Below, piece after piece: positions 1-64,000 of a DNA stretch of 64,000 nt. The notes beneath the pieces were generated by a model. The model was not told the origin of the DNA and did not search any database. It saw only the letters and a list, made by a program, of their open reading frames with translations. The stretch spans positions 248,001 through 312,000 of the forward strand of contig JANQQU010000043.1 in the NCBI GenBank assembly GCA_028284905.1. Reading direction: 5' to 3'. This DNA comes from Calditrichia bacterium (GTDB lineage Bacteria; Calditrichota; Calditrichia; RBG-13-44-9; J075). Position 1 is the stretch's first letter; every line of letters begins with the position of its first letter. A program made the position numbers and the translations under genes.

Positions 1-2109
1 TTAATGTTGCAGTATCAACTCACAATCGGTGATTCAATTCGGCTGGGAGAAAAATCTTTCGCGATTCGTGGTAAGCTGGACAAAGTGCCCGGCGCCGCCG
101 GTGCCGGGATGGTCGTCGCACCCCGAGTATATATTCCTTTTGCTGATCTGGAATCAACCGGTTTGATTCGCTTTGGCAGCCGGGTGTTCTATCGGAAATA
201 TTTTAAGTTTGCTGATAACTCCGGCACGGAAGCGCTGGCAGAACGGCTGGAGAAAGAATATCGTGAAGAGCGCCTGCGGGCGGTAACTAGCGAGGAAAGG
301 CGGGAGAGTTTCGGCGAGGCAATGGGAAATCTTTATCGCTTCCTCAATCTTGTCGCATTTATTGCCTTACTGCTGGGAAGCATCGGCGTCGCCAGTGCCA
401 TACATGTCTATGTAAAGCAAAAGCTGTCGACTATAGCCGTGCTACGATGTGTTGGGTGTTCTATTCGCCAAACCTTTTATATTTACCTGATTCAGGCGGC
501 AGCGATGGGCATCATCGGTTCGATTGTCGGGGCGATTCTCGGTGTGGCGATTGAGTTGTATCTACCAGCAGTATTAAAAGATTTCCTGGTTTTTGATGTC
601 GAGTTTACAATCTCATTCAGTGCTATCCTGAAAGGGCTGCTGCTTGGGTTGGGAATTACACTCCTTTTTGCATTGCTGCCGTTGATTGCTATTCGGAAAA
701 TCTCACCGTTGCTGGCTATCCGCGCCTCTTTTGAATCCACCGATGACGGAGAAGAAATAGACACCCTACGTTGGAGTCTTTATGGTTTAATTGCCCTGGT
801 AATCACACTCTTTGCAATAAATCAGATGGAGCATTGGACGCAAGGGATTCTCTTTGCGCTGGGACTGGCAGTTGCCTTTGGGCTATTGGCCGGACTGGCA
901 AAACTGTTGATGTATGCAATAAAGAGATTCTTCCCACGATCCTGGGGGTATATCTGGCGGCAAAGCCTGGCAAATCTTTATCGTCCGAACAATCAAACGC
1001 TGGTATTGATGCTCTCGCTTGGCCTGGGCACTTTGTTGATTTCCAATTTGTTCCTTACCCAGGAAAATCTGCTGGAACAGGTAAATGCAACCGACAGTAA
1101 TAACCAACCGAATTTGATCCTTTTTGATATTCAGGAAGATCAACGGGAGGCGATTACCGAATTAATAACTGAGCAGGATATGCCCGTGCTGCAAACCGTT
1201 CCAATTGTGACCCTGCGTTTACAGGACATCAAAGAACGGGCGGTGGCGGAAATCCGGGATGATACGACCAGTGATATACCCGATTGGGCCCTGATGCGCG
1301 AATACCGGGTGACTTACCGGGATTCCCTACACGATACCGAGGAAGTCATTCGCGGTGAATGGGTCCCGGAAGTTGACCCAATGGCGGACACGATCGCTGT
1401 TTCTCTGGAGGAAGGAATTGCTCGTAATCTGACTGTGGATGTCGGGGATGTTCTGACCATCGATGTGCAAGGCGTTCCTTTTATTACTAAAATAACCAGC
1501 ATTCGAAAAGTCGATTGGCAGCGGGTGCAGCCGAATTTTTTTATGGTATTTCCGAAGGGCATCATGGAAGAAGCACCGCAGATCCATGTGCTGGTTACCC
1601 GTGCATCCAATCCGGAAAAATCAGCGCAATTGCAACGGGCCGTTGTGGAATCATTCCCAAATGTCTCTGCGATTGACCTTGGGCTGGTGCTGAAAACCGT
1701 TGAGTCGATACTGGATAAAATTTCCTTCGTCATTCGTTTTATGGCGATGTTCAGCATTTTTACCGGAATAACGGTATTAGCTGCTGCAGTGATTACCACC
1801 CGTTTTCAACGAATTCAGGAAAGCGTATTATTGCGAACGTTGGGTGCCCGTCGGCAGCAAGTTTCCCGAATTATAGCCCTGGAATATGTTTACCTGGGAG
1901 GCCTGGCCGGATTAACGGGAATATTGCTCTCCCTGGCAAGCGCCTGGGCGATTTCGGTGTTTGCTTTTCGCATTGATTTTCAGGTATCCCTCTTGCCGAT
2001 ATTGGCAATCTGGATTGGCGTGGTTTTATTGACATTGTTGTTGGGAATGTTAAACAGTAGAGGAATTGCAACTCGTCCGCCATTAGAAATCTTGCGAACT
2101 GAAGCCTAG
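1..2109 (+). CDS. FtsX-family ABC transporter permease (YbbP-like), 5' partial
   Basis: The reading frame is open to the left window edge, so the true start lies upstream; about 702 codons are visible, against roughly 800-850 aa for YbbP-type permeases. The visible protein has the usual layout of two FtsX modules. A three-helix block lies around residues 110-240 (FIALLLGSIGVASAIHVYV). A middle membrane pair lies around 260-310, followed by a large extracytoplasmic domain. A last FtsX block (MFSIFTGITVLAAAVITT, then LLRTLGARRQQV) lies near the C-terminus. The family works with a LolD/YbbA-type ATPase in the inner membrane, in lipoprotein or lipid-linked export or in mechanotransmission; the ATPase gene is probably just upstream, outside the window. 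A strong terminator follows. The family call is firm; the substrate is unknown. Confidence 0.88.
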   Translation, partial: LMLQYQLTIGDSIRLGEKSFAIRGKLDKVPGAAGAGMVVAPRVYIPFADLESTGLIRFGSRVFYRKYFKFADNSGTEALAERLEKEYREERLRAVTSEERRESFGEAMGNLYRFLNLVAFIALLLGSIGVASAIHVYVKQKLSTIAVLRCVGCSIRQTFYIYLIQAAAMGIIGSIVGAILGVAIELYLPAVLKDFLVFDVEFTISFSAILKGLLLGLGITLLFALLPLIAIRKISPLLAIRASFESTDDGEEIDTLRWSLYGLIALVITLFAINQMEHWTQGILFALGLAVAFGLLAGLAKLLMYAIKRFFPRSWGYIWRQSLANLYRPNNQTLVLMLSLGLGTLLISNLFLTQENLLEQVNATDSNNQPNLILFDIQEDQREAITELITEQDMPVLQTVPIVTLRLQDIKERAVAEIRDDTTSDIPDWALMREYRVTYRDSLHDTEEVIRGEWVPEVDPMADTIAVSLEEGIARNLTVDVGDVLTIDVQGVPFITKITSIRKVDWQRVQPNFFMVFPKGIMEEAPQIHVLVTRASNPEKSAQLQRAVVESFPNVSAIDLGLVLKTVESILDKISFVIRFMAMFSIFTGITVLAAAVITTRFQRIQESVLLRTLGARRQQVSRIIALEYVYLGGLAGLTGILLSLASAWAISVFAFRIDFQVSLLPILAIWIGVVLLTLLLGMLNSRGIATRPPLEILRTEA

Positions 2110-2120
2110 AAACTTTGATC

Positions 2121-2161
2121 AGCGGAGGTCATTTCGAAAATGATCTCCGCTTCTTTGTTTT
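2121..2161 (+). terminator. Rho-independent terminator of the FtsX permease gene
   Basis: A 14-bp stem lies at 2121-2134 and 2138-2151, with one G-T wobble and a 3-base loop. It is followed by a T-rich run (TTCTTTGTTTT) and sits 11 bp after the permease stop codon. It separates the permease from the convergent VWA gene. Confidence 0.8.
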
Positions 2162-3257
2162 AACGCAGTCGTCTACGCCGATTGCGAACATAATCTTCAA
2201 ATATATACTCGCCAAGACCTTTCAGGCTGGTATAAAAAGCCTTGCCATTATTCACCCGGGTAAAATCCTGAACAAAGCGTTGTAAATACGGATCATGAGC
2301 AACCATAAAAGTCGTGATCAGAATATCCAGTTTCCGACACTGCATTGCCAGACGTAAGGTTCGATTAACGATCTTTCGGTCGAGGCCGAACGAGTTTTTG
2401 TAATATTTTAACCCTTCTTTCAGGCAAGATGGCTTACCGTCGGTAATCATAAAAATCTGCTTGTTGGCGTTCTTGCGGCGACGAAGAATATCCATCGCCA
2501 GTTCCAGCCCGGCAACAGTATTGGTATGATACGGACCAACCTGAAGATAAGGGAGATCCTTAATCTCAATTTGCCAGGCATCGTTGCCAAACACGATGAT
2601 ATCCAAAGTGTCTTTCGGATAGCGGGTCGTTATTAATTCTGCAAGTGCCATTGCAACCTTCTTGGCCGGTGTAATACGATCTTCGCCGTAAAGGATCATC
2701 GAATGGGAAATATCGATCATTAACACCGTAGAGGTCTGCGCTTTATATTCATTTTCCACTACTTCCAGATCATCTTCCGTTAATCGAAAATCATTGATGC
2801 CGTGGCGAATCTGGGCATTGCGCAGGGAGTCAGTCATGTCGATCTGCTCGATGCTATCCCCAAATTGATACTCCCGGCGATCCGTGGTTGGTTCGTCTCC
2901 CATTCCGGCAAAGGGGGTACGATGTTCACCCCGGCGGGATTTGCGCAGCTTTCCGAATATCTCATCTAAGGAGCGTTTACGGATAGTTTGTTCCGTTTTC
3001 GAAGTCAATGAGAAGTTGCCATCCGGGCCATCTTCTTTTAGATACCCTTGTTCTTTCAACTCATTGATGAAATCTCCCATGCCGTATTCATCATTGGTAA
3101 GGTTATACTTTTGGTCAAGGAGATTCATCCAGTGCAGGGTTTCGGAAACATCACCGCCGGTTTTGTTGAGAATTTCCAAGAACAGGTCGAGCAGTTTCTC
3201 AAAAGTGCTTTTACCGGAATTGTCCGGTTTAAAATCTGTAAAGCGAAAGCCGATCAT
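2160..3257 (-). CDS. VWA domain protein
   Basis: A 365-aa cytoplasmic-looking protein with no signal peptide or membrane segment. The C-terminal half is a von Willebrand factor A domain with a complete metal-ion-dependent adhesion site: DISHS at residues 182-186, a Thr region near 244-247, and ITDGKPS at 271-277. The N-terminal 150 residues are acidic and helical, and the C-terminus is very basic (RNRRRRLR). Proteins of this type usually pair with a MoxR or magnesium-chelatase-like AAA+ ATPase as co-chaperones. No such ATPase is adjacent here; the only MoxR gene in the window is at 46.1 kb, in an operon without a VWA partner. The domain call is firm; the role is not known. Confidence 0.82.
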   Translation of the reverse strand: MIGFRFTDFKPDNSGKSTFEKLLDLFLEILNKTGGDVSETLHWMNLLDQKYNLTNDEYGMGDFINELKEQGYLKEDGPDGNFSLTSKTEQTIRKRSLDEIFGKLRKSRRGEHRTPFAGMGDEPTTDRREYQFGDSIEQIDMTDSLRNAQIRHGINDFRLTEDDLEVVENEYKAQTSTVLMIDISHSMILYGEDRITPAKKVAMALAELITTRYPKDTLDIIVFGNDAWQIEIKDLPYLQVGPYHTNTVAGLELAMDILRRRKNANKQIFMITDGKPSCLKEGLKYYKNSFGLDRKIVNRTLRLAMQCRKLDILITTFMVAHDPYLQRFVQDFTRVNNGKAFYTSLKGLGEYIFEDYVRNRRRRLR

Positions 3258-3378
3258 TTGTTGATGCCTTTATATTAGTCAGCTAATTATTTTTTGTAAT
3301 ATTGAAGATGTTGATTTTACTTAAAATCTAATATGGGGATGTAAGGTTCAATAACACAAGGAATAAATTGGCGGTCGT

Positions 3379-3416
3379 AAAAAAACGGGCAAAAAATCCT
3401 TGGATTCTCTGCCCGC
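3379..3416 (-). terminator. Terminator of the alpha/beta hydrolase gene
   Basis: Read on the minus strand, nested stems CGGGCA/TGCCCG (3410-3415 with 3386-3391) and AATCC/GGATT are followed by seven T residues (3379-3385). The hairpin starts about 22 bp after the hydrolase stop codon. Confidence 0.75.
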
Positions 3417-3437
3417 ATTGTTTGTGGAGACTGGTGC

Positions 3438-4370
3438 TTAAGCAGATACTTTTCCAAATCTACCTGCGAGATTGTCTGGTTGAAAGCCGGTGGGCTGCTT
3501 AATAAAACGTATCATCTCGTCTATAACAAAATTCTCGAATAATATCCGCTTATGTCCCAGCCCTTCTGTTAACATAATGCGGGCATCTTTCCAGCTCGCT
3601 CTCAGCTTTTCAGCATTTTCGTAGTTGACCATAACATCGTTGCGATCGTGTATAATAAACGCCGGGACAGACAACTTCGGCGCAATGGCTGCCGGTGCAA
3701 ATGCTGTTGTAGGTCTGCCAAAAAGTGAGGCGATGGTTTGTTTCAGGCGGCCAATTACCGTTTCCGGTAAATTGAATATTGTCGCATATTCATTGATGAT
3801 ATAGTCGATAGTTGCCGGACCGGCGATTAGCCCGACAGCATTAACCTTTAATCCCTCTTCCAGCGCAAGTGTTGTTGCCGCACAGCCCATTGAATGGCCA
3901 ATGACAGCTTCAATATGCCCGACGGTTTTCTCTATCCGCCGTATCGTTTCCGCGAATTCCGGCAGGTTGGACTGACTACCGCCGGAGTCGCCATGGGCTG
4001 GTGCGTCAAAAGTGAGCACGCGGTATCCATTCTCCAGCAGGGGATCGATAAAGTTTCGGAACTGCAGGCCATATCCTTCCCAGCCATGTACCATTAATAC
4101 CACCGGACCGTTACCCCAACTCCAGACAGTTACTTTCTTGCCATTTACTTTTACGTAAAAAGTATGGGCAGATTTTTTCAACGGGCGAATATCCGCAGAA
4201 GGCTTTCCCCGGCGGGGTGAAAAGAAAAATTTAACGGCGATTTTATGAGCCCAACCCGGGGATACTTTTGCAAGCGCTCCGAAGAAGGAGCGGATCAATC
4301 TTAATTGAAACGGTGCTGATTTTTTTGAATCGTTCTGATAGAAAGAAACTTTATTTTTTCCTGATGGCAT
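3438..4370 (-). CDS. alpha/beta hydrolase, probably under TetR control
   Basis: An alpha/beta hydrolase of about 310 aa. Counting from an alternative ATG at 4388, it has the oxyanion-hole segment HGW at 101-103, the nucleophile elbow GHSMG with Ser166, an acid in HDRND near 248-251 and the catalytic His279 in GLGHKRI. No signal peptide is visible. I prefer the ATG at 4370 because AAGGA lies 8 bases before it. The ATG at 4388 would lie inside the operator and has only AGGTAG close by. The gene lies 55 bp downstream of a same-strand TetR gene, and both are preceded by the same operator, so the hydrolase is probably repressed by that TetR protein. The substrate (ester, lipid or xenobiotic) cannot be told. 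Confidence 0.85.
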   Translation of the reverse strand: MPSGKNKVSFYQNDSKKSAPFQLRLIRSFFGALAKVSPGWAHKIAVKFFFSPRRGKPSADIRPLKKSAHTFYVKVNGKKVTVWSWGNGPVVLMVHGWEGYGLQFRNFIDPLLENGYRVLTFDAPAHGDSGGSQSNLPEFAETIRRIEKTVGHIEAVIGHSMGCAATTLALEEGLKVNAVGLIAGPATIDYIINEYATIFNLPETVIGRLKQTIASLFGRPTTAFAPAAIAPKLSVPAFIIHDRNDVMVNYENAEKLRASWKDARIMLTEGLGHKRILFENFVIDEMIRFIKQPTGFQPDNLAGRFGKVSA

Positions 4371-4383
4371 AATTCCATTCCTT

Positions 4384-4413
4384 GACATTCTACCTGCCTG
4401 CAGGTAGGTGGTT
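4384..4413 (-). promoter_or_regulatory. TetR-type operator in front of the hydrolase
   Basis: The half-site GACATTCTACCT (4384-4395), a 6-bp spacer and AGGTAGGTGGTT (4402-4413). The core TCTACCT-N6-AGGTAG is identical to the operator upstream of the neighbouring tetR, and the left half matches it at 11 of 12 positions. It lies just upstream of the preferred hydrolase start. Confidence 0.65.
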
Positions 4414-4425
4414 GAGACAAAAAAA

Positions 4426-5001
4426 TTATTTAATTAATGCATGCTTAATCTGACTGATGACGGAAAAGAAAATTTTTGTGTTTTCATTTGTTCTGGCTAT
4501 TTGCAATCCGCCCTGTATGGCAGAGCCAATCCACACAGCCTGGGATTCAATGCTGCCATTTTCGTGGAAGACACCCGCATTTCTGCCACGGGTTAACAAA
4601 CCGCAAATCCATTGATGCTGTTGGCGGTATAAGTTTTTCAGCTCCTGGCGAATTACTTCCGGGAGAGAATTATACTCTGCCCCCAACATGCCGTTGACGC
4701 AAATTTTAGAATGTGAATTCAGAATTTTTTGGAAATTTTCGAAGTAGGCATCCAATTGAGCGACAGGGGACATTTGCTGAACCTTGTTGCTTTCTGCCCA
4801 ATGTTGAAACCGTTCATTGGTTCGACGCACCAGGGCAACACCAAGGTCTGCTTTCGATGGGAAATAATAATGGATACTGGCCTTTTTAATACCGACAGTT
4901 TCGGCAATATCCCGGTAGCTAAATGAATTAAATCCCCGGGATTGCAGCATGGATTCTGCAATATCCAGTATTTGATCCTGTGTGGATTTTTCTTTACTCA
5001 T
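4426..5001 (-). CDS. TetR/AcrR family transcriptional repressor
   Basis: A 191-aa regulator. The N-terminus has the TetR helix-turn-helix: ILDIAESMLQSRGFNSFSY, then IAETVGIKKASIHYYFPSK, around residues 11-55. The remaining 130 residues form the helical ligand-binding and dimerisation domain, with no recognisable ligand signature. The gene precedes an alpha/beta hydrolase on the same strand. A perfect 12-bp inverted repeat overlies the region 7-36 bp upstream of its start codon, which predicts autorepression plus control of the hydrolase. The family assignment is firm; the inducer is unknown. Confidence 0.9.
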   Translation of the reverse strand: MSKEKSTQDQILDIAESMLQSRGFNSFSYRDIAETVGIKKASIHYYFPSKADLGVALVRRTNERFQHWAESNKVQQMSPVAQLDAYFENFQKILNSHSKICVNGMLGAEYNSLPEVIRQELKNLYRQQHQWICGLLTRGRNAGVFHENGSIESQAVWIGSAIQGGLQIARTNENTKIFFSVISQIKHALIK

Positions 5002-5007
5002 ACCGCC

Positions 5008-5037
5008 GACAATCTACCTACCTCCAGGTAGATTGTC
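5008..5037 (-). promoter_or_regulatory. Perfect palindromic operator of the tetR gene
   Basis: GACAATCTACCT (5008-5019) and AGGTAGATTGTC (5026-5037) form a perfect 12-bp inverted repeat around the 6-bp spacer acctcc. Its position directly in front of the tetR start codon, and the partial copy in front of the hydrolase, are what an autoregulated TetR system would show. Confidence 0.75.
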
Positions 5038-5062
5038 AAGCAGAAAAATGATTTTGGGAAAG

Positions 5063-5686
5063 TTAAACGAGCACTGCGGTATTGGCAAAGCGCTGTAAAT
5101 GTTCTGTAAACTCATAAAAAACAGCTTTGCCGCGATTCCGGCCATACCACAAGTGGAGCTTGGGATAAATATCCGGTTTTGGGGTGCCATTCTCTTTTTC
5201 CGTTTGAAAAAGTGTCGCAGCTTCCTCTGGGCGTGGTCCCCATTGAAAAAGTTCTTTTCCCGCTGCATTAAAAGCGATGAGCTTCGGAATGGCTTGTTTG
5301 CCATCGGTCAAATACATATCCATTATTTCCGGATGAGTATCTCTGTGCACAATCCGCAAAGTGATTTTTTCACTGAGATCTGCCACTGCGGAGATGTAGG
5401 GGAGAGTTTGTGCGGAATCGCCGCACCAGTCTTCAGTAATTACCAGCCAGAATTGCGGTTCATCGATACTTTCGGTGATGTCCAATAATTCTTCCGGAAT
5501 ACGGGCGATTTTCTTTCCGCGAATGCTGCGTTTGTAATTGAGTTCTATGTAGGCAAGTGTTTGTGCATCTGCGTCGCTAAGCTCTTTTCCTTTAAGATCG
5601 TCAATTTTTCTGTTGATCTCATCCATAAAAGCATCATAAGAATAAAGGTCGTTTTGAATGTCATTCAGAAAGTTCGGTAGTAACAT
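5063..5686 (-). CDS. thioredoxin-fold protein with a single-cysteine CGDS motif
   Basis: A 207-aa protein of the thioredoxin-like family common in Bacteroidetes and Firmicutes. The active-site region reads EDWCGDSAQTLPYI (Cys88), with a probable cis-proline in AIPKLI further on. The usual second cysteine of CxxC is replaced by serine. Such monothiol sites can act in disulfide isomerisation, mixed-disulfide handling or bacillithiol/glutathione chemistry, but cannot do the ordinary dithiol oxidation cycle alone. There is no signal peptide, so a cytoplasmic location is expected. A good ribosome-binding site (AGGAG) precedes the ATG. Confidence 0.78.
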   Translation of the reverse strand: MLLPNFLNDIQNDLYSYDAFMDEINRKIDDLKGKELSDADAQTLAYIELNYKRSIRGKKIARIPEELLDITESIDEPQFWLVITEDWCGDSAQTLPYISAVADLSEKITLRIVHRDTHPEIMDMYLTDGKQAIPKLIAFNAAGKELFQWGPRPEEAATLFQTEKENGTPKPDIYPKLHLWYGRNRGKAVFYEFTEHLQRFANTAVLV

Positions 5687-6111
5687 GATTTTCTCCTCTG
5701 CATTTTACTGTTTTTTGCCGCTATTTATCACTTCGATGCAGTGAAAATTCGCAGAGTTACAAGATTCCTGAATGTGATAATTTTGTTATAATTTCGCCAG
5801 AAAAATGCGATTGTATCTGTTTCGGTTGGACTTTTACGCACGCGCATATTAACTTGCAAATGTAGGCTACGGGATATTACATTATTTAAGTCGCTTGTTA
5901 ATTTTAAACACAAGTTATCAACGGAAAATCAGGATGGATCCGAAAACCGTAGTTACCAATCGAGCATTCGCACTTTTTGTAATAAATTGTTGTCTTACCA
6001 TTAATTCCCATTTGCTTTCGAAAGCAATTATCTCATTTTATCAAAACCACTTTGACATTATTTATTGGTAGGGAAACCACGTTGAAATCGGGGTTTAAGG
6101 ATACAGCTTTA
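5687..6111. other. Intergenic region between divergent genes
   Basis: AT-rich, with no convincing gene. A 61-codon minus-strand frame at 5728-5913 lacks a ribosome-binding site and family resemblance. The stretch must hold the promoters of the thioredoxin-like gene (leftward) and the hybrid kinase (rightward), and it contains a 16-bp perfect palindrome at 6012-6027. Confidence 0.5.
6012..6027. promoter_or_regulatory. 16-bp perfect palindrome, candidate operator
   Basis: TTGCTTTCGAAAGCAA reads the same on both strands. It lies 84 bp upstream of the preferred start of the hybrid histidine kinase. A factor-binding site is the likely meaning; the factor is unknown. Confidence 0.4.
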
Positions 6112-9100
6112 ATGAAAAACCGGATGTATAAAACTATTGGGAATCGATTTGCTTTTTGGCTAAGCTGCTTAATCTGCTGCCAGGCGTTCGGGCAACAAAC
6201 GCTTAAGTTTGATCACCTCGATATTCAGGATGGGTTATCGCAAAATAGTATCCTTTCTATCGCTCAGGATCAGAAAGGATTTATCTGGTTTGGTACCGAA
6301 GAGGGATTGAATAAATACGACGGGTACCAGTTCCGAAGTTACACCAGCGACAGTAATAATCCTAACTCACTTTCCGACAGTTATATTCAGGATATCCATG
6401 TTGATAAGCGCGGGATGATCTGGATCGGCACCGCCTCAGGGGGGCTGAACAGATTCGATCCGGTAAACGAACAGTTTATCCGGTATCGCTATCAGGCAGA
6501 TGATGAATCTACAATCAGCCAGAATAATGTTCGGACGATTTTTAGTGACCACCACGGCATTCTTTGGGTGGGAACGGATAACCGGGGGTTGAACAGGTTT
6601 GATCCGGCAACTGAAAAGTTTACCAGAATTTATCTGGATTCCACGGATGCGCCCGGTCCTTGCAATAGTATCCTTTCAATCAATGAAGATAAAAAAGGTC
6701 GAATTTGGCTTGGCACAAACGGATGCGGCTTGTTTTTGTTCTCACCAACTGAGATGCAGGTTGTCGAAGCTGTTGATGGAGAAGAACAGATTGATCGTCT
6801 GTCCGGGGCAACTGTGCATACAATCTTTCGCGACCGCTCGGATGTACTGTGGCTTGGTACTAATAACGGCGGCTTACACCGATACAATCAAAATACCGGT
6901 AAAATGACCCGCTTTGCCCCGAATATGGAGAGATTCCCGGATTGGCAAGCAGCAGACATCGCCAGAATCAGCCAGGATCATGAAGGAGAGCTATGGCTGG
7001 GAACGTTACGAAATGGTCTCTTTCGCTTCAACCCACGGAATGGCAAGTATGCATATTTTCGCCATAATCCGCTGAACAATAAAAGCCTGAGTGATGACGA
7101 AGTCCGTTCGCTGTTTCATGATCGCTCCGGATCCATTTGGATCGGTACCTTCGCTGGTGGCGTCAATAAATATAATAAATGGCGGAATAAGTTTATCCAT
7201 TATGCGGTGGATCATGCCAACCCCTTTAGCCTGAGCAACAATCATATTATGGCGATTTATGAAAGCGATGACAGAATCGTTTGGTTGGGAACGGATGGTG
7301 GAGGACTGAATCTCTTTGACCCGGTCAGAGAACGGTTTACGGCCTTTCGGCATTCTCCTATTGTCAATACAAGTATTAGTGATGATCGGGTTTGGGCGAT
7401 CACAGCCGGGAAAAATGAGACGCTCTGGATCGGCACACGTGCTGGTATCGACCTATTGGATAAAACGACGGCATCTTTTAAACGATATACCACGAGTGAA
7501 ACCGGGGAAACATTAAATTTTATCCGCACCTTTTTTCGGGATAGCAAGGATGTTCTTTGGGTTGGCACCTGGCAGGAAGGCCTCTTTCGATATAATGAGA
7601 GCAGTGATGGTTTTCGAAAAATTCCCCGTTACCTGTCTACAGATGACCCTTCCGTAGCGGATAGGATTTATACGATTGAAGAAGATGTCCGGAATAATCA
7701 GGGAAACCTTTGGATTGGATACTGGGAAAAAGGGTTGGCTTATTATGATCGCAAAACCGGGGAGTTTACCAGTTTTTATCACGATCCCGACAATCCGAAG
7801 AGCCTTGGGAATGATCGCGTGCTAACGATTCATACTGATAAAAATAGCAATGGGAATATTCTCTGGATCGGCACTTACGGCGGTGGGCTGAACAAGTTTA
7901 ACGTAGCAGAAGACAAATTTACCCGCTATACCGTCAGCAATGGGTTGCCGAATGATGTTGTCTATGGGATTGTCGAGGACGATTTTGGATACCTCTGGCT
8001 CAGTACAAACCGCGGTATTGCCAAGTTTAATCCGGAAACTGAAAACTGCGCCAATTTTGATGTCGATGATGGCTTGCAAAGCAACGAGTTTAACGGAGGT
8101 GCTTATTTTAAAGGATATTCCGGGGAAATTTATTTTGGCGGTGTATATGGATTAAATCGCTTCTTCCCGGAGAATATAAACCCGAATCCGCACGTACCTC
8201 CGGTTGTTTTAACAGACTTTAAGATCTTCGAGAAACCGGCAATCAATCGTCTGGGGAAAGAAATTTCTGAGGTCGATAGCATTACACTGACGCAGGCAGA
8301 TGCATTCTTCTCCTTCGAATTTGCTGCGTTGGATTACGCATTCCCGCAAAAAAATCAATACGCCTACAAGATGGAAGGGTTTGAGAAAGACTGGCTTTTC
8401 CCGGAAGGGCGGCGATACGCCAGTTATACGAATCTGGATCCCGGTGAATACACTTTTAAGGTGCGCGGATCTAATAACGATCAAACCTGGAATCAAAACG
8501 GCCTTGCTGTTCATATAACGATTTTGCCGCAATTCTGGCAAACTGCATGGTTTCGGATTTTGGGCGGAGTTTTGGCTCTTCTATTTATTTATATCATTGT
8601 AAAATCACGTGTTAGAGCAATTGAGCAAAACCGTCGTCACCTGGAGCAGGAGGTGACGCGGCGAACGGCGGAGCTGGAACATATCACCGAAGAATTACGA
8701 CTGCATGAAGAAGAATTATTGGAGAATGCCGAGGAATTACGGAAAAAAAGTGAGGCGCTGGAAAAAGCAAATCGGATGGCCCAGGAAGCAAATAAGGCAA
8801 AATCCTTGTTCCTGGCAATGGTCAGTCACGAAATACGCACGCCAATTAATGGCGTGATTGGTATGAATGACCTGATGCTGGAAACAAAATTAAGCAACGA
8901 ACAGCATGACTACGCAGAAACGATCAAACAAAGTGCCGAGTCGTTATTAAGCATTATTAATGATATCCTCGACTTCTCAAAAATGGAAGCGGGGAAACTG
9001 GATATCGAGTCGATCAAGTTCAGCCTGGAAGAAATTATTAATGCTGCAGCGAATATCGTAACCCCGAAAATTCGCAAGAAAAATCTTTCCCTGGGAATCG

Positions 9101-9963
9101 AAATCGATCCGGAAATTCCCGACATGCTTATTGGGGATCCGGTGCGAATCCGTCAAATCCTTTTTAATTTTATTAGTAATGCCGTAAAGTTCACCGCTTC
9201 CGGAGGCGTAAAACTGATCGCTAAGCTTGAAGGCCGGGATGAGGATAAAGTGATTCTAAAACTTAGCGTGAAGGATTCTGGCATTGGCATCCCGATAGAA
9301 AAGCAGGCACAGATATTTGATAGTTTTTCCCAGGTGGATGCATCCACAACGCGGAAATATGGTGGCACTGGCCTTGGCCTGGCAATCTCCAAACAACTTG
9401 CGGAACTTATGGGCGGTGAGATCGGCCTGGAAAGCGAAATAGGCAAAGGATCTACATTCTGGTTTACAACGGTTTGCCAGGCTGATGTTCTTGAAGAACT
9501 GCTTCCCTCGGTGAAGCGGGTGGTGCCAAAGGTTGTCAGCAATGGGCAAAAACCACTGGTTCCAAATGGTAATTCCGAAAATGGGTCTACGGTATTGGTT
9601 GCAGAAGATAATGTTATTAACCAAAAACTTATTCGCCGCCTGTTGGAGAAAAATAGTTACCAGGTCGATGTCGCGGAGAATGGTAGAGATGCGATTGATG
9701 CTTTTAAAAACAAGAAATACGACCTGGTGTTAATGGACATCCAAATGCCGGAAATGGATGGCCTGGAAGCCACGCGGATTATTCGGGAAATGGAAGAAGA
9801 TGAAGGTATGGATCCTACCCCGATAGTCGCCCTGACCGCCAATGCAATGAAAGGCGATCGGGAATTATGTTTAACTGCCGGTATGGATAGTTATATATCG
9901 AAGCCTATCCGCAAAAAAGAGTTGTTTGAAACGATCACCAAGCTAATGGAAGCAGCGGATTAA
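6112..9963 (+). CDS. hybrid sensor histidine kinase with Reg_prop propellers, Y_Y_Y domain and receiver
   Basis: A 1283-aa membrane sensor. The ATG at 6112 is preferred (AAGGA at 6097-6101, signal peptide immediately after); a TTG 60 bp upstream would put extra residues before the signal. The order is: signal peptide; about 14 Reg_prop repeats of the form D..G.(I/L)W(I/L/V)GT..GGLN(R/K)(F/Y), enough for two seven-bladed propellers; a Y_Y_Y domain near residues 690-790; one membrane helix (GGVLALLFIYIIV); a coiled coil; HisKA with His906 in MVSHEIRTP; an ATPase domain with N, G1 (DSGIGIP) and G2 (GGTGLGLAIS) boxes; and a receiver with phospho-acceptor Asp1209 in VLMDIQMPEMDG. Unlike the polysaccharide HTCS sensors of Bacteroidetes, it has no AraC DNA-binding domain, so it must signal to a separate partner. 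The ligand is unknown and no clear partner gene adjoins. Confidence 0.92.
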   Translation: MKNRMYKTIGNRFAFWLSCLICCQAFGQQTLKFDHLDIQDGLSQNSILSIAQDQKGFIWFGTEEGLNKYDGYQFRSYTSDSNNPNSLSDSYIQDIHVDKRGMIWIGTASGGLNRFDPVNEQFIRYRYQADDESTISQNNVRTIFSDHHGILWVGTDNRGLNRFDPATEKFTRIYLDSTDAPGPCNSILSINEDKKGRIWLGTNGCGLFLFSPTEMQVVEAVDGEEQIDRLSGATVHTIFRDRSDVLWLGTNNGGLHRYNQNTGKMTRFAPNMERFPDWQAADIARISQDHEGELWLGTLRNGLFRFNPRNGKYAYFRHNPLNNKSLSDDEVRSLFHDRSGSIWIGTFAGGVNKYNKWRNKFIHYAVDHANPFSLSNNHIMAIYESDDRIVWLGTDGGGLNLFDPVRERFTAFRHSPIVNTSISDDRVWAITAGKNETLWIGTRAGIDLLDKTTASFKRYTTSETGETLNFIRTFFRDSKDVLWVGTWQEGLFRYNESSDGFRKIPRYLSTDDPSVADRIYTIEEDVRNNQGNLWIGYWEKGLAYYDRKTGEFTSFYHDPDNPKSLGNDRVLTIHTDKNSNGNILWIGTYGGGLNKFNVAEDKFTRYTVSNGLPNDVVYGIVEDDFGYLWLSTNRGIAKFNPETENCANFDVDDGLQSNEFNGGAYFKGYSGEIYFGGVYGLNRFFPENINPNPHVPPVVLTDFKIFEKPAINRLGKEISEVDSITLTQADAFFSFEFAALDYAFPQKNQYAYKMEGFEKDWLFPEGRRYASYTNLDPGEYTFKVRGSNNDQTWNQNGLAVHITILPQFWQTAWFRILGGVLALLFIYIIVKSRVRAIEQNRRHLEQEVTRRTAELEHITEELRLHEEELLENAEELRKKSEALEKANRMAQEANKAKSLFLAMVSHEIRTPINGVIGMNDLMLETKLSNEQHDYAETIKQSAESLLSIINDILDFSKMEAGKLDIESIKFSLEEIINAAANIVTPKIRKKNLSLGIEIDPEIPDMLIGDPVRIRQILFNFISNAVKFTASGGVKLIAKLEGRDEDKVILKLSVKDSGIGIPIEKQAQIFDSFSQVDASTTRKYGGTGLGLAISKQLAELMGGEIGLESEIGKGSTFWFTTVCQADVLEELLPSVKRVVPKVVSNGQKPLVPNGNSENGSTVLVAEDNVINQKLIRRLLEKNSYQVDVAENGRDAIDAFKNKKYDLVLMDIQMPEMDGLEATRIIREMEEDEGMDPTPIVALTANAMKGDRELCLTAGMDSYISKPIRKKELFETITKLMEAAD

Positions 9964-10652
9964 GCAGACGCCTGCGCTTCTTCGCCTACCTTGTCTTTTA
10001 ATAATTTTACACCCAGATAGAAAAATGGTGTGTCAGTTAAGGCAACAAAAGCTTTAAACAGATAACCATATATGATTAACTCAATGATCTTTTCTGTGGG
10101 TAAAACGCCAACAAACGTAATTGTCATAACTGCAACAGTATCAATGATTTGTGAGAACATCGTTGAGCCATTGTTGCGCAGCCAGAGATGTTTGCCCTTT
10201 GTCAGGCGCTTCCAAAAATGGAAGATTTTAACATCGGCAAATTGCGCTACCAGGTAGGCAATCATGGAAGCTATGGTGCCTCGAATCATATATCCATACA
10301 TATAGTCAAATACATGTTCTTTCCCTGGTTCGCCACTACTGGCAATTGCTTCGAACCAACCGGGATCAGCAGGTGCATAAAAACCGATGGTCACGACAAG
10401 CACCAGAAAAATATTCATAATAAAACCAACCAATACTAAAAACTGCGCGCGTTTTTCACCGTATAATTCAGATACCAAATCGGTTGCCAGGAAGGTGACA
10501 GGGTAGGGGATAAGGCCGACCGGAATACCAATACCGAGAAAGATAAATATCTTCGTAATACCGACAAGATTCGCCATTACCAGTGATGTGATAAAAATTC
10601 CGGCTAAGATCAAGAATACTTTTTCTCTATAGGGCAATACTTTTTCCTCCAT
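9960..10652 (-). CDS. yhhQ: queuosine precursor transporter (YhhQ/Vut_1 family)
   Basis: About 230 aa with six or more membrane segments. The family signature is present: FLATDLVSELYGEKRAQ, then RGTIASMIAYLVAQFADVK and LWLRNNGSTMFSQIIDT. The family (COG1738, DUF165) imports queuosine precursors such as preQ0/preQ1. I take the ATG at 10652; the longer frame begins with TTG at 10676 and has no better ribosome-binding site. The stop codon overlaps that of the convergent hybrid kinase by 4 bp. I looked for a preQ1 riboswitch core in the leader and did not see one. Confidence 0.88.
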   Translation of the reverse strand: MEEKVLPYREKVFLILAGIFITSLVMANLVGITKIFIFLGIGIPVGLIPYPVTFLATDLVSELYGEKRAQFLVLVGFIMNIFLVLVVTIGFYAPADPGWFEAIASSGEPGKEHVFDYMYGYMIRGTIASMIAYLVAQFADVKIFHFWKRLTKGKHLWLRNNGSTMFSQIIDTVAVMTITFVGVLPTEKIIELIIYGYLFKAFVALTDTPFFYLGVKLLKDKVGEEAQASA

Positions 10653-10740
10653 TTTTTGAGCGGCCAATTTAAACAATATTATCGACTGTGCAAAATAATC
10701 GCCGACCTTTTTCGAGAGTTTTAATGAAGTGGCAGAAAAT

Positions 10741-10778
10741 AAAAAAGCCCGCCAAGGATAATCCTCAGCGGGCTTTTT
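10741..10778 (-). terminator. Terminator of the repeat lipoprotein gene (probably bidirectional)
   Basis: The stem GCCCGC/GCGGGC (10747-10752 with 10768-10773) is extended by A/T pairs and flanked by A6 and T5 runs, so it can end transcription on both strands. It lies about 20 bp after the stop of the minus-strand lipoprotein gene. Confidence 0.8.
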
Positions 10779-10797
10779 AAAATGGGTCTTAAAATCT

Positions 10798-11445
10798 TTA
10801 ACGGTTTACTACTTCTGCGTTTAGGATATCACCGTTAACTTTGCTGTTATCAACGAGGAATACGGTAACATCAATATCATCATCTTCGACAACGATATCG
10901 CCTTCAACTACCGATCCGCCTTCGAGGCGTATCTTCAACGAACGTTTGCGGCTAGAGAAGTTGTTGGCATCTTTAATAACGATATCGCCGCGAACAACGC
11001 TTTCTTTGGAAAGTGTAATGTTGCCGTTAACGGATTCGATGCCCCTTTTAACTACGGTGCCTTCCAAATCGATTTTGCCGTTTACAGAACTAACTTCCCC
11101 GTTGATTTTGGTGCCTTCACGAGTATAAATCTGTCCGTTTACGCTTTGCGCATCACCGGTTATCTCGCAGTTGCTATTGATATCGATAGTGCCGTTTACG
11201 GAGCTTACATCTTCTACAGTTGTATTTTCTCCGATCTTGATTTTGCCATTGACGGTGGTACACTCACCTCTTACATCACAACCATCACCGACGCGAATGT
11301 TGCCGTTTACTGAAGTCAGGTTACTGTGCTTGGTTTCTCCATCACGCACTGTGATGCTTTTGTTTACTGTGCTTTCGCCATTCAAAATGCAGCCACTGAA
11401 GAGAAAAAGGGCTAAGATAAAAAGAATACGGTAATGTTTTAACAT
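10798..11445 (-). CDS. lipoprotein with tandem SVNG repeats (bactofilin-like beta-helix)
   Basis: A 215-aa protein with a lipoprotein signal (LFLFSGC, Cys near residue 19) and a GGAGG ribosome-binding site. The mature part is built of about six units of roughly 19 residues, each starting (T/S/E/Q)(S/T)VNG.I and followed by G-rich turns: SVNGNIRV, TVNGKIKI, SVNGTIDI, SVNGQIYT, SVNGKIDL, SVNGNITL. This periodicity is typical of a short right-handed beta-helix and resembles bactofilins, but bactofilins are cytoplasmic, whereas this one should be lipid-anchored in the envelope. No enzyme motif is visible. A role as an envelope scaffold is a guess. Confidence 0.72.
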   Translation of the reverse strand: MLKHYRILFILALFLFSGCILNGESTVNKSITVRDGETKHSNLTSVNGNIRVGDGCDVRGECTTVNGKIKIGENTTVEDVSSVNGTIDINSNCEITGDAQSVNGQIYTREGTKINGEVSSVNGKIDLEGTVVKRGIESVNGNITLSKESVVRGDIVIKDANNFSSRKRSLKIRLEGGSVVEGDIVVEDDDIDVTVFLVDNSKVNGDILNAEVVNR

Positions 11446-11578
11446 AACGCCTCCGGGTAAAGATATTGTTTTCTAAATAACATACGCGATGATTGGAGTA
11501 ACGTAAAATTGTTGGGATGGTTGCAATAGTTGCGGGAGAGGGCGAAAAAGTTTATAAAATGATCGGGAGAAGGAAGTT

Positions 11579-11803
11579 TTACTGGGCGAGGATTGGGCCG
11601 CTATAACGTAGTTCGACTGGAATTTCTTCTACGCGTTCGGGGATTTGTTTACGAAGTGCATTTACATCTCCGGAGGTGGAAACAATGATGCCAGTTTCGC
11701 CTGATGCCGTAATGCCGATACCAATGGCGAGAACGCCGGGCAATATTATCCAAGCGCCCTCATGCTGCCTTTTTACTTCGCGAATTTTTACAATATTGTT
11801 CAT
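11579..11803 (-). CDS. small protein resembling the N-terminal domain of the adjacent protease
   Basis: A 74-aa protein with start ATG at 11803, preceded by AGGAAA; an in-frame TTG two codons earlier is too close to that site. It shares a pattern with residues about 21-86 of the upstream protease: P.V.A.GIG near the start, a hydrophobic II strand, then PE.V..IPV.....GPI at the end. It begins 18 bp after the protease stop, so the two are cotranscribed. A stand-alone copy of a protease pro-domain could act as inhibitor or folding helper; that role is inference. No signal peptide is visible. Confidence 0.7.
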   Translation of the reverse strand: MNNIVKIREVKRQHEGAWIILPGVLAIGIGITASGETGIIVSTSGDVNALRKQIPERVEEIPVELRYSGPILAQ

Positions 11804-11821
11804 AACCAATTTCCTGTGCAG

Positions 11822-12856
11822 TTAGGTTAAGGAAACATTTAAGGCAGAGAATACATTTTGAATCCGATTCAGAATTGTGATAGAGGTGCTGCCGGCATAT
11901 AATAATCCTACCAGTTTATTCTCTGTATTCACTACTGCAGAACCACTGTCACCGCCTTCACTCATTGGCGTTGTGATTAATTGATCAACAAAAGTCGCAT
12001 TCTTTCCGGCGCCATAATTAACTGTAACAGTGGCATCGATTTGTTGTATTGTGCCAGTGGTAAAACCTGTAGTTCTCCCCATCTTTTTTACATTCATGCC
12101 CAGTGCAGCTTCGGCAGTTTCGTTTATTGCCCCAATATTGAGAATTTCATTATGCACATCATCCTGGTTTAGCGGTTCGGCAATGGCAGCATCTACTAAA
12201 TTATCAGTGGCACTTGCGCTAGGTAGCGCTGGAATCAAAACCGGATTCATTCGGGTTTTACTGCCAGCCAGAGAGGCCATGGCATTCAGTGTCGTCGCAA
12301 TTGCATTCGCGATACCGCAATTACTGTTGCCGCCTCCACCGGAGCCATCTTCAAAGTTGATCGGAACAAACTCGCTTAACACGCCCAGTTGGTCCTGCGG
12401 GTTAATGCCACCATCCGTCGGTCCGGGTTGCAGAATCGGATCGCCGGGAGAGGCCGCGTTGCTGTTTGCGAGGACATGATTGTTGGACAACATATAAAAC
12501 TTACCGTTTTTGCGGACCCAGCAGCCTAGTGTGCCGGCGGTAATCTGGTAATGGCCAACGCTAATTCCACCAGGTGCCGGACGATAGCGGCCGGTAGGGG
12601 ATTGATGGATATAAATTGGGCCAGTTGGCATAACATCCACTGGAATGTTATCAACGGACTCGGGCAGAAGTTCATCCGCTGCCAGAGTCGCTTTCGCTAC
12701 CTTCGTATCTACAGAGCAGATAATACAAAGATCATTCGTTGGCTTTCCAGCCACAATCTTATAACCAATACCTGTTGCAATCACATTCGGTTTACTAAAC
12801 AACTCGGACTTAATCTGCGGTAGAACGTTACGTATGGTCTGAAGCTTGGCAGCCAT
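11822..12856 (-). CDS. trypsin-like serine protease with N-terminal pro-like domain
   Basis: A 344-aa protein of chymotrypsin fold. The catalytic His lies in MLSNNHVLA near residue 125, an Asp candidate in LVDAAIAEP near 222, and the nucleophile Ser in the classical GGDSGSAVV near 300. Residues 20-90 (KPNVIATGIGYKI to PVDVMPTGPIYI) form a separate domain that recurs in the small downstream gene. There is no signal peptide or membrane segment, so it either works in the cytoplasm or leaves by an unusual route. A strong AAAGGAG site precedes the ATG. The protease call rests on the His and Ser motifs; the Asp is less sure. Confidence 0.83.
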   Translation of the reverse strand: MAAKLQTIRNVLPQIKSELFSKPNVIATGIGYKIVAGKPTNDLCIICSVDTKVAKATLAADELLPESVDNIPVDVMPTGPIYIHQSPTGRYRPAPGGISVGHYQITAGTLGCWVRKNGKFYMLSNNHVLANSNAASPGDPILQPGPTDGGINPQDQLGVLSEFVPINFEDGSGGGGNSNCGIANAIATTLNAMASLAGSKTRMNPVLIPALPSASATDNLVDAAIAEPLNQDDVHNEILNIGAINETAEAALGMNVKKMGRTTGFTTGTIQQIDATVTVNYGAGKNATFVDQLITTPMSEGGDSGSAVVNTENKLVGLLYAGSTSITILNRIQNVFSALNVSLT

Positions 12857-13240
12857 AAAAGCTTACTCCTTTAAGGTCTGTGACTCTTGAAAACGCTGAG
12901 AACGCCTGCTCTGTTCCATTTATTATCTGTTGTTTTTAATATATTTGTCAAAATGGTATGCGATAGAATGTTGCCTTGAACAATGGTTAGATATTTGCGG
13001 ATCAAATTTCCTTTGCGACGTTGAAAAATGCAATAAAATAAAAAAATATACAATGCCATTTATCAATTTATTCTGAACAGAAAATTTGTCGTTGCGGAAC
13101 CGATTTTTTAAATCAATTCCGCAATATTCAACCGAACAGATTTTTGCCGGGTGTTTCTACCTCTTGATCCTGGATTTCGCCGTACTTAATTATTCTCGAC
13201 AGATTCATGAGATAGTTAACCGAAAAGATAAATTGATCGA
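12857..13240. other. Intergenic region, no gene seen
   Basis: AT-rich. It holds the promoter of the protease operon (leftward) and the 3' flank of the membrane-protein gene. A plus-strand frame at 13086-13322 has no ribosome-binding site and overlaps the real gene on the other strand. The only notable structure is the long inverted repeat at 13092-13124. Confidence 0.5.
13092..13124. repeat. Inverted repeat / hairpin
   Basis: TTGCGGAACCGATTT (13092-13106) pairs with AAATCAATTCCGCAA (13110-13124) except at two adjacent positions, around a 3-base loop. It lies about 115 bp downstream of the stop of the leftward operon and could be its transcript end, though no T-run follows. Confidence 0.4.
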
Positions 13241-13528
13241 TCAGTTTGTTAAAGCACGAATAGTTAAGGCTGCTAAAATGCCAAGCACCAGGATCGATGT
13301 GCTGGCGACAACTTTTTTCTGAAGAGATTCTTGCAGATAGTAAACCAATGCAATTCCAGCAAATAAACCAACCGCAAGACCATACATTGCCGTTTCTAAT
13401 ACCTGCAAGCCGGTATCAAGATTTTGTGCCTCCAGCGTCAACCGTTTGATGTAGCCAAAAATAAAGCCGCCGATTATCGCGCTGTTAAAAACCAGAATAA
13501 TCCGGGAAAAAACATTTAGCAAATTCAT
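13241..13528 (-). CDS. small membrane protein, unknown function
   Basis: 95 aa with three predicted membrane segments: IILVFNSAIIGGFIFGYI, AMYGLAVGLFAGIALVYYL and STSILVLGILAALTIRAL. GGAG precedes the start, and the ATG overlaps the stop of the upstream amidohydrolase gene by 4 bp, so it is the last gene of that operon. I do not recognise a family. Confidence 0.65.
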   Translation of the reverse strand: MNLLNVFSRIILVFNSAIIGGFIFGYIKRLTLEAQNLDTGLQVLETAMYGLAVGLFAGIALVYYLQESLQKKVVASTSILVLGILAALTIRALTN

Positions 13529-14856
13529 TCGCTCTCCTGCTGTGGGATGTTTTTCTGTCGATACTTTTCCTGGTACTTTTCATATAGATCAGTGTGCCTG
13601 CTGCTAACATCAATTTTTCTTCCCTGAATATAAACAGATTCAATTTGCGTCATAATCTCCAGGGGGTCCCCATTGGTAACTATCAAGGTGGCGTCTTTGC
13701 CGCTCTCCAGCGATCCGACCCGCTCAGCAGCGCCGATGATTTCTGCCGGATATAGTGTGACTGCTTTTAATGCTTCCATCGCGGGGAGACCATGTGCTGC
13801 AGCGGTGGCCGCATGGTATGGAAGGTTGCGGGTGTGGGCTGTCGAAAACGCGAAACCGCTGCCACCGATGCAGAATTTAACACCTGCGTCGTGAAGTTTT
13901 TTCGGGAGACTAAAAGGTGTGTTATAAGCTTCCCAACGGCGTCGGGGTAATTTGTGTGTGCCGGTAATAATCACCGGAATATCATACGTTTTCAGGAGAT
14001 CAGTAACCCTCCAGGCATCATATCCACCAACAAGAATCATCTTCAGCTTTTCAGCCGCTGCCCAGGAGACCGCAGCTTGTATTTGTCTGATTGAGTTGGC
14101 GTGAACAAATACCGGGATTTTTCCTTCGACAACCGGTATCATGGCTTCCCAGCGAGCGCTGCTTTCGTGGGTGCTTTGCTCGGATGCATTCTTTGCTGCC
14201 GCTGCATAAGCCCGGGCTTGGGCAAATGTGGTTTTTATCTTCTCAATGTTTTTCAAATATCGCGGTGTCTCTTTTGAGGGTTTTTTAGGAGGCACCATCG
14301 AGGGCCAGCGTACGTGGAGTCCCGCAGGTGTTTTTAAAGCCATTTCTTCCCAGGTCCAACCGTCGAGCATCATCAGGGCGGAAGTGCCGGAAATGAGTCC
14401 GCCGGTAGGCACACTCATAGCTAAAGCAATGCCATTGGCGCGGGTAACCGGTAACAACTCACTATCCGGATTGAAAGCTGTGCCGGCATGTGCTTCCGGG
14501 GTGATATCGCCGGTTTCACTATAATCCCGCGTTGCCCGGACAGAAGCAACCTCGACAAGCCCAAGTACTGTGTTTGCATCAATTAAAGAGGGATAGACCC
14601 GTTTGCCGGAAATATCTATTACTTCGGTGCCTTCCGGTAAATCAACTGTTGTACCAATAGCGGTTATTTTTCCATCCTCAAAAAGAATCGTGCCGTTTTC
14701 GATGGTTTCTCCGCTAACGGTGTAGATCGTTCCGCCAGTCAGAGCAATGGGGTGATCCTGCGGCGGTGCCGGAACCTGGTTGGAGGCCTGGAGCGAAAAT
14801 GCTATCAATACCCAATAAATGGCCAAAAATTGTAAAATATATGTTCGCTTGTTCAT
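13525..14856 (-). CDS. secreted amidohydrolase-like protein with degenerate metal site
   Basis: 443 aa with a signal peptide (ILQFLAIYWVLIAFSLQAS). The overall order of segments matches the imidazolonepropionase-like amidohydrolases: an N-terminal beta sandwich (TGGTIYTVSGETIENG), a barrel, and the tail ESGKDATLIVTNGDPLEI. The metal-binding HxH that normally follows GLID is replaced (YPSLIDANTVLG), and the late Asp segment reads CIGGSG. One His remains in VFVHANSI. The protein therefore probably binds no metal or only one, and may be a non-catalytic partner of the 1019-aa neighbour encoded 46 bp upstream. It also resembles the N-terminal half of that neighbour (GTSALMML, GKIPVFV). AAGGA precedes the ATG. 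Confidence 0.82.
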   Translation of the reverse strand: MNKRTYILQFLAIYWVLIAFSLQASNQVPAPPQDHPIALTGGTIYTVSGETIENGTILFEDGKITAIGTTVDLPEGTEVIDISGKRVYPSLIDANTVLGLVEVASVRATRDYSETGDITPEAHAGTAFNPDSELLPVTRANGIALAMSVPTGGLISGTSALMMLDGWTWEEMALKTPAGLHVRWPSMVPPKKPSKETPRYLKNIEKIKTTFAQARAYAAAAKNASEQSTHESSARWEAMIPVVEGKIPVFVHANSIRQIQAAVSWAAAEKLKMILVGGYDAWRVTDLLKTYDIPVIITGTHKLPRRRWEAYNTPFSLPKKLHDAGVKFCIGGSGFAFSTAHTRNLPYHAATAAAHGLPAMEALKAVTLYPAEIIGAAERVGSLESGKDATLIVTNGDPLEIMTQIESVYIQGRKIDVSSRHTDLYEKYQEKYRQKNIPQQESE

Positions 14857-14902
14857 CGCTGTTCCTTTTAATATTTATTTTGCGTCTACAGTTGATGTCC
14901 GC

Positions 14903-17900
14903 TTATTCATCATCATCATGCCAGTGATGACTATGGTGTATTTTAGCTCTCTTTGCGGGCATCTTACCTTTGCCGCCACTAGTTGCTGTCTTGCGGTATT
15001 TTTCGATAATTCGCGCCCGTTCTGCGATGACAGCTGCCTGCATTTCCCGGTCATCAGCGATGTCAAAGTATTTCCGTCCTTCTATCCAGGTTTGCTCGCA
15101 ACTGCTGTATGTAGAGAGGGGGGGGCCATTCCAGATCGCAAAATCAGCATCTTTGCCAACTTCAAGAGAGCCGGTGTGTTGATCGATTCCTAATTGCTGG
15201 GCAGGATTAATTGTAACGAACTTTAGCGCGTCCGCTGGGCTAACACCGCCATACTTTACTGCTTTAGCTGCTTCCGTATTCATCCGTCGGGAGAGTTCAT
15301 TACTATCCGAGTTAAAGGAAACATTTACCCCGGCGTGATGCATTAAAGCACCATTGTGCGGAATCGCATCAAAAACTTCGAATTTGTAGGCCCACCAGTC
15401 GGAGAATGTCGAGGCGCCAAAATTGTGCGTTGCCAGTTCATCTGCGACTTTATAGCCTTCGAGAACATGCTGGAATGTTGCTATGCGAAAGCCAAATTCT
15501 TCCGCAACCCGAACCAGCATCAATATTTCATCCTGGCGATATGAGTGGCAATGGATGAACCGTTCCCCATTAAGGATTTCCAGCAAAGCCTCCAGTTCAA
15601 GGTCGCGCCGGGGAGGGATGACGCCGCGTTTCTTCTTTTGGCTACTGAATTTTGTCCAGTGATCCTGGTATTCCCGTGCAGCCTTAAAACGGTCGCGAAT
15701 GATTTGTTGTACACCCATTCTAGTTTGCGGATAGCGGGTGGTAAAATTGTCGCCCCAGTTGCTTTGTTTAACGTTCTCGCCCAGGGCAAACTTAATGCCT
15801 TCGGGAGCCTCCTTCAGTAAAAGGCCTTCGGCATCTGCCCCCCAACGAAGCTTTAGCACCGCGTTTTGGCCGCCGATCGGGTTCGCTGAGCCGTGGAGAA
15901 TATTGATGACGGTTAGCCCGCCGGCAAGCTGGCGATACATGGCGATATCGAATTGATCAATCACATCCCGAATTCGCACTTCGGCGGAAACAGCCTGGCC
16001 ACCTTCATTAACAGAGCCATCAACAGCGGCGTGAGAGTGGGCGTCGATTAATCCCGGTGTGATGTGTTTTCCCGCCGCATCAATCACAAGATCATTTTTT
16101 CCGCCGGAAAGGGATTGGCCGACAGCAGCAATTTTCCCCTTAACGATATGGATATCCGCATTTTCTAAAGTGCCCTGCGGCCCGGACGTCCAAATTGTTG
16201 CATTCTTAACTAAAACGCCGGCCGGCTGCTCCGGTGTCCCTCGCTGAAAATATGCACCGATGCCCATGTAGTTGCCGGGCGTTTTATCGACTTTCTCTTC
16301 TTCCGAATGCTCCTCTTTCTCTGCAGCTTCCGGTGCAGCTTCCCAGGTCGCGGTCCAGGTAAATGTTTGACCATCAGGAAGATCGCCGATGCCGGTCATC
16401 TTTCCGTCAATAACTGTTGCCGAGAGCCCAACCGTGCCCGGATGGCCGAGGGAATCGCCACTGGTGCTGAAGCGGATTTGATTAAGCGTGTTTGAAAAAT
16501 TCTTTAATGGAATTTCAAGGCTGTCCCGAACAATCTTTCCCTTGGTCTTAGCTGCTTTGCCACTAAATGATAGTGCCAGGGAGTGAGATGCGTTTGGGAA
16601 ATTCAAGCTCGCCTGCCATTTGCCGCTAACATCCAAGGCAGTTTGATCTTTGATTTGGAAGCGTTCACCATCTACCCAGACATCAAGAATTTCCCGGCCT
16701 TTTTCGAAAAGACCCTTATCAGAAACAAGTAAGTGTGCCCGTTTGCCAACAGCGATGCTGCCGAGAATATTGTCGACGCCAAGCATTTTTGCCGGCGTTG
16801 TTGTCAGGGCTGCCAGGGCATCTTTTTCGGTAAGTCCTGCCGTTTTCGCCCGTGGGAGTTCTTTCGCAAAATCCGGCTTGGTGAGAGCAAAAGGTACCCC
16901 TGCAGCTGCTATCTTTGCCGGGTTGGTCGGTGCCTGCTCCCAATGCTGAAGTTGCAGCAGGGAAAGATCCAGTGAAGATTCCGGGGTATCCAATGCCAGC
17001 TTATCCGGAAAATCTGTGGGCAAAATAAGGGTGTTTAGCTGAGGGTGGGGGAGCGCAGCTATATGAAAGTATTCCCGTCCACTGCCTTTGACATTGATTG
17101 AAAGATTAAACTCCCGGGCAATAGTTAGCGCCCGCAGGAGATTGTTCTCGGTGGCTACTTCAAAAATAACCGGTATTTTGTTGTTGATGACACCCTGCAA
17201 AGCAAGCAAGGCTTCATCTGCTGCCGGTGCCGGTTGCGTGGGGTTCTGCCGATAAGCAGCCTGGGCAGACTGATACCATTGCGCATCCAATAGAATCTGC
17301 CGTATCAAAGCGATGCTGCCCATTAACGAATTCGGATAACCACTCTGGCTGATGCCTTTTCTAAAGGAGATATGCTGAGCAGCTTCCGGATTTATAATTT
17401 GTGCTTTACCGATAGTTTTACCGAGGCTGACCAGGGCACTACTGCCACGGAAAATTCCTTGACGGGGTACGACCAGGGCACTGGTGTAACCTTTGGCGCG
17501 TAAAGCGCTGATATCTTTCTCTTTCGGCTGAAAATTTTCCAGGACATTCCGAGCAGCTAATACGAAAGGATTCCAGTGGGCGAGCGTATGCTCCGGCCCT
17601 TTCTCGGCCTTCGGATCGGGTTTGGCAATGCCTAAATGACTATAGCTTTCGATCAGCCCCGGATAAATTGTTCTCCCACTGTAGTCCCAAACGCGGGCAT
17701 CTGCAGGAATCTCGATTTTTTCGCCGACAGCTTTAATGATGCCAGCTTTTAGTAGAATAACCCCTTTAGGGATCTCCTTGCCCGGTGCGGTTACAATTCT
17801 TGCATTAGTCAATGCATGATAGGTCGGCGCATTGTCCCGCAACCCGGTTGTTGGCGTCGTGGTCTGAGCTGATATGCTTAAGCTGCTACCCAGAAGCAGG

Positions 17901-17962
17901 CAGAGCAGAAGCAGGGCGCTCAGTTGTCTGTTCGTTTTACACCTTAAAAATAAAGTAATCAT
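14903..17962 (-). CDS. secreted double-domain amidohydrolase
   Basis: 1019 aa with a signal peptide (LSALLLLCLLLGSSLSISAQ). Two amidohydrolase modules are fused. The first (about residues 45-450) is degenerate: GLIESYSHLGIAKP replaces the GLIDxHxH site. A beta-rich insert (about 450-550) and an acidic Glu/Lys linker follow. The second module (about 580-990) looks catalytic: TPGLIDAHSHAAVDG, then HCHSYRQDEI, a further His in QHVLEGYKV, and the Asp in NSDSNELSRRM, ending with GSLEVGKDADFAIW. The C-terminus is His-rich (KIHHSHHWHDDDE), possibly a metal-collecting tail. First gene of a three-gene operon. Hydrolysis of a cyclic amide or a dipeptide in the periplasm is likely; the substrate is unknown. 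Confidence 0.87.
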   Translation of the reverse strand: MITLFLRCKTNRQLSALLLLCLLLGSSLSISAQTTTPTTGLRDNAPTYHALTNARIVTAPGKEIPKGVILLKAGIIKAVGEKIEIPADARVWDYSGRTIYPGLIESYSHLGIAKPDPKAEKGPEHTLAHWNPFVLAARNVLENFQPKEKDISALRAKGYTSALVVPRQGIFRGSSALVSLGKTIGKAQIINPEAAQHISFRKGISQSGYPNSLMGSIALIRQILLDAQWYQSAQAAYRQNPTQPAPAADEALLALQGVINNKIPVIFEVATENNLLRALTIAREFNLSINVKGSGREYFHIAALPHPQLNTLILPTDFPDKLALDTPESSLDLSLLQLQHWEQAPTNPAKIAAAGVPFALTKPDFAKELPRAKTAGLTEKDALAALTTTPAKMLGVDNILGSIAVGKRAHLLVSDKGLFEKGREILDVWVDGERFQIKDQTALDVSGKWQASLNFPNASHSLALSFSGKAAKTKGKIVRDSLEIPLKNFSNTLNQIRFSTSGDSLGHPGTVGLSATVIDGKMTGIGDLPDGQTFTWTATWEAAPEAAEKEEHSEEEKVDKTPGNYMGIGAYFQRGTPEQPAGVLVKNATIWTSGPQGTLENADIHIVKGKIAAVGQSLSGGKNDLVIDAAGKHITPGLIDAHSHAAVDGSVNEGGQAVSAEVRIRDVIDQFDIAMYRQLAGGLTVINILHGSANPIGGQNAVLKLRWGADAEGLLLKEAPEGIKFALGENVKQSNWGDNFTTRYPQTRMGVQQIIRDRFKAAREYQDHWTKFSSQKKKRGVIPPRRDLELEALLEILNGERFIHCHSYRQDEILMLVRVAEEFGFRIATFQHVLEGYKVADELATHNFGASTFSDWWAYKFEVFDAIPHNGALMHHAGVNVSFNSDSNELSRRMNTEAAKAVKYGGVSPADALKFVTINPAQQLGIDQHTGSLEVGKDADFAIWNGPPLSTYSSCEQTWIEGRKYFDIADDREMQAAVIAERARIIEKYRKTATSGGKGKMPAKRAKIHHSHHWHDDDE

Positions 17963-18042
17963 TCAAACCCTCACTAAGTAATGATGAAATGCTTGTATAT
18001 GCTCATAAAGTGTTTAGTCTCTGGAAATGCCGCACGCCATTT

Positions 18043-18648
18043 TTAGGCTTCCTGCCAATTGTCCGGATGAATTTCCCAGGGTTTCACATCCGGTTCGTGA
18101 TCGACAGATAGCGCATCTGCAATGCGATTGATGTAATTGAAGTAACTGATTACCTGGGTTGCGTCGTGAATCGCAACATCATCCAGGCCAAGGTTGCGCA
18201 AGTGAACGATGTCAGCCTCCGCCATTTCTCTCGGTCGCAATGTTAATTTTTCTGCATACTCACAAAGGGCAATGTCAATATTGGATAATCCGGCTTTTCG
18301 CCAATCGACGGTAATATGATGCACAAATAAATCCGCAGTCCGCTCATCAGTAATGCCAAAATCTTTAACCTCTTCACGGAGGTCATGCGCATGCGCCCGC
18401 CGTCAATAGTGACAATGATTTGCGGAGGACACAACGACCGCGAGCATCTCTCGTTGGCCGCGGCTCAAAGGGGAACGGCCCATCATGATGGCGCCGTAAA
18501 AATCCATTGAAAATTTTAGGGTGCGGGGATTTTGCCCCATGATGCTGACAATGTTCCATATTTTGCCAGCGCGCTTAATTGCGGCATCATACTGTTTTCT
18601 GAGGAAGCCACTGGTTTCTTCAATAGAATAAACTTTAATCCAGGCCAT
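18043..18648 (-). CDS. AhpD-like peroxidase-related protein, probable selenoprotein (in-frame TGA at residue 82)
   Basis: One frame of 201 codons from ATG 18648 (GAGGA six bases before) to TAA at 18043, interrupted only by TGA at 18403-18405. The segment reads NHCHY-TGA-RRAHAHDL, so TGA occupies the second position of the CxxC active site, giving CxxU. The AhpD proton relay Glu-Cys-His keeps its exact spacing: Glu15 residues before the TGA (in REML) and His4 after it. The 119 codons after TGA are intact and match the family to its normal C-terminus; the length fits the uncharacterised peroxidase-related enzymes (about 180-200 aa). A hairpin of bacterial SECIS type begins 17 bases after the TGA. 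AhpD-like CxxU selenoproteins are an established family. The alternative is a recent nonsense mutation. No selA, selB, selC or selD is in the window. Confidence 0.78.
18366..18385 (-). promoter_or_regulatory. SECIS-like hairpin downstream of the in-frame TGA
   Basis: On the mRNA, UGACCUC pairs with GAGGUUA (7 bp, one G-U) around the six-base loop CGUGAA. The loop has G in its second position, followed by U, and this G lies 25 nt after the UGA. Bacterial SECIS elements are small hairpins inside the coding region with G in the first or second loop position, 16-37 nt after UGA; this element fits. Confidence 0.6.
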
Positions 18649-18838
18649 AACTTTCCTCACGATAATTTGCCAAAATGATGAACTAGTGAAGATGGATTGC
18701 AGAAAGATCACATCGAAAGGTGCACCTGCAAAACAGTGGAAAGTTTAACTTTTTTGGAGGACTTATCAAAACGGAATTGGCAGCTAAAATAACTTCGTGA
18801 GAAAGAAAATAAATGTGAGGAGGGAATGATATCAGTTC

Positions 18839-18864
18839 GGCCTGCGGATCGTCAGCAGCAGGCC
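18839..18864. repeat. Short inverted repeat after the CAP gene
   Basis: GGCCTGC (18839-18845) and GCAGGCC (18858-18864) form a perfect 7-bp stem with a 12-base loop, just past the stop codon of the leftward TPR-CAP gene. No T-run follows, so termination is uncertain. Confidence 0.3.
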
Positions 18865-18879
18865 AGATGTAAATAGTGA

Positions 18880-19953
18880 TTAATTGTCTGTAAATCCACT
18901 GGCGTAAGTAATAACACACATGGTTTGATAAATGGGATGAGAGCTGATGGAGGCACCTGCTACCCGGAATTCTTTACTAAAAATATTATCCCGATGGCCT
19001 CTTCCGGGAACGCCGTCATCAATGATTAATTTCATGACGAACATGCGGGCGCTGTTGTCGCCATAGGCAATATTCTCTCCCGATAGGCCTTCCCAAATAC
19101 CATAGCGTTCCATTCTTTCGTAGGGCTTGCTGCCATCACCACCAATATGCCCGGTTTTTCCACTGCGGCTTTGGTCGCGCACGTGATCGCGGGCAGCGAG
19201 TGACATGCCAATCGACATGCGCATCGCAGGAAGAGAGGCTATTCTTTTTAGGTAGCTGATTGCTTCATCCAACGCTTTTACGCCTTCATGGGTTCGTTCC
19301 GGCGTTTCCCCGGGAATGCGGAGGAGGTCGCCATGGTAATACGGGCGGAGTTTTTCCAAATGGCGGGCATAAGCGGAAGGGTTTTGCCGGGCAAGGTTCA
19401 TCTCCCGAATCACTTCCATTTCCATTTGCGATAATTTATGGCGGGATGTTTTTCCTACTGCCCGTTGCCGCGAGTGATGGACCGGCTTAAGTGATGGCTG
19501 GCCGGGCTGGCGAAGAAGGTTCTCTTTGTAAGTATTCAGATCTTTGCTGTCAGGAAATTTGTTGAGGCCTTCTGTGCAATATCGTAATGCGGTTTTTTTG
19601 TCGTTGTAGCGGTCATAGGCAATTTGTGCCAGGGTGTAGAAGGAACGATAAGTGGCATTGCCGGTTTTTAAAGCTTGTTTACAATAATGCCGGGCTTCAT
19701 TATACTTTTGCTGTTTTTTGTAAACGATAGCAACCGCTTCCAGCGCGTTAACAGTACCGGAAAGGTTTTTGGTTTGTTTACAATGAATTAATACCTCTTT
19801 ATACAAGCGTAATGCCTGGGTATAATTCTGTTGCTGCAGTGCGATGTTCGCTTTCTGCCATTTCTTCTGTGGTGTGAGTCTTACCGGTCCATTTGCATAA
19901 ATTCCGGAAAACAAAAAAAGTTGTATAAGCGTTACAAGTATGATGCGAGTCAT
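18880..19953 (-). CDS. secreted TPR and CAP-domain protein
   Basis: 357 aa with an N-terminal signal peptide (ILVTLIQLFLFSGIYA). Residues about 30-150 hold three or four tetratricopeptide units (ALQQQNYTQALRLYKEVL, VYKKQQKYNEARHYCKQAL, a third near AYDRYNDKKTALRYC). After a basic linker, residues about 175-355 form a CAP/SCP domain: AARDHVRDQSRSGKTGHIGG, the SGENIAYG segment and RGHRDNIFSKEFRVAG, which carry the conserved His/Glu cavity residues. CAP proteins in bacteria are secreted and of mostly unknown role. It is transcribed divergently from an L,D-transpeptidase gene 285 bp away. Confidence 0.85.
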   Translation of the reverse strand: MTRIILVTLIQLFLFSGIYANGPVRLTPQKKWQKANIALQQQNYTQALRLYKEVLIHCKQTKNLSGTVNALEAVAIVYKKQQKYNEARHYCKQALKTGNATYRSFYTLAQIAYDRYNDKKTALRYCTEGLNKFPDSKDLNTYKENLLRQPGQPSLKPVHHSRQRAVGKTSRHKLSQMEMEVIREMNLARQNPSAYARHLEKLRPYYHGDLLRIPGETPERTHEGVKALDEAISYLKRIASLPAMRMSIGMSLAARDHVRDQSRSGKTGHIGGDGSKPYERMERYGIWEGLSGENIAYGDNSARMFVMKLIIDDGVPGRGHRDNIFSKEFRVAGASISSHPIYQTMCVITYASGFTDN

Positions 19954-20238
19954 CAGCCAAATCCATTTTGCTATTTGTGGTGGAAAATATTAAAAGATCA
20001 GTGCGGTTTAAGCAAAGGATGCGCCAGGTGTTAACTTTGATTATCTCTCCCAGAGTATTCAAATAGCGCATATCTGATTATTTGAAATCAAAAATTGCTG
20101 CGAGTTTTATATAGAATAGATCAGATGTTATCACCATAGTATACTTTTGACGCTTCAACTGTGATCGGGATCATTAACCTTTTAACTTTATGAGTATTTT
20201 TACAGTGAATTTTACTTATAACTGACCAGAGTGAGCCA

Positions 20239-21024
20239 ATGATATCAGGATATTACCAACGTTCTCTTTACCTTGTTTTAACACTATTGATTTGCGGAAA
20301 TGCCCTTCTTGCACAATCCCCCAGGGAGTTCCTTGAGAAGCAAAAACGCTATCCAAGGGTCCGCAGCGCTATATCTGAAAAGCAGTATTCATTAAAGGAA
20401 AAATACGACGCTTTAGCGCTAAATCCGGATGCCACTGAATTGTTTATTCGAGTATTTAAAAAAAGTCAACTCGTGGAGTTATGGGCAAGAGCGGCGACAG
20501 CCGATTCGTTTCAATTGTTGACGACTTACGAAATTTGTAGCCTGTCCGGCCAGCCAGGACCAAAGCGCAGGGAGGGAGACCTGCAAATTCCTGAAGGGTT
20601 TTACTATATAGATCGCTTTAATCCGGCGAGTAATTTTTATCTTTCCCTGGGAATTAACTATCCAAATCAATCCGATCGAATATTAGGAGATCGTAGCCGT
20701 CCCGGCGCAGACATTTTTATTCACGGCGCCTGTGTTACAATTGGCTGTGTACCAATTACTGATGAGTGGATCAAGGAGTTGTACCTGGCCTGCGTCTGGG
20801 CGAAATCGGCGGGGCAAGAAAAGATTCCGGTCCATATTTTTCCTGATGAATTGTCCGGGGAAAAATACGATGCGCTTCGGAAAAGATTTGAAGATGAATC
20901 TACATTGCTGGACTTTTGGGAAAACCTGAAAATCGGGTATGACTATTTCCAGGAAAATAAAAAACTGCCATCTGTAACTGTGCGAGTTAAAGATGGCAGC
21001 TATTTGTTTGGAGAAGAAGATTGA
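20239..21024 (+). CDS. L,D-transpeptidase (YafK-type YkuD domain)
   Basis: 261 aa with an N-terminal signal (LYLVLTLLICGNALLAQ). The catalytic segment DIFIHGACVTIGCVPITD carries the YkuD His and Cys (HG.......GC). The preceding DLQIPEGFYYIDRFNP is typical of the YafK/COG3034 branch, whose members cross-link peptidoglycan or attach or release proteins at meso-diaminopimelate. A perfect 9-bp inverted repeat (CTGCCATCT/AGATGGCAG, 20965-20973 with 20991-20999) lies in the last codons and may serve as part of a terminator toward the convergent racemase gene. Confidence 0.88.
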   Translation: MISGYYQRSLYLVLTLLICGNALLAQSPREFLEKQKRYPRVRSAISEKQYSLKEKYDALALNPDATELFIRVFKKSQLVELWARAATADSFQLLTTYEICSLSGQPGPKRREGDLQIPEGFYYIDRFNPASNFYLSLGINYPNQSDRILGDRSRPGADIFIHGACVTIGCVPITDEWIKELYLACVWAKSAGQEKIPVHIFPDELSGEKYDALRKRFEDESTLLDFWENLKIGYDYFQENKKLPSVTVRVKDGSYLFGEED

Positions 21025-21050
21025 AGTTAGTTTGGCCGGTAGGCTTCGAT

Positions 21051-21749
21051 TTATTCTCCGAATAAACGATTGACAATTGCTTCCACATGTATGCCGGAGG
21101 TGTCCAGTACTGGTATCCCGGCAATCATCGGCTCTTTAATAATTAGCGGAAGTTCTGTGCCGCCAAGAATGATGCCTTCGATGGTTTCTGTGCTTTTCAT
21201 CCTGGCGACGATCTTTTTCAAGCCTGCCCTGGTTTCATCGAGAAGTATACCATTGACCAATTCATTTAGATATTTATCATGAATAAAATGCTGAGCATCC
21301 GGATCCGGCAATGCAAGTTCAAGCGCGTGCCTTGCGGCCGCGACCTGGTAGAATTCACCCTGCATGGTAAAGCGTGTGCCAAATAATCCCAACCGTTTTA
21401 GTCCCAGCTGATTTGCCCGGCGACACGTTGCATCCAGTATGCTGATCATTGGTAATGGAGATTGATCCCGCACCTGATCATAGACGATATGCGCTGTATT
21501 GGAAGACAATACTGCAAAGTCTGCACCGGCATCGGCAAGTTTGCCGACTGCGTATGCCATCTCCGTCGCGAGCATATCAAATCGGCCTTCATGAATATGA
21601 TCGAGAACTCGCTTCAGATTCATGCTGTTAATGATGATCTGCGGATAGTTGCCAAACGGATCCCTCCGCTTGAAAGCTGTATTTAGCCGAGCATAATAGT
21701 CTAGTGTTGATTCCGGACCGATGCCACCAACAATGCCAACCGTTTTCAT
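21051..21749 (-). CDS. aspartate/glutamate racemase family protein, both catalytic cysteines replaced
   Basis: 232 aa beginning TVGIVGGIGPESTLDYY, the usual start of COG1794 amino-acid racemases. The first catalytic site, normally CNTAH, reads SSNTAH, and the second, normally GCTE, reads GGTE. Both cysteines that abstract the alpha proton are therefore missing. Members with one cysteine replaced are known to be stereospecific; one with neither may use another chemistry or be a non-racemase. The ATG overlaps the stop of the EamA exporter gene by 4 bp, so the two are translationally coupled. Confidence 0.84.
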   Translation of the reverse strand: MKTVGIVGGIGPESTLDYYARLNTAFKRRDPFGNYPQIIINSMNLKRVLDHIHEGRFDMLATEMAYAVGKLADAGADFAVLSSNTAHIVYDQVRDQSPLPMISILDATCRRANQLGLKRLGLFGTRFTMQGEFYQVAAARHALELALPDPDAQHFIHDKYLNELVNGILLDETRAGLKKIVARMKSTETIEGIILGGTELPLIIKEPMIAGIPVLDTSGIHVEAIVNRLFGE

Positions 21750-22795
21750 GCCGGTTCCTTTCTGATCTGAACAAGCTTTCGATTAGCCAAATGCCGCAAG
21801 TTACGCACCGATCTGCGTCGGATTAATCGTCTGCGAATGGCTGCTTTTTCCTGGGAAATTACCGGTGCATTTACTTTTTTGGTTGTGCTCGGTGAGCGTT
21901 TTCCAAAAGTGATCAGAACGACGGAGAAAACAATTACGCCACTGGCAATCAATGTTTGCATGGTGATCGGTTCCGAAGCTAATGCCCAACCAAGAAATAC
22001 TGCGACAACCGGATTAACATAAGCATAGGTTGCGACCAGTTCTGCCGGTGCATTTTTTAACAACCAAAGGTAGCAGGTAAATCCAATCATAGCGCCAAAA
22101 ACAATTAAATATGCCAGGGCTGCCCAGGATTTTGCAGTTACCTCCGAAAATGAAAACGCCTGCCATTCGCCGCCAATGAGACCAGTGGCTGTAAGCAGTA
22201 GTCCACCGGCAAACATCTGCATACCCACTGAAAGTAATGCGTTGCCTGGCAGGTCTGCTTTCTTCGAATACAAGGAACCAATTGCCCAGAAAAATGCAGC
22301 AAGCAATATGGCAATAACGCCTAAAGTGTCAATCGCGTATGCCTCGCCTTCACCGCCTTGCCCGGCAAGCAGAACAATGCCAATAAAACCGAATAATAAG
22401 CCTGCGAAAATCATTTTGTTAGGACGGGCATTTTTCAGCCAGAGCCAATCCAGCAATACCAGCCAGATCGGGGTTGTTGCAACGATGAGCGCCGCGATTC
22501 CGGAGGAAACATATTGTTCTGCCCAGGATAATAAACCGTTACCGCCCAGCAGAAGCAGTCCGCCGATGAATGTCGCACTCCACCATTGACGCCGGGTAGG
22601 TTTGGCTTCACCGCGAAATCTTGCCCATCCATATAAAAGTGCGCCGGCAATAAGAAAGCGTATGCCACACATTATAAATGGTGGTATCGTTTCTATCGCA
22701 AACTTTATCCCGAGATATGTTGACCCCCAAATTACATAAACGATTCCTAATGCTAATATAATCCCCATTGATGTATTTCTTGATGCTGCCTTCAT
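21746..22795 (-). CDS. EamA/DMT-family exporter (YedA-like)
   Basis: About 349 aa with ten membrane helices in two EamA repeats (ALGIVYVIWGSTYLGIKFAI and, in the second half, LAAFFWAIGSLYSKKADLPG and TYAYVNPVVAVFLGW). The C-terminal 40 residues are strongly basic and cytoplasmic. I prefer ATG 22795, which has AAGGGG six bases before it; an ATG at 22810 lacks such a site. DMT exporters of this type release amino acids or metabolites. The coupled racemase-like gene and the nearby MocR regulator support an amino-acid-related substrate. Confidence 0.86.
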   Translation of the reverse strand: MKAASRNTSMGIILALGIVYVIWGSTYLGIKFAIETIPPFIMCGIRFLIAGALLYGWARFRGEAKPTRRQWWSATFIGGLLLLGGNGLLSWAEQYVSSGIAALIVATTPIWLVLLDWLWLKNARPNKMIFAGLLFGFIGIVLLAGQGGEGEAYAIDTLGVIAILLAAFFWAIGSLYSKKADLPGNALLSVGMQMFAGGLLLTATGLIGGEWQAFSFSEVTAKSWAALAYLIVFGAMIGFTCYLWLLKNAPAELVATYAYVNPVVAVFLGWALASEPITMQTLIASGVIVFSVVLITFGKRSPSTTKKVNAPVISQEKAAIRRRLIRRRSVRNLRHLANRKLVQIRKEPA

Positions 22796-22917
22796 TTGCT
22801 TCCCCTTCATTAGCTGCTTTCAGCTGGTCACGGTCATAAATTAGATATGTTTGATATGCCCTTAATCTGAACCTCCCGGATTGCAATAACAATCCGCTTC
22901 TTGCTTAATTTCTCATT

Positions 22918-23166
22918 TTAGAGCGAACATCCACAAGGAATTCGCTGATCAATTTGAGAATACCTGCTTGGCCTGGATTTTCGTTTAAAACAGATGAACA
23001 AATACGGACCTCTGGTGTTCATTCCCCGGAAAGTCCAGCCATTCTTCCAATAATCCTGTATATTTTTGCGGATATCTTCTTTCAGGTTTTTTGCCGAAAG
23101 ATAGGTCCGCAATAATAGCTTTTCTGTTTTCCAGGATGTTGCTTGTCTTTCGGTGTTCTGGCGCAT
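22918..23166 (-). CDS. small basic protein, unknown function
   Basis: 82 aa, rich in Lys and Arg, with no signal peptide or membrane segment. A near-perfect ribosome-binding site (AAGGAGG, seven bases before ATG) argues that it is real. It lies between the EamA operon and the MocR regulator, on the same strand as the former, 107 bp upstream of mocR in divergent orientation. The C-terminus holds two Cys residues (IPCGCSL). I do not recognise a family. Confidence 0.5.
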   Translation of the reverse strand: MRQNTERQATSWKTEKLLLRTYLSAKNLKEDIRKNIQDYWKNGWTFRGMNTRGPYLFICFKRKSRPSRYSQIDQRIPCGCSL

Positions 23167-23186
23167 CTTAGTGCCTCCTTTTTTAT

Positions 23187-23262
23187 GGTCGATTTAAAAT
23201 ATAATTATTTTGGCACTTGCAAAAGAGCCATTTTGTGTTAAATTGGTAGGGCCGATTTAAAA
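23187..23262. promoter_or_regulatory. Direct repeats, candidate MocR binding sites
   Basis: GGTCGATTTAAAA (23187-23199) and GGCCGATTTAAAA (23250-23262) match at 12 of 13 positions, in the same orientation, 63 bp apart (six helical turns). They flank the likely promoter between the divergent small gene and mocR. MocR/PdxR-type regulators typically bind direct repeats. Confidence 0.5.
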
Positions 23263-23272
23263 GGGGTAAATT

Positions 23273-24760
23273 ATGGCAAAAATGACACGTGAACTGGTGC
23301 TTGCCGGTTTAAATCTCGATGCTGAAGCAAATATGCCGATGTATCGGCAACTCTATGAATATTTGCAACAAGCGATATTGAATGGTCGCTTACGTCCCGG
23401 GCAACGGCTCCCTGCGACCCGAATTCTTGCTGCTGAACTGGGTGTATCCCGCAATACGGTGATGCTCGCTTTTGATGATCTTTTAAGTGAAGGATATCTT
23501 GAAGGGCGTACCGGTTCCGGTACTTATATAACGGAAACATTGCCCGACAACCTCCTTCAAGTACCGAAGGAAGCGGAGAGAGAGAAGCCAACCTGCCCCC
23601 ATGAAATCGGATTTTCTCAACGCGGTGCCATTCTCACAGAAATGCCGATTGGCACTATTAATAGCCGAGATGATATCCGCCCCTTCCAGCATGGCTTGCC
23701 AGCGTTAGATGAATTTCCATATGACGTTTGGTCCCGACTGGCAGCCCGGCAGTTGCGGTCGATGCCATCCCATGGACTCAGTTACAACTGCGCGGCTGGT
23801 TTTCCACCATTGCGGGAAGCAATTGCCGACTATTTACGCACGGCCCGGGCTGTCCGCTGTGAAGCATCCCAGGTGATCATTGTTAATGGGGCCCAGCAAG
23901 CACTGAATATGGTAACCAGATTGTTGCTCGATGCTGGCGATGCTGCCTGGATGGAGGACCCCGGCTACATAGGCGCTTTGCGGGCGATGCTCGGCGCCGG
24001 TGTCCGTCCGATTCCGATTCCAATTAATGAGGAGGGGCTGGACGTCGAATATGGCCGCGGTCTCGATAGTGGCGCTCGTCTGGCATACGTAACGCCTTCA
24101 CATCAATTCCCACTTGGCGTAACAATGAGTGTTTGCCGGAGGCTGCAGCTACTCGAATGGGCGGAAGAAAACGATGCCTGGATAATGGAGGACGATTACG
24201 ATAGCGAATATCGGTATTGCGGGCGGCCGCTGTCTTCCTTGCAGGGACTGGATGTGAACGAGCGGGTGATTTATCTCGGGACTTTTAGCAAAGTGCTTTT
24301 CCCCGCTCTGCGAATGGGCTACCTAGTAGTTCCGGAGAATATGGCTGAAGGATTTATCGCTGCTAAAACAGTGATAGACCGCCATAACCCAACCTTTGAA
24401 CAAATGGTGCTTACCAGCTTTATTGAAGAAGGCCACTTTACCCGTCATATTCGCCGGATGCGGCTGTTATATGAAGCCCGTCAGGAAGTGATGTGTCAGG
24501 CGATTGAAGAAGAATTTAAGGGGCAGTTAAGAATCGACTTTGCTGATGCCGGTATGCATGTTGTCGTTTGGCTGCCGGAAGAGTGGGATGACCAAACTGC
24601 TGCCAGACGCGCTGAGGAAGCCGGTATTGTAACTGCACCCATTTCCGGCTATACTGAGATGCATAAACAACCCCCGGGATTGGTGTTGGGATATGCCGGT
24701 TTTAGTGAGAAAAAAATTCGAAGCAGCGTTCGTCGCCTAGCCGTAGCTTTGGGAATGTAG
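23273..24760 (+). CDS. MocR-type PLP-dependent transcriptional regulator
   Basis: 495 aa. The N-terminal GntR winged helix (residues about 20-85: MYRQLYEYLQQAILNGRL, RLPATRILAAELGVSRNTV) is joined to a class I aminotransferase fold. The PLP-binding lysine lies in GTFSKVLFPALRMGY, and EDDYDSEYRY is the typical Asp-bearing segment. MocR proteins sense an amino acid or vitamer as an external aldimine and often control a divergent transporter; the EamA/racemase operon is the obvious target. AGGGG precedes the ATG. Confidence 0.92.
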   Translation: MAKMTRELVLAGLNLDAEANMPMYRQLYEYLQQAILNGRLRPGQRLPATRILAAELGVSRNTVMLAFDDLLSEGYLEGRTGSGTYITETLPDNLLQVPKEAEREKPTCPHEIGFSQRGAILTEMPIGTINSRDDIRPFQHGLPALDEFPYDVWSRLAARQLRSMPSHGLSYNCAAGFPPLREAIADYLRTARAVRCEASQVIIVNGAQQALNMVTRLLLDAGDAAWMEDPGYIGALRAMLGAGVRPIPIPINEEGLDVEYGRGLDSGARLAYVTPSHQFPLGVTMSVCRRLQLLEWAEENDAWIMEDDYDSEYRYCGRPLSSLQGLDVNERVIYLGTFSKVLFPALRMGYLVVPENMAEGFIAAKTVIDRHNPTFEQMVLTSFIEEGHFTRHIRRMRLLYEARQEVMCQAIEEEFKGQLRIDFADAGMHVVVWLPEEWDDQTAARRAEEAGIVTAPISGYTEMHKQPPGLVLGYAGFSEKKIRSSVRRLAVALGM

Positions 24761-24764
24761 TGAA

Positions 24765-24803
24765 TCGTTGTTCGTTGCTCGTTCCTTGAACAATGAACAA
24801 CGA
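24765..24803. repeat. Long intergenic hairpin between convergent genes
   Basis: TCGTTGTTCGTTG (24765-24777) pairs with CAATGAACAACGA (24791-24803), 13 bp with one wobble, and the loop itself holds GTTC/GAAC. It lies right after the mocR stop. There is no T-run, so it may be an intergenic repeat family rather than a terminator. Confidence 0.45.
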
Positions 24804-24805
24804 AA

Positions 24806-25279
24806 TTATTTCCGGGTTTCCGGAATGTCCAGATGGATAATTTCCGGTTCGATCTTATTGCCACGGATGGTAATTCTGCCTATAGTAACCGGCAAAGTAA
24901 AACGTCGCCTGCCTGCGCTGCCGGGATTAAAGAAATAAACTCCGTCCTGCTTTTCTATTTCCGGCCGGTGGGAATGGCCATAAATTACCGCGGAAAAACC
25001 TGCTGCTGCCGGATTTAAGTCGAGTGTTTCAATGTCATGGAGTACGTAGAACATTTGATCGTCAATTTCCAGAACATTCGTTAAGGGATATTGATAACAC
25101 CATTCCTCTCTGTCAACATTACCACGCACTGCAATTACCGGGGCAATTTCTTCTAGTCTGGCGATGATTTCCGGTTCGCCAATATCACCCGCATGAATAA
25201 TTGCCTGCGATCCTTCAAGTGCCGCTAACGCTTCCGGCCGGAGCAGGCCATGTGTGTCAGAAATAACGCCGATTATCAT
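24806..25279 (-). CDS. metallophosphoesterase (YfcE/MJ0936-like phosphodiesterase)
   Basis: 157 aa, a complete small calcineurin-like phosphoesterase. The metal ligands appear in order: SDTHG (residues 7-11), HAGDIG (30-35), RGNVD (52-56), LHD (near 80) and YGHSHRP (near 99-105). Family members cleave phosphodiesters of nucleotides with Mn or Ni in the cytoplasm. The cellular substrate is not known. Confidence 0.9.
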   Translation of the reverse strand: MIIGVISDTHGLLRPEALAALEGSQAIIHAGDIGEPEIIARLEEIAPVIAVRGNVDREEWCYQYPLTNVLEIDDQMFYVLHDIETLDLNPAAAGFSAVIYGHSHRPEIEKQDGVYFFNPGSAGRRRFTLPVTIGRITIRGNKIEPEIIHLDIPETRK

Positions 25280-25369
25280 TTGATCCCCAAGTTATAAATG
25301 TTGCTAAAAATATACCTGTGTCGATTAAAATTCCAGCAATATTTCTTTTGTCTGCGCTATAATACAAAA

Positions 25370-25400
25370 GGCGCCGCCTTTAATACTACAAGGCGCCGCC
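25370..25400 (-). terminator. GC-rich hairpin, probable terminator of the secreted protein gene
   Basis: GGCGCCGCCTT (25370-25380) pairs with AAGGCGCCGCC (25390-25400) over 11 bp with one mismatch. It lies 37 bp downstream of the leftward stop codon. Read on the minus strand it is followed by CTTTTGTATT, a weak T-run. Confidence 0.5.
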
Positions 25401-25437
25401 CTCTGCTTTTACGGGAGTCTGCAACCGATACTGGTGA

Positions 25438-27069
25438 TTACTTAATGAGCATCATCTTCTTGGTCTGAACAGTGTTGCCAGCCTGGAAGTGATATAAATA
25501 AACACCACTCGGTAAATTCTCGGCATTCCACTTAACAGTGTATGCGCCTGCCGGACGATATCCGTTAACCAGCGTAGCAACTTTTTGTCCCTGGATGTTG
25601 TAGACGGTAATTTCTACCAGGGCATTGCTGCGCACAGAATAGTCGATGCTAGTGGAAGGGTTGAACGGATTCGGATAGTTTTGGCTAATTTCATAGTCAG
25701 TCGGAATACTGGTATTGATCGGGGTTTCATCGATACCGGTAACAACCTCGGAGAGGAATGTCCAGCCTCGGGTCCAGTTGTTGGTTCCGAAAGCGCCCAG
25801 GTGATTAACATTCTTGAACCAATTGCTCGGGGCAGCAGCCTTCGGACGAGTAAATACCGGGCTGGTGGACTCGGGGAGCGGGCTCATCAGATTGTCATGG
25901 CCACGGTCTACGCTATTGTACTGCGGATCTTCAATCCAGTTGTTGTTGGCTGCATCAGCAAAGTAGGGGCGTGCCCAGTCTTTCGTGATCATACTGTCCA
26001 GGTTGTCTCCTGCGCCAAAGCCATACCAGATATTGTTGTTGAAGACAATGTCGCCATTTTCAAAACGTGCACGGCTATCGGTGAGAGAGTCGCCGGAAAC
26101 ATCTTCAATATCTACAGCTTTTTCAAAGAAATCGGTGAATACACTGTTGTAATACTTCGCACCAGCGTTGTCACGAATTTTGAAAACAACATCGTTCTCT
26201 GCGTTGAAGCTGGTTGCACCGGAACCAATGTAGGTAGCATTGTGAACTACCGGGATAGCGAAGGGCATGCCACCTTCCGGATCAGTACCACCATCATGCT
26301 CACCGGCACGGTTGCCAATGTCGTCCGCCATAAGGCTGAACCAGAACTGACCATAGCCGCGGAAACCTTCGTCATAATCGAAAGCATCGTCACCGCAGAA
26401 TGCAGCTACTAAGTAACGCGTATTTACAGTGCCGCCAAACCACTCGAAGCCATCATCTTTATTGTTGAATACTTCAATATATTCGATAACGGTGCGGTTA
26501 CCGACAGCACCCATGGTTAAACCGTTGATTTCATTGTTCTGTCCAATATTGGAACCACCGTAACGGATAGAAACATAGCGTACAACACCGGAGCTGTCTG
26601 CATTGTCTGTGCCGCCATAAGCGCCGCGCGGTTCGGTTGTCGGGAGACCTTCAATCTGGCCAACGCCGGTGGTTGTGTTGATTTCAGCTCTACCAAGTAT
26701 AATCAACCCGCCCCATTGACCACGGGTATTGGCTGCGATATCAAACGGATCGTTTGTATCATCTGCTTCCATGGTAAAAATAATCGGATTGTCTGCTGTC
26801 CCTAAAGCTTGAATGATACCGCCGCGAGCAACGATTAATGCAGTTGCATCTGCGCCTTCACCGGGCTTGCCTTTAATAACAGTACCTGGCTCGATATTTA
26901 ATACTGCTCCTTCGTCAACAAAAACAAACCCGTCCATAACATAGATGTTGTCTGCTGTCCAATTTACGGTTTGACCCGGTTGAATGTCAGCGTCAGTGAC
27001 GGGTACGATTGTCTGGGAAAAAGCCGCGTATGAAAATAATAAAAAGATTAGTGTCGAAATACGCAACAT
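25438..27069 (-). CDS. secreted beta-helix protein with type IX-style C-terminal sorting domain
   Basis: 543 aa. A signal peptide (LRISTLIFLLFSYAAFSQ) is followed by a repetitive beta-rich body (GAVLNIEPGTVIKGKPG, GRAEINTTTGVGQIEGLP, VVRYVSIRYGGSNIG), the pattern of a right-handed parallel beta-helix. The last 80 residues are the sorting domain of FCB-group bacteria: NYPNPFNPSTSIDYSV, VTVYNIQGQKVATL-like strands, LPSGVYLYHFQAG and the final KKMMLIK. Relatives often sit beside TonB receptors and phosphate-responsive regulators, as here: the receptor gene lies 192 bp upstream on the same strand. The function is unknown; surface binding of a phosphorus compound is a guess from context. Confidence 0.85.
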   Translation of the reverse strand: MLRISTLIFLLFSYAAFSQTIVPVTDADIQPGQTVNWTADNIYVMDGFVFVDEGAVLNIEPGTVIKGKPGEGADATALIVARGGIIQALGTADNPIIFTMEADDTNDPFDIAANTRGQWGGLIILGRAEINTTTGVGQIEGLPTTEPRGAYGGTDNADSSGVVRYVSIRYGGSNIGQNNEINGLTMGAVGNRTVIEYIEVFNNKDDGFEWFGGTVNTRYLVAAFCGDDAFDYDEGFRGYGQFWFSLMADDIGNRAGEHDGGTDPEGGMPFAIPVVHNATYIGSGATSFNAENDVVFKIRDNAGAKYYNSVFTDFFEKAVDIEDVSGDSLTDSRARFENGDIVFNNNIWYGFGAGDNLDSMITKDWARPYFADAANNNWIEDPQYNSVDRGHDNLMSPLPESTSPVFTRPKAAAPSNWFKNVNHLGAFGTNNWTRGWTFLSEVVTGIDETPINTSIPTDYEISQNYPNPFNPSTSIDYSVRSNALVEITVYNIQGQKVATLVNGYRPAGAYTVKWNAENLPSGVYLYHFQAGNTVQTKKMMLIK

Positions 27070-27102
27070 AGTGCCTCCTGATAATAAATGATTATGGTAT
27101 TA

Positions 27103-27184
27103 GTTAAGAATCAATAGTTATTTGATGCAGTTTATGTTTGGCTAACAAATCTGTTAAGAATGTTTGATGTTCATGTTTAAGAAT
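27103..27184. promoter_or_regulatory. Repeated TGTTAAGAAT-type motifs upstream of the beta-helix gene
   Basis: GTTAAGAAT occurs at 27103-27111 and 27153-27161, and GTTTAAGAAT at 27175-27184. The TGTT cores at 27152 and 27174 are exactly 22 bp apart, two turns of the helix. A related TGTTAAGAAA lies in the promoter region of the upstream receptor gene (about 30315-30325). Confidence 0.35.
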
Positions 27185-27261
27185 GATTTCGGTGCCAGCG
27201 GGGCAGTGCTATGCACCGCAATCAAAAAGGTATAGTTGTTAGTGATGCTTAATGTTTGATT

Positions 27262-30177
27262 TTATTGAACTTCGTAACTAACTCCCAGTGAGAAAGTACG
27301 TCCGGTATTATATTCCGAGAAGATATACTCAGCTCCTTTAAATTCATGTGTTTTGCGGATAGAGGAATCGAGAATATTTCTTGCCGAAAATTTTGCCTTT
27401 AGGCCGTTAAGCAGCTTCTGGGAAAGGGTTAGACTCAATGCCGGGCGCGGTTGTTCGAACACATTGGGAGTGCCACCCAGGGAGACTTCCGAAAGGCGTT
27501 CGCCAAAAATATTATAGAATACGCCGAAAGTAGTGCCGGTATTATAGTTGTCATAAGCCAGCTCCAGATTCAAGATATAAGGAGACTGTCCCTGGAGTTC
27601 CCTCTTGTCAGATGCATCCGGATCGAAAAAGCGAATTCTTTCTAATTCCACTTCAGGAATAACGACTTCCGAGCTCACCAGAGAAAGGTTGCCACCTAGC
27701 TGGAAGTTTGCGAGGGAGTTGTGGAGGAAATCCAGCCTCTTACGCATTTCAATTTCCAGACCCTGTACTTGTGCTTCATCTACATTTTGAAACTGAATTT
27801 CACCGTTCTCATGGAGAAGCACTCTCTCAATCGGATTTCTGAATTTTTTGTAAAAACCGCTGATAGCGATAATCTCACCCGGGCGGGTAAACCATTCCCA
27901 GCGAAGGTCATAATTGTCGATTAGTGTGCGTTGCAATTCGCCGTTACCAATAAAGAGGAAACCACCAACGAAATCGAAAGATACATAACCCGGAGCCTTC
28001 TCACGGAAGAGCGGACGAGCAAGCGTTTTTCCAAAAGCTGCGCGGGCATTCATATTCGGCATCAACTGATAAACCAGATTAACAGAAGGCAGCCAGTCAT
28101 CAACATTTAATTTGCCGGGATCCAGTGTACTGTCCTGGCTGACAACATTCATGCGGGTTGCTTCGAAACGAGCGCCACCGATCACTTTTAATTGACTGCT
28201 CAGCGGTAATTCCACCATCGCAAATCCGGCGGAAACCTTTTCATCACCTTCATAGTTGCCACGATCTTCAGATGAATCGGAAATATAGTTACCGAAAGTA
28301 TAACGGCCGTTTGTTGTATCAATGATTCCGGTATTCTCTGCGGAAAAGTAGGATGCAGGGTCGCCGGTGTAAGAATCAGGATCCAGGTTACGATAGGTGA
28401 ATCGACGTTCACTTTGTGCGCGCTCTTTATAACTATACGCACCACCGAAGATGAACTTGCTGCTTAAATCGCCCCACTGCTTGAAAGGAACAGTAAATTT
28501 ACTGCTAAAGGAGCGAGTGTCTTCTTCCAGATCGCGGAAGTAGCGTGTCGGCTCTGGATAAACACTGGCGCGAATGCTGTATAAGAGCGTATCCAGACCG
28601 TTTCTGGTGAAACGGCGGAAGTCATTAGTGAAATAACGCAGGTCGGGCTCTTCCTGAGATGAACCGGCCAGGTTACCCATCCACTCGATGTTCATGCCAC
28701 CAAGGCCTTCCAGAAAATGCTCACCTTTTAATTGATAAGACTGAACATTACGCTCTTTATATCCAAGCGCCCGGGTTTCGAAAGTATCCACACCGGATAA
28801 ATCGCGAGGTAACATTCCTTTAAGAAAGCGGGCGCTGGATTCGCCATTTTGTGAATACATAACATTGAAGGCCACCTGATGGTTCTGATGCGGTTTGTAG
28901 GATAATGTTCCCAATCCACCCCAGTTAGCTTCTTCAACGCCTCTGGCATCTCCCAGGAGGTAGTTATTATTCAGAGAATCAGTAAGGTCTGTTTGGCCAG
29001 TTAACTGCCAGCCACCGACGGTGCCTTCGTCATAATAGGAAAACTTGCGTCCGTAATTAACACTGGCAAGATATCCGAGCTGTTTTCCGAAGAGAGTGGT
29101 ATTGTTACCAATCGAGAAGCTGTAGCTTTGATTAACCGGGCCGCTGCGGCTGCTCGGTGCCATGACCGGACTGAAAGCCGTAGAGAATTGATCCAGTTGA
29201 CTGGCTAAAGCTGCATCATTTCTGGCAGCACCGACAGAGGGAATCTCGATATTCGGGTCTGCGAGAACGTCCGGAATTTCACGGCTGCCATCATCCATAC
29301 CCAGCCAATCCCGGTCGCCACCCTGGTAGGTGAGCATATCATCATTGAAAGTTGATTGAGAATTCATGGAAGAAGAGGTGGAGAATTTCAAAGTGAAACC
29401 ATCCGGGAAAGATTTTGTGCCGATATTCACAATCCCGCCCGAAAAATTGCCCGGTTGGTCCGGTGTAAAAGTCTTTTGTGTGACGATGTTATCCAGCAGA
29501 TTGGAGGGGAACATGTCCATTTGAACCGCTTTTTTATCCGGATCCGCACTGGGCAGCTCCGCACCATTTAATTGAGTATTGCTATATCTCTCGCCAAGGC
29601 CACGCACATAAACATATTTGCCGCCGACAACCGATGCGCCGGTAACACGGGTCATTGCCTCTGCAGCATCACCGCTGCCACTGCGGGAAATTTCTTCCGC
29701 GCTGATCGCGTCGCTCACTGCAGCCGCTTTCTGGCGTTTCTTTAACAGTGAAGCGTCGGTGTTTTCCAGCAACTTTGCTTCAACAACAACGACATCACCC
29801 TTGATCGTTTCCGGAGCAAGGGCCAGTTCCAGTTTCGTAGATTCATTTATTTTAACTTCTACATCGGTTATACGCGTATTTGTATATCCGATATAATCTA
29901 AAACGAGAATATATGTGCCAACCGGTACAGATGTGATTGAGAAGATGCCATGAATATCCGTTGAGGCACCCATGGAGCTACCTTCTATAATAATATTAGC
30001 ACCAATTAACGGATCACCGTTTTCCGAATCAACCAGTTGACCGGTTATACTGCCAATACCTGCTTGTGCTTGAAGAAATGCGGTGGGTAAAACCAATAAC
30101 ATAAAAGCGAGTATCATTCCGATACATCGTACAATATCCTTGCGGATACTATCTCGTTTTGTAGTGAAAGTTTGCAT
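27262..30177 (-). CDS. TonB-dependent outer-membrane receptor
   Basis: 971 aa from the preferred ATG at 30177 (GGGAG just before); an upstream in-frame start at 30201 lacks a site. After the signal peptide (ILAFMLLVLPTAFLQAQ) comes a carboxypeptidase-regulatory-like domain (GSITGQLVDSENGDPLIGAN), then the plug (SDAISAEEISRSGSGDAAEA, VYVRGLGERYSNTQLNGAEL), then a 22-strand barrel ending GRTFSLGVSYEVQ, a proper beta-signal. Gene order and the adjacent PhoR/PhoB-like pair suggest uptake of phosphate or a phosphorylated compound, but the sequence itself does not reveal the ligand. Confidence 0.9.
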   Translation of the reverse strand: MQTFTTKRDSIRKDIVRCIGMILAFMLLVLPTAFLQAQAGIGSITGQLVDSENGDPLIGANIIIEGSSMGASTDIHGIFSITSVPVGTYILVLDYIGYTNTRITDVEVKINESTKLELALAPETIKGDVVVVEAKLLENTDASLLKKRQKAAAVSDAISAEEISRSGSGDAAEAMTRVTGASVVGGKYVYVRGLGERYSNTQLNGAELPSADPDKKAVQMDMFPSNLLDNIVTQKTFTPDQPGNFSGGIVNIGTKSFPDGFTLKFSTSSSMNSQSTFNDDMLTYQGGDRDWLGMDDGSREIPDVLADPNIEIPSVGAARNDAALASQLDQFSTAFSPVMAPSSRSGPVNQSYSFSIGNNTTLFGKQLGYLASVNYGRKFSYYDEGTVGGWQLTGQTDLTDSLNNNYLLGDARGVEEANWGGLGTLSYKPHQNHQVAFNVMYSQNGESSARFLKGMLPRDLSGVDTFETRALGYKERNVQSYQLKGEHFLEGLGGMNIEWMGNLAGSSQEEPDLRYFTNDFRRFTRNGLDTLLYSIRASVYPEPTRYFRDLEEDTRSFSSKFTVPFKQWGDLSSKFIFGGAYSYKERAQSERRFTYRNLDPDSYTGDPASYFSAENTGIIDTTNGRYTFGNYISDSSEDRGNYEGDEKVSAGFAMVELPLSSQLKVIGGARFEATRMNVVSQDSTLDPGKLNVDDWLPSVNLVYQLMPNMNARAAFGKTLARPLFREKAPGYVSFDFVGGFLFIGNGELQRTLIDNYDLRWEWFTRPGEIIAISGFYKKFRNPIERVLLHENGEIQFQNVDEAQVQGLEIEMRKRLDFLHNSLANFQLGGNLSLVSSEVVIPEVELERIRFFDPDASDKRELQGQSPYILNLELAYDNYNTGTTFGVFYNIFGERLSEVSLGGTPNVFEQPRPALSLTLSQKLLNGLKAKFSARNILDSSIRKTHEFKGAEYIFSEYNTGRTFSLGVSYEVQ

Positions 30178-30250
30178 ACTTATCTCCCGTAAAAAATACA
30201 AATAGAACTAATGTTTCATCAATTAACACGAGAGAAAGTAATATGAATCA

Positions 30251-30268
30251 TGTTGCGTTTTTGTTAAA
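30251..30268 (-). promoter_or_regulatory. Possible Pho-box-like repeat upstream of the TonB receptor
   Basis: TGTTGCG-TTTT-TGTTAAA on the plus strand repeats the 7-4-7 layout seen in front of the PhoB-like gene (TGTTACA-ATTG-TGTTACA). It is about 75-90 bp upstream of the receptor start. The match is partial. Confidence 0.3.
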
Positions 30269-30419
30269 GGCATGTGTGTGACGGAATAAATTCATGCGAA
30301 GGAGAAATGAATCTCTGTTAAGAAAATATTTACGAAATATAAAGACAGATGTGGCATTTAAGGTAAGTCTACAAACCTGGAGAGGGGATTAGTGGTTGAA
30401 AATTTTGAAGTTCTGAATG

Positions 30420-32216
30420 CTAGGAAATCGTGGCGCTGGCGGAGAGCGGAAACTTTACGGAAAAAATACTGCCGGTATCAACTTTACTTTGCATCCAGAT
30501 CTCTGCATTTTGAAGTTCGGCAAGGTGCTTAACAATGGAAAGTCCCAGGCCGGTGCCGCCAATCTGTCGCGAACGCGCTTTGTCCACCCGATAGAAGCGT
30601 TCAAAGATGCGCCCCTGTTCGTTTTCCGGTATCCCGATGCCGGTATCCTGAACCGAAAATATACAATAAGCGCCATTTATTTGGGTATGCACTAATATTT
30701 TTCCGCCCTGGGTAGAATATTTTACCGCATTGTCCACAAGGTTTGCGATGATCGAGCGAAACATCTCCGGCTCTCCGAGAATCTGGTAGCGTCCGGACTG
30801 CAGTTTTACCGTTAATTCCAGATCTTTTGCCTGGGCAAGTTCCATATACTGACTGACAACGTCATTTACTATGGCATCTGGCTGGAAGCCTCGCAGTTCA
30901 ATATTTTGTAATCTTTCGATCCTGGCCAGTTGAAGCAGGTCCGAGACAAGATTCTCCAGCTGATGGGACTGCTTGATTATTTTCTGAATATATTTCCGGC
31001 TCATTTCCGGTTCTTCAAGGCCCCAGTCAAGAAGCGTCTCAGAATAGCCCCGAACTGCCGCTAGTGGCGTTTTAAATTCGTGAGAAACATTGGCCACAAA
31101 ATCGCGGCGAATTTTTTCCAGTTTTTTGTAATGGGAAATATCCCGGAGTACTAATACCACGCCTTTTCGCTGAATGTCCTGTAGATTAAATGGAATCATC
31201 GATATTTCCAGGATCTTATCACGGGACAATTCAATCTCATCACTAATCAAAAACGGTTTTTTGAAGAAATTATCCAGCAGCGAAGTAAGATGTTTGTTCT
31301 CAATGATCTGATGATAGTCTTTTTCCAAAATAGTTTCTTCATGGCAATCCAGTAATTTTAATGCCTGGTTGTTGAAGAAAATGATCCGCTGATTCGCCTG
31401 AATAGCAATAATACCTTCATTGATCGAAGATAATACCGTATTCAAGTCCTGCCGTTCCTGGGCCAGCCTGCGCAGATAACCGGATATCTTAATCGCCATT
31501 TCATTCAAGCTGCTGCCAAGTTCTTTCAGCTCATCATTGGTGCGAAGTTTTATACGCACATCTAAATCGCCATCCGCTATTTGCCGGGCCTTTAAGCCCA
31601 GGTCTTTAATGTTCTCGGTAATATTGCGGGAAAGGGGCATTATTAATAATGCACTCAGCACAAAAATAAGGATGCCGGCAACAATAAAATATCTTCGTGC
31701 TGTTGTAAGCATTTCATTGGTGGAATTTGAGAAAACAGCCAGTCGCAAAAAACCGATATGAACATCTTCCTGGTAAACAGCCCTGCTGACATAGAGTAAC
31801 TTCTCCTTAATGGTTTGACTGGTGCGGAGATCGAAACCGTAGCTGGAATGAAGGGAAGTTTGAATTTCCGGGCGATTGATGTGGTTTTCCACCATGGGAA
31901 GGCCATTGATCGGAATTTCTGAATCAGCCAGCACTTTCCCATCCTGATCGATAATTGTTACCCGACAGGCTGTTTTTGTCGCAATATTGTCGACAAAACC
32001 TTTTAAGTAAAGGGATTCATCAGCGACTATTTTTTCATTGTCAATAGATTGTGCCGCAAGATCCAGGTAGGTTGCAGTGATGTTTTTTACGCGTTGATAC
32101 AGGAAAGATTCAAATTGAAAATAAAGGGCTGTTCCTACAACGCCCAGTCCCAGAAAAAGCGAACTGAGCAGGATGAGAAAAAGTTTGTAACGCAGATTTA
32201 AACTTGGTAAACGCAT
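30420..32216 (-). CDS. phoR: PhoR-like membrane sensor histidine kinase
   Basis: 598 aa. Membrane helices at about 11-33 and 175-195 enclose a periplasmic sensor domain. A HAMP domain (196-245) and a PAS domain (255-360) follow, then HisKA with His379 in VSHEFKTPL, then the ATPase domain with NLVDNAVKYS, DTGIGIPE and GGTGLGLSIV. HAMP-PAS-HisKA is the PhoR/WalK architecture. The ATG overlaps the stop of the response regulator gene by one base, so they are coupled. The Pho assignment rests on architecture, the partner and neighbouring phosphatase and phosphodiesterase genes; WalK-like envelope sensing is the alternative. Confidence 0.85.
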   Translation of the reverse strand: MRLPSLNLRYKLFLILLSSLFLGLGVVGTALYFQFESFLYQRVKNITATYLDLAAQSIDNEKIVADESLYLKGFVDNIATKTACRVTIIDQDGKVLADSEIPINGLPMVENHINRPEIQTSLHSSYGFDLRTSQTIKEKLLYVSRAVYQEDVHIGFLRLAVFSNSTNEMLTTARRYFIVAGILIFVLSALLIMPLSRNITENIKDLGLKARQIADGDLDVRIKLRTNDELKELGSSLNEMAIKISGYLRRLAQERQDLNTVLSSINEGIIAIQANQRIIFFNNQALKLLDCHEETILEKDYHQIIENKHLTSLLDNFFKKPFLISDEIELSRDKILEISMIPFNLQDIQRKGVVLVLRDISHYKKLEKIRRDFVANVSHEFKTPLAAVRGYSETLLDWGLEEPEMSRKYIQKIIKQSHQLENLVSDLLQLARIERLQNIELRGFQPDAIVNDVVSQYMELAQAKDLELTVKLQSGRYQILGEPEMFRSIIANLVDNAVKYSTQGGKILVHTQINGAYCIFSVQDTGIGIPENEQGRIFERFYRVDKARSRQIGGTGLGLSIVKHLAELQNAEIWMQSKVDTGSIFSVKFPLSASATIS

Positions 32217-32899
32217 TATTTTTTATTCCAGCGGTATCCTACCCCTTTGACCGTTAGAATAAATTGATTCTCTTTATCGATTTTTTCCCGCAGTCGGGTA
32301 ATGTGAACATCAACGGTCCGGGGATCGCCATAATAATCTTCTCCCCAGATAGAATCAAGTAAATTTTGCCGGGAAACAGCCTTTCCTTCGGCTTCAATCA
32401 AGTGCTTCAGTAATTTGAACTGGATGGGGGTAAGGTCGACGGCCTCATTATGTACGAAAACTTCGTGTGTTGAGAAGTTCGCCCGGAGATGTTCCTGGCG
32501 GAATTCATTGAATGCCGTTTTTTTACTGCGCTTCAAATGTACCTTTACCCGTGCCATTAATTCCCGGGGGCTGAAAGGCTTCGTAACAAAATCATCGGCA
32601 CCAACCTCGAAACCGATAATTTTATCAATCTCTTCGCTGCGGGCCGTCAGCATAATTACCGGTATCTCATTGGTCATGTCATTGGCACGGACATACTTAC
32701 AAAGTTCAATGCCGCTCATGGAGGGGAGATTTAAATCCAGTAAGATGAGATCCGGCGGCGTTTTCACAATTGTGTCGTACGCCTTTACACCGTCGGTGAA
32801 AGTTCTAATTCTGTAACCTTCCCGCCAGAGATTGTCCTCAAGAATTTCGGTAATGTCAGGATCATCCTCGACAATAAATATTGTAAAATTCTGATTCAT
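32216..32899 (-). CDS. phoB: PhoB-like OmpR-family response regulator
   Basis: 227 aa from ATG 32899 (AGAGGA six bases before); a longer frame to 32938 is unsupported. The receiver has acidic residues EDD at 11-13, phospho-acceptor Asp55 in LLLDLNLPS and Lys in VTKPFSPREL. The C-terminal winged helix (about 130-227) ends DPRTVDVHITRLREKI and GVGYRW, the standard OmpR/PhoB effector. It is cotranscribed with the PhoR-like kinase. A 7-4-7 direct repeat lies 54-71 bp upstream of the start, consistent with autoregulation. Confidence 0.88.
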   Translation of the reverse strand: MNQNFTIFIVEDDPDITEILEDNLWREGYRIRTFTDGVKAYDTIVKTPPDLILLDLNLPSMSGIELCKYVRANDMTNEIPVIMLTARSEEIDKIIGFEVGADDFVTKPFSPRELMARVKVHLKRSKKTAFNEFRQEHLRANFSTHEVFVHNEAVDLTPIQFKLLKHLIEAEGKAVSRQNLLDSIWGEDYYGDPRTVDVHITRLREKIDKENQFILTVKGVGYRWNKK

Positions 32900-32952
32900 T
32901 CTAAATCCTCTTTTGTTGCTTTCCGTTTCGAAGAACAAAAGTAATAGCAGGA

Positions 32953-32970
32953 TGTTACAATTGTGTTACA
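32953..32970 (-). promoter_or_regulatory. Direct repeat of Pho-box type
   Basis: Two exact copies of TGTTACA (32953-32959 and 32964-32970) repeat with an 11-bp period; on the transcribed strand this reads TGTAACA-CAAT-TGTAACA. PhoB boxes consist of 7-bp direct repeats separated by 4 bp. It lies 54 bp before the PhoB-like start codon. Confidence 0.5.
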
Positions 32971-32985
32971 AAATAATGAACCTTC

Positions 32986-33828
32986 TTATAGAAAACTACC
33001 GAAAATCTGTTTATAATGGCGCTTCTTCTGCTGGTATTTAAGTATACTTTCTTTCTGATCACGCTTAATCGCACCTGTTAGAAATATCTCTATTTTGTTC
33101 AATAGCATCTTTACTGCTGCCTGAAGTTGTGACTCGCTTAGCTTGTCGCTGTTAATGCTTTTTTCCAGCGCACGGATTCGAAAGCGATCCATTCCCCAGT
33201 GTTTTGCCGAAAGTTGATCCGTATGTCCCCCGTATTTATAGATGAGTGGCATTTCGATAAATAATACCGGATAATGAGCGCAAATGCGCAACCAAAGGTC
33301 ATAGTCTTCACAAGCAGGTAGAGATTCATCAAAATTTCCAATATCTCTAAAAATATCCTGATGAATCATAACGGCGGAAGGGGAAATTACACAAAGCGGT
33401 AGACAATGTTCATAGATATTGCCACCATACTTCTGGTGTTTATTACGCGGGTTGACCCGTTTCCCCCGGCGAATCCAAATTTCTTCTGTGTGGCAAATTT
33501 TATATTCGGGGGATTCTTGCAAGCTGGCAACCTGCCGGGCCAGTTTTTCCGGTAGCCAGGCATCGTCGGAATCCAGAAATGCTATCCAATCACCGCTGGC
33601 GATTTCCAGTCCGCGATTTCTGGCACTACTAACGCCTTGATTTTCCTGGAGTTGATAAGTGACCGACGGATATTGCTTCCGAACAATGTTTGCGGTATCA
33701 TCTGTAGAACCATCATCTATGACGATGATTTCCAGTGGGGGATAGGTTTGGGCTAAAACTGAATCCAGGGCACGTATTAGTTGTGTGCCCCTGTTGAAGG
33801 TCGGTATGATTACGGAGATCCGAAACAT
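32986..33828 (-). CDS. family 2 glycosyltransferase
   Basis: 280 aa with a GT-A fold beginning SVIIPTFNRGTQLIRALDSV. The nucleotide-sugar site is VIDDGSTDDT (near 35-44) and the metal-binding DXD is FLDSDDAWLPEK (near 90). The acceptor-side ED motif lies in ACEDYDLWLRI. No membrane helix is visible, so it acts at the cytoplasmic face. It lies between the phoB-like gene and the phosphodiesterase gene on the same strand. Sugar and acceptor cannot be predicted. Confidence 0.9.
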   Translation of the reverse strand: MFRISVIIPTFNRGTQLIRALDSVLAQTYPPLEIIVIDDGSTDDTANIVRKQYPSVTYQLQENQGVSSARNRGLEIASGDWIAFLDSDDAWLPEKLARQVASLQESPEYKICHTEEIWIRRGKRVNPRNKHQKYGGNIYEHCLPLCVISPSAVMIHQDIFRDIGNFDESLPACEDYDLWLRICAHYPVLFIEMPLIYKYGGHTDQLSAKHWGMDRFRIRALEKSINSDKLSESQLQAAVKMLLNKIEIFLTGAIKRDQKESILKYQQKKRHYKQIFGSFL

Positions 33829-33851
33829 ATTAAGATCGTAACTGCATTGAA

Positions 33852-35066
33852 TTATTTCAGGACCGCTGAGATTCGCTCAAGCCGACCATCAATATTCTGG
33901 CGGGGATAAATGCCGAGTATTTTACACATTAACGGATAAACGTCTATCGCCCGGACAGTGCCGGTACGGTATCCTTTTTTAAATGCCGGTCCAATCGCAT
34001 AAAATAACCCATGCATTTCGAGATTATGACTGTCATACCCATGAGCCCCGCCAGGACCCGGGAAACGCATTAGTCGCCTTTCTGCCCGATTATCAACGAC
34101 ACTCCAGCCTAATTCTGCCTCAACAACTATCGGCAAGATATAAGGGTGTTTTGAAAAATGATAATAAGCTGGTAGATCTTCTTTATAACTGACCTTGTAA
34201 TGACGCTCATTCTTCTTCAGCACATTATAAATATCCGCGGCCTCTCCGGGGTGTGGCTTAATCATGAGCAAAGTGCCGGCGGTGGTGTATTCACATTTAA
34301 ATCCGGACAAAATGGTTTCAATATTTACAACTCGATCGGTATGCACGTCGGTCATACCATGATCAGAGACAATAATAATATTGGTCTTTTCGAATTGGTT
34401 GATCTCTTTTAATCCTTTAATTAGCATACCGATCAGGCTATCGACCAGGGCAATTGCCGTGTCTACTTCGGCTGAGTTGGGACCGTAGCGATGGCCCTTG
34501 CTGTCCGTTTCGTGAAAGTAAAGAGTGATGAAGCGAGGCCGTTTCTCCTCCGGCAGTTTTAGCCAATTGATCACCCCTTCTACTCTTTTCTCATAGGGGC
34601 GATTATGGTCATATAATTCCCGATAGGTTGGTCGGCGATGGGCATCCGGTAATTCGGATCCTGGCCAGAAATAGCTGGCAGCAATAACGTTTTGTCTTTC
34701 TGCAGTTTCCCAAATAGCCTCTCCCTGGTACCACTTACTGCTGCGAACGGATACTGAATCTCCCAGGCGATATACCTCTCTGGTGTGCGGGTTGCGAAAA
34801 TAGTTCAGGAGAATACCATGGTTTTCCGGATACATACCGGTAACCAAAGACAAGTGATTTGGGAATGTTTTGCTCGGGAATACCGGCTCAAGTGACGCGG
34901 CGGTCGCTCCTTCATCTTCGATCATTGAAAGGGTAGGGGAAATGCCACGATCTGGATAATCCCAGCGAAAACCATCCAGAGATATAAGAATGACATTTTG
35001 TTTTTCATCGGCATAACCGGTTATACCAATTAAACTAAGGAGAAGAATAAGAAGCGTTCTTTTCAT
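33852..35066 (-). CDS. secreted NPP-type phosphodiesterase/nucleotide pyrophosphatase
   Basis: 404 aa with a signal peptide (LLILLLSLIGITGYA). The alkaline-phosphatase superfamily metal ligands are visible: Asp in LISLDGFRWDY, the nucleophile Thr in FPSKTFPNHLSLVTG, Asp and His in FHETDSKGHRYGP, and DH in IIVSDHGMTD, with a final His in GGAHGYDSHNLEMHG. This is the ectonucleotide pyrophosphatase/phosphodiesterase pattern. The enzyme would release nucleotide or phosphomonoester from phosphodiesters in the periplasm, which suits the adjoining PhoBR-like and TonB genes. Confidence 0.9.
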   Translation of the reverse strand: MKRTLLILLLSLIGITGYADEKQNVILISLDGFRWDYPDRGISPTLSMIEDEGATAASLEPVFPSKTFPNHLSLVTGMYPENHGILLNYFRNPHTREVYRLGDSVSVRSSKWYQGEAIWETAERQNVIAASYFWPGSELPDAHRRPTYRELYDHNRPYEKRVEGVINWLKLPEEKRPRFITLYFHETDSKGHRYGPNSAEVDTAIALVDSLIGMLIKGLKEINQFEKTNIIIVSDHGMTDVHTDRVVNIETILSGFKCEYTTAGTLLMIKPHPGEAADIYNVLKKNERHYKVSYKEDLPAYYHFSKHPYILPIVVEAELGWSVVDNRAERRLMRFPGPGGAHGYDSHNLEMHGLFYAIGPAFKKGYRTGTVRAIDVYPLMCKILGIYPRQNIDGRLERISAVLK

Positions 35067-35123
35067 GATTTGTCCATTTTTAATGAGATTTGAAAGAAAC
35101 GATTTTTTCGCCGGGATGTCAAT

Positions 35124-35152
35124 AAAAAAAGGGCGGGTAAAAACCCGCCCTT
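35124..35152 (-). terminator. Terminator between TonB receptor 2 and the phosphodiesterase gene
   Basis: Stem GGGCGGGT/ACCCGCCC (35131-35138 with 35143-35150) with a short A-rich loop. On the minus strand it is followed by a run of seven T (35124-35130). It ends the receptor transcript 30 bp after its stop codon. Confidence 0.82.
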
Positions 35153-35179
35153 AAATAAATCAATGCTAATATTAGATGC

Positions 35180-37867
35180 TTAGAAATTGAACTGGACACC
35201 AGCGTTGAAGAATCTGGGGAGTCCCAGGAATACTTCAGCATCATCCGCTTTGTGGTTTACACCATCGTCGCGATACGCGTTGAAACGGCTGTTGTCAGTT
35301 GCATCCTGAATATATGTTTCGTCCAGCAGGTTGAAAACGTGCAGGAAGAGCGTCGGACGTACGGAAGTAACGTTGATCGGCAGCTGGTAATTCACGTGCA
35401 AGTCAACCAGGTTGTAGTTCGGTGCTTTCCAGCTTTGCTCTCTGTCGCTGGCGTCGGTACGGCTGAAAGGATCCCAATCAGCGTAGAAATCACGATAGTG
35501 ACGTAGTGAGCCCTGGATGGACATGCCGTCAAACGGGAAGAGTGTACCGGAGAGAGCTAACTGAGTTTGCGGCTGATCGCCAACTTTCAGATCTTTCACA
35601 TAGAAGGTCAGCGTAGTATCGGCAATTGCAGTGTTTGCATTGTAACCGCGGAAAGTAGCAGTTACATCATCAGTGTTCTTCCAGTTACCAACAGAACCAG
35701 CAACATCTACACGGAACAGACGGTTTGGCTGGAAAGCAGCTTCCAGCTCAACACCCTGATGCAATGCATCAACGTCAGACATGAACAGTACAACTTCAGT
35801 TCTGTCCGGATCGTTCAGATCAACAGTCGTCTTCTGACCACGGTCTTTCCAGGAAGTATTATAAACGCTGGTTTTAACATTCATTTTGCCGTCCATCAGA
35901 CGGAAATTCAATCCGGCTTCCAGAGAGGTGAATTTCTCATTGGTCGGATCTTCAACGAGACTACCGTCTTCGTCGTGAATAACGTTGTCAAAAATCGGCA
36001 CTTTAGAAACGAATCCACCGTTTACATAAGCGTGAACAGTTTCGTTAACACGGTAGCCCAAGCCACCTTTTACCTGATAACCACCAATGCGATCAGACTC
36101 AACCTGCAGTGCGTTTCCGTCATCAGCCATGGAGAAGAAATCGGTGTAGTTGTATTTGATTGTAGAATATCCAGCCATACCATAAGCAGAGAACTGACCG
36201 CTGGTGTATTCACCTTGTCCGAAGAAGCCTACCCAGTCAACTTCGTTGGTGTTGTCATAGTCAATCTTGTCGCCAAGACCTCTTTGCTGCTCGGACTCAG
36301 TCCAGAAATCGGAGTGAGTTGCAGTAAAGTTCTGACCACCTAACAAGTCGCGAACTTCGCGATAGTGTTCGATCTCAGCTGTTCTCCAGTCGATACCCAC
36401 GGTGCCTTTGAATGCTTCAGAGGCTTTGAATTCCAACTTGGAGATTGCGCCGATAGTCCACTGATTGTTACGGCTGTTTCTGAGGATACCACGGGAACCG
36501 CTTGCGCCTTCAGCAGCATTTCTGGCAACAGTGCCATCATAGTCTACACGACGGGAAGCACCGGAGTAATCCCATACCAGGCTACCGAAAGTACCGGTAC
36601 CACCACCTCTACCACCGGAGTAGTAAAGAATAGAATAGAGATTAGTTGTTTCGTTCAGGCGGGCATACCAGTTCAGGTTAACCTGCGGCTTGTGATAGAA
36701 GTTTTCTCTTTCGTTAATGAAGTTCGGATCATAACGATCGAATAGGTCGTCACCAACAGCTTGCTGGCCAGCATAACTCGGACTAACCGGGCTGACGTTC
36801 TGATTGTAACGACGGCCTTCCTGGGTGAAGTCTGCAAGTGCATCTGTGTTGTAATCATCTAGGCTTCTGGCGAATGCTTCACTGTAAACACCAATGTTCT
36901 GGCGATAGAGATTCTGACCGTGGCGCTGCGGTGCACCGAGTGCATACAGTTCCAAACGGTGATTCTTGTTTACATTGTAAGCACCACCGAAGTAGTATGC
37001 CCATGCGTCTGTCCAGGTACCATTAATGATACCATCACCAACTTTACGAACGACAGCTGCGCTTAATGCGAATTTGTCGTCGATCAGGCCAGTGTTGAAT
37101 ACAGCAGTGGACTTCAGGAATTCGCCCTCACCAAATTCCTGGCGGAATTTACCACCTTGCTGCTGAGCAGCCGGGTCGGTAATTACATTCATCGTACCAC
37201 CGATGGACGGGGTTGCCAGATTTACAGCACTTAAACCACGCTGCATCTGGATAGAAGAAGTTGCATCGCCAACGCCATCCCAGTTCGACCAGTAAACCCA
37301 GCCGTTTTCCATATCGTTCACCGGAACACCATTGATCATAATAGCAACATTACGCTGGTTGAAGCCACGCACGTTTACACGAGCATCACCGGCGCCGCCG
37401 CCACCCTGAGTAGCATAAACACTCGGAGTCGTGTTTAATACCAGCGGGATATCGCGGGAGCCAAGCTCGTTTACAACTTTCTCTTTGGAAACGTCGGTAA
37501 AAGCAACCGGGGTTTCCCGCTCACGAGCGCGGTTGGTTACAACGTTAATTGCGGAACCAACTAAAGAGATTGGGGTGAGAGAGATATCAAGCGAAACATC
37601 ACCATCACCAACGGTGACAGATTTTTCGAAAAGCTGATATCCAATATAACTAACTTCTACTGTATAATCACCATCAGCGAGGTCGGTGATTAAGAAGAAG
37701 CCATCCTGGTCCGTAGTAGAACCCTTTGTGGTGCCAGCGAGAACAACGTTCGCGCCAATCAGTGCATCACCGCTATCGGCATCCTTTACGATACCTTTCA
37801 ATTTACCGGCAAATACTGATGAAACACCAAGCAATAAAACAAGAGCGATGGTAGCTAAGTACCTCAT
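35180..37867 (-). CDS. TonB-dependent outer-membrane receptor
   Basis: 895 aa. Signal peptide (ATIALVLLLGVSSVFAG), carboxypeptidase-like domain (LKGIVKDADSGDALIGANVV), plug domain (NVVTNRARERETPVAFTDV, INGVPVNDMENGWVYWSNWD) and a barrel ending RFFNAGVQFNF. The receptor is unrelated in detail to the one at 27.3 kb. The start has TGGAGGA just before ATG. The gene has its own terminator and a 389-bp upstream region, so it is a separate transcription unit. The ligand is unknown; location inside the putative phosphate region is the only hint. Confidence 0.9.
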   Translation of the reverse strand: MRYLATIALVLLLGVSSVFAGKLKGIVKDADSGDALIGANVVLAGTTKGSTTDQDGFFLITDLADGDYTVEVSYIGYQLFEKSVTVGDGDVSLDISLTPISLVGSAINVVTNRARERETPVAFTDVSKEKVVNELGSRDIPLVLNTTPSVYATQGGGGAGDARVNVRGFNQRNVAIMINGVPVNDMENGWVYWSNWDGVGDATSSIQMQRGLSAVNLATPSIGGTMNVITDPAAQQQGGKFRQEFGEGEFLKSTAVFNTGLIDDKFALSAAVVRKVGDGIINGTWTDAWAYYFGGAYNVNKNHRLELYALGAPQRHGQNLYRQNIGVYSEAFARSLDDYNTDALADFTQEGRRYNQNVSPVSPSYAGQQAVGDDLFDRYDPNFINERENFYHKPQVNLNWYARLNETTNLYSILYYSGGRGGGTGTFGSLVWDYSGASRRVDYDGTVARNAAEGASGSRGILRNSRNNQWTIGAISKLEFKASEAFKGTVGIDWRTAEIEHYREVRDLLGGQNFTATHSDFWTESEQQRGLGDKIDYDNTNEVDWVGFFGQGEYTSGQFSAYGMAGYSTIKYNYTDFFSMADDGNALQVESDRIGGYQVKGGLGYRVNETVHAYVNGGFVSKVPIFDNVIHDEDGSLVEDPTNEKFTSLEAGLNFRLMDGKMNVKTSVYNTSWKDRGQKTTVDLNDPDRTEVVLFMSDVDALHQGVELEAAFQPNRLFRVDVAGSVGNWKNTDDVTATFRGYNANTAIADTTLTFYVKDLKVGDQPQTQLALSGTLFPFDGMSIQGSLRHYRDFYADWDPFSRTDASDREQSWKAPNYNLVDLHVNYQLPINVTSVRPTLFLHVFNLLDETYIQDATDNSRFNAYRDDGVNHKADDAEVFLGLPRFFNAGVQFNF

Positions 37868-38256
37868 TACTCCTCCACTAAATTTAGTTAAATAAGAAAT
37901 TAATTAAATCCTCCATCCAGGAGGCATTAGAACTCGATCACTTTGACTTAATCGCAAGATATTAAACAGTCAATATTACAAATCCTTTAAAATATGCGTA
38001 CAAAGTGAACAAGGAATCAGTTAAAACATACCATATTTTTTTTACATGACTTATTATTTTAACTGAACTTAACTAAATAAACTTTAATCATAGACACGTT
38101 AAGATAAACTCTATTGGGGTACTATTCAAGCAAAATTTTCCTTTGCCGTGATGAATGTCACGTTGGCTGTGGGGTGCTGTGAGATTTGAGGTGGGTTAAG
38201 TGTTTAAATAACATTGGTTTGGCCGACAGTTTAGCCGGCCGGTAATATTCAAAGCG
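37868..38256. other. Intergenic region upstream of TonB receptor 2, no gene seen
   Basis: AT-rich, with many in-frame stops on both strands. It holds the promoter and leader of the leftward receptor gene and the 3' flank of the acid phosphatase gene. In the leader, CCTCC/GGAGG (37910-37914 with 37920-37924) forms a small hairpin whose CCTCC arm could also pair with the receptor's ribosome-binding site. Confidence 0.45.
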
Positions 38257-39030
38257 TTATCTTTGGTAGCCACTGGTCCAATAGCCATACATCGGATTAG
38301 GCAGCATAAAATAGGCCGTGCCCCATTTGTCCGAATTTAGATAATACTCTTTCAAATGTGCTTCCCGCGTGCCCTGTAAAGTGGGTTCATCAGAGGGCTT
38401 TTCTTCCGGGTAGCTATCCATGTCGCCAATCTGGTCACCGATTAAAGCGATGATCTTTCGCGGGCCCATACCTTCGCAGCGGCCGGTGCCGTTTCGTACT
38501 TCATCGCGGCGAATCCCTTTGGTGTCTTCTCTTCCTTTTTGGCAGAGTAAAACATCGCCATCTTCCCATAAACCGACAGCGGTTAGATTACTTCGAGTTG
38601 CATCGGTCAGCGGGAAGTTACGATTGGTGATAAAAGCAATATGGGCGTTGTCGCCGAGAGAGCGAACGCTGTCAATAAATGCTTTCACGCCGGGCACCGG
38701 GGGACATTCCTCGAGAAGCACCCAATCATCCCAGAAGTAGGGGAAGTCTTTTTTCTCTTTATAAAGGATTTCCTGATAACCGGAGTTATCTAGTGCTGTT
38801 TCATCAACATCAAGAACAACAACCCAATCTTCGTCCAGAGAGGCTGCCTGTTGTTTAACGGATTTCCAGGCTAAGCGGTACACCTGAGTGCAAAGTGCCT
38901 GATATTCAACCGAGTAGCGCATCCACTTTAAGTCCAGCGGCATTTCTTCTTCTGTTTCGGGTGTTGTCGATTGGCAACCCACCGCCAGGAAGAAAAAGAT
39001 TGAGAGCATGAGTTTGAAAAAGAGCTTCAT
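38257..39030 (-). CDS. class C acid phosphatase lipoprotein (e(P4)-like)
   Basis: 257 aa from ATG 39030 (AGGTG before it); a longer frame to 39060 would place ten residues ahead of the signal. The lipobox is LAVGC. The HAD-type DDDD signature of class C acid phosphatases is visible: VVLDVDETALDN near the N-terminus and IGDQIGDMDSY later, with FITNR as motif II. e(P4)-type enzymes dephosphorylate nucleotides such as NMN at the outer membrane. It starts 35 bp after the response-regulator stop and may share its transcript. It adds a second phosphate-releasing enzyme to this region. Confidence 0.88.
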   Translation of the reverse strand: MKLFFKLMLSIFFFLAVGCQSTTPETEEEMPLDLKWMRYSVEYQALCTQVYRLAWKSVKQQAASLDEDWVVVLDVDETALDNSGYQEILYKEKKDFPYFWDDWVLLEECPPVPGVKAFIDSVRSLGDNAHIAFITNRNFPLTDATRSNLTAVGLWEDGDVLLCQKGREDTKGIRRDEVRNGTGRCEGMGPRKIIALIGDQIGDMDSYPEEKPSDEPTLQGTREAHLKEYYLNSDKWGTAYFMLPNPMYGYWTSGYQR

Positions 39031-39065
39031 AGAAATCACCTGTTTGTCTTTTAGCATCATTTCGA

Positions 39066-39542
39066 TTAAACAAAAGTTTTGAAAATTTCCGTCTGAATAT
39101 TTTGCAGATCATTATACGCGCTATTGATTTCGGAAATTTTCTCCTGCAGGCGCTTCATTAATCGCTGCTTTTCCAGTCCATTGCGAAGAATGATTAATAA
39201 ATCATCATTGTCCCAGGGTTTTTCGATATACTGGTACAGACCAACCTCGTTAATCGCTTTAATTGCATTTTCCTTGTCCGCGTAACCGGTAAGAATGATG
39301 CGCGGCACTTCCGGCTTGATATCCCGGACTTCACCAAGAAAGGTAATGCCGTCCATTTCCGGCATCAGGTAGTCGGAAATAACGATGTCGACTTCGTTGC
39401 CCTCAACAAACTTCAATGCTTCTTTCGCGGATGTAAATGTATGCACATCGTATTCTGTTTCCAGCGTCAGAAAGGAGCTCAAGCTGGTCAATACCATTTC
39501 TTCATCATCTACCAATACGATGCTTGCATTTTCATCATGCAT
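39066..39542 (-). CDS. CheY-like response regulator with coiled-coil tail
   Basis: 158 aa. The receiver domain has VDDEE at the N-terminus, phospho-acceptor Asp in IVISDYLMPEMDG (near 56), Thr in ILTGYAD and Lys in IEKPWDNDD, the last being typical of RpfG-type receivers. Residues 120-158 form a helical tail with no output domain. GGAG precedes the ATG. The kinase gene lies 47 bp upstream and is the expected partner. Confidence 0.88.
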   Translation of the reverse strand: MHDENASIVLVDDEEMVLTSLSSFLTLETEYDVHTFTSAKEALKFVEGNEVDIVISDYLMPEMDGITFLGEVRDIKPEVPRIILTGYADKENAIKAINEVGLYQYIEKPWDNDDLLIILRNGLEKQRLMKRLQEKISEINSAYNDLQNIQTEIFKTFV

Positions 39543-39589
39543 GATGTTCTCCTATATTATTTCGCGTCTTATTCTGCGTCCTGTAAAAA

Positions 39590-40414
39590 TTATTGATGTG
39601 CTGGCAAAAATATTCTAAATGTAGTGCCAACGTCTTCTTTGCTTTCGACTTCGATAGTGCCGTTATGGGAGTTGATAATTTTGTTTACCAGGGCGAGGCC
39701 CAATCCCATCCCTACACCACTTGATTTTGTTGTATATCCTGCTTCGAAAATACGATCTTTCTTTTCCGGCGACATTCCTTTGCCGGTATCGCGAATTTCT
39801 ACAACAGCATTCTGGGCAGATGTATATGTCTTGACATAAATGTCGCCCTTATCTTCTATTGCATGACTCGCATTCACTAAAATATTCAAAAATACCTGGC
39901 TGAGCTGCGTCGGAAATCCTTTTACCGTTGGGACCGAATTAAACTCCAAATGCAGGTTGATGCGGTTTTTTAACTCGTGATGAACTATCGCCAAGGTGTT
40001 GTTCATAATCTCAATTAAATCGTTGTCGGTTGGGTCGGCATCATCCTGCCGGGCGTAACGGCGAACGCTGTTAACAATCTGCACAATTCGCTCACTCGCC
40101 TTTATGTTGACTGCATTTAGCTGATCGATCTTTTCCAGTAGTTTTTGAATCTTTAGATTATTGCTATCATCTGACCCTGCAGATAATTCCTTTAATTTGA
40201 CAATGCAACGCCCAAACAGATCATAATTACTCTTTAACGCCCCCAGTGGCGTATTGATCTCATGGGCAATACCTGCTGTAATTTGCCCTAACACCGCCAT
40301 TTTTTCGGAAGCCATCAATAGCTGATCTTTCTCTTCCAGCAATGCCTGTAGTTCTGCCAGGGTTGCTTCCATTTCAACCGGTGTTGAGGGGCTATTTTGT
40401 TTAGATTGTTCCAA
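39590..40414 (-). CDS. soluble sensor histidine kinase (NtrB-like)
   Basis: 274 aa. A short N-terminal coiled coil is followed by HisKA with His in GQITAGIAHEINTPLGAL (near residue 54) and an ATPase domain with NILVNASHAI, RDTGKGMSP and GVGMGLGLALV. No membrane segment and no sensor domain is visible, so it must receive its signal from a partner. The visible start is TTG; an ATG at 40372 is an alternative with no better ribosome-binding site. It sits between the cNMP-fold gene and the receiver gene in one operon. Confidence 0.86.
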   Translation of the reverse strand: MEQSKQNSPSTPVEMEATLAELQALLEEKDQLLMASEKMAVLGQITAGIAHEINTPLGALKSNYDLFGRCIVKLKELSAGSDDSNNLKIQKLLEKIDQLNAVNIKASERIVQIVNSVRRYARQDDADPTDNDLIEIMNNTLAIVHHELKNRINLHLEFNSVPTVKGFPTQLSQVFLNILVNASHAIEDKGDIYVKTYTSAQNAVVEIRDTGKGMSPEKKDRIFEAGYTTKSSGVGMGLGLALVNKIINSHNGTIEVESKEDVGTTFRIFLPAHQ

Positions 40415-40450
40415 AGTTTTGAATCGCTCCCAATTGAAACATGCTGCTCG

Positions 40451-40900
40451 TTAAGACTGAACTGATTTTGCTGCGGACTTGTTAAATGTTTCCATCAGTG
40501 TCCGTAAGCGCTGTACGACCGTTTTGAAAACGCTCTGTGTAATTTGAATATGATCGGCCAGAAGGTCGAAAAAATCTTCCCGGTCGATGCGCAGCAGATG
40601 GCAATCCCCAATTGCTGTAGCGTCTGCCACACGAGGGGCTTCATCAAAAAGCGCCCAGGTACCAAAGGCCTCTTTCTCATCTGCCACCATAATCTTGTTA
40701 CCATCGCGATGCAGTTCAATTTTGCCTTCGAGAACAAGATACAGTGCATCCGCCGGTTCCCCGGTGGTAAATACACTGTCGCCTTTTTTAAAGTTTATCT
40801 CTTCGGCGATGGCAGCAAGATAAGCCAGATCTTCAGTCGGCACATCCTTAAATACATCGACATTTTGCAGGAAAATCACCTTTTCGATGACCGTTAACAT
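40451..40900 (-). CDS. cyclic-nucleotide-binding-fold protein without DNA-binding domain
   Basis: 149 aa, a lone cNMP-binding domain: KGDSVFTTGEPADALYLVLE, then the phosphate-binding cassette region FGTWALFDEAPRVADATA. The conserved Glu of the cassette (FGE) is replaced by Thr, while the Arg is kept, so cAMP/cGMP binding is in doubt. A helical tail follows. AAGGA precedes the ATG. It lies between the transporter-like gene and the kinase, which fits a role as regulatory subunit of one of them. Confidence 0.86.
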   Translation of the reverse strand: MLTVIEKVIFLQNVDVFKDVPTEDLAYLAAIAEEINFKKGDSVFTTGEPADALYLVLEGKIELHRDGNKIMVADEKEAFGTWALFDEAPRVADATAIGDCHLLRIDREDFFDLLADHIQITQSVFKTVVQRLRTLMETFNKSAAKSVQS

Positions 40901-40995
40901 AATAAATTCCTTTTTTTATATCGTTAAAATATAATAAGGTAATTCTAATGATCAAATAAGAACAATTACAAACCTTGCGATTTGTTTTCTAAAAA

Positions 40996-43785
40996 TCAAT
41001 CCTTTGCCAGCACTAAACGGGCCGTCTCCTTAACTACCGGGAAATTGCTTTCCGTTGCGGAATCCAGAAGGTCCTGAATCTCTGTCTGGTCGCTTTTACC
41101 ATTGCAATAAATCGCACAAGATTGCAGCCAGGGATCATCACTCTTCATGAGTTGAAGGATCGCTTCATTCCGATTCTCGATATCAATTTTAAAATGTTTT
41201 TTGCCCCGGTGGAGGATCTCATCCACAGCGGTTTCATCCAAAATCGGGATTAGAGAATCTTTATATTCCTTGGATAAAAGGTTCTCCAGGAATTCTATGC
41301 CGCTGGCGCGGGTAGTTTTGTTCGCGCTGATGCTACCCTGGTAGGCATTGTAAACATCTTTCGATGGGAAAATTAATGCCAGTAGACGGAACATACGCTC
41401 TTTGCTCTTTGCCAGCTTCTCATTCAGGGCGCGGACAAGTAGGGCCTCACGCTCATTCGAATCTTCACCGGTTTGAAAGAATTGGCTGATTTGGAATGTC
41501 CGGTAGAAAGCCTCCGCCTCTTTCTGGAAGGCTGCAGATACTTTCTTTTCCTCAAAGGTAAGGTCTTTACCCTTGTTGCGCAGGAGGTTCAATGCGCGAA
41601 CAATCGCATGCCGGGTGCCTGGTTCAACCCGTTCAAGATTGTTGACAAGCGTATCAACAGACATTTGAGTGGGGATACGCATGAGCACCCGCGGAACATT
41701 CTTGCGAATAGAAAAACTGAGACCCGGATCAACAAGATAATCGCTCAGAGTGCCAAGAATCCGATTGCCATACTCCGCCAGGGCCATACGCGCATCGCTG
41801 CGGTATTGCTTGTCCGAAAGCAAGTTCAGTAATGGTGGTAAAAATTCCCGATCACGGAATTGACCAATGGCAGCAATCGCTTCCCGAACGACAACCGGTG
41901 CATCATCTTTAAGGAGTTTCAGCAGGTATTCGCCAAAGAGCGGATTTGCCAGACGGCCCAATGCCCGGGCCAATAAAACCCGGCCGGCAACGCCATCTTC
42001 ACCTTCTTTGCTCATTAATTCGTTGATCATCGCACCGGTGATCAGGGTTTTCTCATCTTCATCAGCGTATTTGGCGATACAGCCGAGAGCGGCAGTGCTA
42101 TGTTTAAAATTATCACTCTCCAGGTATTCTTTCAGAAACTCCCGGCGATTTTTCCCGGCATTGAGATAGAGATAGTGCATCGCTTCCGTCCGTACATCGC
42201 CTTCGTCATCTTCCAGCATTGCCCGCAGGTCGTTGTCGATTTTTTCCAGGCCTGGCTGGCGCTGTAATACTTGCACCGCTTTACCGCGGATTTCGCCATT
42301 TCCATGTTTCAGTAACGGATAAATTGAGTCGACAAGTTTGTCATCCTGTACTTCGGTTAGCATGCCAAGAGAGTAGCTGATCAAACGTTCGTTGTCGCTT
42401 TCCAGTGCTTTAACCAGGTTCTTGACAGTAGATGCATCGTTGATCTTGACCGTCAATTGTTCCGGATCAATTTCACCCTTGTCCAGTGCCTGACGGAAGG
42501 CGGAGATGTATTGTTTGCGGATTGCCAGCCCGAGCATAATCCAAAGGAGCACCAGGGCGATTACCATGTAACTAATTTGGCTGACCGTTAGAACGATGAT
42601 GGCCGTAAAAATATATAAGATTCCCCCGGCGAGTCCCCGGAACCAGCGGTCTATCAATACATCGATAAACACTTTCACCCGTTTCTTGACATCCAGTGGA
42701 ATTGGCAGGAAAAGCAGCTCACGACCGGTTTTGTCGATTGAATACTTGAAAATGTCTCCGGAGCCACGGAGAATAACGCCGGCTGTCAAACCAGGTGCCA
42801 GAGCCATACCCACAGCACTGAGGAGCTGACTGACGGGCAGGAATAGTATCGCACCGGTAACCCCAAATAATTTCAAGAGGCGATAACTGAGGAAGAATTG
42901 GACCAGAAAACTCAACAAGCTTACCCGTCCGTAATACTTTCCAAAAAAGGCGGAAAGTTCTTCTTTGTCTGGCCCACTCTGTCCGGGCAATGTGTAAGCT
43001 TCTTCCGCCACCGCTTTTAAGAGATAATCGACAAAAGTGGCTGTAATCATGGTCATTACGATAACGCCGATAATCATCATCAGGTATCGAGATGATTTAA
43101 CATCATTGAAAACTTCCCCGATGCTGGGTTGTTTCTCGACCTTCTTCCCACTGCTGCCTCCGCTGTCATCCTCCACAGAATCTTTGGAGGCCGACCAGAT
43201 CCAGCTGACTAAAAATATACTTATCCCCATAAATCCCACACAGAAATAGAGAAGGTCCTCCGTGGCAAATCCAAACTGTTTTATCAGGATGCTGGTAATT
43301 TCACCCCCTGTCGTTGCACCGATTATCGCTGCCAGGCCAAATAGCACAAACAGCCTTTTCGCCTGGGTTGCATCGTACAAGGCATTTGCCAGCAACCAGA
43401 ATTGCGCCGGTGCCAACGCACCGTATATACTGACCCAGGTATAGAATGCGTAAACAACCCAGACCTGCCCTTCCAGGGAAATAAGCCAGCGCATTATGAA
43501 AAGATTGATGATAATAAATATGGAGGTATAATTGATGAGCTGGTTCAGCTTCAAAGATCTGCTGACCCGGGAATATATCGTTGTTACCGGAACAACGACC
43601 AGCGCAATCAAAATAAATACCAGGGGAAGGTTTTTGGCACCGGAGACAGAAATAAATAAACTGTCCCGGGCGGGTTTTAAAAGATAGTAGGTTACAAGCA
43701 GAATGTAGATGTTCAGGATCATCAGGGTGGTTACGAGATATTCGCCTTTGCGAATATCGATGATCGAACTTAACCAGCGCTTCAT
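40996..43785 (-). CDS. NTT-type (ADP/ATP translocase-like) membrane protein with HEAT repeats
   Basis: 929 aa. Residues 1-430 hold about 12 membrane helices of the nucleotide-transporter/MFS type (TYYLLKPARDSLFISVSGAK, WVSIYGALAPAQFWLLANAL, LFGLAAIIGATTGGE). Residues 430-929 are soluble and built of HEAT-like units (MLTEVQDDKLVDSIYPLLKH, AIGQFRDREFLPPLLNLLSD, and others). NTT-HEAT fusions, often with a cNMP domain on the same chain, occur in FCB bacteria; here the cNMP domain is a separate downstream gene. Free-living bacteria do not import ATP, so a sensing or scaffold role is more likely than energy parasitism. AAAGGAG precedes the ATG. Confidence 0.84.
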   Translation of the reverse strand: MKRWLSSIIDIRKGEYLVTTLMILNIYILLVTYYLLKPARDSLFISVSGAKNLPLVFILIALVVVPVTTIYSRVSRSLKLNQLINYTSIFIIINLFIMRWLISLEGQVWVVYAFYTWVSIYGALAPAQFWLLANALYDATQAKRLFVLFGLAAIIGATTGGEITSILIKQFGFATEDLLYFCVGFMGISIFLVSWIWSASKDSVEDDSGGSSGKKVEKQPSIGEVFNDVKSSRYLMMIIGVIVMTMITATFVDYLLKAVAEEAYTLPGQSGPDKEELSAFFGKYYGRVSLLSFLVQFFLSYRLLKLFGVTGAILFLPVSQLLSAVGMALAPGLTAGVILRGSGDIFKYSIDKTGRELLFLPIPLDVKKRVKVFIDVLIDRWFRGLAGGILYIFTAIIVLTVSQISYMVIALVLLWIMLGLAIRKQYISAFRQALDKGEIDPEQLTVKINDASTVKNLVKALESDNERLISYSLGMLTEVQDDKLVDSIYPLLKHGNGEIRGKAVQVLQRQPGLEKIDNDLRAMLEDDEGDVRTEAMHYLYLNAGKNRREFLKEYLESDNFKHSTAALGCIAKYADEDEKTLITGAMINELMSKEGEDGVAGRVLLARALGRLANPLFGEYLLKLLKDDAPVVVREAIAAIGQFRDREFLPPLLNLLSDKQYRSDARMALAEYGNRILGTLSDYLVDPGLSFSIRKNVPRVLMRIPTQMSVDTLVNNLERVEPGTRHAIVRALNLLRNKGKDLTFEEKKVSAAFQKEAEAFYRTFQISQFFQTGEDSNEREALLVRALNEKLAKSKERMFRLLALIFPSKDVYNAYQGSISANKTTRASGIEFLENLLSKEYKDSLIPILDETAVDEILHRGKKHFKIDIENRNEAILQLMKSDDPWLQSCAIYCNGKSDQTEIQDLLDSATESNFPVVKETARLVLAKD

Positions 43786-44012
43786 CTTATCTCCTTTAAA
43801 GTTGCCCGGCTTATCATGAGTGAGAAAAAGTACTTAAGATAAGATCTAGAACCATCCTGATTACTGGACGGTGCGAAAATAATACCGAAATATTGCAATA
43901 AAAACAACTCATTTTTTGGTGAGACTGCAGTGGGAATACTTCCCGGATGACAGCGGTTCATACATTGCAAATGCGCGATAACGCCTTTTAGAAAAATGTT
44001 GCCGGACCAGAA

Positions 44013-44741
44013 CTATTCGAGTTTCCCTTTAATATAGTTGTAATCCTGTAAGATTGTCTCAAGGAATACTTCCGGAGAAAGACCGCTTTTGATGTTCATC
44101 TTTTTTTCCAGACTAATCTGCGCTTTGCGGGTCAAGGTCCGTCGCAGCTTAAAATCGGCCATCTTGAAATAATTGTTCATCACCTCCTTGACGACCTCAA
44201 TATCATAATCACTGAGCATCTCTACTTCCGGTATGCTGACCGTATAATTTTCGGCGACCTGGGTCAAAATTGTATCATCAAGCGTCACGCGCTGCTTTAG
44301 TTTGATGACAGTCGTTCCCGCTGCGATATCTCCCAGTCGTTGGCCGTTACCTTTCCAGAGAATAACGACCAATCCTATGACCCCACTGGCCAGCCAGATA
44401 TCGATCGGACGTAACATCCAGCGCATGATGTAGTTGAACAGCGATGGTTGCGTGCCGTCCAGCTTCGCGACTTTGATTTGTCGGGCGCGCTTCCCGATAC
44501 TCTGTCCGTTTAAAAAAATCTCGCAAACAAGATCATAAAAGAGCACCGGGGCCATAATCAGCACACCTTCTACCATGCTGGAAAAAATGCCCATTTGAGA
44601 AATAAAAAAGACAAAGAAGACGATGTATGCTAATACGATTAAAAAATCGAGGAAATATGCGGTTAGCCGATCCCCAACGCTGGCGACTTCATATTGAATC
44701 GCTACATTTTGTGTGGTTTCAATCCTGATGTGCTCGTCCAT
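44013..44741 (-). CDS. RDD family membrane protein
   Basis: 242 aa. The RDD domain (IQYEVASVGDRLTAYFLDF) has helices near 30-48, 55-72 and 115-130, with LNGQSIGKRARQIKV between them, and a soluble C-terminal 100 residues. RDD proteins are often the last gene of MoxR/DUF58/SpoIIM operons, as here. Function unknown; some RDD proteins are Na+/H+ antiporters. Confidence 0.86.
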   Translation of the reverse strand: MDEHIRIETTQNVAIQYEVASVGDRLTAYFLDFLIVLAYIVFFVFFISQMGIFSSMVEGVLIMAPVLFYDLVCEIFLNGQSIGKRARQIKVAKLDGTQPSLFNYIMRWMLRPIDIWLASGVIGLVVILWKGNGQRLGDIAAGTTVIKLKQRVTLDDTILTQVAENYTVSIPEVEMLSDYDIEVVKEVMNNYFKMADFKLRRTLTRKAQISLEKKMNIKSGLSPEVFLETILQDYNYIKGKLE

Positions 44742-44761
44742 GTTCGCCTTCTTGCAATACG

Positions 44762-46096
44762 CTAGATGAATCCCCGGGCCTTTAAATACAGGTATTTATT
44801 GATGGTGTTAACGGACAATTGTTCCGGAGTGGTCAATATAGAGTATATACCATAGCGTTGCAATTCTTTTACGATCTGTTTTTTCTCAAAGGCGAAATGT
44901 TCGGCAATGATTTTGTTGTAAACAGTCTCTGTCGTGTCTGCAGGGGCACTGAGCAAAGTTTTTAGTTCGGTGTTTTCGAAGAAGATTAAAACAATCAGAT
45001 GGCGTTTGGCAATCTTGCGCAATGGCAGCAACTGGCGCTTCAGCGCATTCAGTGATTCAAAATTTGTGAAAAGAAGCAACAGGCTGCGCTGGCGGATCTT
45101 TTGCAGCACCGTCGAAAAAAGTAAATCGTAATTTGCTTCCAGAAAACGAGTTTCCTGCCGGAATAATACTTCCTGTATTTTCTGCATCTGTGCCGGTTTG
45201 CGGTCTGCAGGCAAAATGGAATTGATTTCATTGGAAAAAGTGATGATGCCGGCTTTGTCCTGCTTCCGGACAGCGATATTGGAGATAACCAGGCTGGCAT
45301 TAATGGCATAATCCAGCAGGCTCATATTGTCGAATGGCATCTTCATAACCCTGCCCATGTTTATAATGCTGTAAACCTGCTGGGAACGTTCATCCTGGTA
45401 ATGATTCACCATAAATGCATTTCGGCGGGCGGTCGCTTTCCAGTTAATTGTTCGGTAATCGTCTCCTTTGACGTATTCGCGAATTTGGTCGAATTCCATT
45501 GTATGACCAACCCGGCGAATTTTTTTCACGCCTGCTTCAGTCAGTCTATTGGAGATCGCCAGCAATTCGTATTTGCGCATTTGGATAAAAGAAGGATAAA
45601 CCGGCACCATTGCGTTTTCGGCTGCTTGATAACGCTTTTCGATGAGGCCGATTGCGCTGCTCACAAACACATTGAGATAACCGAACTGATATGCGCCGCG
45701 GCGGGTGGGACGGATTTTGTAATTGAATGTCGCTTTTTCTCCAGCGGTGAGGTTGCGCCTCAGATGAAAGTTACGGATTTGAAACTGCGGCGGCAGTTCA
45801 TCGATTAAGCGGATCTGAACCGGGAAGGGATAGCGGTTCTCCACCTGCAATCGAACCGGATTGGGATCCCCATTGGAAAAACGGGTCGGCAACTGGCGCT
45901 CTGCGGAAACACCCTCTCGATTACTGAACAGTATCCAGGTATCTCCCAAAAGCAGAATTCCCAGGGCCCAAATGGAAATATCGGCGATCAGGTTGAAGGT
46001 CAGGTAATAATTGCTGAGGACGTGTAAGATAATGACAAGACCAAAAGCAATATAGAACCGCGGAGCCAGGAAAAATTGTTTAATAAACGTCAGCAC
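44762..46096 (-). CDS. DUF58 domain protein
   Basis: 444 aa starting at GTG. Two membrane helices lie near the N-terminus (FYIAFGLVIILHVLSNYYL, then a second near 40-55). A beta domain follows, then the DUF58 signature EFDQIREYVKGDDYRTINWK near residue 205, and a VWA-like fold (INMGRVMKMPFDNMSLLDYA). DUF58 proteins pair with MoxR ATPases; the MoxR gene lies 3 bp upstream. Confidence 0.9.
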   Translation of the reverse strand: MLTFIKQFFLAPRFYIAFGLVIILHVLSNYYLTFNLIADISIWALGILLLGDTWILFSNREGVSAERQLPTRFSNGDPNPVRLQVENRYPFPVQIRLIDELPPQFQIRNFHLRRNLTAGEKATFNYKIRPTRRGAYQFGYLNVFVSSAIGLIEKRYQAAENAMVPVYPSFIQMRKYELLAISNRLTEAGVKKIRRVGHTMEFDQIREYVKGDDYRTINWKATARRNAFMVNHYQDERSQQVYSIINMGRVMKMPFDNMSLLDYAINASLVISNIAVRKQDKAGIITFSNEINSILPADRKPAQMQKIQEVLFRQETRFLEANYDLLFSTVLQKIRQRSLLLLFTNFESLNALKRQLLPLRKIAKRHLIVLIFFENTELKTLLSAPADTTETVYNKIIAEHFAFEKKQIVKELQRYGIYSILTTPEQLSVNTINKYLYLKARGFI

Positions 46097-46099
46097 GAT

Positions 46100-47080
46100 T
46101 TATCTCGGCACCTCAACTTTTTCGACGATGCTTTTAATTATACCATCGCTGGTGGCACCTTCCATTTCTTTTTCCGGTGTTAGTAAAACACGGTGACGCA
46201 ATACCGGATGAACCATTTCCTGGATGTCCTCCGGTGTCACAAAATCTCTGCCGGAGATTGCCGCAAACGCTTTTGCACAGCGCATGATCGCCAGGGAGGC
46301 ACGGGGGGATGCCCCAAGGTATAAGGCACTGTTGTTTCTGGTGTTGTGGGTTAACTGTGCCACATAGTCGATCAGGTTCGTATCGATATGGATCGCTTTT
46401 ACTTTTTCCTTTAGCGCTTCAACCTTTTTACCGTCCAGCACAGCGTTGATGATGCTCAAATCATTGTGGTTCTTGCGCTGATGAAATTCACTGAGCAACT
46501 GCTTCTCTTCTGCCAGATCCGGATAATCGACATCAATTTTTAGGAGGAAGCGGTCGAGCTGTGCTTCCGGCAGGCGATAAGTGCCTTCTTGTTCAATGGG
46601 ATTTTGTGTGGCGATCACCATAAAAGGAGGCGCCAGGGGGTAAGTGGTGCCATCGACAGTGACCTGGTATTCTTCCATAACTTCGAAAAGCGCCGCTTGC
46701 GTTTTTGCCGGTGCGCGATTGATTTCGTCAATTAAAACCATATTCGCGAATATCGGCCCTTTATTGAATTCAAAGCTTGAAGATTTCATATTGAATATCG
46801 AGGTGCCGACCACATCGGATGGCATCAGGTCCGGCGTAAACTGAATCCGGGAAAAATCTACGGATAAAGTGCGGGAAAGCAGCTTTGCCGTCAACGTTTT
46901 TGCAACACCGGGAACTCCTTCAATAAGCACATGGCCATCAGACAGCAGGGCGACGATCAGCAGATCCACCATACGTTGCTGACCAACGATGATCTTTCGT
47001 AGCTCCGTGCGAATTCTGCCAACAGCATCTGTTAAATCACTTAAATCCATTCGATTGGTAAATTTCGGTTGTTCTTCCAT
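46100..47080 (-). CDS. MoxR-family AAA+ ATPase
   Basis: 326 aa. Walker A in EGVPGVAKTLTAK, Walker B in MVLIDEINRAPAK, sensor 1 in MVIATQNPIEQEGTYRLPEAQ and the sensor 2 region in LGASPRASLAIM. MoxR ATPases act as chaperones that assemble or activate protein complexes together with VWA/DUF58 partners. The stop is directly followed by DUF58, and the start abuts the DUF4350 stop, so translation is coupled. Confidence 0.94.
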   Translation of the reverse strand: MEEQPKFTNRMDLSDLTDAVGRIRTELRKIIVGQQRMVDLLIVALLSDGHVLIEGVPGVAKTLTAKLLSRTLSVDFSRIQFTPDLMPSDVVGTSIFNMKSSSFEFNKGPIFANMVLIDEINRAPAKTQAALFEVMEEYQVTVDGTTYPLAPPFMVIATQNPIEQEGTYRLPEAQLDRFLLKIDVDYPDLAEEKQLLSEFHQRKNHNDLSIINAVLDGKKVEALKEKVKAIHIDTNLIDYVAQLTHNTRNNSALYLGASPRASLAIMRCAKAFAAISGRDFVTPEDIQEMVHPVLRHRVLLTPEKEMEGATSDGIIKSIVEKVEVPR

Positions 47081-48268
47081 TTATCGCTCACTCTCCTGAT
47101 AAAACTGTTCAATCATATTGTTAACGGTAAGTAAATCATTTTCGGAAATCTGGTTTCTTTCTCGCATTTTCGCTATCGCCGTAAAAATCGCCTGCACTTC
47201 GCTGATCGCAACCCCGGATTTCTCCGATATTTGCTGGAATAGCTCGCTGCTGATAACTTCCGTGCGTAAATAATACCGTGTACGAAGGTGCTCCAGAAAA
47301 TGCTGAATCTTCTTTTCAAGAATGTTCTTATGGTCCTTGTTCAAATAATACAAACGACCGACAGTTTTCACAAATTCGATCGTTGTATTGGCCAGTGGTG
47401 TAATGATCGGTATTATGCGCTGCTGCCGTTTGCCGCCAAATATCATGAAAATTGCCCCGCAAAAAAGAAGCAGGTAAAACGCTCTTCGTAAAGCCGGGCG
47501 GCTGAGAATATAGCGGAACGGTGTGCTGATCCGTTTACGGCCGATCTTGTAGTATTCATCCCAAACCACATCCTGGCGGGGGAGAAAGGATATCGCCTTG
47601 GAGATAAAATCGTGATTGTCCCGATAGAGCATATTATAGTTTGTAAATGCGATCGGCACACTACAGAAGTAAAAACTACCCTCCCCATGCCGGGTGCGGA
47701 CAAATACCGGATGATTACGGTTATTGCGAGCCAGCACAACGGTGTTGCTGGTGTCGTAGCTGACAAAACGAAAATTGATGGTGTTTTGCTTATAGACGTA
47801 AGCACTGTCGCTACGGAGCGCGGGATGGGTGAAGTTTAGCGAGAGCGAGTCTGTCGGTAACACAAACTCGAAGCCCGTTTGCAATGACAGGCTGTCCTTT
47901 AAATGATCGCCAAACTCCTCTGCGGCAATAAATACCTGGCCGCCATTTTGAACAAATAAACTCAGTTCCTCCAACTCATATTCATCAAACTCAAATGTCT
48001 GGTTGATCAGAATCAGATTTTGAGAGTACTCATCCAGTGAATGCTCATAGAAAGCGGAAATTAATGGCTCCTCATTCGCAGTGATGTTTTGATCCGGGAA
48101 ATATTCCGGCAGGAGGTCAAAAACGATGTAGCTGCCAAATGGAATTTTGTCAAAACGGGAAAAACTGGTTTGCCAGTCTATTGGTTTCGGGGAATTCATC
48201 TCGACCCAAATCAGGAAGATCGCTGCCAGGGTAATGAAAAACAGATATTTTTTGTTCAGGGCATTCAT
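47081..48268 (-). CDS. DUF4350 domain protein
   Basis: 395 aa. An N-terminal membrane anchor (YLFFITLAAIFLIWVEM) is followed by a periplasmic Rossmann-like DUF4350 domain (FDEYELEELSLFVQNGGQVF, GEGSFYFCSVPIAFTNYNML). A second helix lies near residue 265 (AFYLLLFCGAIFMIFG), then a cytoplasmic helical tail. This is the usual DUF4350 gene of MoxR operons, proposed to bind a carbohydrate or nucleotide, unproven. Confidence 0.85.
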   Translation of the reverse strand: MNALNKKYLFFITLAAIFLIWVEMNSPKPIDWQTSFSRFDKIPFGSYIVFDLLPEYFPDQNITANEEPLISAFYEHSLDEYSQNLILINQTFEFDEYELEELSLFVQNGGQVFIAAEEFGDHLKDSLSLQTGFEFVLPTDSLSLNFTHPALRSDSAYVYKQNTINFRFVSYDTSNTVVLARNNRNHPVFVRTRHGEGSFYFCSVPIAFTNYNMLYRDNHDFISKAISFLPRQDVVWDEYYKIGRKRISTPFRYILSRPALRRAFYLLLFCGAIFMIFGGKRQQRIIPIITPLANTTIEFVKTVGRLYYLNKDHKNILEKKIQHFLEHLRTRYYLRTEVISSELFQQISEKSGVAISEVQAIFTAIAKMRERNQISENDLLTVNNMIEQFYQESER

Positions 48269-49080
48269 TGGCTACCCCGCTCTAACTGACTTAAAAATGC
48301 CTGAAAATCTTGGACGCGTTGCTCATATTCGCTCGCATTCAAGTTGAAATTGCCGTACCAGACATATTCGAAAGTGTTCGTTAATTCCCGGAAGGCGGGT
48401 TGCAGAGTCGCCTGAGATAATTCATTCAGATAATCATGGTTGGTCTTTTCCGGTCGCCAGCGTATTAAATCCCGGTTGGTTAATTGCTTCAGCACCTGCA
48501 AATAGTGTAATCTTACCGCACGGCGAAAACTCTGCTGCTTTTCAGCGTCCCGAATGAGGGCAGCGAAATCCATCTCATGAATGTTCTCTTCTTCGATACC
48601 CAGGTTCATGTCCGTCGCAGTACTGCGTCCGAAAAAGGCGCCGGCGAAATCCGACCCTTTCAGTCGGGTGTATCCATAAATACAAATTGCGATGATAAAT
48701 GTAACAAGAACGAGATTGCGCTCGGTTTGATATTCCCGGTAAAAGAGGAACTTAAACACTTTTTCCCAAAACCAAAGCCTAAGGCGGTCCCAAAAAGTCG
48801 GGGTTTGTGGCTTTGTGCGGTCATATATAAAATCTGCGTCGTCAGCATACTCGGAGAGTTGTTCTGCTGATGGCGAGCGAAGGTCTTCCGCTAGCGAGTC
48901 CCCAACAAAAACATCCCCGGCAGTTGTTGAAGCCGGGGATAGGCTGTTGTATAAAGTGCTTTCTGGCTTTTTTTTGATTTCCGGATATTCGTCATCCTGC
49001 TGCGCAGAAACAAATGTTGTTCCCGCGAAAATGCAGAATAGTATAAACACTACCCGAAAGTAGCTGGCGCTGTTAATCAT
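48265..49080 (-). CDS. DUF4129 domain membrane protein
   Basis: 271 aa from ATG 49080; a longer frame to 49149 would overlap the upstream gene by 56 bp and put a long tail before the signal peptide (FRVVFILFCIFAGTTFVSA). A single helix (LVLVTFIIAICIYGYTRL) precedes a C-terminal DUF4129 domain: RRAVRLHYLQVLKQLTNRDL, then FEYVWYGNFNLNASEYE. The stop overlaps the DUF4350 start by 4 bp. Confidence 0.85.
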   Translation of the reverse strand: MINSASYFRVVFILFCIFAGTTFVSAQQDDEYPEIKKKPESTLYNSLSPASTTAGDVFVGDSLAEDLRSPSAEQLSEYADDADFIYDRTKPQTPTFWDRLRLWFWEKVFKFLFYREYQTERNLVLVTFIIAICIYGYTRLKGSDFAGAFFGRSTATDMNLGIEEENIHEMDFAALIRDAEKQQSFRRAVRLHYLQVLKQLTNRDLIRWRPEKTNHDYLNELSQATLQPAFRELTNTFEYVWYGNFNLNASEYEQRVQDFQAFLSQLERGSQ

Positions 49081-49093
49081 GCTTCTGGTTCCA

Positions 49094-49996
49094 TTATCCC
49101 TGCGGAGTTCCGTTCCCCGGGCCGCTATCAAGAGATTCCACTTTTTCAATTAAATGGGGCCGTTCTTTCGCTTCAACAATGCTGAAAAATTTAAAAGTGA
49201 GTCCAATAAAAATTGCCGAATAAACGATATAGTTTAAGAAGGCGATCAAGGGTTGCGCAAGTACAAATACCTGCGAAAAGGTTGCGGGATTAAATCCTTC
49301 CCCACTGGCAAATCCGACCGCAAAACCAATAACGCTAATCGGCAAAGCGACCGCAACGCCCAATGCCCAGGCAATCATTACCAAAACGAGCATCAGACCA
49401 AACGTTGCCCACCAGTTATCGCTAACCACACTAAAGCTGCGTGCAAAGCTTTCCATTAGTCCCTTCTCTTCGATGATAAGGGCAATAAAAACAAAGGACA
49501 AGGCAATCGCGACATACACGCCAGGCACAATCAATAAAACGAGGCCTATGACAAATAATACAATCGTAATGATGTAGGCGACAACAGTCGTTGGCACATA
49601 ACCAATCGCTGGTGAAAGCAGTTCTTTGAAATCTAGTGGGGCACCATGCGAAGCGATATATCGTTTAATGAACAGCAGAACAGATGCAGCAAAAATCGAA
49701 TAAGCCAGCAGGTTTACGATAAGCGATGCCAGGAAAACCAGCGAAAAATTCTGGTACATTTGAAATAAGCGCTCGACGGAATTCGTCGTTGTTGTATCCA
49801 TTTCCTGGAGGAAATAGAAATTCAGGGCCGTATCAATAACAATAAGCGGCCCAACAAAGGTCAGGATCATCATGGCGATATCTTTAAAGTTCTGACGCAA
49901 AAAAGCAAAGGTTGCGCTCAATACGCCGCTGAAATCCCGTACTTGACGGAATTCAATGTAATTATCCGTTTCAGTTGGGTAAGGGGTTGTCTCCAT
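49094..49996 (-). CDS. polytopic membrane protein of the MoxR operon
   Basis: 300 aa with about six membrane helices and no charged catalytic motif. The layout (VLSATFAFLRQNFKDIAMMI near the N-terminus, IVLFVIGLVLLIVPGVYVAI in the middle) is that of the glycerophosphodiesterase-membrane-domain-like proteins common in such operons. It overlaps the SpoIIM gene by 26 bp. Function unknown. Confidence 0.75.
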   Translation of the reverse strand: METTPYPTETDNYIEFRQVRDFSGVLSATFAFLRQNFKDIAMMILTFVGPLIVIDTALNFYFLQEMDTTTTNSVERLFQMYQNFSLVFLASLIVNLLAYSIFAASVLLFIKRYIASHGAPLDFKELLSPAIGYVPTTVVAYIITIVLFVIGLVLLIVPGVYVAIALSFVFIALIIEEKGLMESFARSFSVVSDNWWATFGLMLVLVMIAWALGVAVALPISVIGFAVGFASGEGFNPATFSQVFVLAQPLIAFLNYIVYSAIFIGLTFKFFSIVEAKERPHLIEKVESLDSGPGNGTPQG

Positions 49997-50951
49997 CTTC
50001 TTCCTTCCTGTTTAATTGGATCGGATATATAACAAAATACCAAACAATAAAAGTCAGTGATGATATTATAATGAACAAGCTTAACAGCAGGGGCATGCCG
50101 GTATAGCGGGTAACAAAGGACTCTAACAGGCCGGCAGCGATAAATATCGGCACCAGACCAATAATGATTTTTAATCCCTGTCGCGCACCACGTTTAAAGG
50201 AGGTCAGTCGGCTGTAAGTACCGGGGAAGAGGATACTGTTTCCCATCACCAGGCCGGCACATCCGGCGATAATGATGGCGGATATCTCCAGGGTGCCATG
50301 TATCCAGATGGTCAGGCTGGATTCCATCAATAGTCCTTTTTGATAGAAAAAATACTGAAACGTTCCGACCATCGCGCCGTTACGGAATAACTGGAAGATC
50401 GTTCCGACGGAAAGCAAGATGCCCATCGCGAAAACCATAAACGATACGATGACATTGTTAAACGTAATTCCCAGGAACATATCCACCTGGTGCATTTTTT
50501 TGTAAACAGCCATCGGATCCCCGGCGGCGATATTCGCTTCAGTCATGTTGACGTAACGATCGCCGAGTATCAGGCGAACATACAAATCGTCCTGCGCCGT
50601 AGAAAATGCGCCGATAAACATCGAAGCGGCAAAAAAGATAAAAGCGTAGAGTAACTCTTTTTGGGAGTGATAAAATGTGCGCGGTAATTCCGTTTTCCAG
50701 AAGGTGATGAAACGGCTGCGATCTTCCTTCTTGTTTTTGTATATTGCCTGATGCACTCTGCCGGCCAGACCATTAAGATAGGCCGTTGTTTTACTGCGGG
50801 GGAAAAATGTTTGGGAAAATGATAAGTCGTCGGTAATCTCAATAAATAACTCGGCGAGCTTGTCCGGGTTTACCGGTTGTTTGCTGTCCAGTAAAGATTC
50901 GAGGTGCTTCCATTTTTCAGCATTTTGTTTTAAAAAGGCAACTTCTTGCAT
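49971..50951 (-). CDS. stage II sporulation protein M-like membrane protein
   Basis: 326 aa. A cytoplasmic helical N-terminus is followed by five or six membrane helices of the SpoIIM family (FIFFAASMFIGAFSTAQ, FNNVIVSFMVFAMGILLSVG, IWIHGTLEISAIIIAGCAGL). In non-sporulating bacteria SpoIIM relatives occur in MoxR/DUF58 operons; this is the first gene of the seven-gene unit reaching to 44.0 kb. No sporulation is implied. Confidence 0.88.
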   Translation of the reverse strand: MQEVAFLKQNAEKWKHLESLLDSKQPVNPDKLAELFIEITDDLSFSQTFFPRSKTTAYLNGLAGRVHQAIYKNKKEDRSRFITFWKTELPRTFYHSQKELLYAFIFFAASMFIGAFSTAQDDLYVRLILGDRYVNMTEANIAAGDPMAVYKKMHQVDMFLGITFNNVIVSFMVFAMGILLSVGTIFQLFRNGAMVGTFQYFFYQKGLLMESSLTIWIHGTLEISAIIIAGCAGLVMGNSILFPGTYSRLTSFKRGARQGLKIIIGLVPIFIAAGLLESFVTRYTGMPLLLSLFIIISSLTFIVWYFVIYPIQLNRKEEDGDNPLPN

Positions 50952-51147
50952 ATTTTATGGCACCTTAAGGGATTTTAGGTCTGGCGTGAAAATCGTTTCG
51001 CAATAAAGTCGGTATCTATTGCAAGTACGTCCGTATATCTTGTTAGCTATTTTAATTAGATTTAAAAAGATACAGAATTTTTTTGAAAAAAAATAATTTT
51101 CTTCGAAAAGATAAAACCGAATAATAGAAACGCTGAAGAGACGTTGA

Positions 51148-51537
51148 ATGGAGGCGCGAGTGAAAAATTATAATCTGCAAAAAACGCCTTTTGAGGTGCC
51201 AACTACAGATGGAAAAACGATCCTGGAACATTTCGGCAATGCGGCAACAGGGCAAAGCGATATCAGTGTTGCCCGAATGATTGCCCCACCAGGCTGGTCG
51301 GAGCCCCATCAAAATCCGGAATTCGATGAGTTTACCCTGATGGTGCGCGGGAAAAAACAAATTGAAATCGATGGTGAGACGCTGGTCCTCGCAGCCGGAG
51401 AATCAATTCTGATCCGAAAAGGCGCACGAATAAGATACGCCAATCCATTTGATAGTGAAGCCGAATACTGGTCTGTATGCCTGCCGGCATTTTCCCCGGG
51501 TACTGTGAATCGCGAAACTGAAGCGGATGGAGAATAA
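51148..51537 (+). CDS. cupin-domain protein
   Basis: 129 aa. A small cupin barrel: motif 1 region PPGWSEPHQNPEFDEFTLMV with His and two Glu as metal ligands, and motif 2 near GESILIRKGARIRYANP, which lacks the second His. The protein may bind a metal through motif 1 or be a non-enzymatic ligand binder. Its last 11 bp overlap the start of the MutS-like gene. Confidence 0.82.
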   Translation: MEARVKNYNLQKTPFEVPTTDGKTILEHFGNAATGQSDISVARMIAPPGWSEPHQNPEFDEFTLMVRGKKQIEIDGETLVLAAGESILIRKGARIRYANPFDSEAEYWSVCLPAFSPGTVNRETEADGE

Positions 51538-53380
51538 ATCTTTGAAAAAATATGAACTTCGTAAAAGGCTGTTAAAGAAAAGAATATCCTATTTAACACC
51601 AAGGATAAAACAACTGGAAAAAAGCTTCTCCCGCTGGGGATGGGCACGCGTAGCATCTAGTTTGCTGGGGGTTGGGGCGGTTTTTCTGGGATTTAATCGG
51701 TCCGAAGAAGTTGGTTGGATCGTCTTCCTCGTTGTCGCAGCAATTTTCACTGTCGTTTCGATATACCATCAACGATTTGAAAAAAGTTTGAAAAAACATC
51801 AGATTTGGTCCCGGATGAAATCTGCCCAGCTGGCCCGAATGAATCTGGACTGGGCAAATATCCCTTATGCGCCGGTCAAAATAATAAACCCCGATCATCC
51901 TTTTAATATTGACATCGATATCAGTGGAAAGCGTTCCCTGCATCATCTTACTGACATCTCTATTTCACAGGAAGGCAGCGGAAAACTGCTCTCCTGGCTA
52001 TTAATGGAAAAGCCGGCGCCGGCAGAGATCCTGCAGCGGCAGGGGATTGTTCGGGAACTGGCCTGTCTACCGGGCTTTCGGGAAAAACTGCTCCTGAATT
52101 TCTATCTGGTTGCCGATGAGAAACTGGAAGGCCGCGAATTTTATGAGCGCCTCAAAGGCAATGAAGCGGTCGGTAGTCTTACCGGAGAACTAATTGTTTC
52201 TGCGATCCTGGCAGTCTGCAATATCGGGCTTTATTTGGGAGAGATATACCTGGATTGGCCACCATACTGGATAATTTCTCTCGGCTTGTATGTCATTGTC
52301 TATTTTTTAACCCTTCCCAAACTCGATGGCACTTTTGCCGACATTGTTTTTGTCGATGAGCAATTTCGCAAAATAAGAGCTGTGTTATCCTTCCTGGAAG
52401 AATATCCTTATCGAAAAGACAGTCATCTCGCGAATTTTTGTGAAATCTTCTGGAAAGGAGAAAAACGGCCACTGTTGCAAGTTCGGCGGATTCACCGGAT
52501 TATGAGTGCCGTTGGTTTGCGCATGAACCCGGTGATGGGCATTTTGCTTAACTTACCCGGGCCATGGGATTTTTTCTTTGTTCGCATGTTTAATAAGAGA
52601 AAAGAACACCTGGCCGGGGAGGTAGAGCAGTGGATGGACGTTTGGCAGGAGCTTGAGGCGATGATTGCCCTTGCCAACTTTGCCTGGCTGCACCCATCTG
52701 CCGTTTTCCCGAAAATGGTGGATGGCGACCATGAACCGGAGAAGTTAATAAGCGGAAAAGCTTTCGGACATCCCTTAATTGTTCAGGATGAACGAGTGGT
52801 TAATGATTTTTCATTGGAAAAACCAGGCGATATTGTGCTGGTTACCGGATCGAACATGGCCGGGAAGAGCACCTTTCTGAAAACCATCGGTATCAATCTG
52901 GCGCTGGCGCAGGCTGGTGGGGCAGTGCTTGCGGAAGAAATGCGCTGGCGCCCAATGCGCCTTTTTACCTCGATCAAGGTAAGTGATTCGGTAACAGATG
53001 GTTTCTCTTACTTCTATGCGGAAGTACGGCGCCTGAAAGGTTTGCTGAATGCACTGGAGAGCGAAGACGACTTTCCCGTGTTGTTTCTTATCGATGAGAT
53101 ATTCAAGGGCACAAACAACCGGGAACGCTACCTGGGAAGCAGTGCTTACATCAAGAGCCTTGCGGATAAGAATGGCGCCGGTTTGATATCGACACACGAT
53201 CTGGAATTGACCCGCCTTGAGCAGGAGATCGCAGAATTTGAAAACTTCCATTTCCGGGAAACTATCGAAGATGGAAAGATGGCATTCGATTACAAATTGC
53301 ATCCCGGCCCTTGCCCAACCACCAACGCCCTGGTGATTATGGCAATGGAGGGGTTGCCGGTCGAAAATCCGGAACAATAG
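51527..53380 (+). CDS. membrane-anchored MutS-like ATPase
   Basis: 617 aa. The C-terminal 200 residues are a MutS ATPase: Walker A GSNMAGKSTFLKTIG, Walker B FLIDEIFKGTNNRER and the STHD of LISTHDLELTRLE. The N-terminal mismatch-recognition and connector domains of true MutS are absent. Instead there are membrane helices near 45-85 (WIVFLVVAAIFTVVSIYH) and near 225-265 (LIVSAILAVCNIGLYL, IISLGLYVIVYFL). Such proteins are common in Bacteroidetes-group genomes and unlikely to do mismatch repair; a membrane-linked DNA or RNA role is open. Confidence 0.85.
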   Translation: MENKSLKKYELRKRLLKKRISYLTPRIKQLEKSFSRWGWARVASSLLGVGAVFLGFNRSEEVGWIVFLVVAAIFTVVSIYHQRFEKSLKKHQIWSRMKSAQLARMNLDWANIPYAPVKIINPDHPFNIDIDISGKRSLHHLTDISISQEGSGKLLSWLLMEKPAPAEILQRQGIVRELACLPGFREKLLLNFYLVADEKLEGREFYERLKGNEAVGSLTGELIVSAILAVCNIGLYLGEIYLDWPPYWIISLGLYVIVYFLTLPKLDGTFADIVFVDEQFRKIRAVLSFLEEYPYRKDSHLANFCEIFWKGEKRPLLQVRRIHRIMSAVGLRMNPVMGILLNLPGPWDFFFVRMFNKRKEHLAGEVEQWMDVWQELEAMIALANFAWLHPSAVFPKMVDGDHEPEKLISGKAFGHPLIVQDERVVNDFSLEKPGDIVLVTGSNMAGKSTFLKTIGINLALAQAGGAVLAEEMRWRPMRLFTSIKVSDSVTDGFSYFYAEVRRLKGLLNALESEDDFPVLFLIDEIFKGTNNRERYLGSSAYIKSLADKNGAGLISTHDLELTRLEQEIAEFENFHFRETIEDGKMAFDYKLHPGPCPTTNALVIMAMEGLPVENPEQ

Positions 53381-53539
53381 CGGAACAGCGCCGATTTTCG
53401 CTGTAAAAATGCCTCTTTGTAGGCAACTGATTCAATTATGCAAGAAAAAAATTTTAAAAAATTTGAATTCGTGATATTTGTTATACCATTGGTTTGGAAA
53501 ATGATTAATATTTATTCAGTTTTATTAAATAATACCCTT

Positions 53540-53738
53540 TTTAATAAAACTGTAGCAAATCTATAGTGGTTTGCGAACTCATGCCCAACAGTAAGAAATT
53601 TTCATTTAGTTAAAGTTTCCCAAAATTTGGGCGACCATAAATACGGTTCAGTATTTATGTGAGTTTCCTCCCACATAGGCCTCCTCCAATGACATTGACC
53701 CTTAGCGTTTGCGGTGAGCGCTAAGGGTCATTTTTTTT
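53540..53738 (+). ncRNA. Candidate small structured RNA upstream of gcvT
   Basis: The hairpins follow each other closely: CCCAAAATTTGGG (53619-53631), CATAAATAC-GGTTCA-GTATTTATG with a perfect 9-bp stem (53636-53659), a weak TGTG/CACA stem (about 53657-53674), then a perfect 12-bp terminator with eight T. No protein frame fits. The 5' end is a guess. It could also be a long 3' end of the MutS-like transcript. Confidence 0.3.
53696..53738 (+). terminator. Strong rho-independent terminator
   Basis: TGACCCTTAGCG (53696-53707) pairs perfectly with CGCTAAGGGTCA (53719-53730) around an 11-base loop, followed by eight T (53731-53738). The T-run on the plus strand only shows its direction. It lies 316 bp past the MutS-like stop and 126 bp before gcvT. 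Confidence 0.88.
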
Positions 53739-53863
53739 GCCCATCAGTCTTTCTCATTTTTCTATTGTGTTTTGTCCTTCCCATTCCGTACTATCTTCTG
53801 CTTTATTTGGCGGCTCTGTTCTTATCTGGAGCAAATATTTATTCTATTTGGAGGATGGTGGCA

Positions 53864-54943
53864 ATGGCTATAAAAAAAACCGGTTTATATGATATGCATG
53901 TTGCGGCGGGTGGTAAAATGGTTGAGTTCGCCGGATATGAAATGCCCATTCAGTATAGCGGTATTCTGCAGGAGCACAAAAGAGTGCGCGAAACCGTCGG
54001 CGTTTTCGATGTATCCCATATGGGAGAAGTCGAGTTGCGCGGTGAACGGGCACTGGAAATGGTCAATAACCTGACAATTAATGATGCTTCGAAGATTGCC
54101 ATTAACCAGGCCCAATATACGGCAATGTGCTACGAAGATGGTGGCATCGTCGATGATCTGATCGTATACAAGCGTGCCGATGATCATTACCTGATGGTTG
54201 TAAATGCCTCCAATCTCGATAAAGATTTTGACTGGATAATGAAACATAAGCTGGACGGGGTCACGGTTAATAATATTTCCGATGATATTACCCAGCTGGC
54301 CGTCCAGGGAAAAGCCGCCGAAGCTACTCTGCAAAAACTCACCAATGTAAATCTCGCTGACATCAAATTTTATTGGTTTACCGAAGGCAAACTCGCCGAT
54401 GTAGATATGATTATTTCTGCCACCGGTTACACTGGCGAACCGGGCTTTGAACTCTATTTCCCCAGGGAGCATTCCGAGGCGGTCTGGAAAAAAGTTTTTG
54501 CCGCCGGTGAAGAATTTGAAATTGCCCCGATTGGTTTGGGTGCAAGAGACTCCTTACGAATGGAAAAGAAATACTGCCTTTATGGCAATGATATCGATGA
54601 AACTACCAGTCCGTTGGAAGCCGGTCTTGGATGGATCACCAAACTCGACCAGGGCGATTTTGTCGGGAGAGATTTTCTCGCTAAACAAAAGGAAGACGGT
54701 ATTACCCGTCGCCTGGTTTGTTTTGTCGTTGATGGCCGGGTGATTCCCCGGAAAGGCTATAGCCTGGAAAAAGATGGCGAAGTCGTCGGCACCGTAACCA
54801 GTGGCTGCTATTCTCCGATTCTGGAGAAAAATATTGGCCTCGGATATGTTGCCAAAGGATTTAACAAGTCCGGAGAAACTGTAGAACTTGTCGCGGGTAA
54901 GCGGCGGGCAACGGCAGAAATCGTCAAGCCACCCTTTGTATAA
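53864..54943 (+). CDS. gcvT: aminomethyltransferase, T protein of the glycine cleavage system
   Basis: 359 aa from ATG 53864, with GGAGG nine bases before it; an upstream extension starting at 53714 would add a hydrophobic, unsupported 50 residues. GcvT signatures: GLYDMHVAAGGKMVEFAGYE, VFDVSHMGEVELRG, the folate-site GYTGEPGFELYFP, and the Arg in LGARDSLRMEK. The enzyme transfers the aminomethyl carbon from H protein to tetrahydrofolate and releases ammonia. The genes for P and H proteins are not adjacent. Confidence 0.95.
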   Translation: MAIKKTGLYDMHVAAGGKMVEFAGYEMPIQYSGILQEHKRVRETVGVFDVSHMGEVELRGERALEMVNNLTINDASKIAINQAQYTAMCYEDGGIVDDLIVYKRADDHYLMVVNASNLDKDFDWIMKHKLDGVTVNNISDDITQLAVQGKAAEATLQKLTNVNLADIKFYWFTEGKLADVDMIISATGYTGEPGFELYFPREHSEAVWKKVFAAGEEFEIAPIGLGARDSLRMEKKYCLYGNDIDETTSPLEAGLGWITKLDQGDFVGRDFLAKQKEDGITRRLVCFVVDGRVIPRKGYSLEKDGEVVGTVTSGCYSPILEKNIGLGYVAKGFNKSGETVELVAGKRRATAEIVKPPFV

Positions 54944-54962
54944 AATTGAATAAGGAAATATA

Positions 54963-55238
54963 ATGGCATTTACTATTGCCTTTACAACGTTAACAAACGT
55001 TTTCTTACTCCTGGCGAAGCCTTTAAAAGATTCGCCGGGATATATGCCTCGTTTAATCGGCATGACCATAACCAGCGCACTTTTGGGATTCGTTATTGGT
55101 GGTGTGCTGGGATTAATTGTGATGTCGATGTTCCGCAGATTTCAATCCGAAGGCTTTCCGGCGAAGTTTACGATTATTGCCGGAGGGTTGATCGGCGCGG
55201 TTGCATCCTCAGTGATTTTTTTATACCTCGTTATGTAA
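54963..55238 (+). CDS. small membrane protein after gcvT
   Basis: 91 aa with two or three hydrophobic segments (LIGMTITSALLGFVIGGVLG and FTIIAGGLIGAVASSVIFLY). AAGGA precedes the ATG, 19 bp after the gcvT stop, so it is likely cotranscribed. No family recognised. Confidence 0.62.
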   Translation: MAFTIAFTTLTNVFLLLAKPLKDSPGYMPRLIGMTITSALLGFVIGGVLGLIVMSMFRRFQSEGFPAKFTIIAGGLIGAVASSVIFLYLVM

Positions 55239-55376
55239 ATATCAGCCCGGGATTTGTCTCGAAAAATACCCGGGTATCTGATTTGTTTCTTTCCCGCAAA
55301 TTGGTTATTTTCCGCGAATGTCAATAGATTTGAAATTGTTGGCCGTGGTTTATAACTGATCCTCAACGCTCAAGCA

Positions 55377-56441
55377 ATGGTTTGGCTTCCCATGAACATG
55401 AAACGGGATATTTATGAAGACGTGCAATTGCTGAAAACCGGCCCGGCCAGGTTCTGGATGCTGGTACTGGTGATTAGCCTTCTGATTATCCCGTTCATGC
55501 TGCCCAATTATTCTGTCTATCTCATCAACTATATGGCGATTAACATTATCGTTGCTCTCGGACTGAATATTCTGGTCGGGTATACCGGGCAGATTTCCCT
55601 TGGCCATGCCGGCTTTTTTGCCATTGGTGCATATGCGACAGCCCTCCTGATGATCCATCTGAGCATACCCTTTTTGTTAGCGCTTGTTGTCGCCGGATTA
55701 ATTGCCGGTGCTTTCGGCTTCTTGCTGGGATTGCCGGCCCTTCGGCTCGAAGGTCCCTATCTGGCAATTGCAACTCTGGGCTTTGGAATGGCCGTTGCGC
55801 AAATTATCGCCCGCGTGCCTTTGTTTGGCGGCCATATGGGGATCGAAGCCCCGGCGCTGGACCTCGGCCCGTTAACGGTAAAAGGGGATAAACAAATCTA
55901 TTTTGTAATTATGCCGATCGCCTTCTTCTTGACGCTGGCAGCCCGCAATATTGTTCGCACCAGGGTTGGCCGGGCCCTGACGGCCATCCGGGATAGCGAT
56001 GTCGCTGCGGAAGCGTTGGGCGTTAATATTGCCTATTATAAGACGCTGGCTTTTGCCATTAGTGCATTTTATGCCGGCATCGGAGGCGGCTTGATGGTCT
56101 TCGTGCTTGGCTTCATCAATCCCAATGCATTCGATCTGATTATGTCGATTATGTTTTTGATTATGGTGCTGGTTGGTGGACCGGGCGCGATTCTCGGTTC
56201 CATACTCGGCGCTATCGTTATAACATTTCTGATGGTTAAACTGGACACGATTCAGACAGTGCCGATTATCGGTGATTTTCTGATCTTTTTATCCGACACT
56301 TTTTTCTCCCGGAGCGGCTTGCCCAATATCAGCAATATCATATTTGGGGTTATCCTGGTTAGTATCATCATATTTGAAAGAATGGGATTATACGGTATCT
56401 GGCTGCGGATTAAAATATATTGGCGCACCTGGCCGTTCTAG
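55377..56441 (+). CDS. livM: LivM-type ABC importer permease
   Basis: 354 aa with about ten membrane helices. The family signature is present: NIIVALGLNILVGYTGQISL, GHAGFFAIGAYATA, and the EAA-like loop GRALTAIRDSDVAAEALGVN. Start uncertain: ATG at 55377, 55392 or 55398 is possible, none with a strong ribosome-binding site. It is the first gene of the liv cluster. The family moves branched-chain amino acids, amides, urea or aromatic acids. Confidence 0.92.
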   Translation: MVWLPMNMKRDIYEDVQLLKTGPARFWMLVLVISLLIIPFMLPNYSVYLINYMAINIIVALGLNILVGYTGQISLGHAGFFAIGAYATALLMIHLSIPFLLALVVAGLIAGAFGFLLGLPALRLEGPYLAIATLGFGMAVAQIIARVPLFGGHMGIEAPALDLGPLTVKGDKQIYFVIMPIAFFLTLAARNIVRTRVGRALTAIRDSDVAAEALGVNIAYYKTLAFAISAFYAGIGGGLMVFVLGFINPNAFDLIMSIMFLIMVLVGGPGAILGSILGAIVITFLMVKLDTIQTVPIIGDFLIFLSDTFFSRSGLPNISNIIFGVILVSIIIFERMGLYGIWLRIKIYWRTWPF

Positions 56442-56475
56442 TTCATTCAATTTACCTGAAGCTTGAAATAAGACT

Positions 56476-57348
56476 ATGTTTACACAACTGATCATTACTG
56501 GAATTTCCATCGGCAGCCTTTACGCCTTAATGGCTTTGGCGATGTCTATTATTTATAAGACTTCCCATACCCCGAACTTTGCCCAGGGGGAAATGGCGAT
56601 GATTTCTACATTCGTTGCCTTTGCCCTGCAAACGACCTATCAATTTCCATTGGGGATTGCCCTGCTTGGGGCGTTATTGTTCTCGTTGATATTGGGTGTG
56701 GTTATTGAATTCTGTTTCCTGCGGCGGGCAAAAAATCCTACTATTGTCGATTTAATCGTGATGACGATCGGTATTCAGTTGATCATTCAGGGAATCGCCG
56801 GGTGGAAATGGGGCGCAGAGCAAAAGGATTTCCCCTTTCTCGATTTGGATAGCCAGCTGGTTCATTTCGGTGATGTAGTCATCAGCCATCTGAATATCCT
56901 CACCATCGGCACCTCGCTGGTTTTGATGTTACTTCTCTACCTGTTCTTCCAGCACACCCGGATGGGCACCGCCATGCGAGCCACTCAGCAAAATGAAGTT
57001 GCTGCGAAAATCAACGGGATTCGCGTAAACCGCATCAAGGCGTTTACCTGGGGAATCAGTTCGTTCGTTGGTGCAGTAGCGGGCTTATTCTTCGCTCCGA
57101 TTTCCACACTGGATCCTTATTTGATGTGGGAGCCATTAATCAAAGGATTTGCTGCTGCGGTGCTCGGCGGGATGACCTCCCTGGGCGGCGCTGTGTTGGG
57201 AGGATATTTGCTGGGGATCATCGAAAATTTATTTGGCGCATATATCTCTCTGGAATTTAAATCGACTGTCGCATTTGTCATCATTGTACTGGTTTTATGG
57301 TTTCGCCCCAGCGGTTTGTTTGCCAAACATTATCAACGAAAAGTTTAA
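56476..57348 (+). CDS. livH: LivH-type ABC importer permease
   Basis: 290 aa with eight or more helices. LivH landmarks: ISIGSLYALMALAMSIIYKT, PNFAQGEMAMI near the N-terminus, and the coupling-loop MRATQQNEVAAKINGIRVNR. Its stop is immediately followed by the livG region. It forms the membrane pore with the LivM protein. Confidence 0.93.
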   Translation: MFTQLIITGISIGSLYALMALAMSIIYKTSHTPNFAQGEMAMISTFVAFALQTTYQFPLGIALLGALLFSLILGVVIEFCFLRRAKNPTIVDLIVMTIGIQLIIQGIAGWKWGAEQKDFPFLDLDSQLVHFGDVVISHLNILTIGTSLVLMLLLYLFFQHTRMGTAMRATQQNEVAAKINGIRVNRIKAFTWGISSFVGAVAGLFFAPISTLDPYLMWEPLIKGFAAAVLGGMTSLGGAVLGGYLLGIIENLFGAYISLEFKSTVAFVIIVLVLWFRPSGLFAKHYQRKV

Positions 57349-57363
57349 TTGAGTCGTATAACG

Positions 57364-58137
57364 ATGGATTTCTTCAGCGTAAAAAACCTTACGAAAAGAT
57401 TCGGCGGCCTCGTTGCTGTCAATGATCTTTCTTTTACTGTGAAAAAGGGCGAGATCTTTTCGATTATCGGTCCGAATGGTGCGGGTAAAACAACGGTGTT
57501 TAACTGCATCAGTGGTATTTATCGTCCCGAACGGGGTGAGGTCGCCTTTGAAGGAAATCAATTACTCGGATTGAAGCCGCATCAGATTGCCGCTAAAGGG
57601 ATTGCCCGCACCTTTCAGAACCTGGAGTTGTTCCCAATGATGAGCACGATGGAAAACATTATGCTTGGCAGGCATATTCACATGAAGAGCGGTTTGCTGG
57701 CGGGCGCTTTTATGTTTGGCCGCCGCTTCCGTGCTGCCCAGGAAGAAGTCGCTAACCGGGAAGCCGTAGAAAAAATTATCGATTTGCTGGACTTGCAGGC
57801 CGTGCGCGATCGCTTTGCCGGTTATCTGCCCTACGGCCGGCAAAAGCTGGTAGAACTGGCCCGCGCCCTGGCACTTACCCCGAAATTGCTGCTGCTGGAT
57901 GAACCCTTTGCCGGAATGAACCGCGAGGAACGCCAGGATCTCTATTTCTGGTTGCAGGATATTCAGGCAGAACTTGATATAACGATTATCATGATTGAAC
58001 ACGATTTGCAGATGGTTACCGGTCTTTCCGACCGTATTCTTGTTATCGACTTCGGTAAAAAAATTATCGAAGATGTGCCGGAAAAAGTTACTGCCCATCC
58101 GGAAGTGCTCAAAGCATATATGGGGGAAAGTGCATGA
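57364..58137 (+). CDS. livG: LivG-type ABC ATPase
   Basis: 257 aa from ATG 57364; an in-frame TTG at 57349 directly after the livH stop is an alternative. Walker A GPNGAGKTTVFN, Q-loop near ARTFQNLELFP, Walker B LLLLDEPFAGMN. The ABC signature is degenerate: GYLPYGRQKLVELARAL instead of LSGGQ, a known feature of LivG, where LPYG(Q/R)QR is common. The ATG of livF overlaps its stop. Confidence 0.93.
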   Translation: MDFFSVKNLTKRFGGLVAVNDLSFTVKKGEIFSIIGPNGAGKTTVFNCISGIYRPERGEVAFEGNQLLGLKPHQIAAKGIARTFQNLELFPMMSTMENIMLGRHIHMKSGLLAGAFMFGRRFRAAQEEVANREAVEKIIDLLDLQAVRDRFAGYLPYGRQKLVELARALALTPKLLLLDEPFAGMNREERQDLYFWLQDIQAELDITIIMIEHDLQMVTGLSDRILVIDFGKKIIEDVPEKVTAHPEVLKAYMGESA

Positions 58138-58919
58138 GTACTGCCCCGTTGCTGAAAATCAATAATATCGAAACTTATTATGACTTATTGCTGGCGGTTA
58201 ATGGCGTTTCGCTTTCGGTGGAGAGCGGAAAAATTACCGCAATACTCGGCAGTAATGGCGCGGGAAAAACTACTGTCCTGAGAACTATTATGGGATTGTT
58301 GGATGATCAGCCCAATAAAGGCACCATTGAGTTTGATGGCACTCGCATCGATGGCAAGGAAACGGAAGATATTGTCCGCAGAGGCATCTCCTATATCCCG
58401 GAAGGGCGGGAAGTTTTCCCGGAGCTTACCGCGCGGGAAAATCTTTTGATGGGTGGATTCATCAGAAAAAACAAAAACGAAGTTAACAGCGATTTACAAA
58501 AAGTATATGAATATTTTCCGGTGTTAGCCGAAAGAGAAAAGCAGCTGGCCGGCACTCTGTCCGGAGGCCAACAGCAAATGCTCGCTATCGGCCGGGCCTT
58601 GTTGAATCGCCCCCGCCTGCTCCTGATGGACGAACCCTCCCTGGGGCTGTCCCCGCTTTTAGTGAAAGAAATATTTGCGATCATTCGAACCATCAATGAA
58701 GCGGGAGTGACGATCATTCTCGTCGAACAAAATGCCAATATGGCCCTGGGGATTGCCCACGATGGGGTGATTATGGAAAATGGCCGCTTTGTGCGTTCCG
58801 GAACAGCTGCCGCGCTGCTGGAGGATAAGGATGTGCAGGAATTTTACCTGGGCGGTGGTGAGAGTGAAGATTCTGTGAAAGGATATCAACGCTGGAAAAG
58901 AAAGAAACGCTGGCGCTAA
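58134..58919 (+). CDS. livF: LivF-type ABC ATPase
   Basis: 261 aa. Walker A GSNGAGKTTVLR, signature LSGGQQQMLAIGRAL, Walker B LLLMDEPSLGLSP, and the LivF-typical GISYIPEGREVFPELT. It starts inside the livG stop (ATGA overlap). Longer than usual at the C-terminus by a basic tail (RWKRKKRWR). Confidence 0.93.
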   Translation: MSTAPLLKINNIETYYDLLLAVNGVSLSVESGKITAILGSNGAGKTTVLRTIMGLLDDQPNKGTIEFDGTRIDGKETEDIVRRGISYIPEGREVFPELTARENLLMGGFIRKNKNEVNSDLQKVYEYFPVLAEREKQLAGTLSGGQQQMLAIGRALLNRPRLLLMDEPSLGLSPLLVKEIFAIIRTINEAGVTIILVEQNANMALGIAHDGVIMENGRFVRSGTAAALLEDKDVQEFYLGGGESEDSVKGYQRWKRKKRWR

Positions 58920-58970
58920 AATCAGGCTTTAATCCGGATTTCGATTAGAGTAAGTTTTATAAGGAAAAAA

Positions 58971-60782
58971 ATGAACAATTCCCCCACAACAGTCCCCGCG
59001 CTTTTTCGTCAGCGGGTGCAAGCCTCGCCTGATCGGGTGGCACTGCGCTTCAAGGATTATGGCGTTTGGCGGGATGTTTCCTGGGAGGAATATTATCGTA
59101 ATGCCCGGCGAATTGCACTGGCGCTGAATGATATGGGATTGCAGCCTGGAGACTGCGTTGCAATAATTGGGGAAAACATGCCGGAGTGGGTGTTTGCGGA
59201 TTTGGGGATTCAATCCGCTGGTGGCGTTTCCGTAGGCATCTATACCACTAATGCTGCAAAACAGGTTAAGTATATCGTCAATCATTCCGAAGCGAAGTTC
59301 TTTTTTGTTGAAAATGAAGAGCAGTTGGATAAGTGGTTGGTGCTGCGAGATGAAATGCCCACCATTGAAAAAGTAATTGTTTGGGATCGCACCGGATTGC
59401 GGGATTTTACTGACGAACAAGTGCTGGATTTTCAGGATTTGCTGGATACCGGTGCTGCGATTGAAGAGAAAAATCCGGAGAAATTCGATCAATTGGTCGA
59501 TGCGGTTAAAGCGGATGATCTTGCTGTGCTGATTTACACATCCGGTACAACCGGCCCTCCCAAAGGGGCGATGCTCTCTCACGAAAATGTGCTCTGGGTG
59601 CCGCAGGCGGCAGCGAAAGCGAATCCGATTACTGCCAATGAATCACTGCTCTCTTTCCTTCCGCTGTGCCATATCTATGAACGCGTATTCGGCGTTTTTG
59701 CGCACATTACTTTTGGTTATACGACAAACTTTGTTGAGAGTCTCGATACGATCTCTTACAATATGCGTGAGGTGTCGCCCACGATTGGCTATGCTGTGCC
59801 GCGCATTTGGGAGAAATACCATTCTCAGATAGAACTCCGCATGGAAGACGCCACCTGGCTTAAGCGACGTCTGTATCGCTGGGCATTGAAGGCAGGAGAG
59901 CGTTATGCTGATTTTCAAATTGCGCATCAAAAAACATCACCGTTATCGCTGGCTATTCCGAATCGTCTGGCTGATTGGCTGATCTTTCGCAAATTGCGTG
60001 ACCGGCTTGGTTTTCGTCGAATGAACTATGCCTATACTGGGGCAGCCCCAATTGCGCCGGATGTTTTACGTTTTTTGAGGAGCTTTGGCCTCAACATTCT
60101 TGAAGGGTATGGCCAAACGGAAACCTCGGGAATTTCTACCGCCAGCACCTCAACATCTTTTAAACTGGGCACTGTGGGGAAGCCGCTGGAAGGTTTGGAG
60201 CTGAAAATCGCCGATGATGGGGAAATTCTGGTACGCTCCCCGGGGGTATTTAAGGGATATTATAAAGATCCCGACGGTAGTGCTGCAGTGCTGAGAAATG
60301 GCTGGCTGCATACCGGTGATGTCGGTGAAATCGATGATGATGGGTTTGTGAAAATTGTGGATCGGAAAAAGGATATCATTATTACCGCTGGAGGTAAAAA
60401 TATCGCCCCGCAATTTATTGAGAATCAATTAAAATTTAGTCCTTATATTAATGATGCCGTTGTAATTGGGGACCGTCGGAAATTCCTTTCGGCGCTAATT
60501 GTTCTCGATGAAGACAACGTCAGTAAATATGCCCAGGATCATAAAATCCCTTTTGCAACCTATACGGAACTGGCGACCAGTCCAGACATTATTAAATTGA
60601 TTGTAGGGGTCGTTGATGCGACAAATAACAAGCTCTCCCGGGTGGAGAATGTTCGCAAATTTCGAATTCTTCCCAAAAAGCTTTATGAAGAAGATGGCGA
60701 TGTTACGCCTACAATGAAGGTGAAAAGGAAAAGCTTGCAGAAAACCTATCAGGATTTAATTGAAAGTATGTATCAGGCATAA
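58971..60782 (+). CDS. long-chain acyl-CoA synthetase (AMP-forming)
   Basis: 603 aa. The AMP-binding P-loop is IYTSGTTGPPKGAMLSH; the adenylate motif GYGQTETSG, the hinge region TGDVGEIDDDGFVKIVDRKK and the C-terminal KRKSL are as in FadD15-type long-chain enzymes. AAGGA precedes the ATG. It activates a carboxylate with ATP and CoA. It lies between livF and the binding-protein gene, all on one strand and closely spaced, so the imported ligand may be the acid it activates. Confidence 0.93.
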   Translation: MNNSPTTVPALFRQRVQASPDRVALRFKDYGVWRDVSWEEYYRNARRIALALNDMGLQPGDCVAIIGENMPEWVFADLGIQSAGGVSVGIYTTNAAKQVKYIVNHSEAKFFFVENEEQLDKWLVLRDEMPTIEKVIVWDRTGLRDFTDEQVLDFQDLLDTGAAIEEKNPEKFDQLVDAVKADDLAVLIYTSGTTGPPKGAMLSHENVLWVPQAAAKANPITANESLLSFLPLCHIYERVFGVFAHITFGYTTNFVESLDTISYNMREVSPTIGYAVPRIWEKYHSQIELRMEDATWLKRRLYRWALKAGERYADFQIAHQKTSPLSLAIPNRLADWLIFRKLRDRLGFRRMNYAYTGAAPIAPDVLRFLRSFGLNILEGYGQTETSGISTASTSTSFKLGTVGKPLEGLELKIADDGEILVRSPGVFKGYYKDPDGSAAVLRNGWLHTGDVGEIDDDGFVKIVDRKKDIIITAGGKNIAPQFIENQLKFSPYINDAVVIGDRRKFLSALIVLDEDNVSKYAQDHKIPFATYTELATSPDIIKLIVGVVDATNNKLSRVENVRKFRILPKKLYEEDGDVTPTMKVKRKSLQKTYQDLIESMYQA

Positions 60783-60801
60783 AGATAAAAAGGAGCCGAT
60801 G

Positions 60802-62040
60802 ATGTTGAATAAGTCTCTGAAAGTTTTGATGGTATTAGCATTCCTGTTGTTGGCAGGGTGTGGTGGTGGTAGTGAAGATGGCGGTTCATCGGAAGTTGGT
60901 GTGACTGATACAGAAGTGGTTATTGGTTCCTGGGGACCACAAACCGGCCCGGCAGCACCCTGGGGCGCAGTGGTCCGCGGAATGGAGTGCTATTTTGCCA
61001 TGGTGAATGAAGAAGGAGGGATTGCCGGCAGGAAAATTCGTTTTGTCAATCGGGACGATGGCTACCAGCCGGCCCGCACCCGCGCTGTCGTAAAAGAAAT
61101 GGTGGAAAGCGAAGGCGTATTTGCCTTTTGCGGCGGCATCGGTACTGCGCCGGGAATGGCTGTTAAGAGCTACCTGGTTGAGAATGGGGTTCCCTGGGTG
61201 GGGCCAAACACTGGCGCGACTCATTTTGCCTATCCACCGGAAAAAAATATCTTTGCCGGTCAAACACCCTATGTCGATGAAGGATCAATTCTTAGCCAGT
61301 ATGCGGTAACGGATTTGGGAAAACAGAAAATAGCCATCCTCTATCAAAATGATGATTATGGCAAAGGAGGTGTCGCCGGTGCAATTCTCGAATTGCAACA
61401 ACATGATATGACCCTGGTAGAAAAAGCATCTGTTGAATTGACCGATAGTGATCTTAGTTCCCACGCCTTACGTTTGAAAAATGCCGGTGCTGATGCCGTT
61501 CTCATTTTTACAACGCCGAAGCATGCAGCGATTATCCTTGGTGAGTCAGCAAAAATTGGATTTCAACCAACCTGGTTAACTTCCTTGACTTTAGCCGATA
61601 TGGATTTGATGCATACGATTACCAAGGGACTCTGGAAAGACGTTATCTTTGCCAATTTTATCCCAATGCCTACCTCGGACGACCCATTAGTGCAAAAATA
61701 CAAAGCAGCTCAGCAAAAGCACTATCCGGAAGAGCGCTGGAGCATTCTTTACATGAACGGATTTACCACGGCGGAGCTGATTGCTGAAGGCATTCGTCGC
61801 TGTGGGAAGGATTTAACCCGGGAAAAACTAATTGAGAATCTCGAGAATTTACAAGATTATACAGTCGACTTTCAGGATGTTCGTAATAAATACACTTATG
61901 GGAAAGATAATCGCCAGGGCAGCCGTTCGGTGTATTTACTAAAATGTATTGATGGGACGCAGTTTGAAAAACTGACTGATTTTGTCGAATCCGATATCGA
62001 TATTAATGCCGCAATTGAGATGATGAAGTCGGGAATTTAA
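60802..62040 (+). CDS. LivK-type ABC substrate-binding lipoprotein
   Basis: 412 aa from the second of two adjacent ATG codons (AGGAG six bases before it); a longer frame starting at 60760 would overlap the synthetase gene. Lipobox LLLAGCGGG. The mature part is a periplasmic Leu/Ile/Val-binding-type fold: VVIGSWGPQTGPAAPWGAVV, EGGIAGRKIRFVNRDDGYQP, ILYQNDDYGKGGVAGAILEL. Relatives bind branched-chain amino acids but also aromatic and other acids; the neighbouring acyl-CoA synthetase argues for a carboxylate. Confidence 0.9.
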   Translation: MLNKSLKVLMVLAFLLLAGCGGGSEDGGSSEVGVTDTEVVIGSWGPQTGPAAPWGAVVRGMECYFAMVNEEGGIAGRKIRFVNRDDGYQPARTRAVVKEMVESEGVFAFCGGIGTAPGMAVKSYLVENGVPWVGPNTGATHFAYPPEKNIFAGQTPYVDEGSILSQYAVTDLGKQKIAILYQNDDYGKGGVAGAILELQQHDMTLVEKASVELTDSDLSSHALRLKNAGADAVLIFTTPKHAAIILGESAKIGFQPTWLTSLTLADMDLMHTITKGLWKDVIFANFIPMPTSDDPLVQKYKAAQQKHYPEERWSILYMNGFTTAELIAEGIRRCGKDLTREKLIENLENLQDYTVDFQDVRNKYTYGKDNRQGSRSVYLLKCIDGTQFEKLTDFVESDIDINAAIEMMKSGI

Positions 62041-62057
62041 GCACATCGGGGAAAGTA

Positions 62058-62810
62058 GTGGATTTTAACGGAAAAACAGTTGTGGTCACTGGTGCTGCTT
62101 CCGGTATCGGTCTTGCTGCTGCGCAGGCATTTGCTGCAGGCGGCGCCAACGTGGTGATTTCGGATGTAAATACGGAAGCCGGTAAAAACGCTGCCGAAGA
62201 AATCGGAAAGAAAGGGGGAGAGGCGACATTCCTGTTTGCCAATGTTGCTGCCCGTAACGACGTCCGGGATCTGGTAAGTCAAACGGTTGAAAAATATGGC
62301 GCTCTTGATATTATCGTTAATAATGCCGGCATTGCCGGGGAATTTCAGCCTTTTACCAGTTACAGTTTGGAAGGATGGGAGAAGGTTGTTGGCATAAATC
62401 AGACCGGGGTCTTCTTTTGCATGCAGGAAGCATTGAAGGTCATGGAGAAACAAGGCAGTGGAGCAATTGTAAATGTCGCGTCTATTGCCGGTTTAAAAGC
62501 AATGAATCGTGCCAGCGCCTACGTTGCCAGCAAGCATGCCGTTCTCGGATTGACGAAAGTTGCTGCGATGGAATATGCCCGTCAGAATATTCGGGTGAAT
62601 GCAGTTTGTCCGGTTTTCACCCGCACCCCTTTATTTGAGTCTATGTTTGAAATCAACCCTGCGTTTGAAGAAAAACTGAAGCGGAATATCCCAATGGGGC
62701 GCTATGGCCGGCCGGAGGATATTGCTAATGCAATTTTATGGTTGTCGCATGATGATGCCGAGTTTATTACCGGAGTTTGTTTGCCGATAGACGGTGGAAT
62801 GATGGCCTGA
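62058..62810 (+). CDS. short-chain dehydrogenase/reductase
   Basis: 250 aa, starting at GTG with GGGGAAAG before it. Classical SDR: the cofactor loop TGAASGIG (residues 11-18), NNAG near 89-92, and the catalytic Ser-Tyr-Lys in NVASIAGLKAMNRASAYVASK. An acidic residue after strand 2 (SDVNTE) suggests NAD rather than NADP. It follows the binding-protein gene by 17 bp and may oxidise or reduce an intermediate of the imported compound. Confidence 0.9.
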   Translation: MDFNGKTVVVTGAASGIGLAAAQAFAAGGANVVISDVNTEAGKNAAEEIGKKGGEATFLFANVAARNDVRDLVSQTVEKYGALDIIVNNAGIAGEFQPFTSYSLEGWEKVVGINQTGVFFCMQEALKVMEKQGSGAIVNVASIAGLKAMNRASAYVASKHAVLGLTKVAAMEYARQNIRVNAVCPVFTRTPLFESMFEINPAFEEKLKRNIPMGRYGRPEDIANAILWLSHDDAEFITGVCLPIDGGMMA

Positions 62811-62946
62811 ATGAAAGTTCGAATGCAGAATTTGGAATTGGGAATTAAAATGCCTTTTTAAATTAGTATTATTCAGGGAAGCGCAACATACGAATTAGCC
62901 AGCCCTGTTGGTTCTAGAACATTTTAGAAAGTAGGAGTCGGAGAGA

Positions 62947-63558
62947 ATGCTTTATTCAGTTATTGAAAAATATCTCGGTGAGCGAATTAATGAATTCGAC
63001 CAAATCCCCGAAGAAAGAAAAGCGCAATTGGCGGAGCTCGCTGAATTTATTCGCCAGAATTCGCAAGAGGGAAATCCTGCAGAGTTAAATTTCATCTGCA
63101 CTCATAATTCCCGGCGCAGTCACCTTTCGCAAATTTGGGCACAAGTGTCCGCTTATCACTTTCGGGTGAATGTCAAAACGTATTCCGGTGGCACGGAAGC
63201 AACGGCATTTAACCCCCGCGCGGTTCGCGCAATCGAGAAATGTGGCTTTCGGGTAACAAAAACCGGCGATGAAAATAATCCCCTTTATTTACTGGATTTT
63301 GCTGAAGATCAGTCGCCTCTAAAATGTTTCTCAAAAGTCTATAGTCACCCTGCCAATCCCCAGAAAAACTATTGCGCAATTATGACCTGTTCGTCTGCCG
63401 ATGAAGCTTGCCCGGTAGTCTTCGGCGCATCAGAACGATTGCCGATTCGCTATGAAGATCCAAAAGCTTTCGACGATACGCCGCGCGAAGCGGAGATGTA
63501 TGACGAACGCTGTCGCCAGATTGCCCGGGAAATGGCTTTTGCCTTTTCTTTAGTGTGA
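62947..63558 (+). CDS. low-molecular-weight phosphatase/arsenate reductase-like protein
   Basis: 203 aa. The P-loop is FICTHNSRRSHLSQ, with Cys51 and the CX5RS pattern of low-molecular-weight tyrosine phosphatases and thioredoxin-linked ArsC. A 45-residue helical N-terminal extension precedes it. Further Cys residues (near 98, 127, 142, 147 and 153) include a MTCSSADEACP segment that could serve as redox shuttle, as in ArsC. GGAG precedes the ATG. Arsenate reduction or tyrosine-phosphate hydrolysis cannot be separated from sequence alone. Confidence 0.83.
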   Translation: MLYSVIEKYLGERINEFDQIPEERKAQLAELAEFIRQNSQEGNPAELNFICTHNSRRSHLSQIWAQVSAYHFRVNVKTYSGGTEATAFNPRAVRAIEKCGFRVTKTGDENNPLYLLDFAEDQSPLKCFSKVYSHPANPQKNYCAIMTCSSADEACPVVFGASERLPIRYEDPKAFDDTPREAEMYDERCRQIAREMAFAFSLV

Positions 63559-63705
63559 TATCCCCTCTTAACCAACTAAATTTTTTGCCTGAAGAATAAA
63601 AAATCTGAAAAAAAATTGCAGATCTGCAACCTTTGATTTATATTCGCGTTGAGAAGATGACTGGCGGTCATTTTATTTAAAAGGATTTAATGTAAAGGAA
63701 AGATT

Positions 63706-64000
63706 ATGGGAATTGCCGAACGCCGAGAAAGAGAAAAAGAGCAGCGGAGAAACATGATATTGGATGCCGCAGAAAAATTGTATTTTAGCAAAGGAGTGGA
63801 GGTGACGACCATGGACGATGTCGCTGCCGAAGCCGAGTTGAGTAAAGGCACGCTCTATCTTTACTTCAAAAATAAAGATGATATTAACTTTGGCATTAAT
63901 TTCCGCGGACTGGAAATCTTGAAATCACTTTTTGTCGAGGCGGTTAATTCGAAGGAATTTGGTGTCGAGAAGGTAAGAGCTATCGGGGAAGCATATTTTC
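63706..64000 (+). CDS. TetR-family regulator, 3' partial
   Basis: The start ATG at 63706 is preceded by AAAGGAAAG; 98 codons are visible before the right edge of the window. The N-terminus is a TetR helix-turn-helix: ILDAAEKLYFSKGVEVTTMD, then VAAEAELSKGTLYLYFKNKD. The ligand domain is mostly outside the window. It may control genes to the right or the acyl-CoA/Liv cluster, since TetR regulators of fatty-acid degradation are common; that is inference. Confidence 0.88.
   Translation, partial: MGIAERREREKEQRRNMILDAAEKLYFSKGVEVTTMDDVAAEAELSKGTLYLYFKNKDDINFGINFRGLEILKSLFVEAVNSKEFGVEKVRAIGEAYF

Follow-up and report, generated by a model that had tools for sequence, protein, structure and literature searches.

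An AhpD-like gene with an in-frame UGA very probably encodes an intact CxxU selenoprotein in a Calditrichia bacterium

The window, the whole 64,000-nucleotide stretch of Calditrichia DNA that was analyzed, contains a gene of the peroxidase-related AhpD-like family whose frame is seemingly broken by a stop codon at the second redox-active position. The gene is almost certainly intact, and with a probability of roughly 95% it encodes a 201-residue AhpD-like redox protein carrying a CxxU motif, in which UGA is decoded as selenocysteine (Sec) by way of SelB and a downstream hairpin and which uses the relay chemistry of AhpD. Standard gene callers split or truncate such a gene, so that the protein is easily overlooked or labeled a pseudogene in the genomes that carry it. 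The features of the locus are as follows.

18043..18648, minus strand: AhpD-like (peroxidase-related, TIGR01926) probable selenoprotein gene, 201 codons plus TAA, translated with TGA as U
18403..18405, minus strand: in-frame TGA, predicted Sec82, the second redox residue of CxxU; TGA in 29 of 29 clade genes, the window gene included
18412..18414, minus strand: Cys79, the partner cysteine of CxxU, invariant in 29 of 29 clade genes and in the wider alignment
18649..18662, minus strand: Shine-Dalgarno-like stretch GTGAGGAAAGTT, directly 5' of the ATG, read from the sequence
18366..18385, minus strand: putative bacterial SECIS (bSECIS) hairpin, from the RNAalifold consensus, frozen stem codons, pair counts, and synonymous-codon randomization
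18880..19953, minus strand: upstream neighbor, a protein with TPR and CAP-like domains (domains assigned by eye)

The gene is encoded on the minus strand, which the original prediction had left unstated, and runs from an ATG at 18648-18646, just 3' of the Shine-Dalgarno-like AGGAAAG, through the TGA at 18405-18403 to a TAA at 18045-18043. Translation with TGA as U gives 201 residues with a single U at position 82, in the context SSANHC79HYU82RRAH86; relative to Sec82, Glu67 stands at -15, Cys79 at -3, Tyr81 at -1, and His86 at +4, and all 119 codons 3' of the TGA are open. Under Table 11, the same gene is rendered as two open reading frames (18711..18403 and 18324..18043). The TIGR01926 model matches the full-length product across the TGA, over residues 3 to 187 (135.5 bits against a cutoff of 81.8), and the Pfam CMD domain is also matched (37.6 bits against a cutoff of 23). 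These results agree with the original prediction, which had described one gene interrupted by a single TGA at the second cysteine of a CxxC site, with Glu at -15, His at +4, and 119 intact codons downstream, and had expected gene finders to split or shorten it.

The AlphaFold model, built from window and locus proteins, is an all-helical AhpD-like prediction with a mean pLDDT of 94 and a pTM of 0.89, and its best match in the PDB is 6k40 (TM scores of 0.80 and 0.86). The solved relatives of the product (6k40, 3c1l, 2oyo, 2pfx, and 2prr) are the same proteins that appear as the top PDB matches of the model. These Cys-type peroxidase-related proteins share the fold (TM scores of 0.77 to 0.81, normalized to query length over about 182 to 193 columns) and have the Glu, the CxxC, and the His in place, but they carry Cys where the window protein would have Sec and are 24 to 35% identical to it. 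The relay residues Glu, Cys, Cys/Sec, and His are spaced in Mycobacterium tuberculosis AhpD and Pseudomonas aeruginosa PA0269 as they are in the window protein. PA0269 also has a Tyr at -1, corresponding to Tyr81, whereas M. tuberculosis AhpD has His132 at that position and carries its motif at the C-terminal end of the chain. NF041238 (AhpD_rel_CFYUT, alkylhydroperoxidase-related [seleno]protein) is also a CxxU relative of AhpD; however, the window gene is not a member, since its weak match of 53.7 bits falls far below the equivalog cutoff of 175 and the model is 357 positions long.

The catalytic chemistry of the window protein can be proposed by analogy with its family, for which the relay spacing and chemistry have been described (PMC3141380). 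SelB carrying Sec-tRNA would read UGA82 as Sec under the direction of the hairpin just 3' of it, and translation would run past the UGA to the TAA. Sec82, at the place of the mycobacterial catalytic Cys133, would give up its proton to the AhpD relay formed by Glu67 and His86 and would attack a peroxide or disulfide substrate; Cys79 and a cellular thiol as electron donor may then return it to its starting state. The protein could act in this way as a peroxidase or as an adaptor, and the many AhpC/TSA-type proteins found in the genome could be its partners.

The UGA might instead serve as a regulated stop, so that the 81-residue N-terminal product would be a real protein and the full-length form would be made only with sufficient selenium. 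Termination generally competes with the insertion of Sec during Sec decoding, as described for a mammalian system (PMC9599142), which lends this reading some weight. However, the 81-residue piece ends before His86 and is without most of the helices of the AlphaFold model, and there is no sign of selection on it as a product in its own right, making such a role for the UGA improbable.

The genome (8.55 Mb in 93 contigs, with a completeness of 100) contains the genes for Sec decoding. The selA gene (479 bits) is cut by an assembly break, with contigs C28 and C46 both ending inside it and overlapping there by the same 99 bases, and selB (332.7 bits, on C46) lies directly downstream of selA across this break. 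Contig C9 carries one strong tRNA-Sec (73 bits), which ARAGORN reports as tRNA-SeC with the anticodon TCA, and C21 carries selD (388.6 bits), which has its own in-frame TGA at the canonical site (TCAGUASKIGPGD). The original prediction had held that the absence of all such genes would refute it; selA, selB, tRNA-Sec, and the TGA-bearing selD are all present. Within the window's phylum, selA or tRNA-Sec occurs in 7/7 genomes that have a TGA-form homolog versus 3/7 of those with Cys forms only (P = 0.035), and SelA was found in 6/7 and 19/20 further clade carriers versus 13/20 noncarriers among those listed (P = 0.02).

Just 3' of the UGA, a bSECIS-like hairpin is predicted whose small apical loop contains a G. 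It consists of a 7-bp stem, pairing bases 21 to 27 with bases 34 to 40 (numbered from the T of the TGA), and a 6-nt apical loop, CGUGAA in the window gene. The stem is the only consensus helix returned by RNAalifold. Covariation by itself is weak, with most stem pairs invariant, and codon freezing was chosen as the main test of the hairpin because nine sequences provide too little variation. In columns with an invariant amino acid among the first nine sequences, 3/4 stem codons are monomorphic versus 1/71 codons elsewhere (P = 2e-4). Across the 29 sequences, Leu90 is always CTC and Glu93 is always GAG (29/29 each), whereas the commonest codon at other conserved leucines accounts for merely 31 to 46%. 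Pair counts identified compensatory double changes at two stem pairs, including a change of C24-G37 to U-A in loci L082 and L083, where GAC to GAT (Asp) accompanies GTC to ATC, while 6/28 sequences lack the closing pair, 21-40. Randomization of synonymous codons gives weaker hairpins for the clade as a group, with a pooled P value that is optimistic owing to the kinship of the sequences; the window gene by itself is borderline (P = 0.07), and the Cys homologs have no excess hairpin stability under the same procedure. A plain shuffled-fold z-score over the 54 nt from the UGA onward reached no significance gene by gene, and an Rfam search of the locus returned no meaningful family. The hairpin was assessed by published general features, without a trained bSECIS model, and these features match the bacterial SECIS elements described in PMC1088965. 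Locked in this manner, the putative hairpin offers a clean example of a bSECIS outside model bacteria.

UGA could also be read through as a residue other than Sec, whether as Trp by a near-cognate tRNA, as Cys by mischarging of the Sec-tRNA, or through a general recoding of UGA. Some other organisms are reported to insert Cys at Sec codons, and Sec and Cys are indistinguishable at this codon from DNA. Against this, the genome has a dedicated tRNA-Sec together with selA, selB, and selD, a conserved hairpin lies 3' of the UGA, and the TGA falls exactly at the redox-active position, where distant homologs have Cys; general recoding was rejected, and read-through as another residue ranks as still less probable than a regulated stop.

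Among the 29 clade genes read codon by codon (the window gene and 28 relatives), TGA stands at exactly the Sec82 codon in every one, and the proton relay of Glu (-15), Cys (-3), Cys/Sec (0), and His (+4), as well as the Tyr at -1, is kept in 29/29. The close relatives, all with TGA, are 54 to 70% identical and come from G034 (another genus of the same family), Chloroflexota, and Gemmatimonadota, and the first nine clade members form one clade in the tree with support of 100/100. Cys takes the place of Sec82 in more distant homologs, both from the window's own phylum and from Alphaproteobacteria, and plasmid records contain only distant relatives, with less than 60% identity. Homology is kept on both sides of the TGA in relatives, and comparisons of the window gene with its relatives give a pN of 0.23 to 0.33 (about 0.24 in summary) and a pS of 0.79 to 0.89 (about 0.82) after the TGA, near the values before it; by these measures, the region 3' of the TGA is protein under purifying selection and no relic. 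A lone in-frame stop is the expected outcome of a single base change in a pseudogene, or of an error in place of TGC or TGT, with the protein being lost or a normal CxxC enzyme, but the possibility is negligible given the same TGA in 28 other genes from three phyla, the selection on the part after the TGA, and the presence of Sec decoding genes: TGA in all 28 close relatives examined (28/28) excludes sequencing error in practice, and conservation refutes the pseudogene reading. Together with the decoding genes and the predicted hairpin, the UGA shared with 28 relatives supports the original prediction of a probable CxxU selenoprotein.

Knowledge of AhpD-like CxxU selenoproteins goes back to 2005, when 27 Sargasso Sea sequences were described under the name "AhpD-like protein" (PMC1088965); they appear again in the GOS survey (PMC2398784), and a 2026 compilation of selenoprotein families in prokaryotes includes TIGR01926 with CxxU, represented by MCB9421940.1 (PMC13188914, Table 1). 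The original prediction had likewise treated the family as already recognized, in agreement with PMC1088965 and PMC13188914. The published family shares with the window gene the family model, Sec at the second position, and, immediately following the UGA, a hairpin whose small apical loop contains a G. The subclade of the window gene, named here for its HAHDLR motif, differs in an insertion of about 10 residues after HAHDLR and a WE-type C terminus, and no Cys form of it was found. Surveys identified the clade in 61 of 395 Gemmatimonadota genomes (62 copies, 62/62 with an in-frame TGA and two of them with two TGAs) and in 6 of 400 Chloroflexota genomes (6/6 with one in-frame TGA); the 68 matches were scored for an in-frame TGA, codon-by-codon reading being limited to copies with a fetched locus. 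No Cys copy of the clade was found at E <= 1e-45 in these 395 Gemmatimonadota and 400 Chloroflexota genomes. An apparently Cys-free subclade with a locked hairpin is possibly a modest new element, and it may overlap the published set. The stronger statement, that the HAHDLR clade is Sec-obligate across at least three phyla, without any Cys form and with its coding sequence tied to a single SECIS hairpin, is offered tentatively and at somewhat less than even odds. If true, it would suggest a chemistry in which Cys cannot replace Sec, unlike the wider AhpD family with its Sec and Cys forms. A clade that looks free of Cys is well suited to the question of why Sec persists where Cys usually suffices.

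The genome of the window probably has a sizeable selenoproteome, since four genes of the AhpC/TSA-thioredoxin type contain an in-frame TGA (L087, G000:C83:6784-7170; L091, G000:C1:134748-135116; G000:C19:177431; and G000:C26:3508), two of which were read as UxxC (ASWUPFC and RGFMUAFC). There is also a second AhpD-like gene in this genome (L055:1492-2037; G000:C69:160592-161128, minus strand), 41% identical to the window gene, in which TGA likewise replaces the second Cys codon (NKCHYUMAHHG). No further candidate stood out when the window was scanned for TGA sites resembling Sec codons beyond its long open frames. In other genomes, an AhpD homolog at L058 (G014:C145:15430-15966) has TGA at the Sec position in a GAPU rather than a CxxU motif, without the partner cysteine, and a more distant AhpD-like TGA gene at L060 (G034:C64:223465-223797) reads CPYU. 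When a single hairpin register is imposed on the seven paralog-type TGA genes, only 88% of cells fit and no double change is seen, so a single conserved helix is not claimed for that group.

The neighborhood of the window gene gave no functional clue. The same pair of a TPR/CAP-like gene and an AhpD-like gene with TGA occurs in G034 (L042), where the neighbor protein is 54% identical to that of the window, and among the loci examined this neighbor is common to G034 only. Directly downstream of the AhpD-like gene are two tandem amidohydrolase-like genes (window positions 13525-17962, minus strand), encoding proteins of 1019 and 443 amino acids whose family was assigned by eye.
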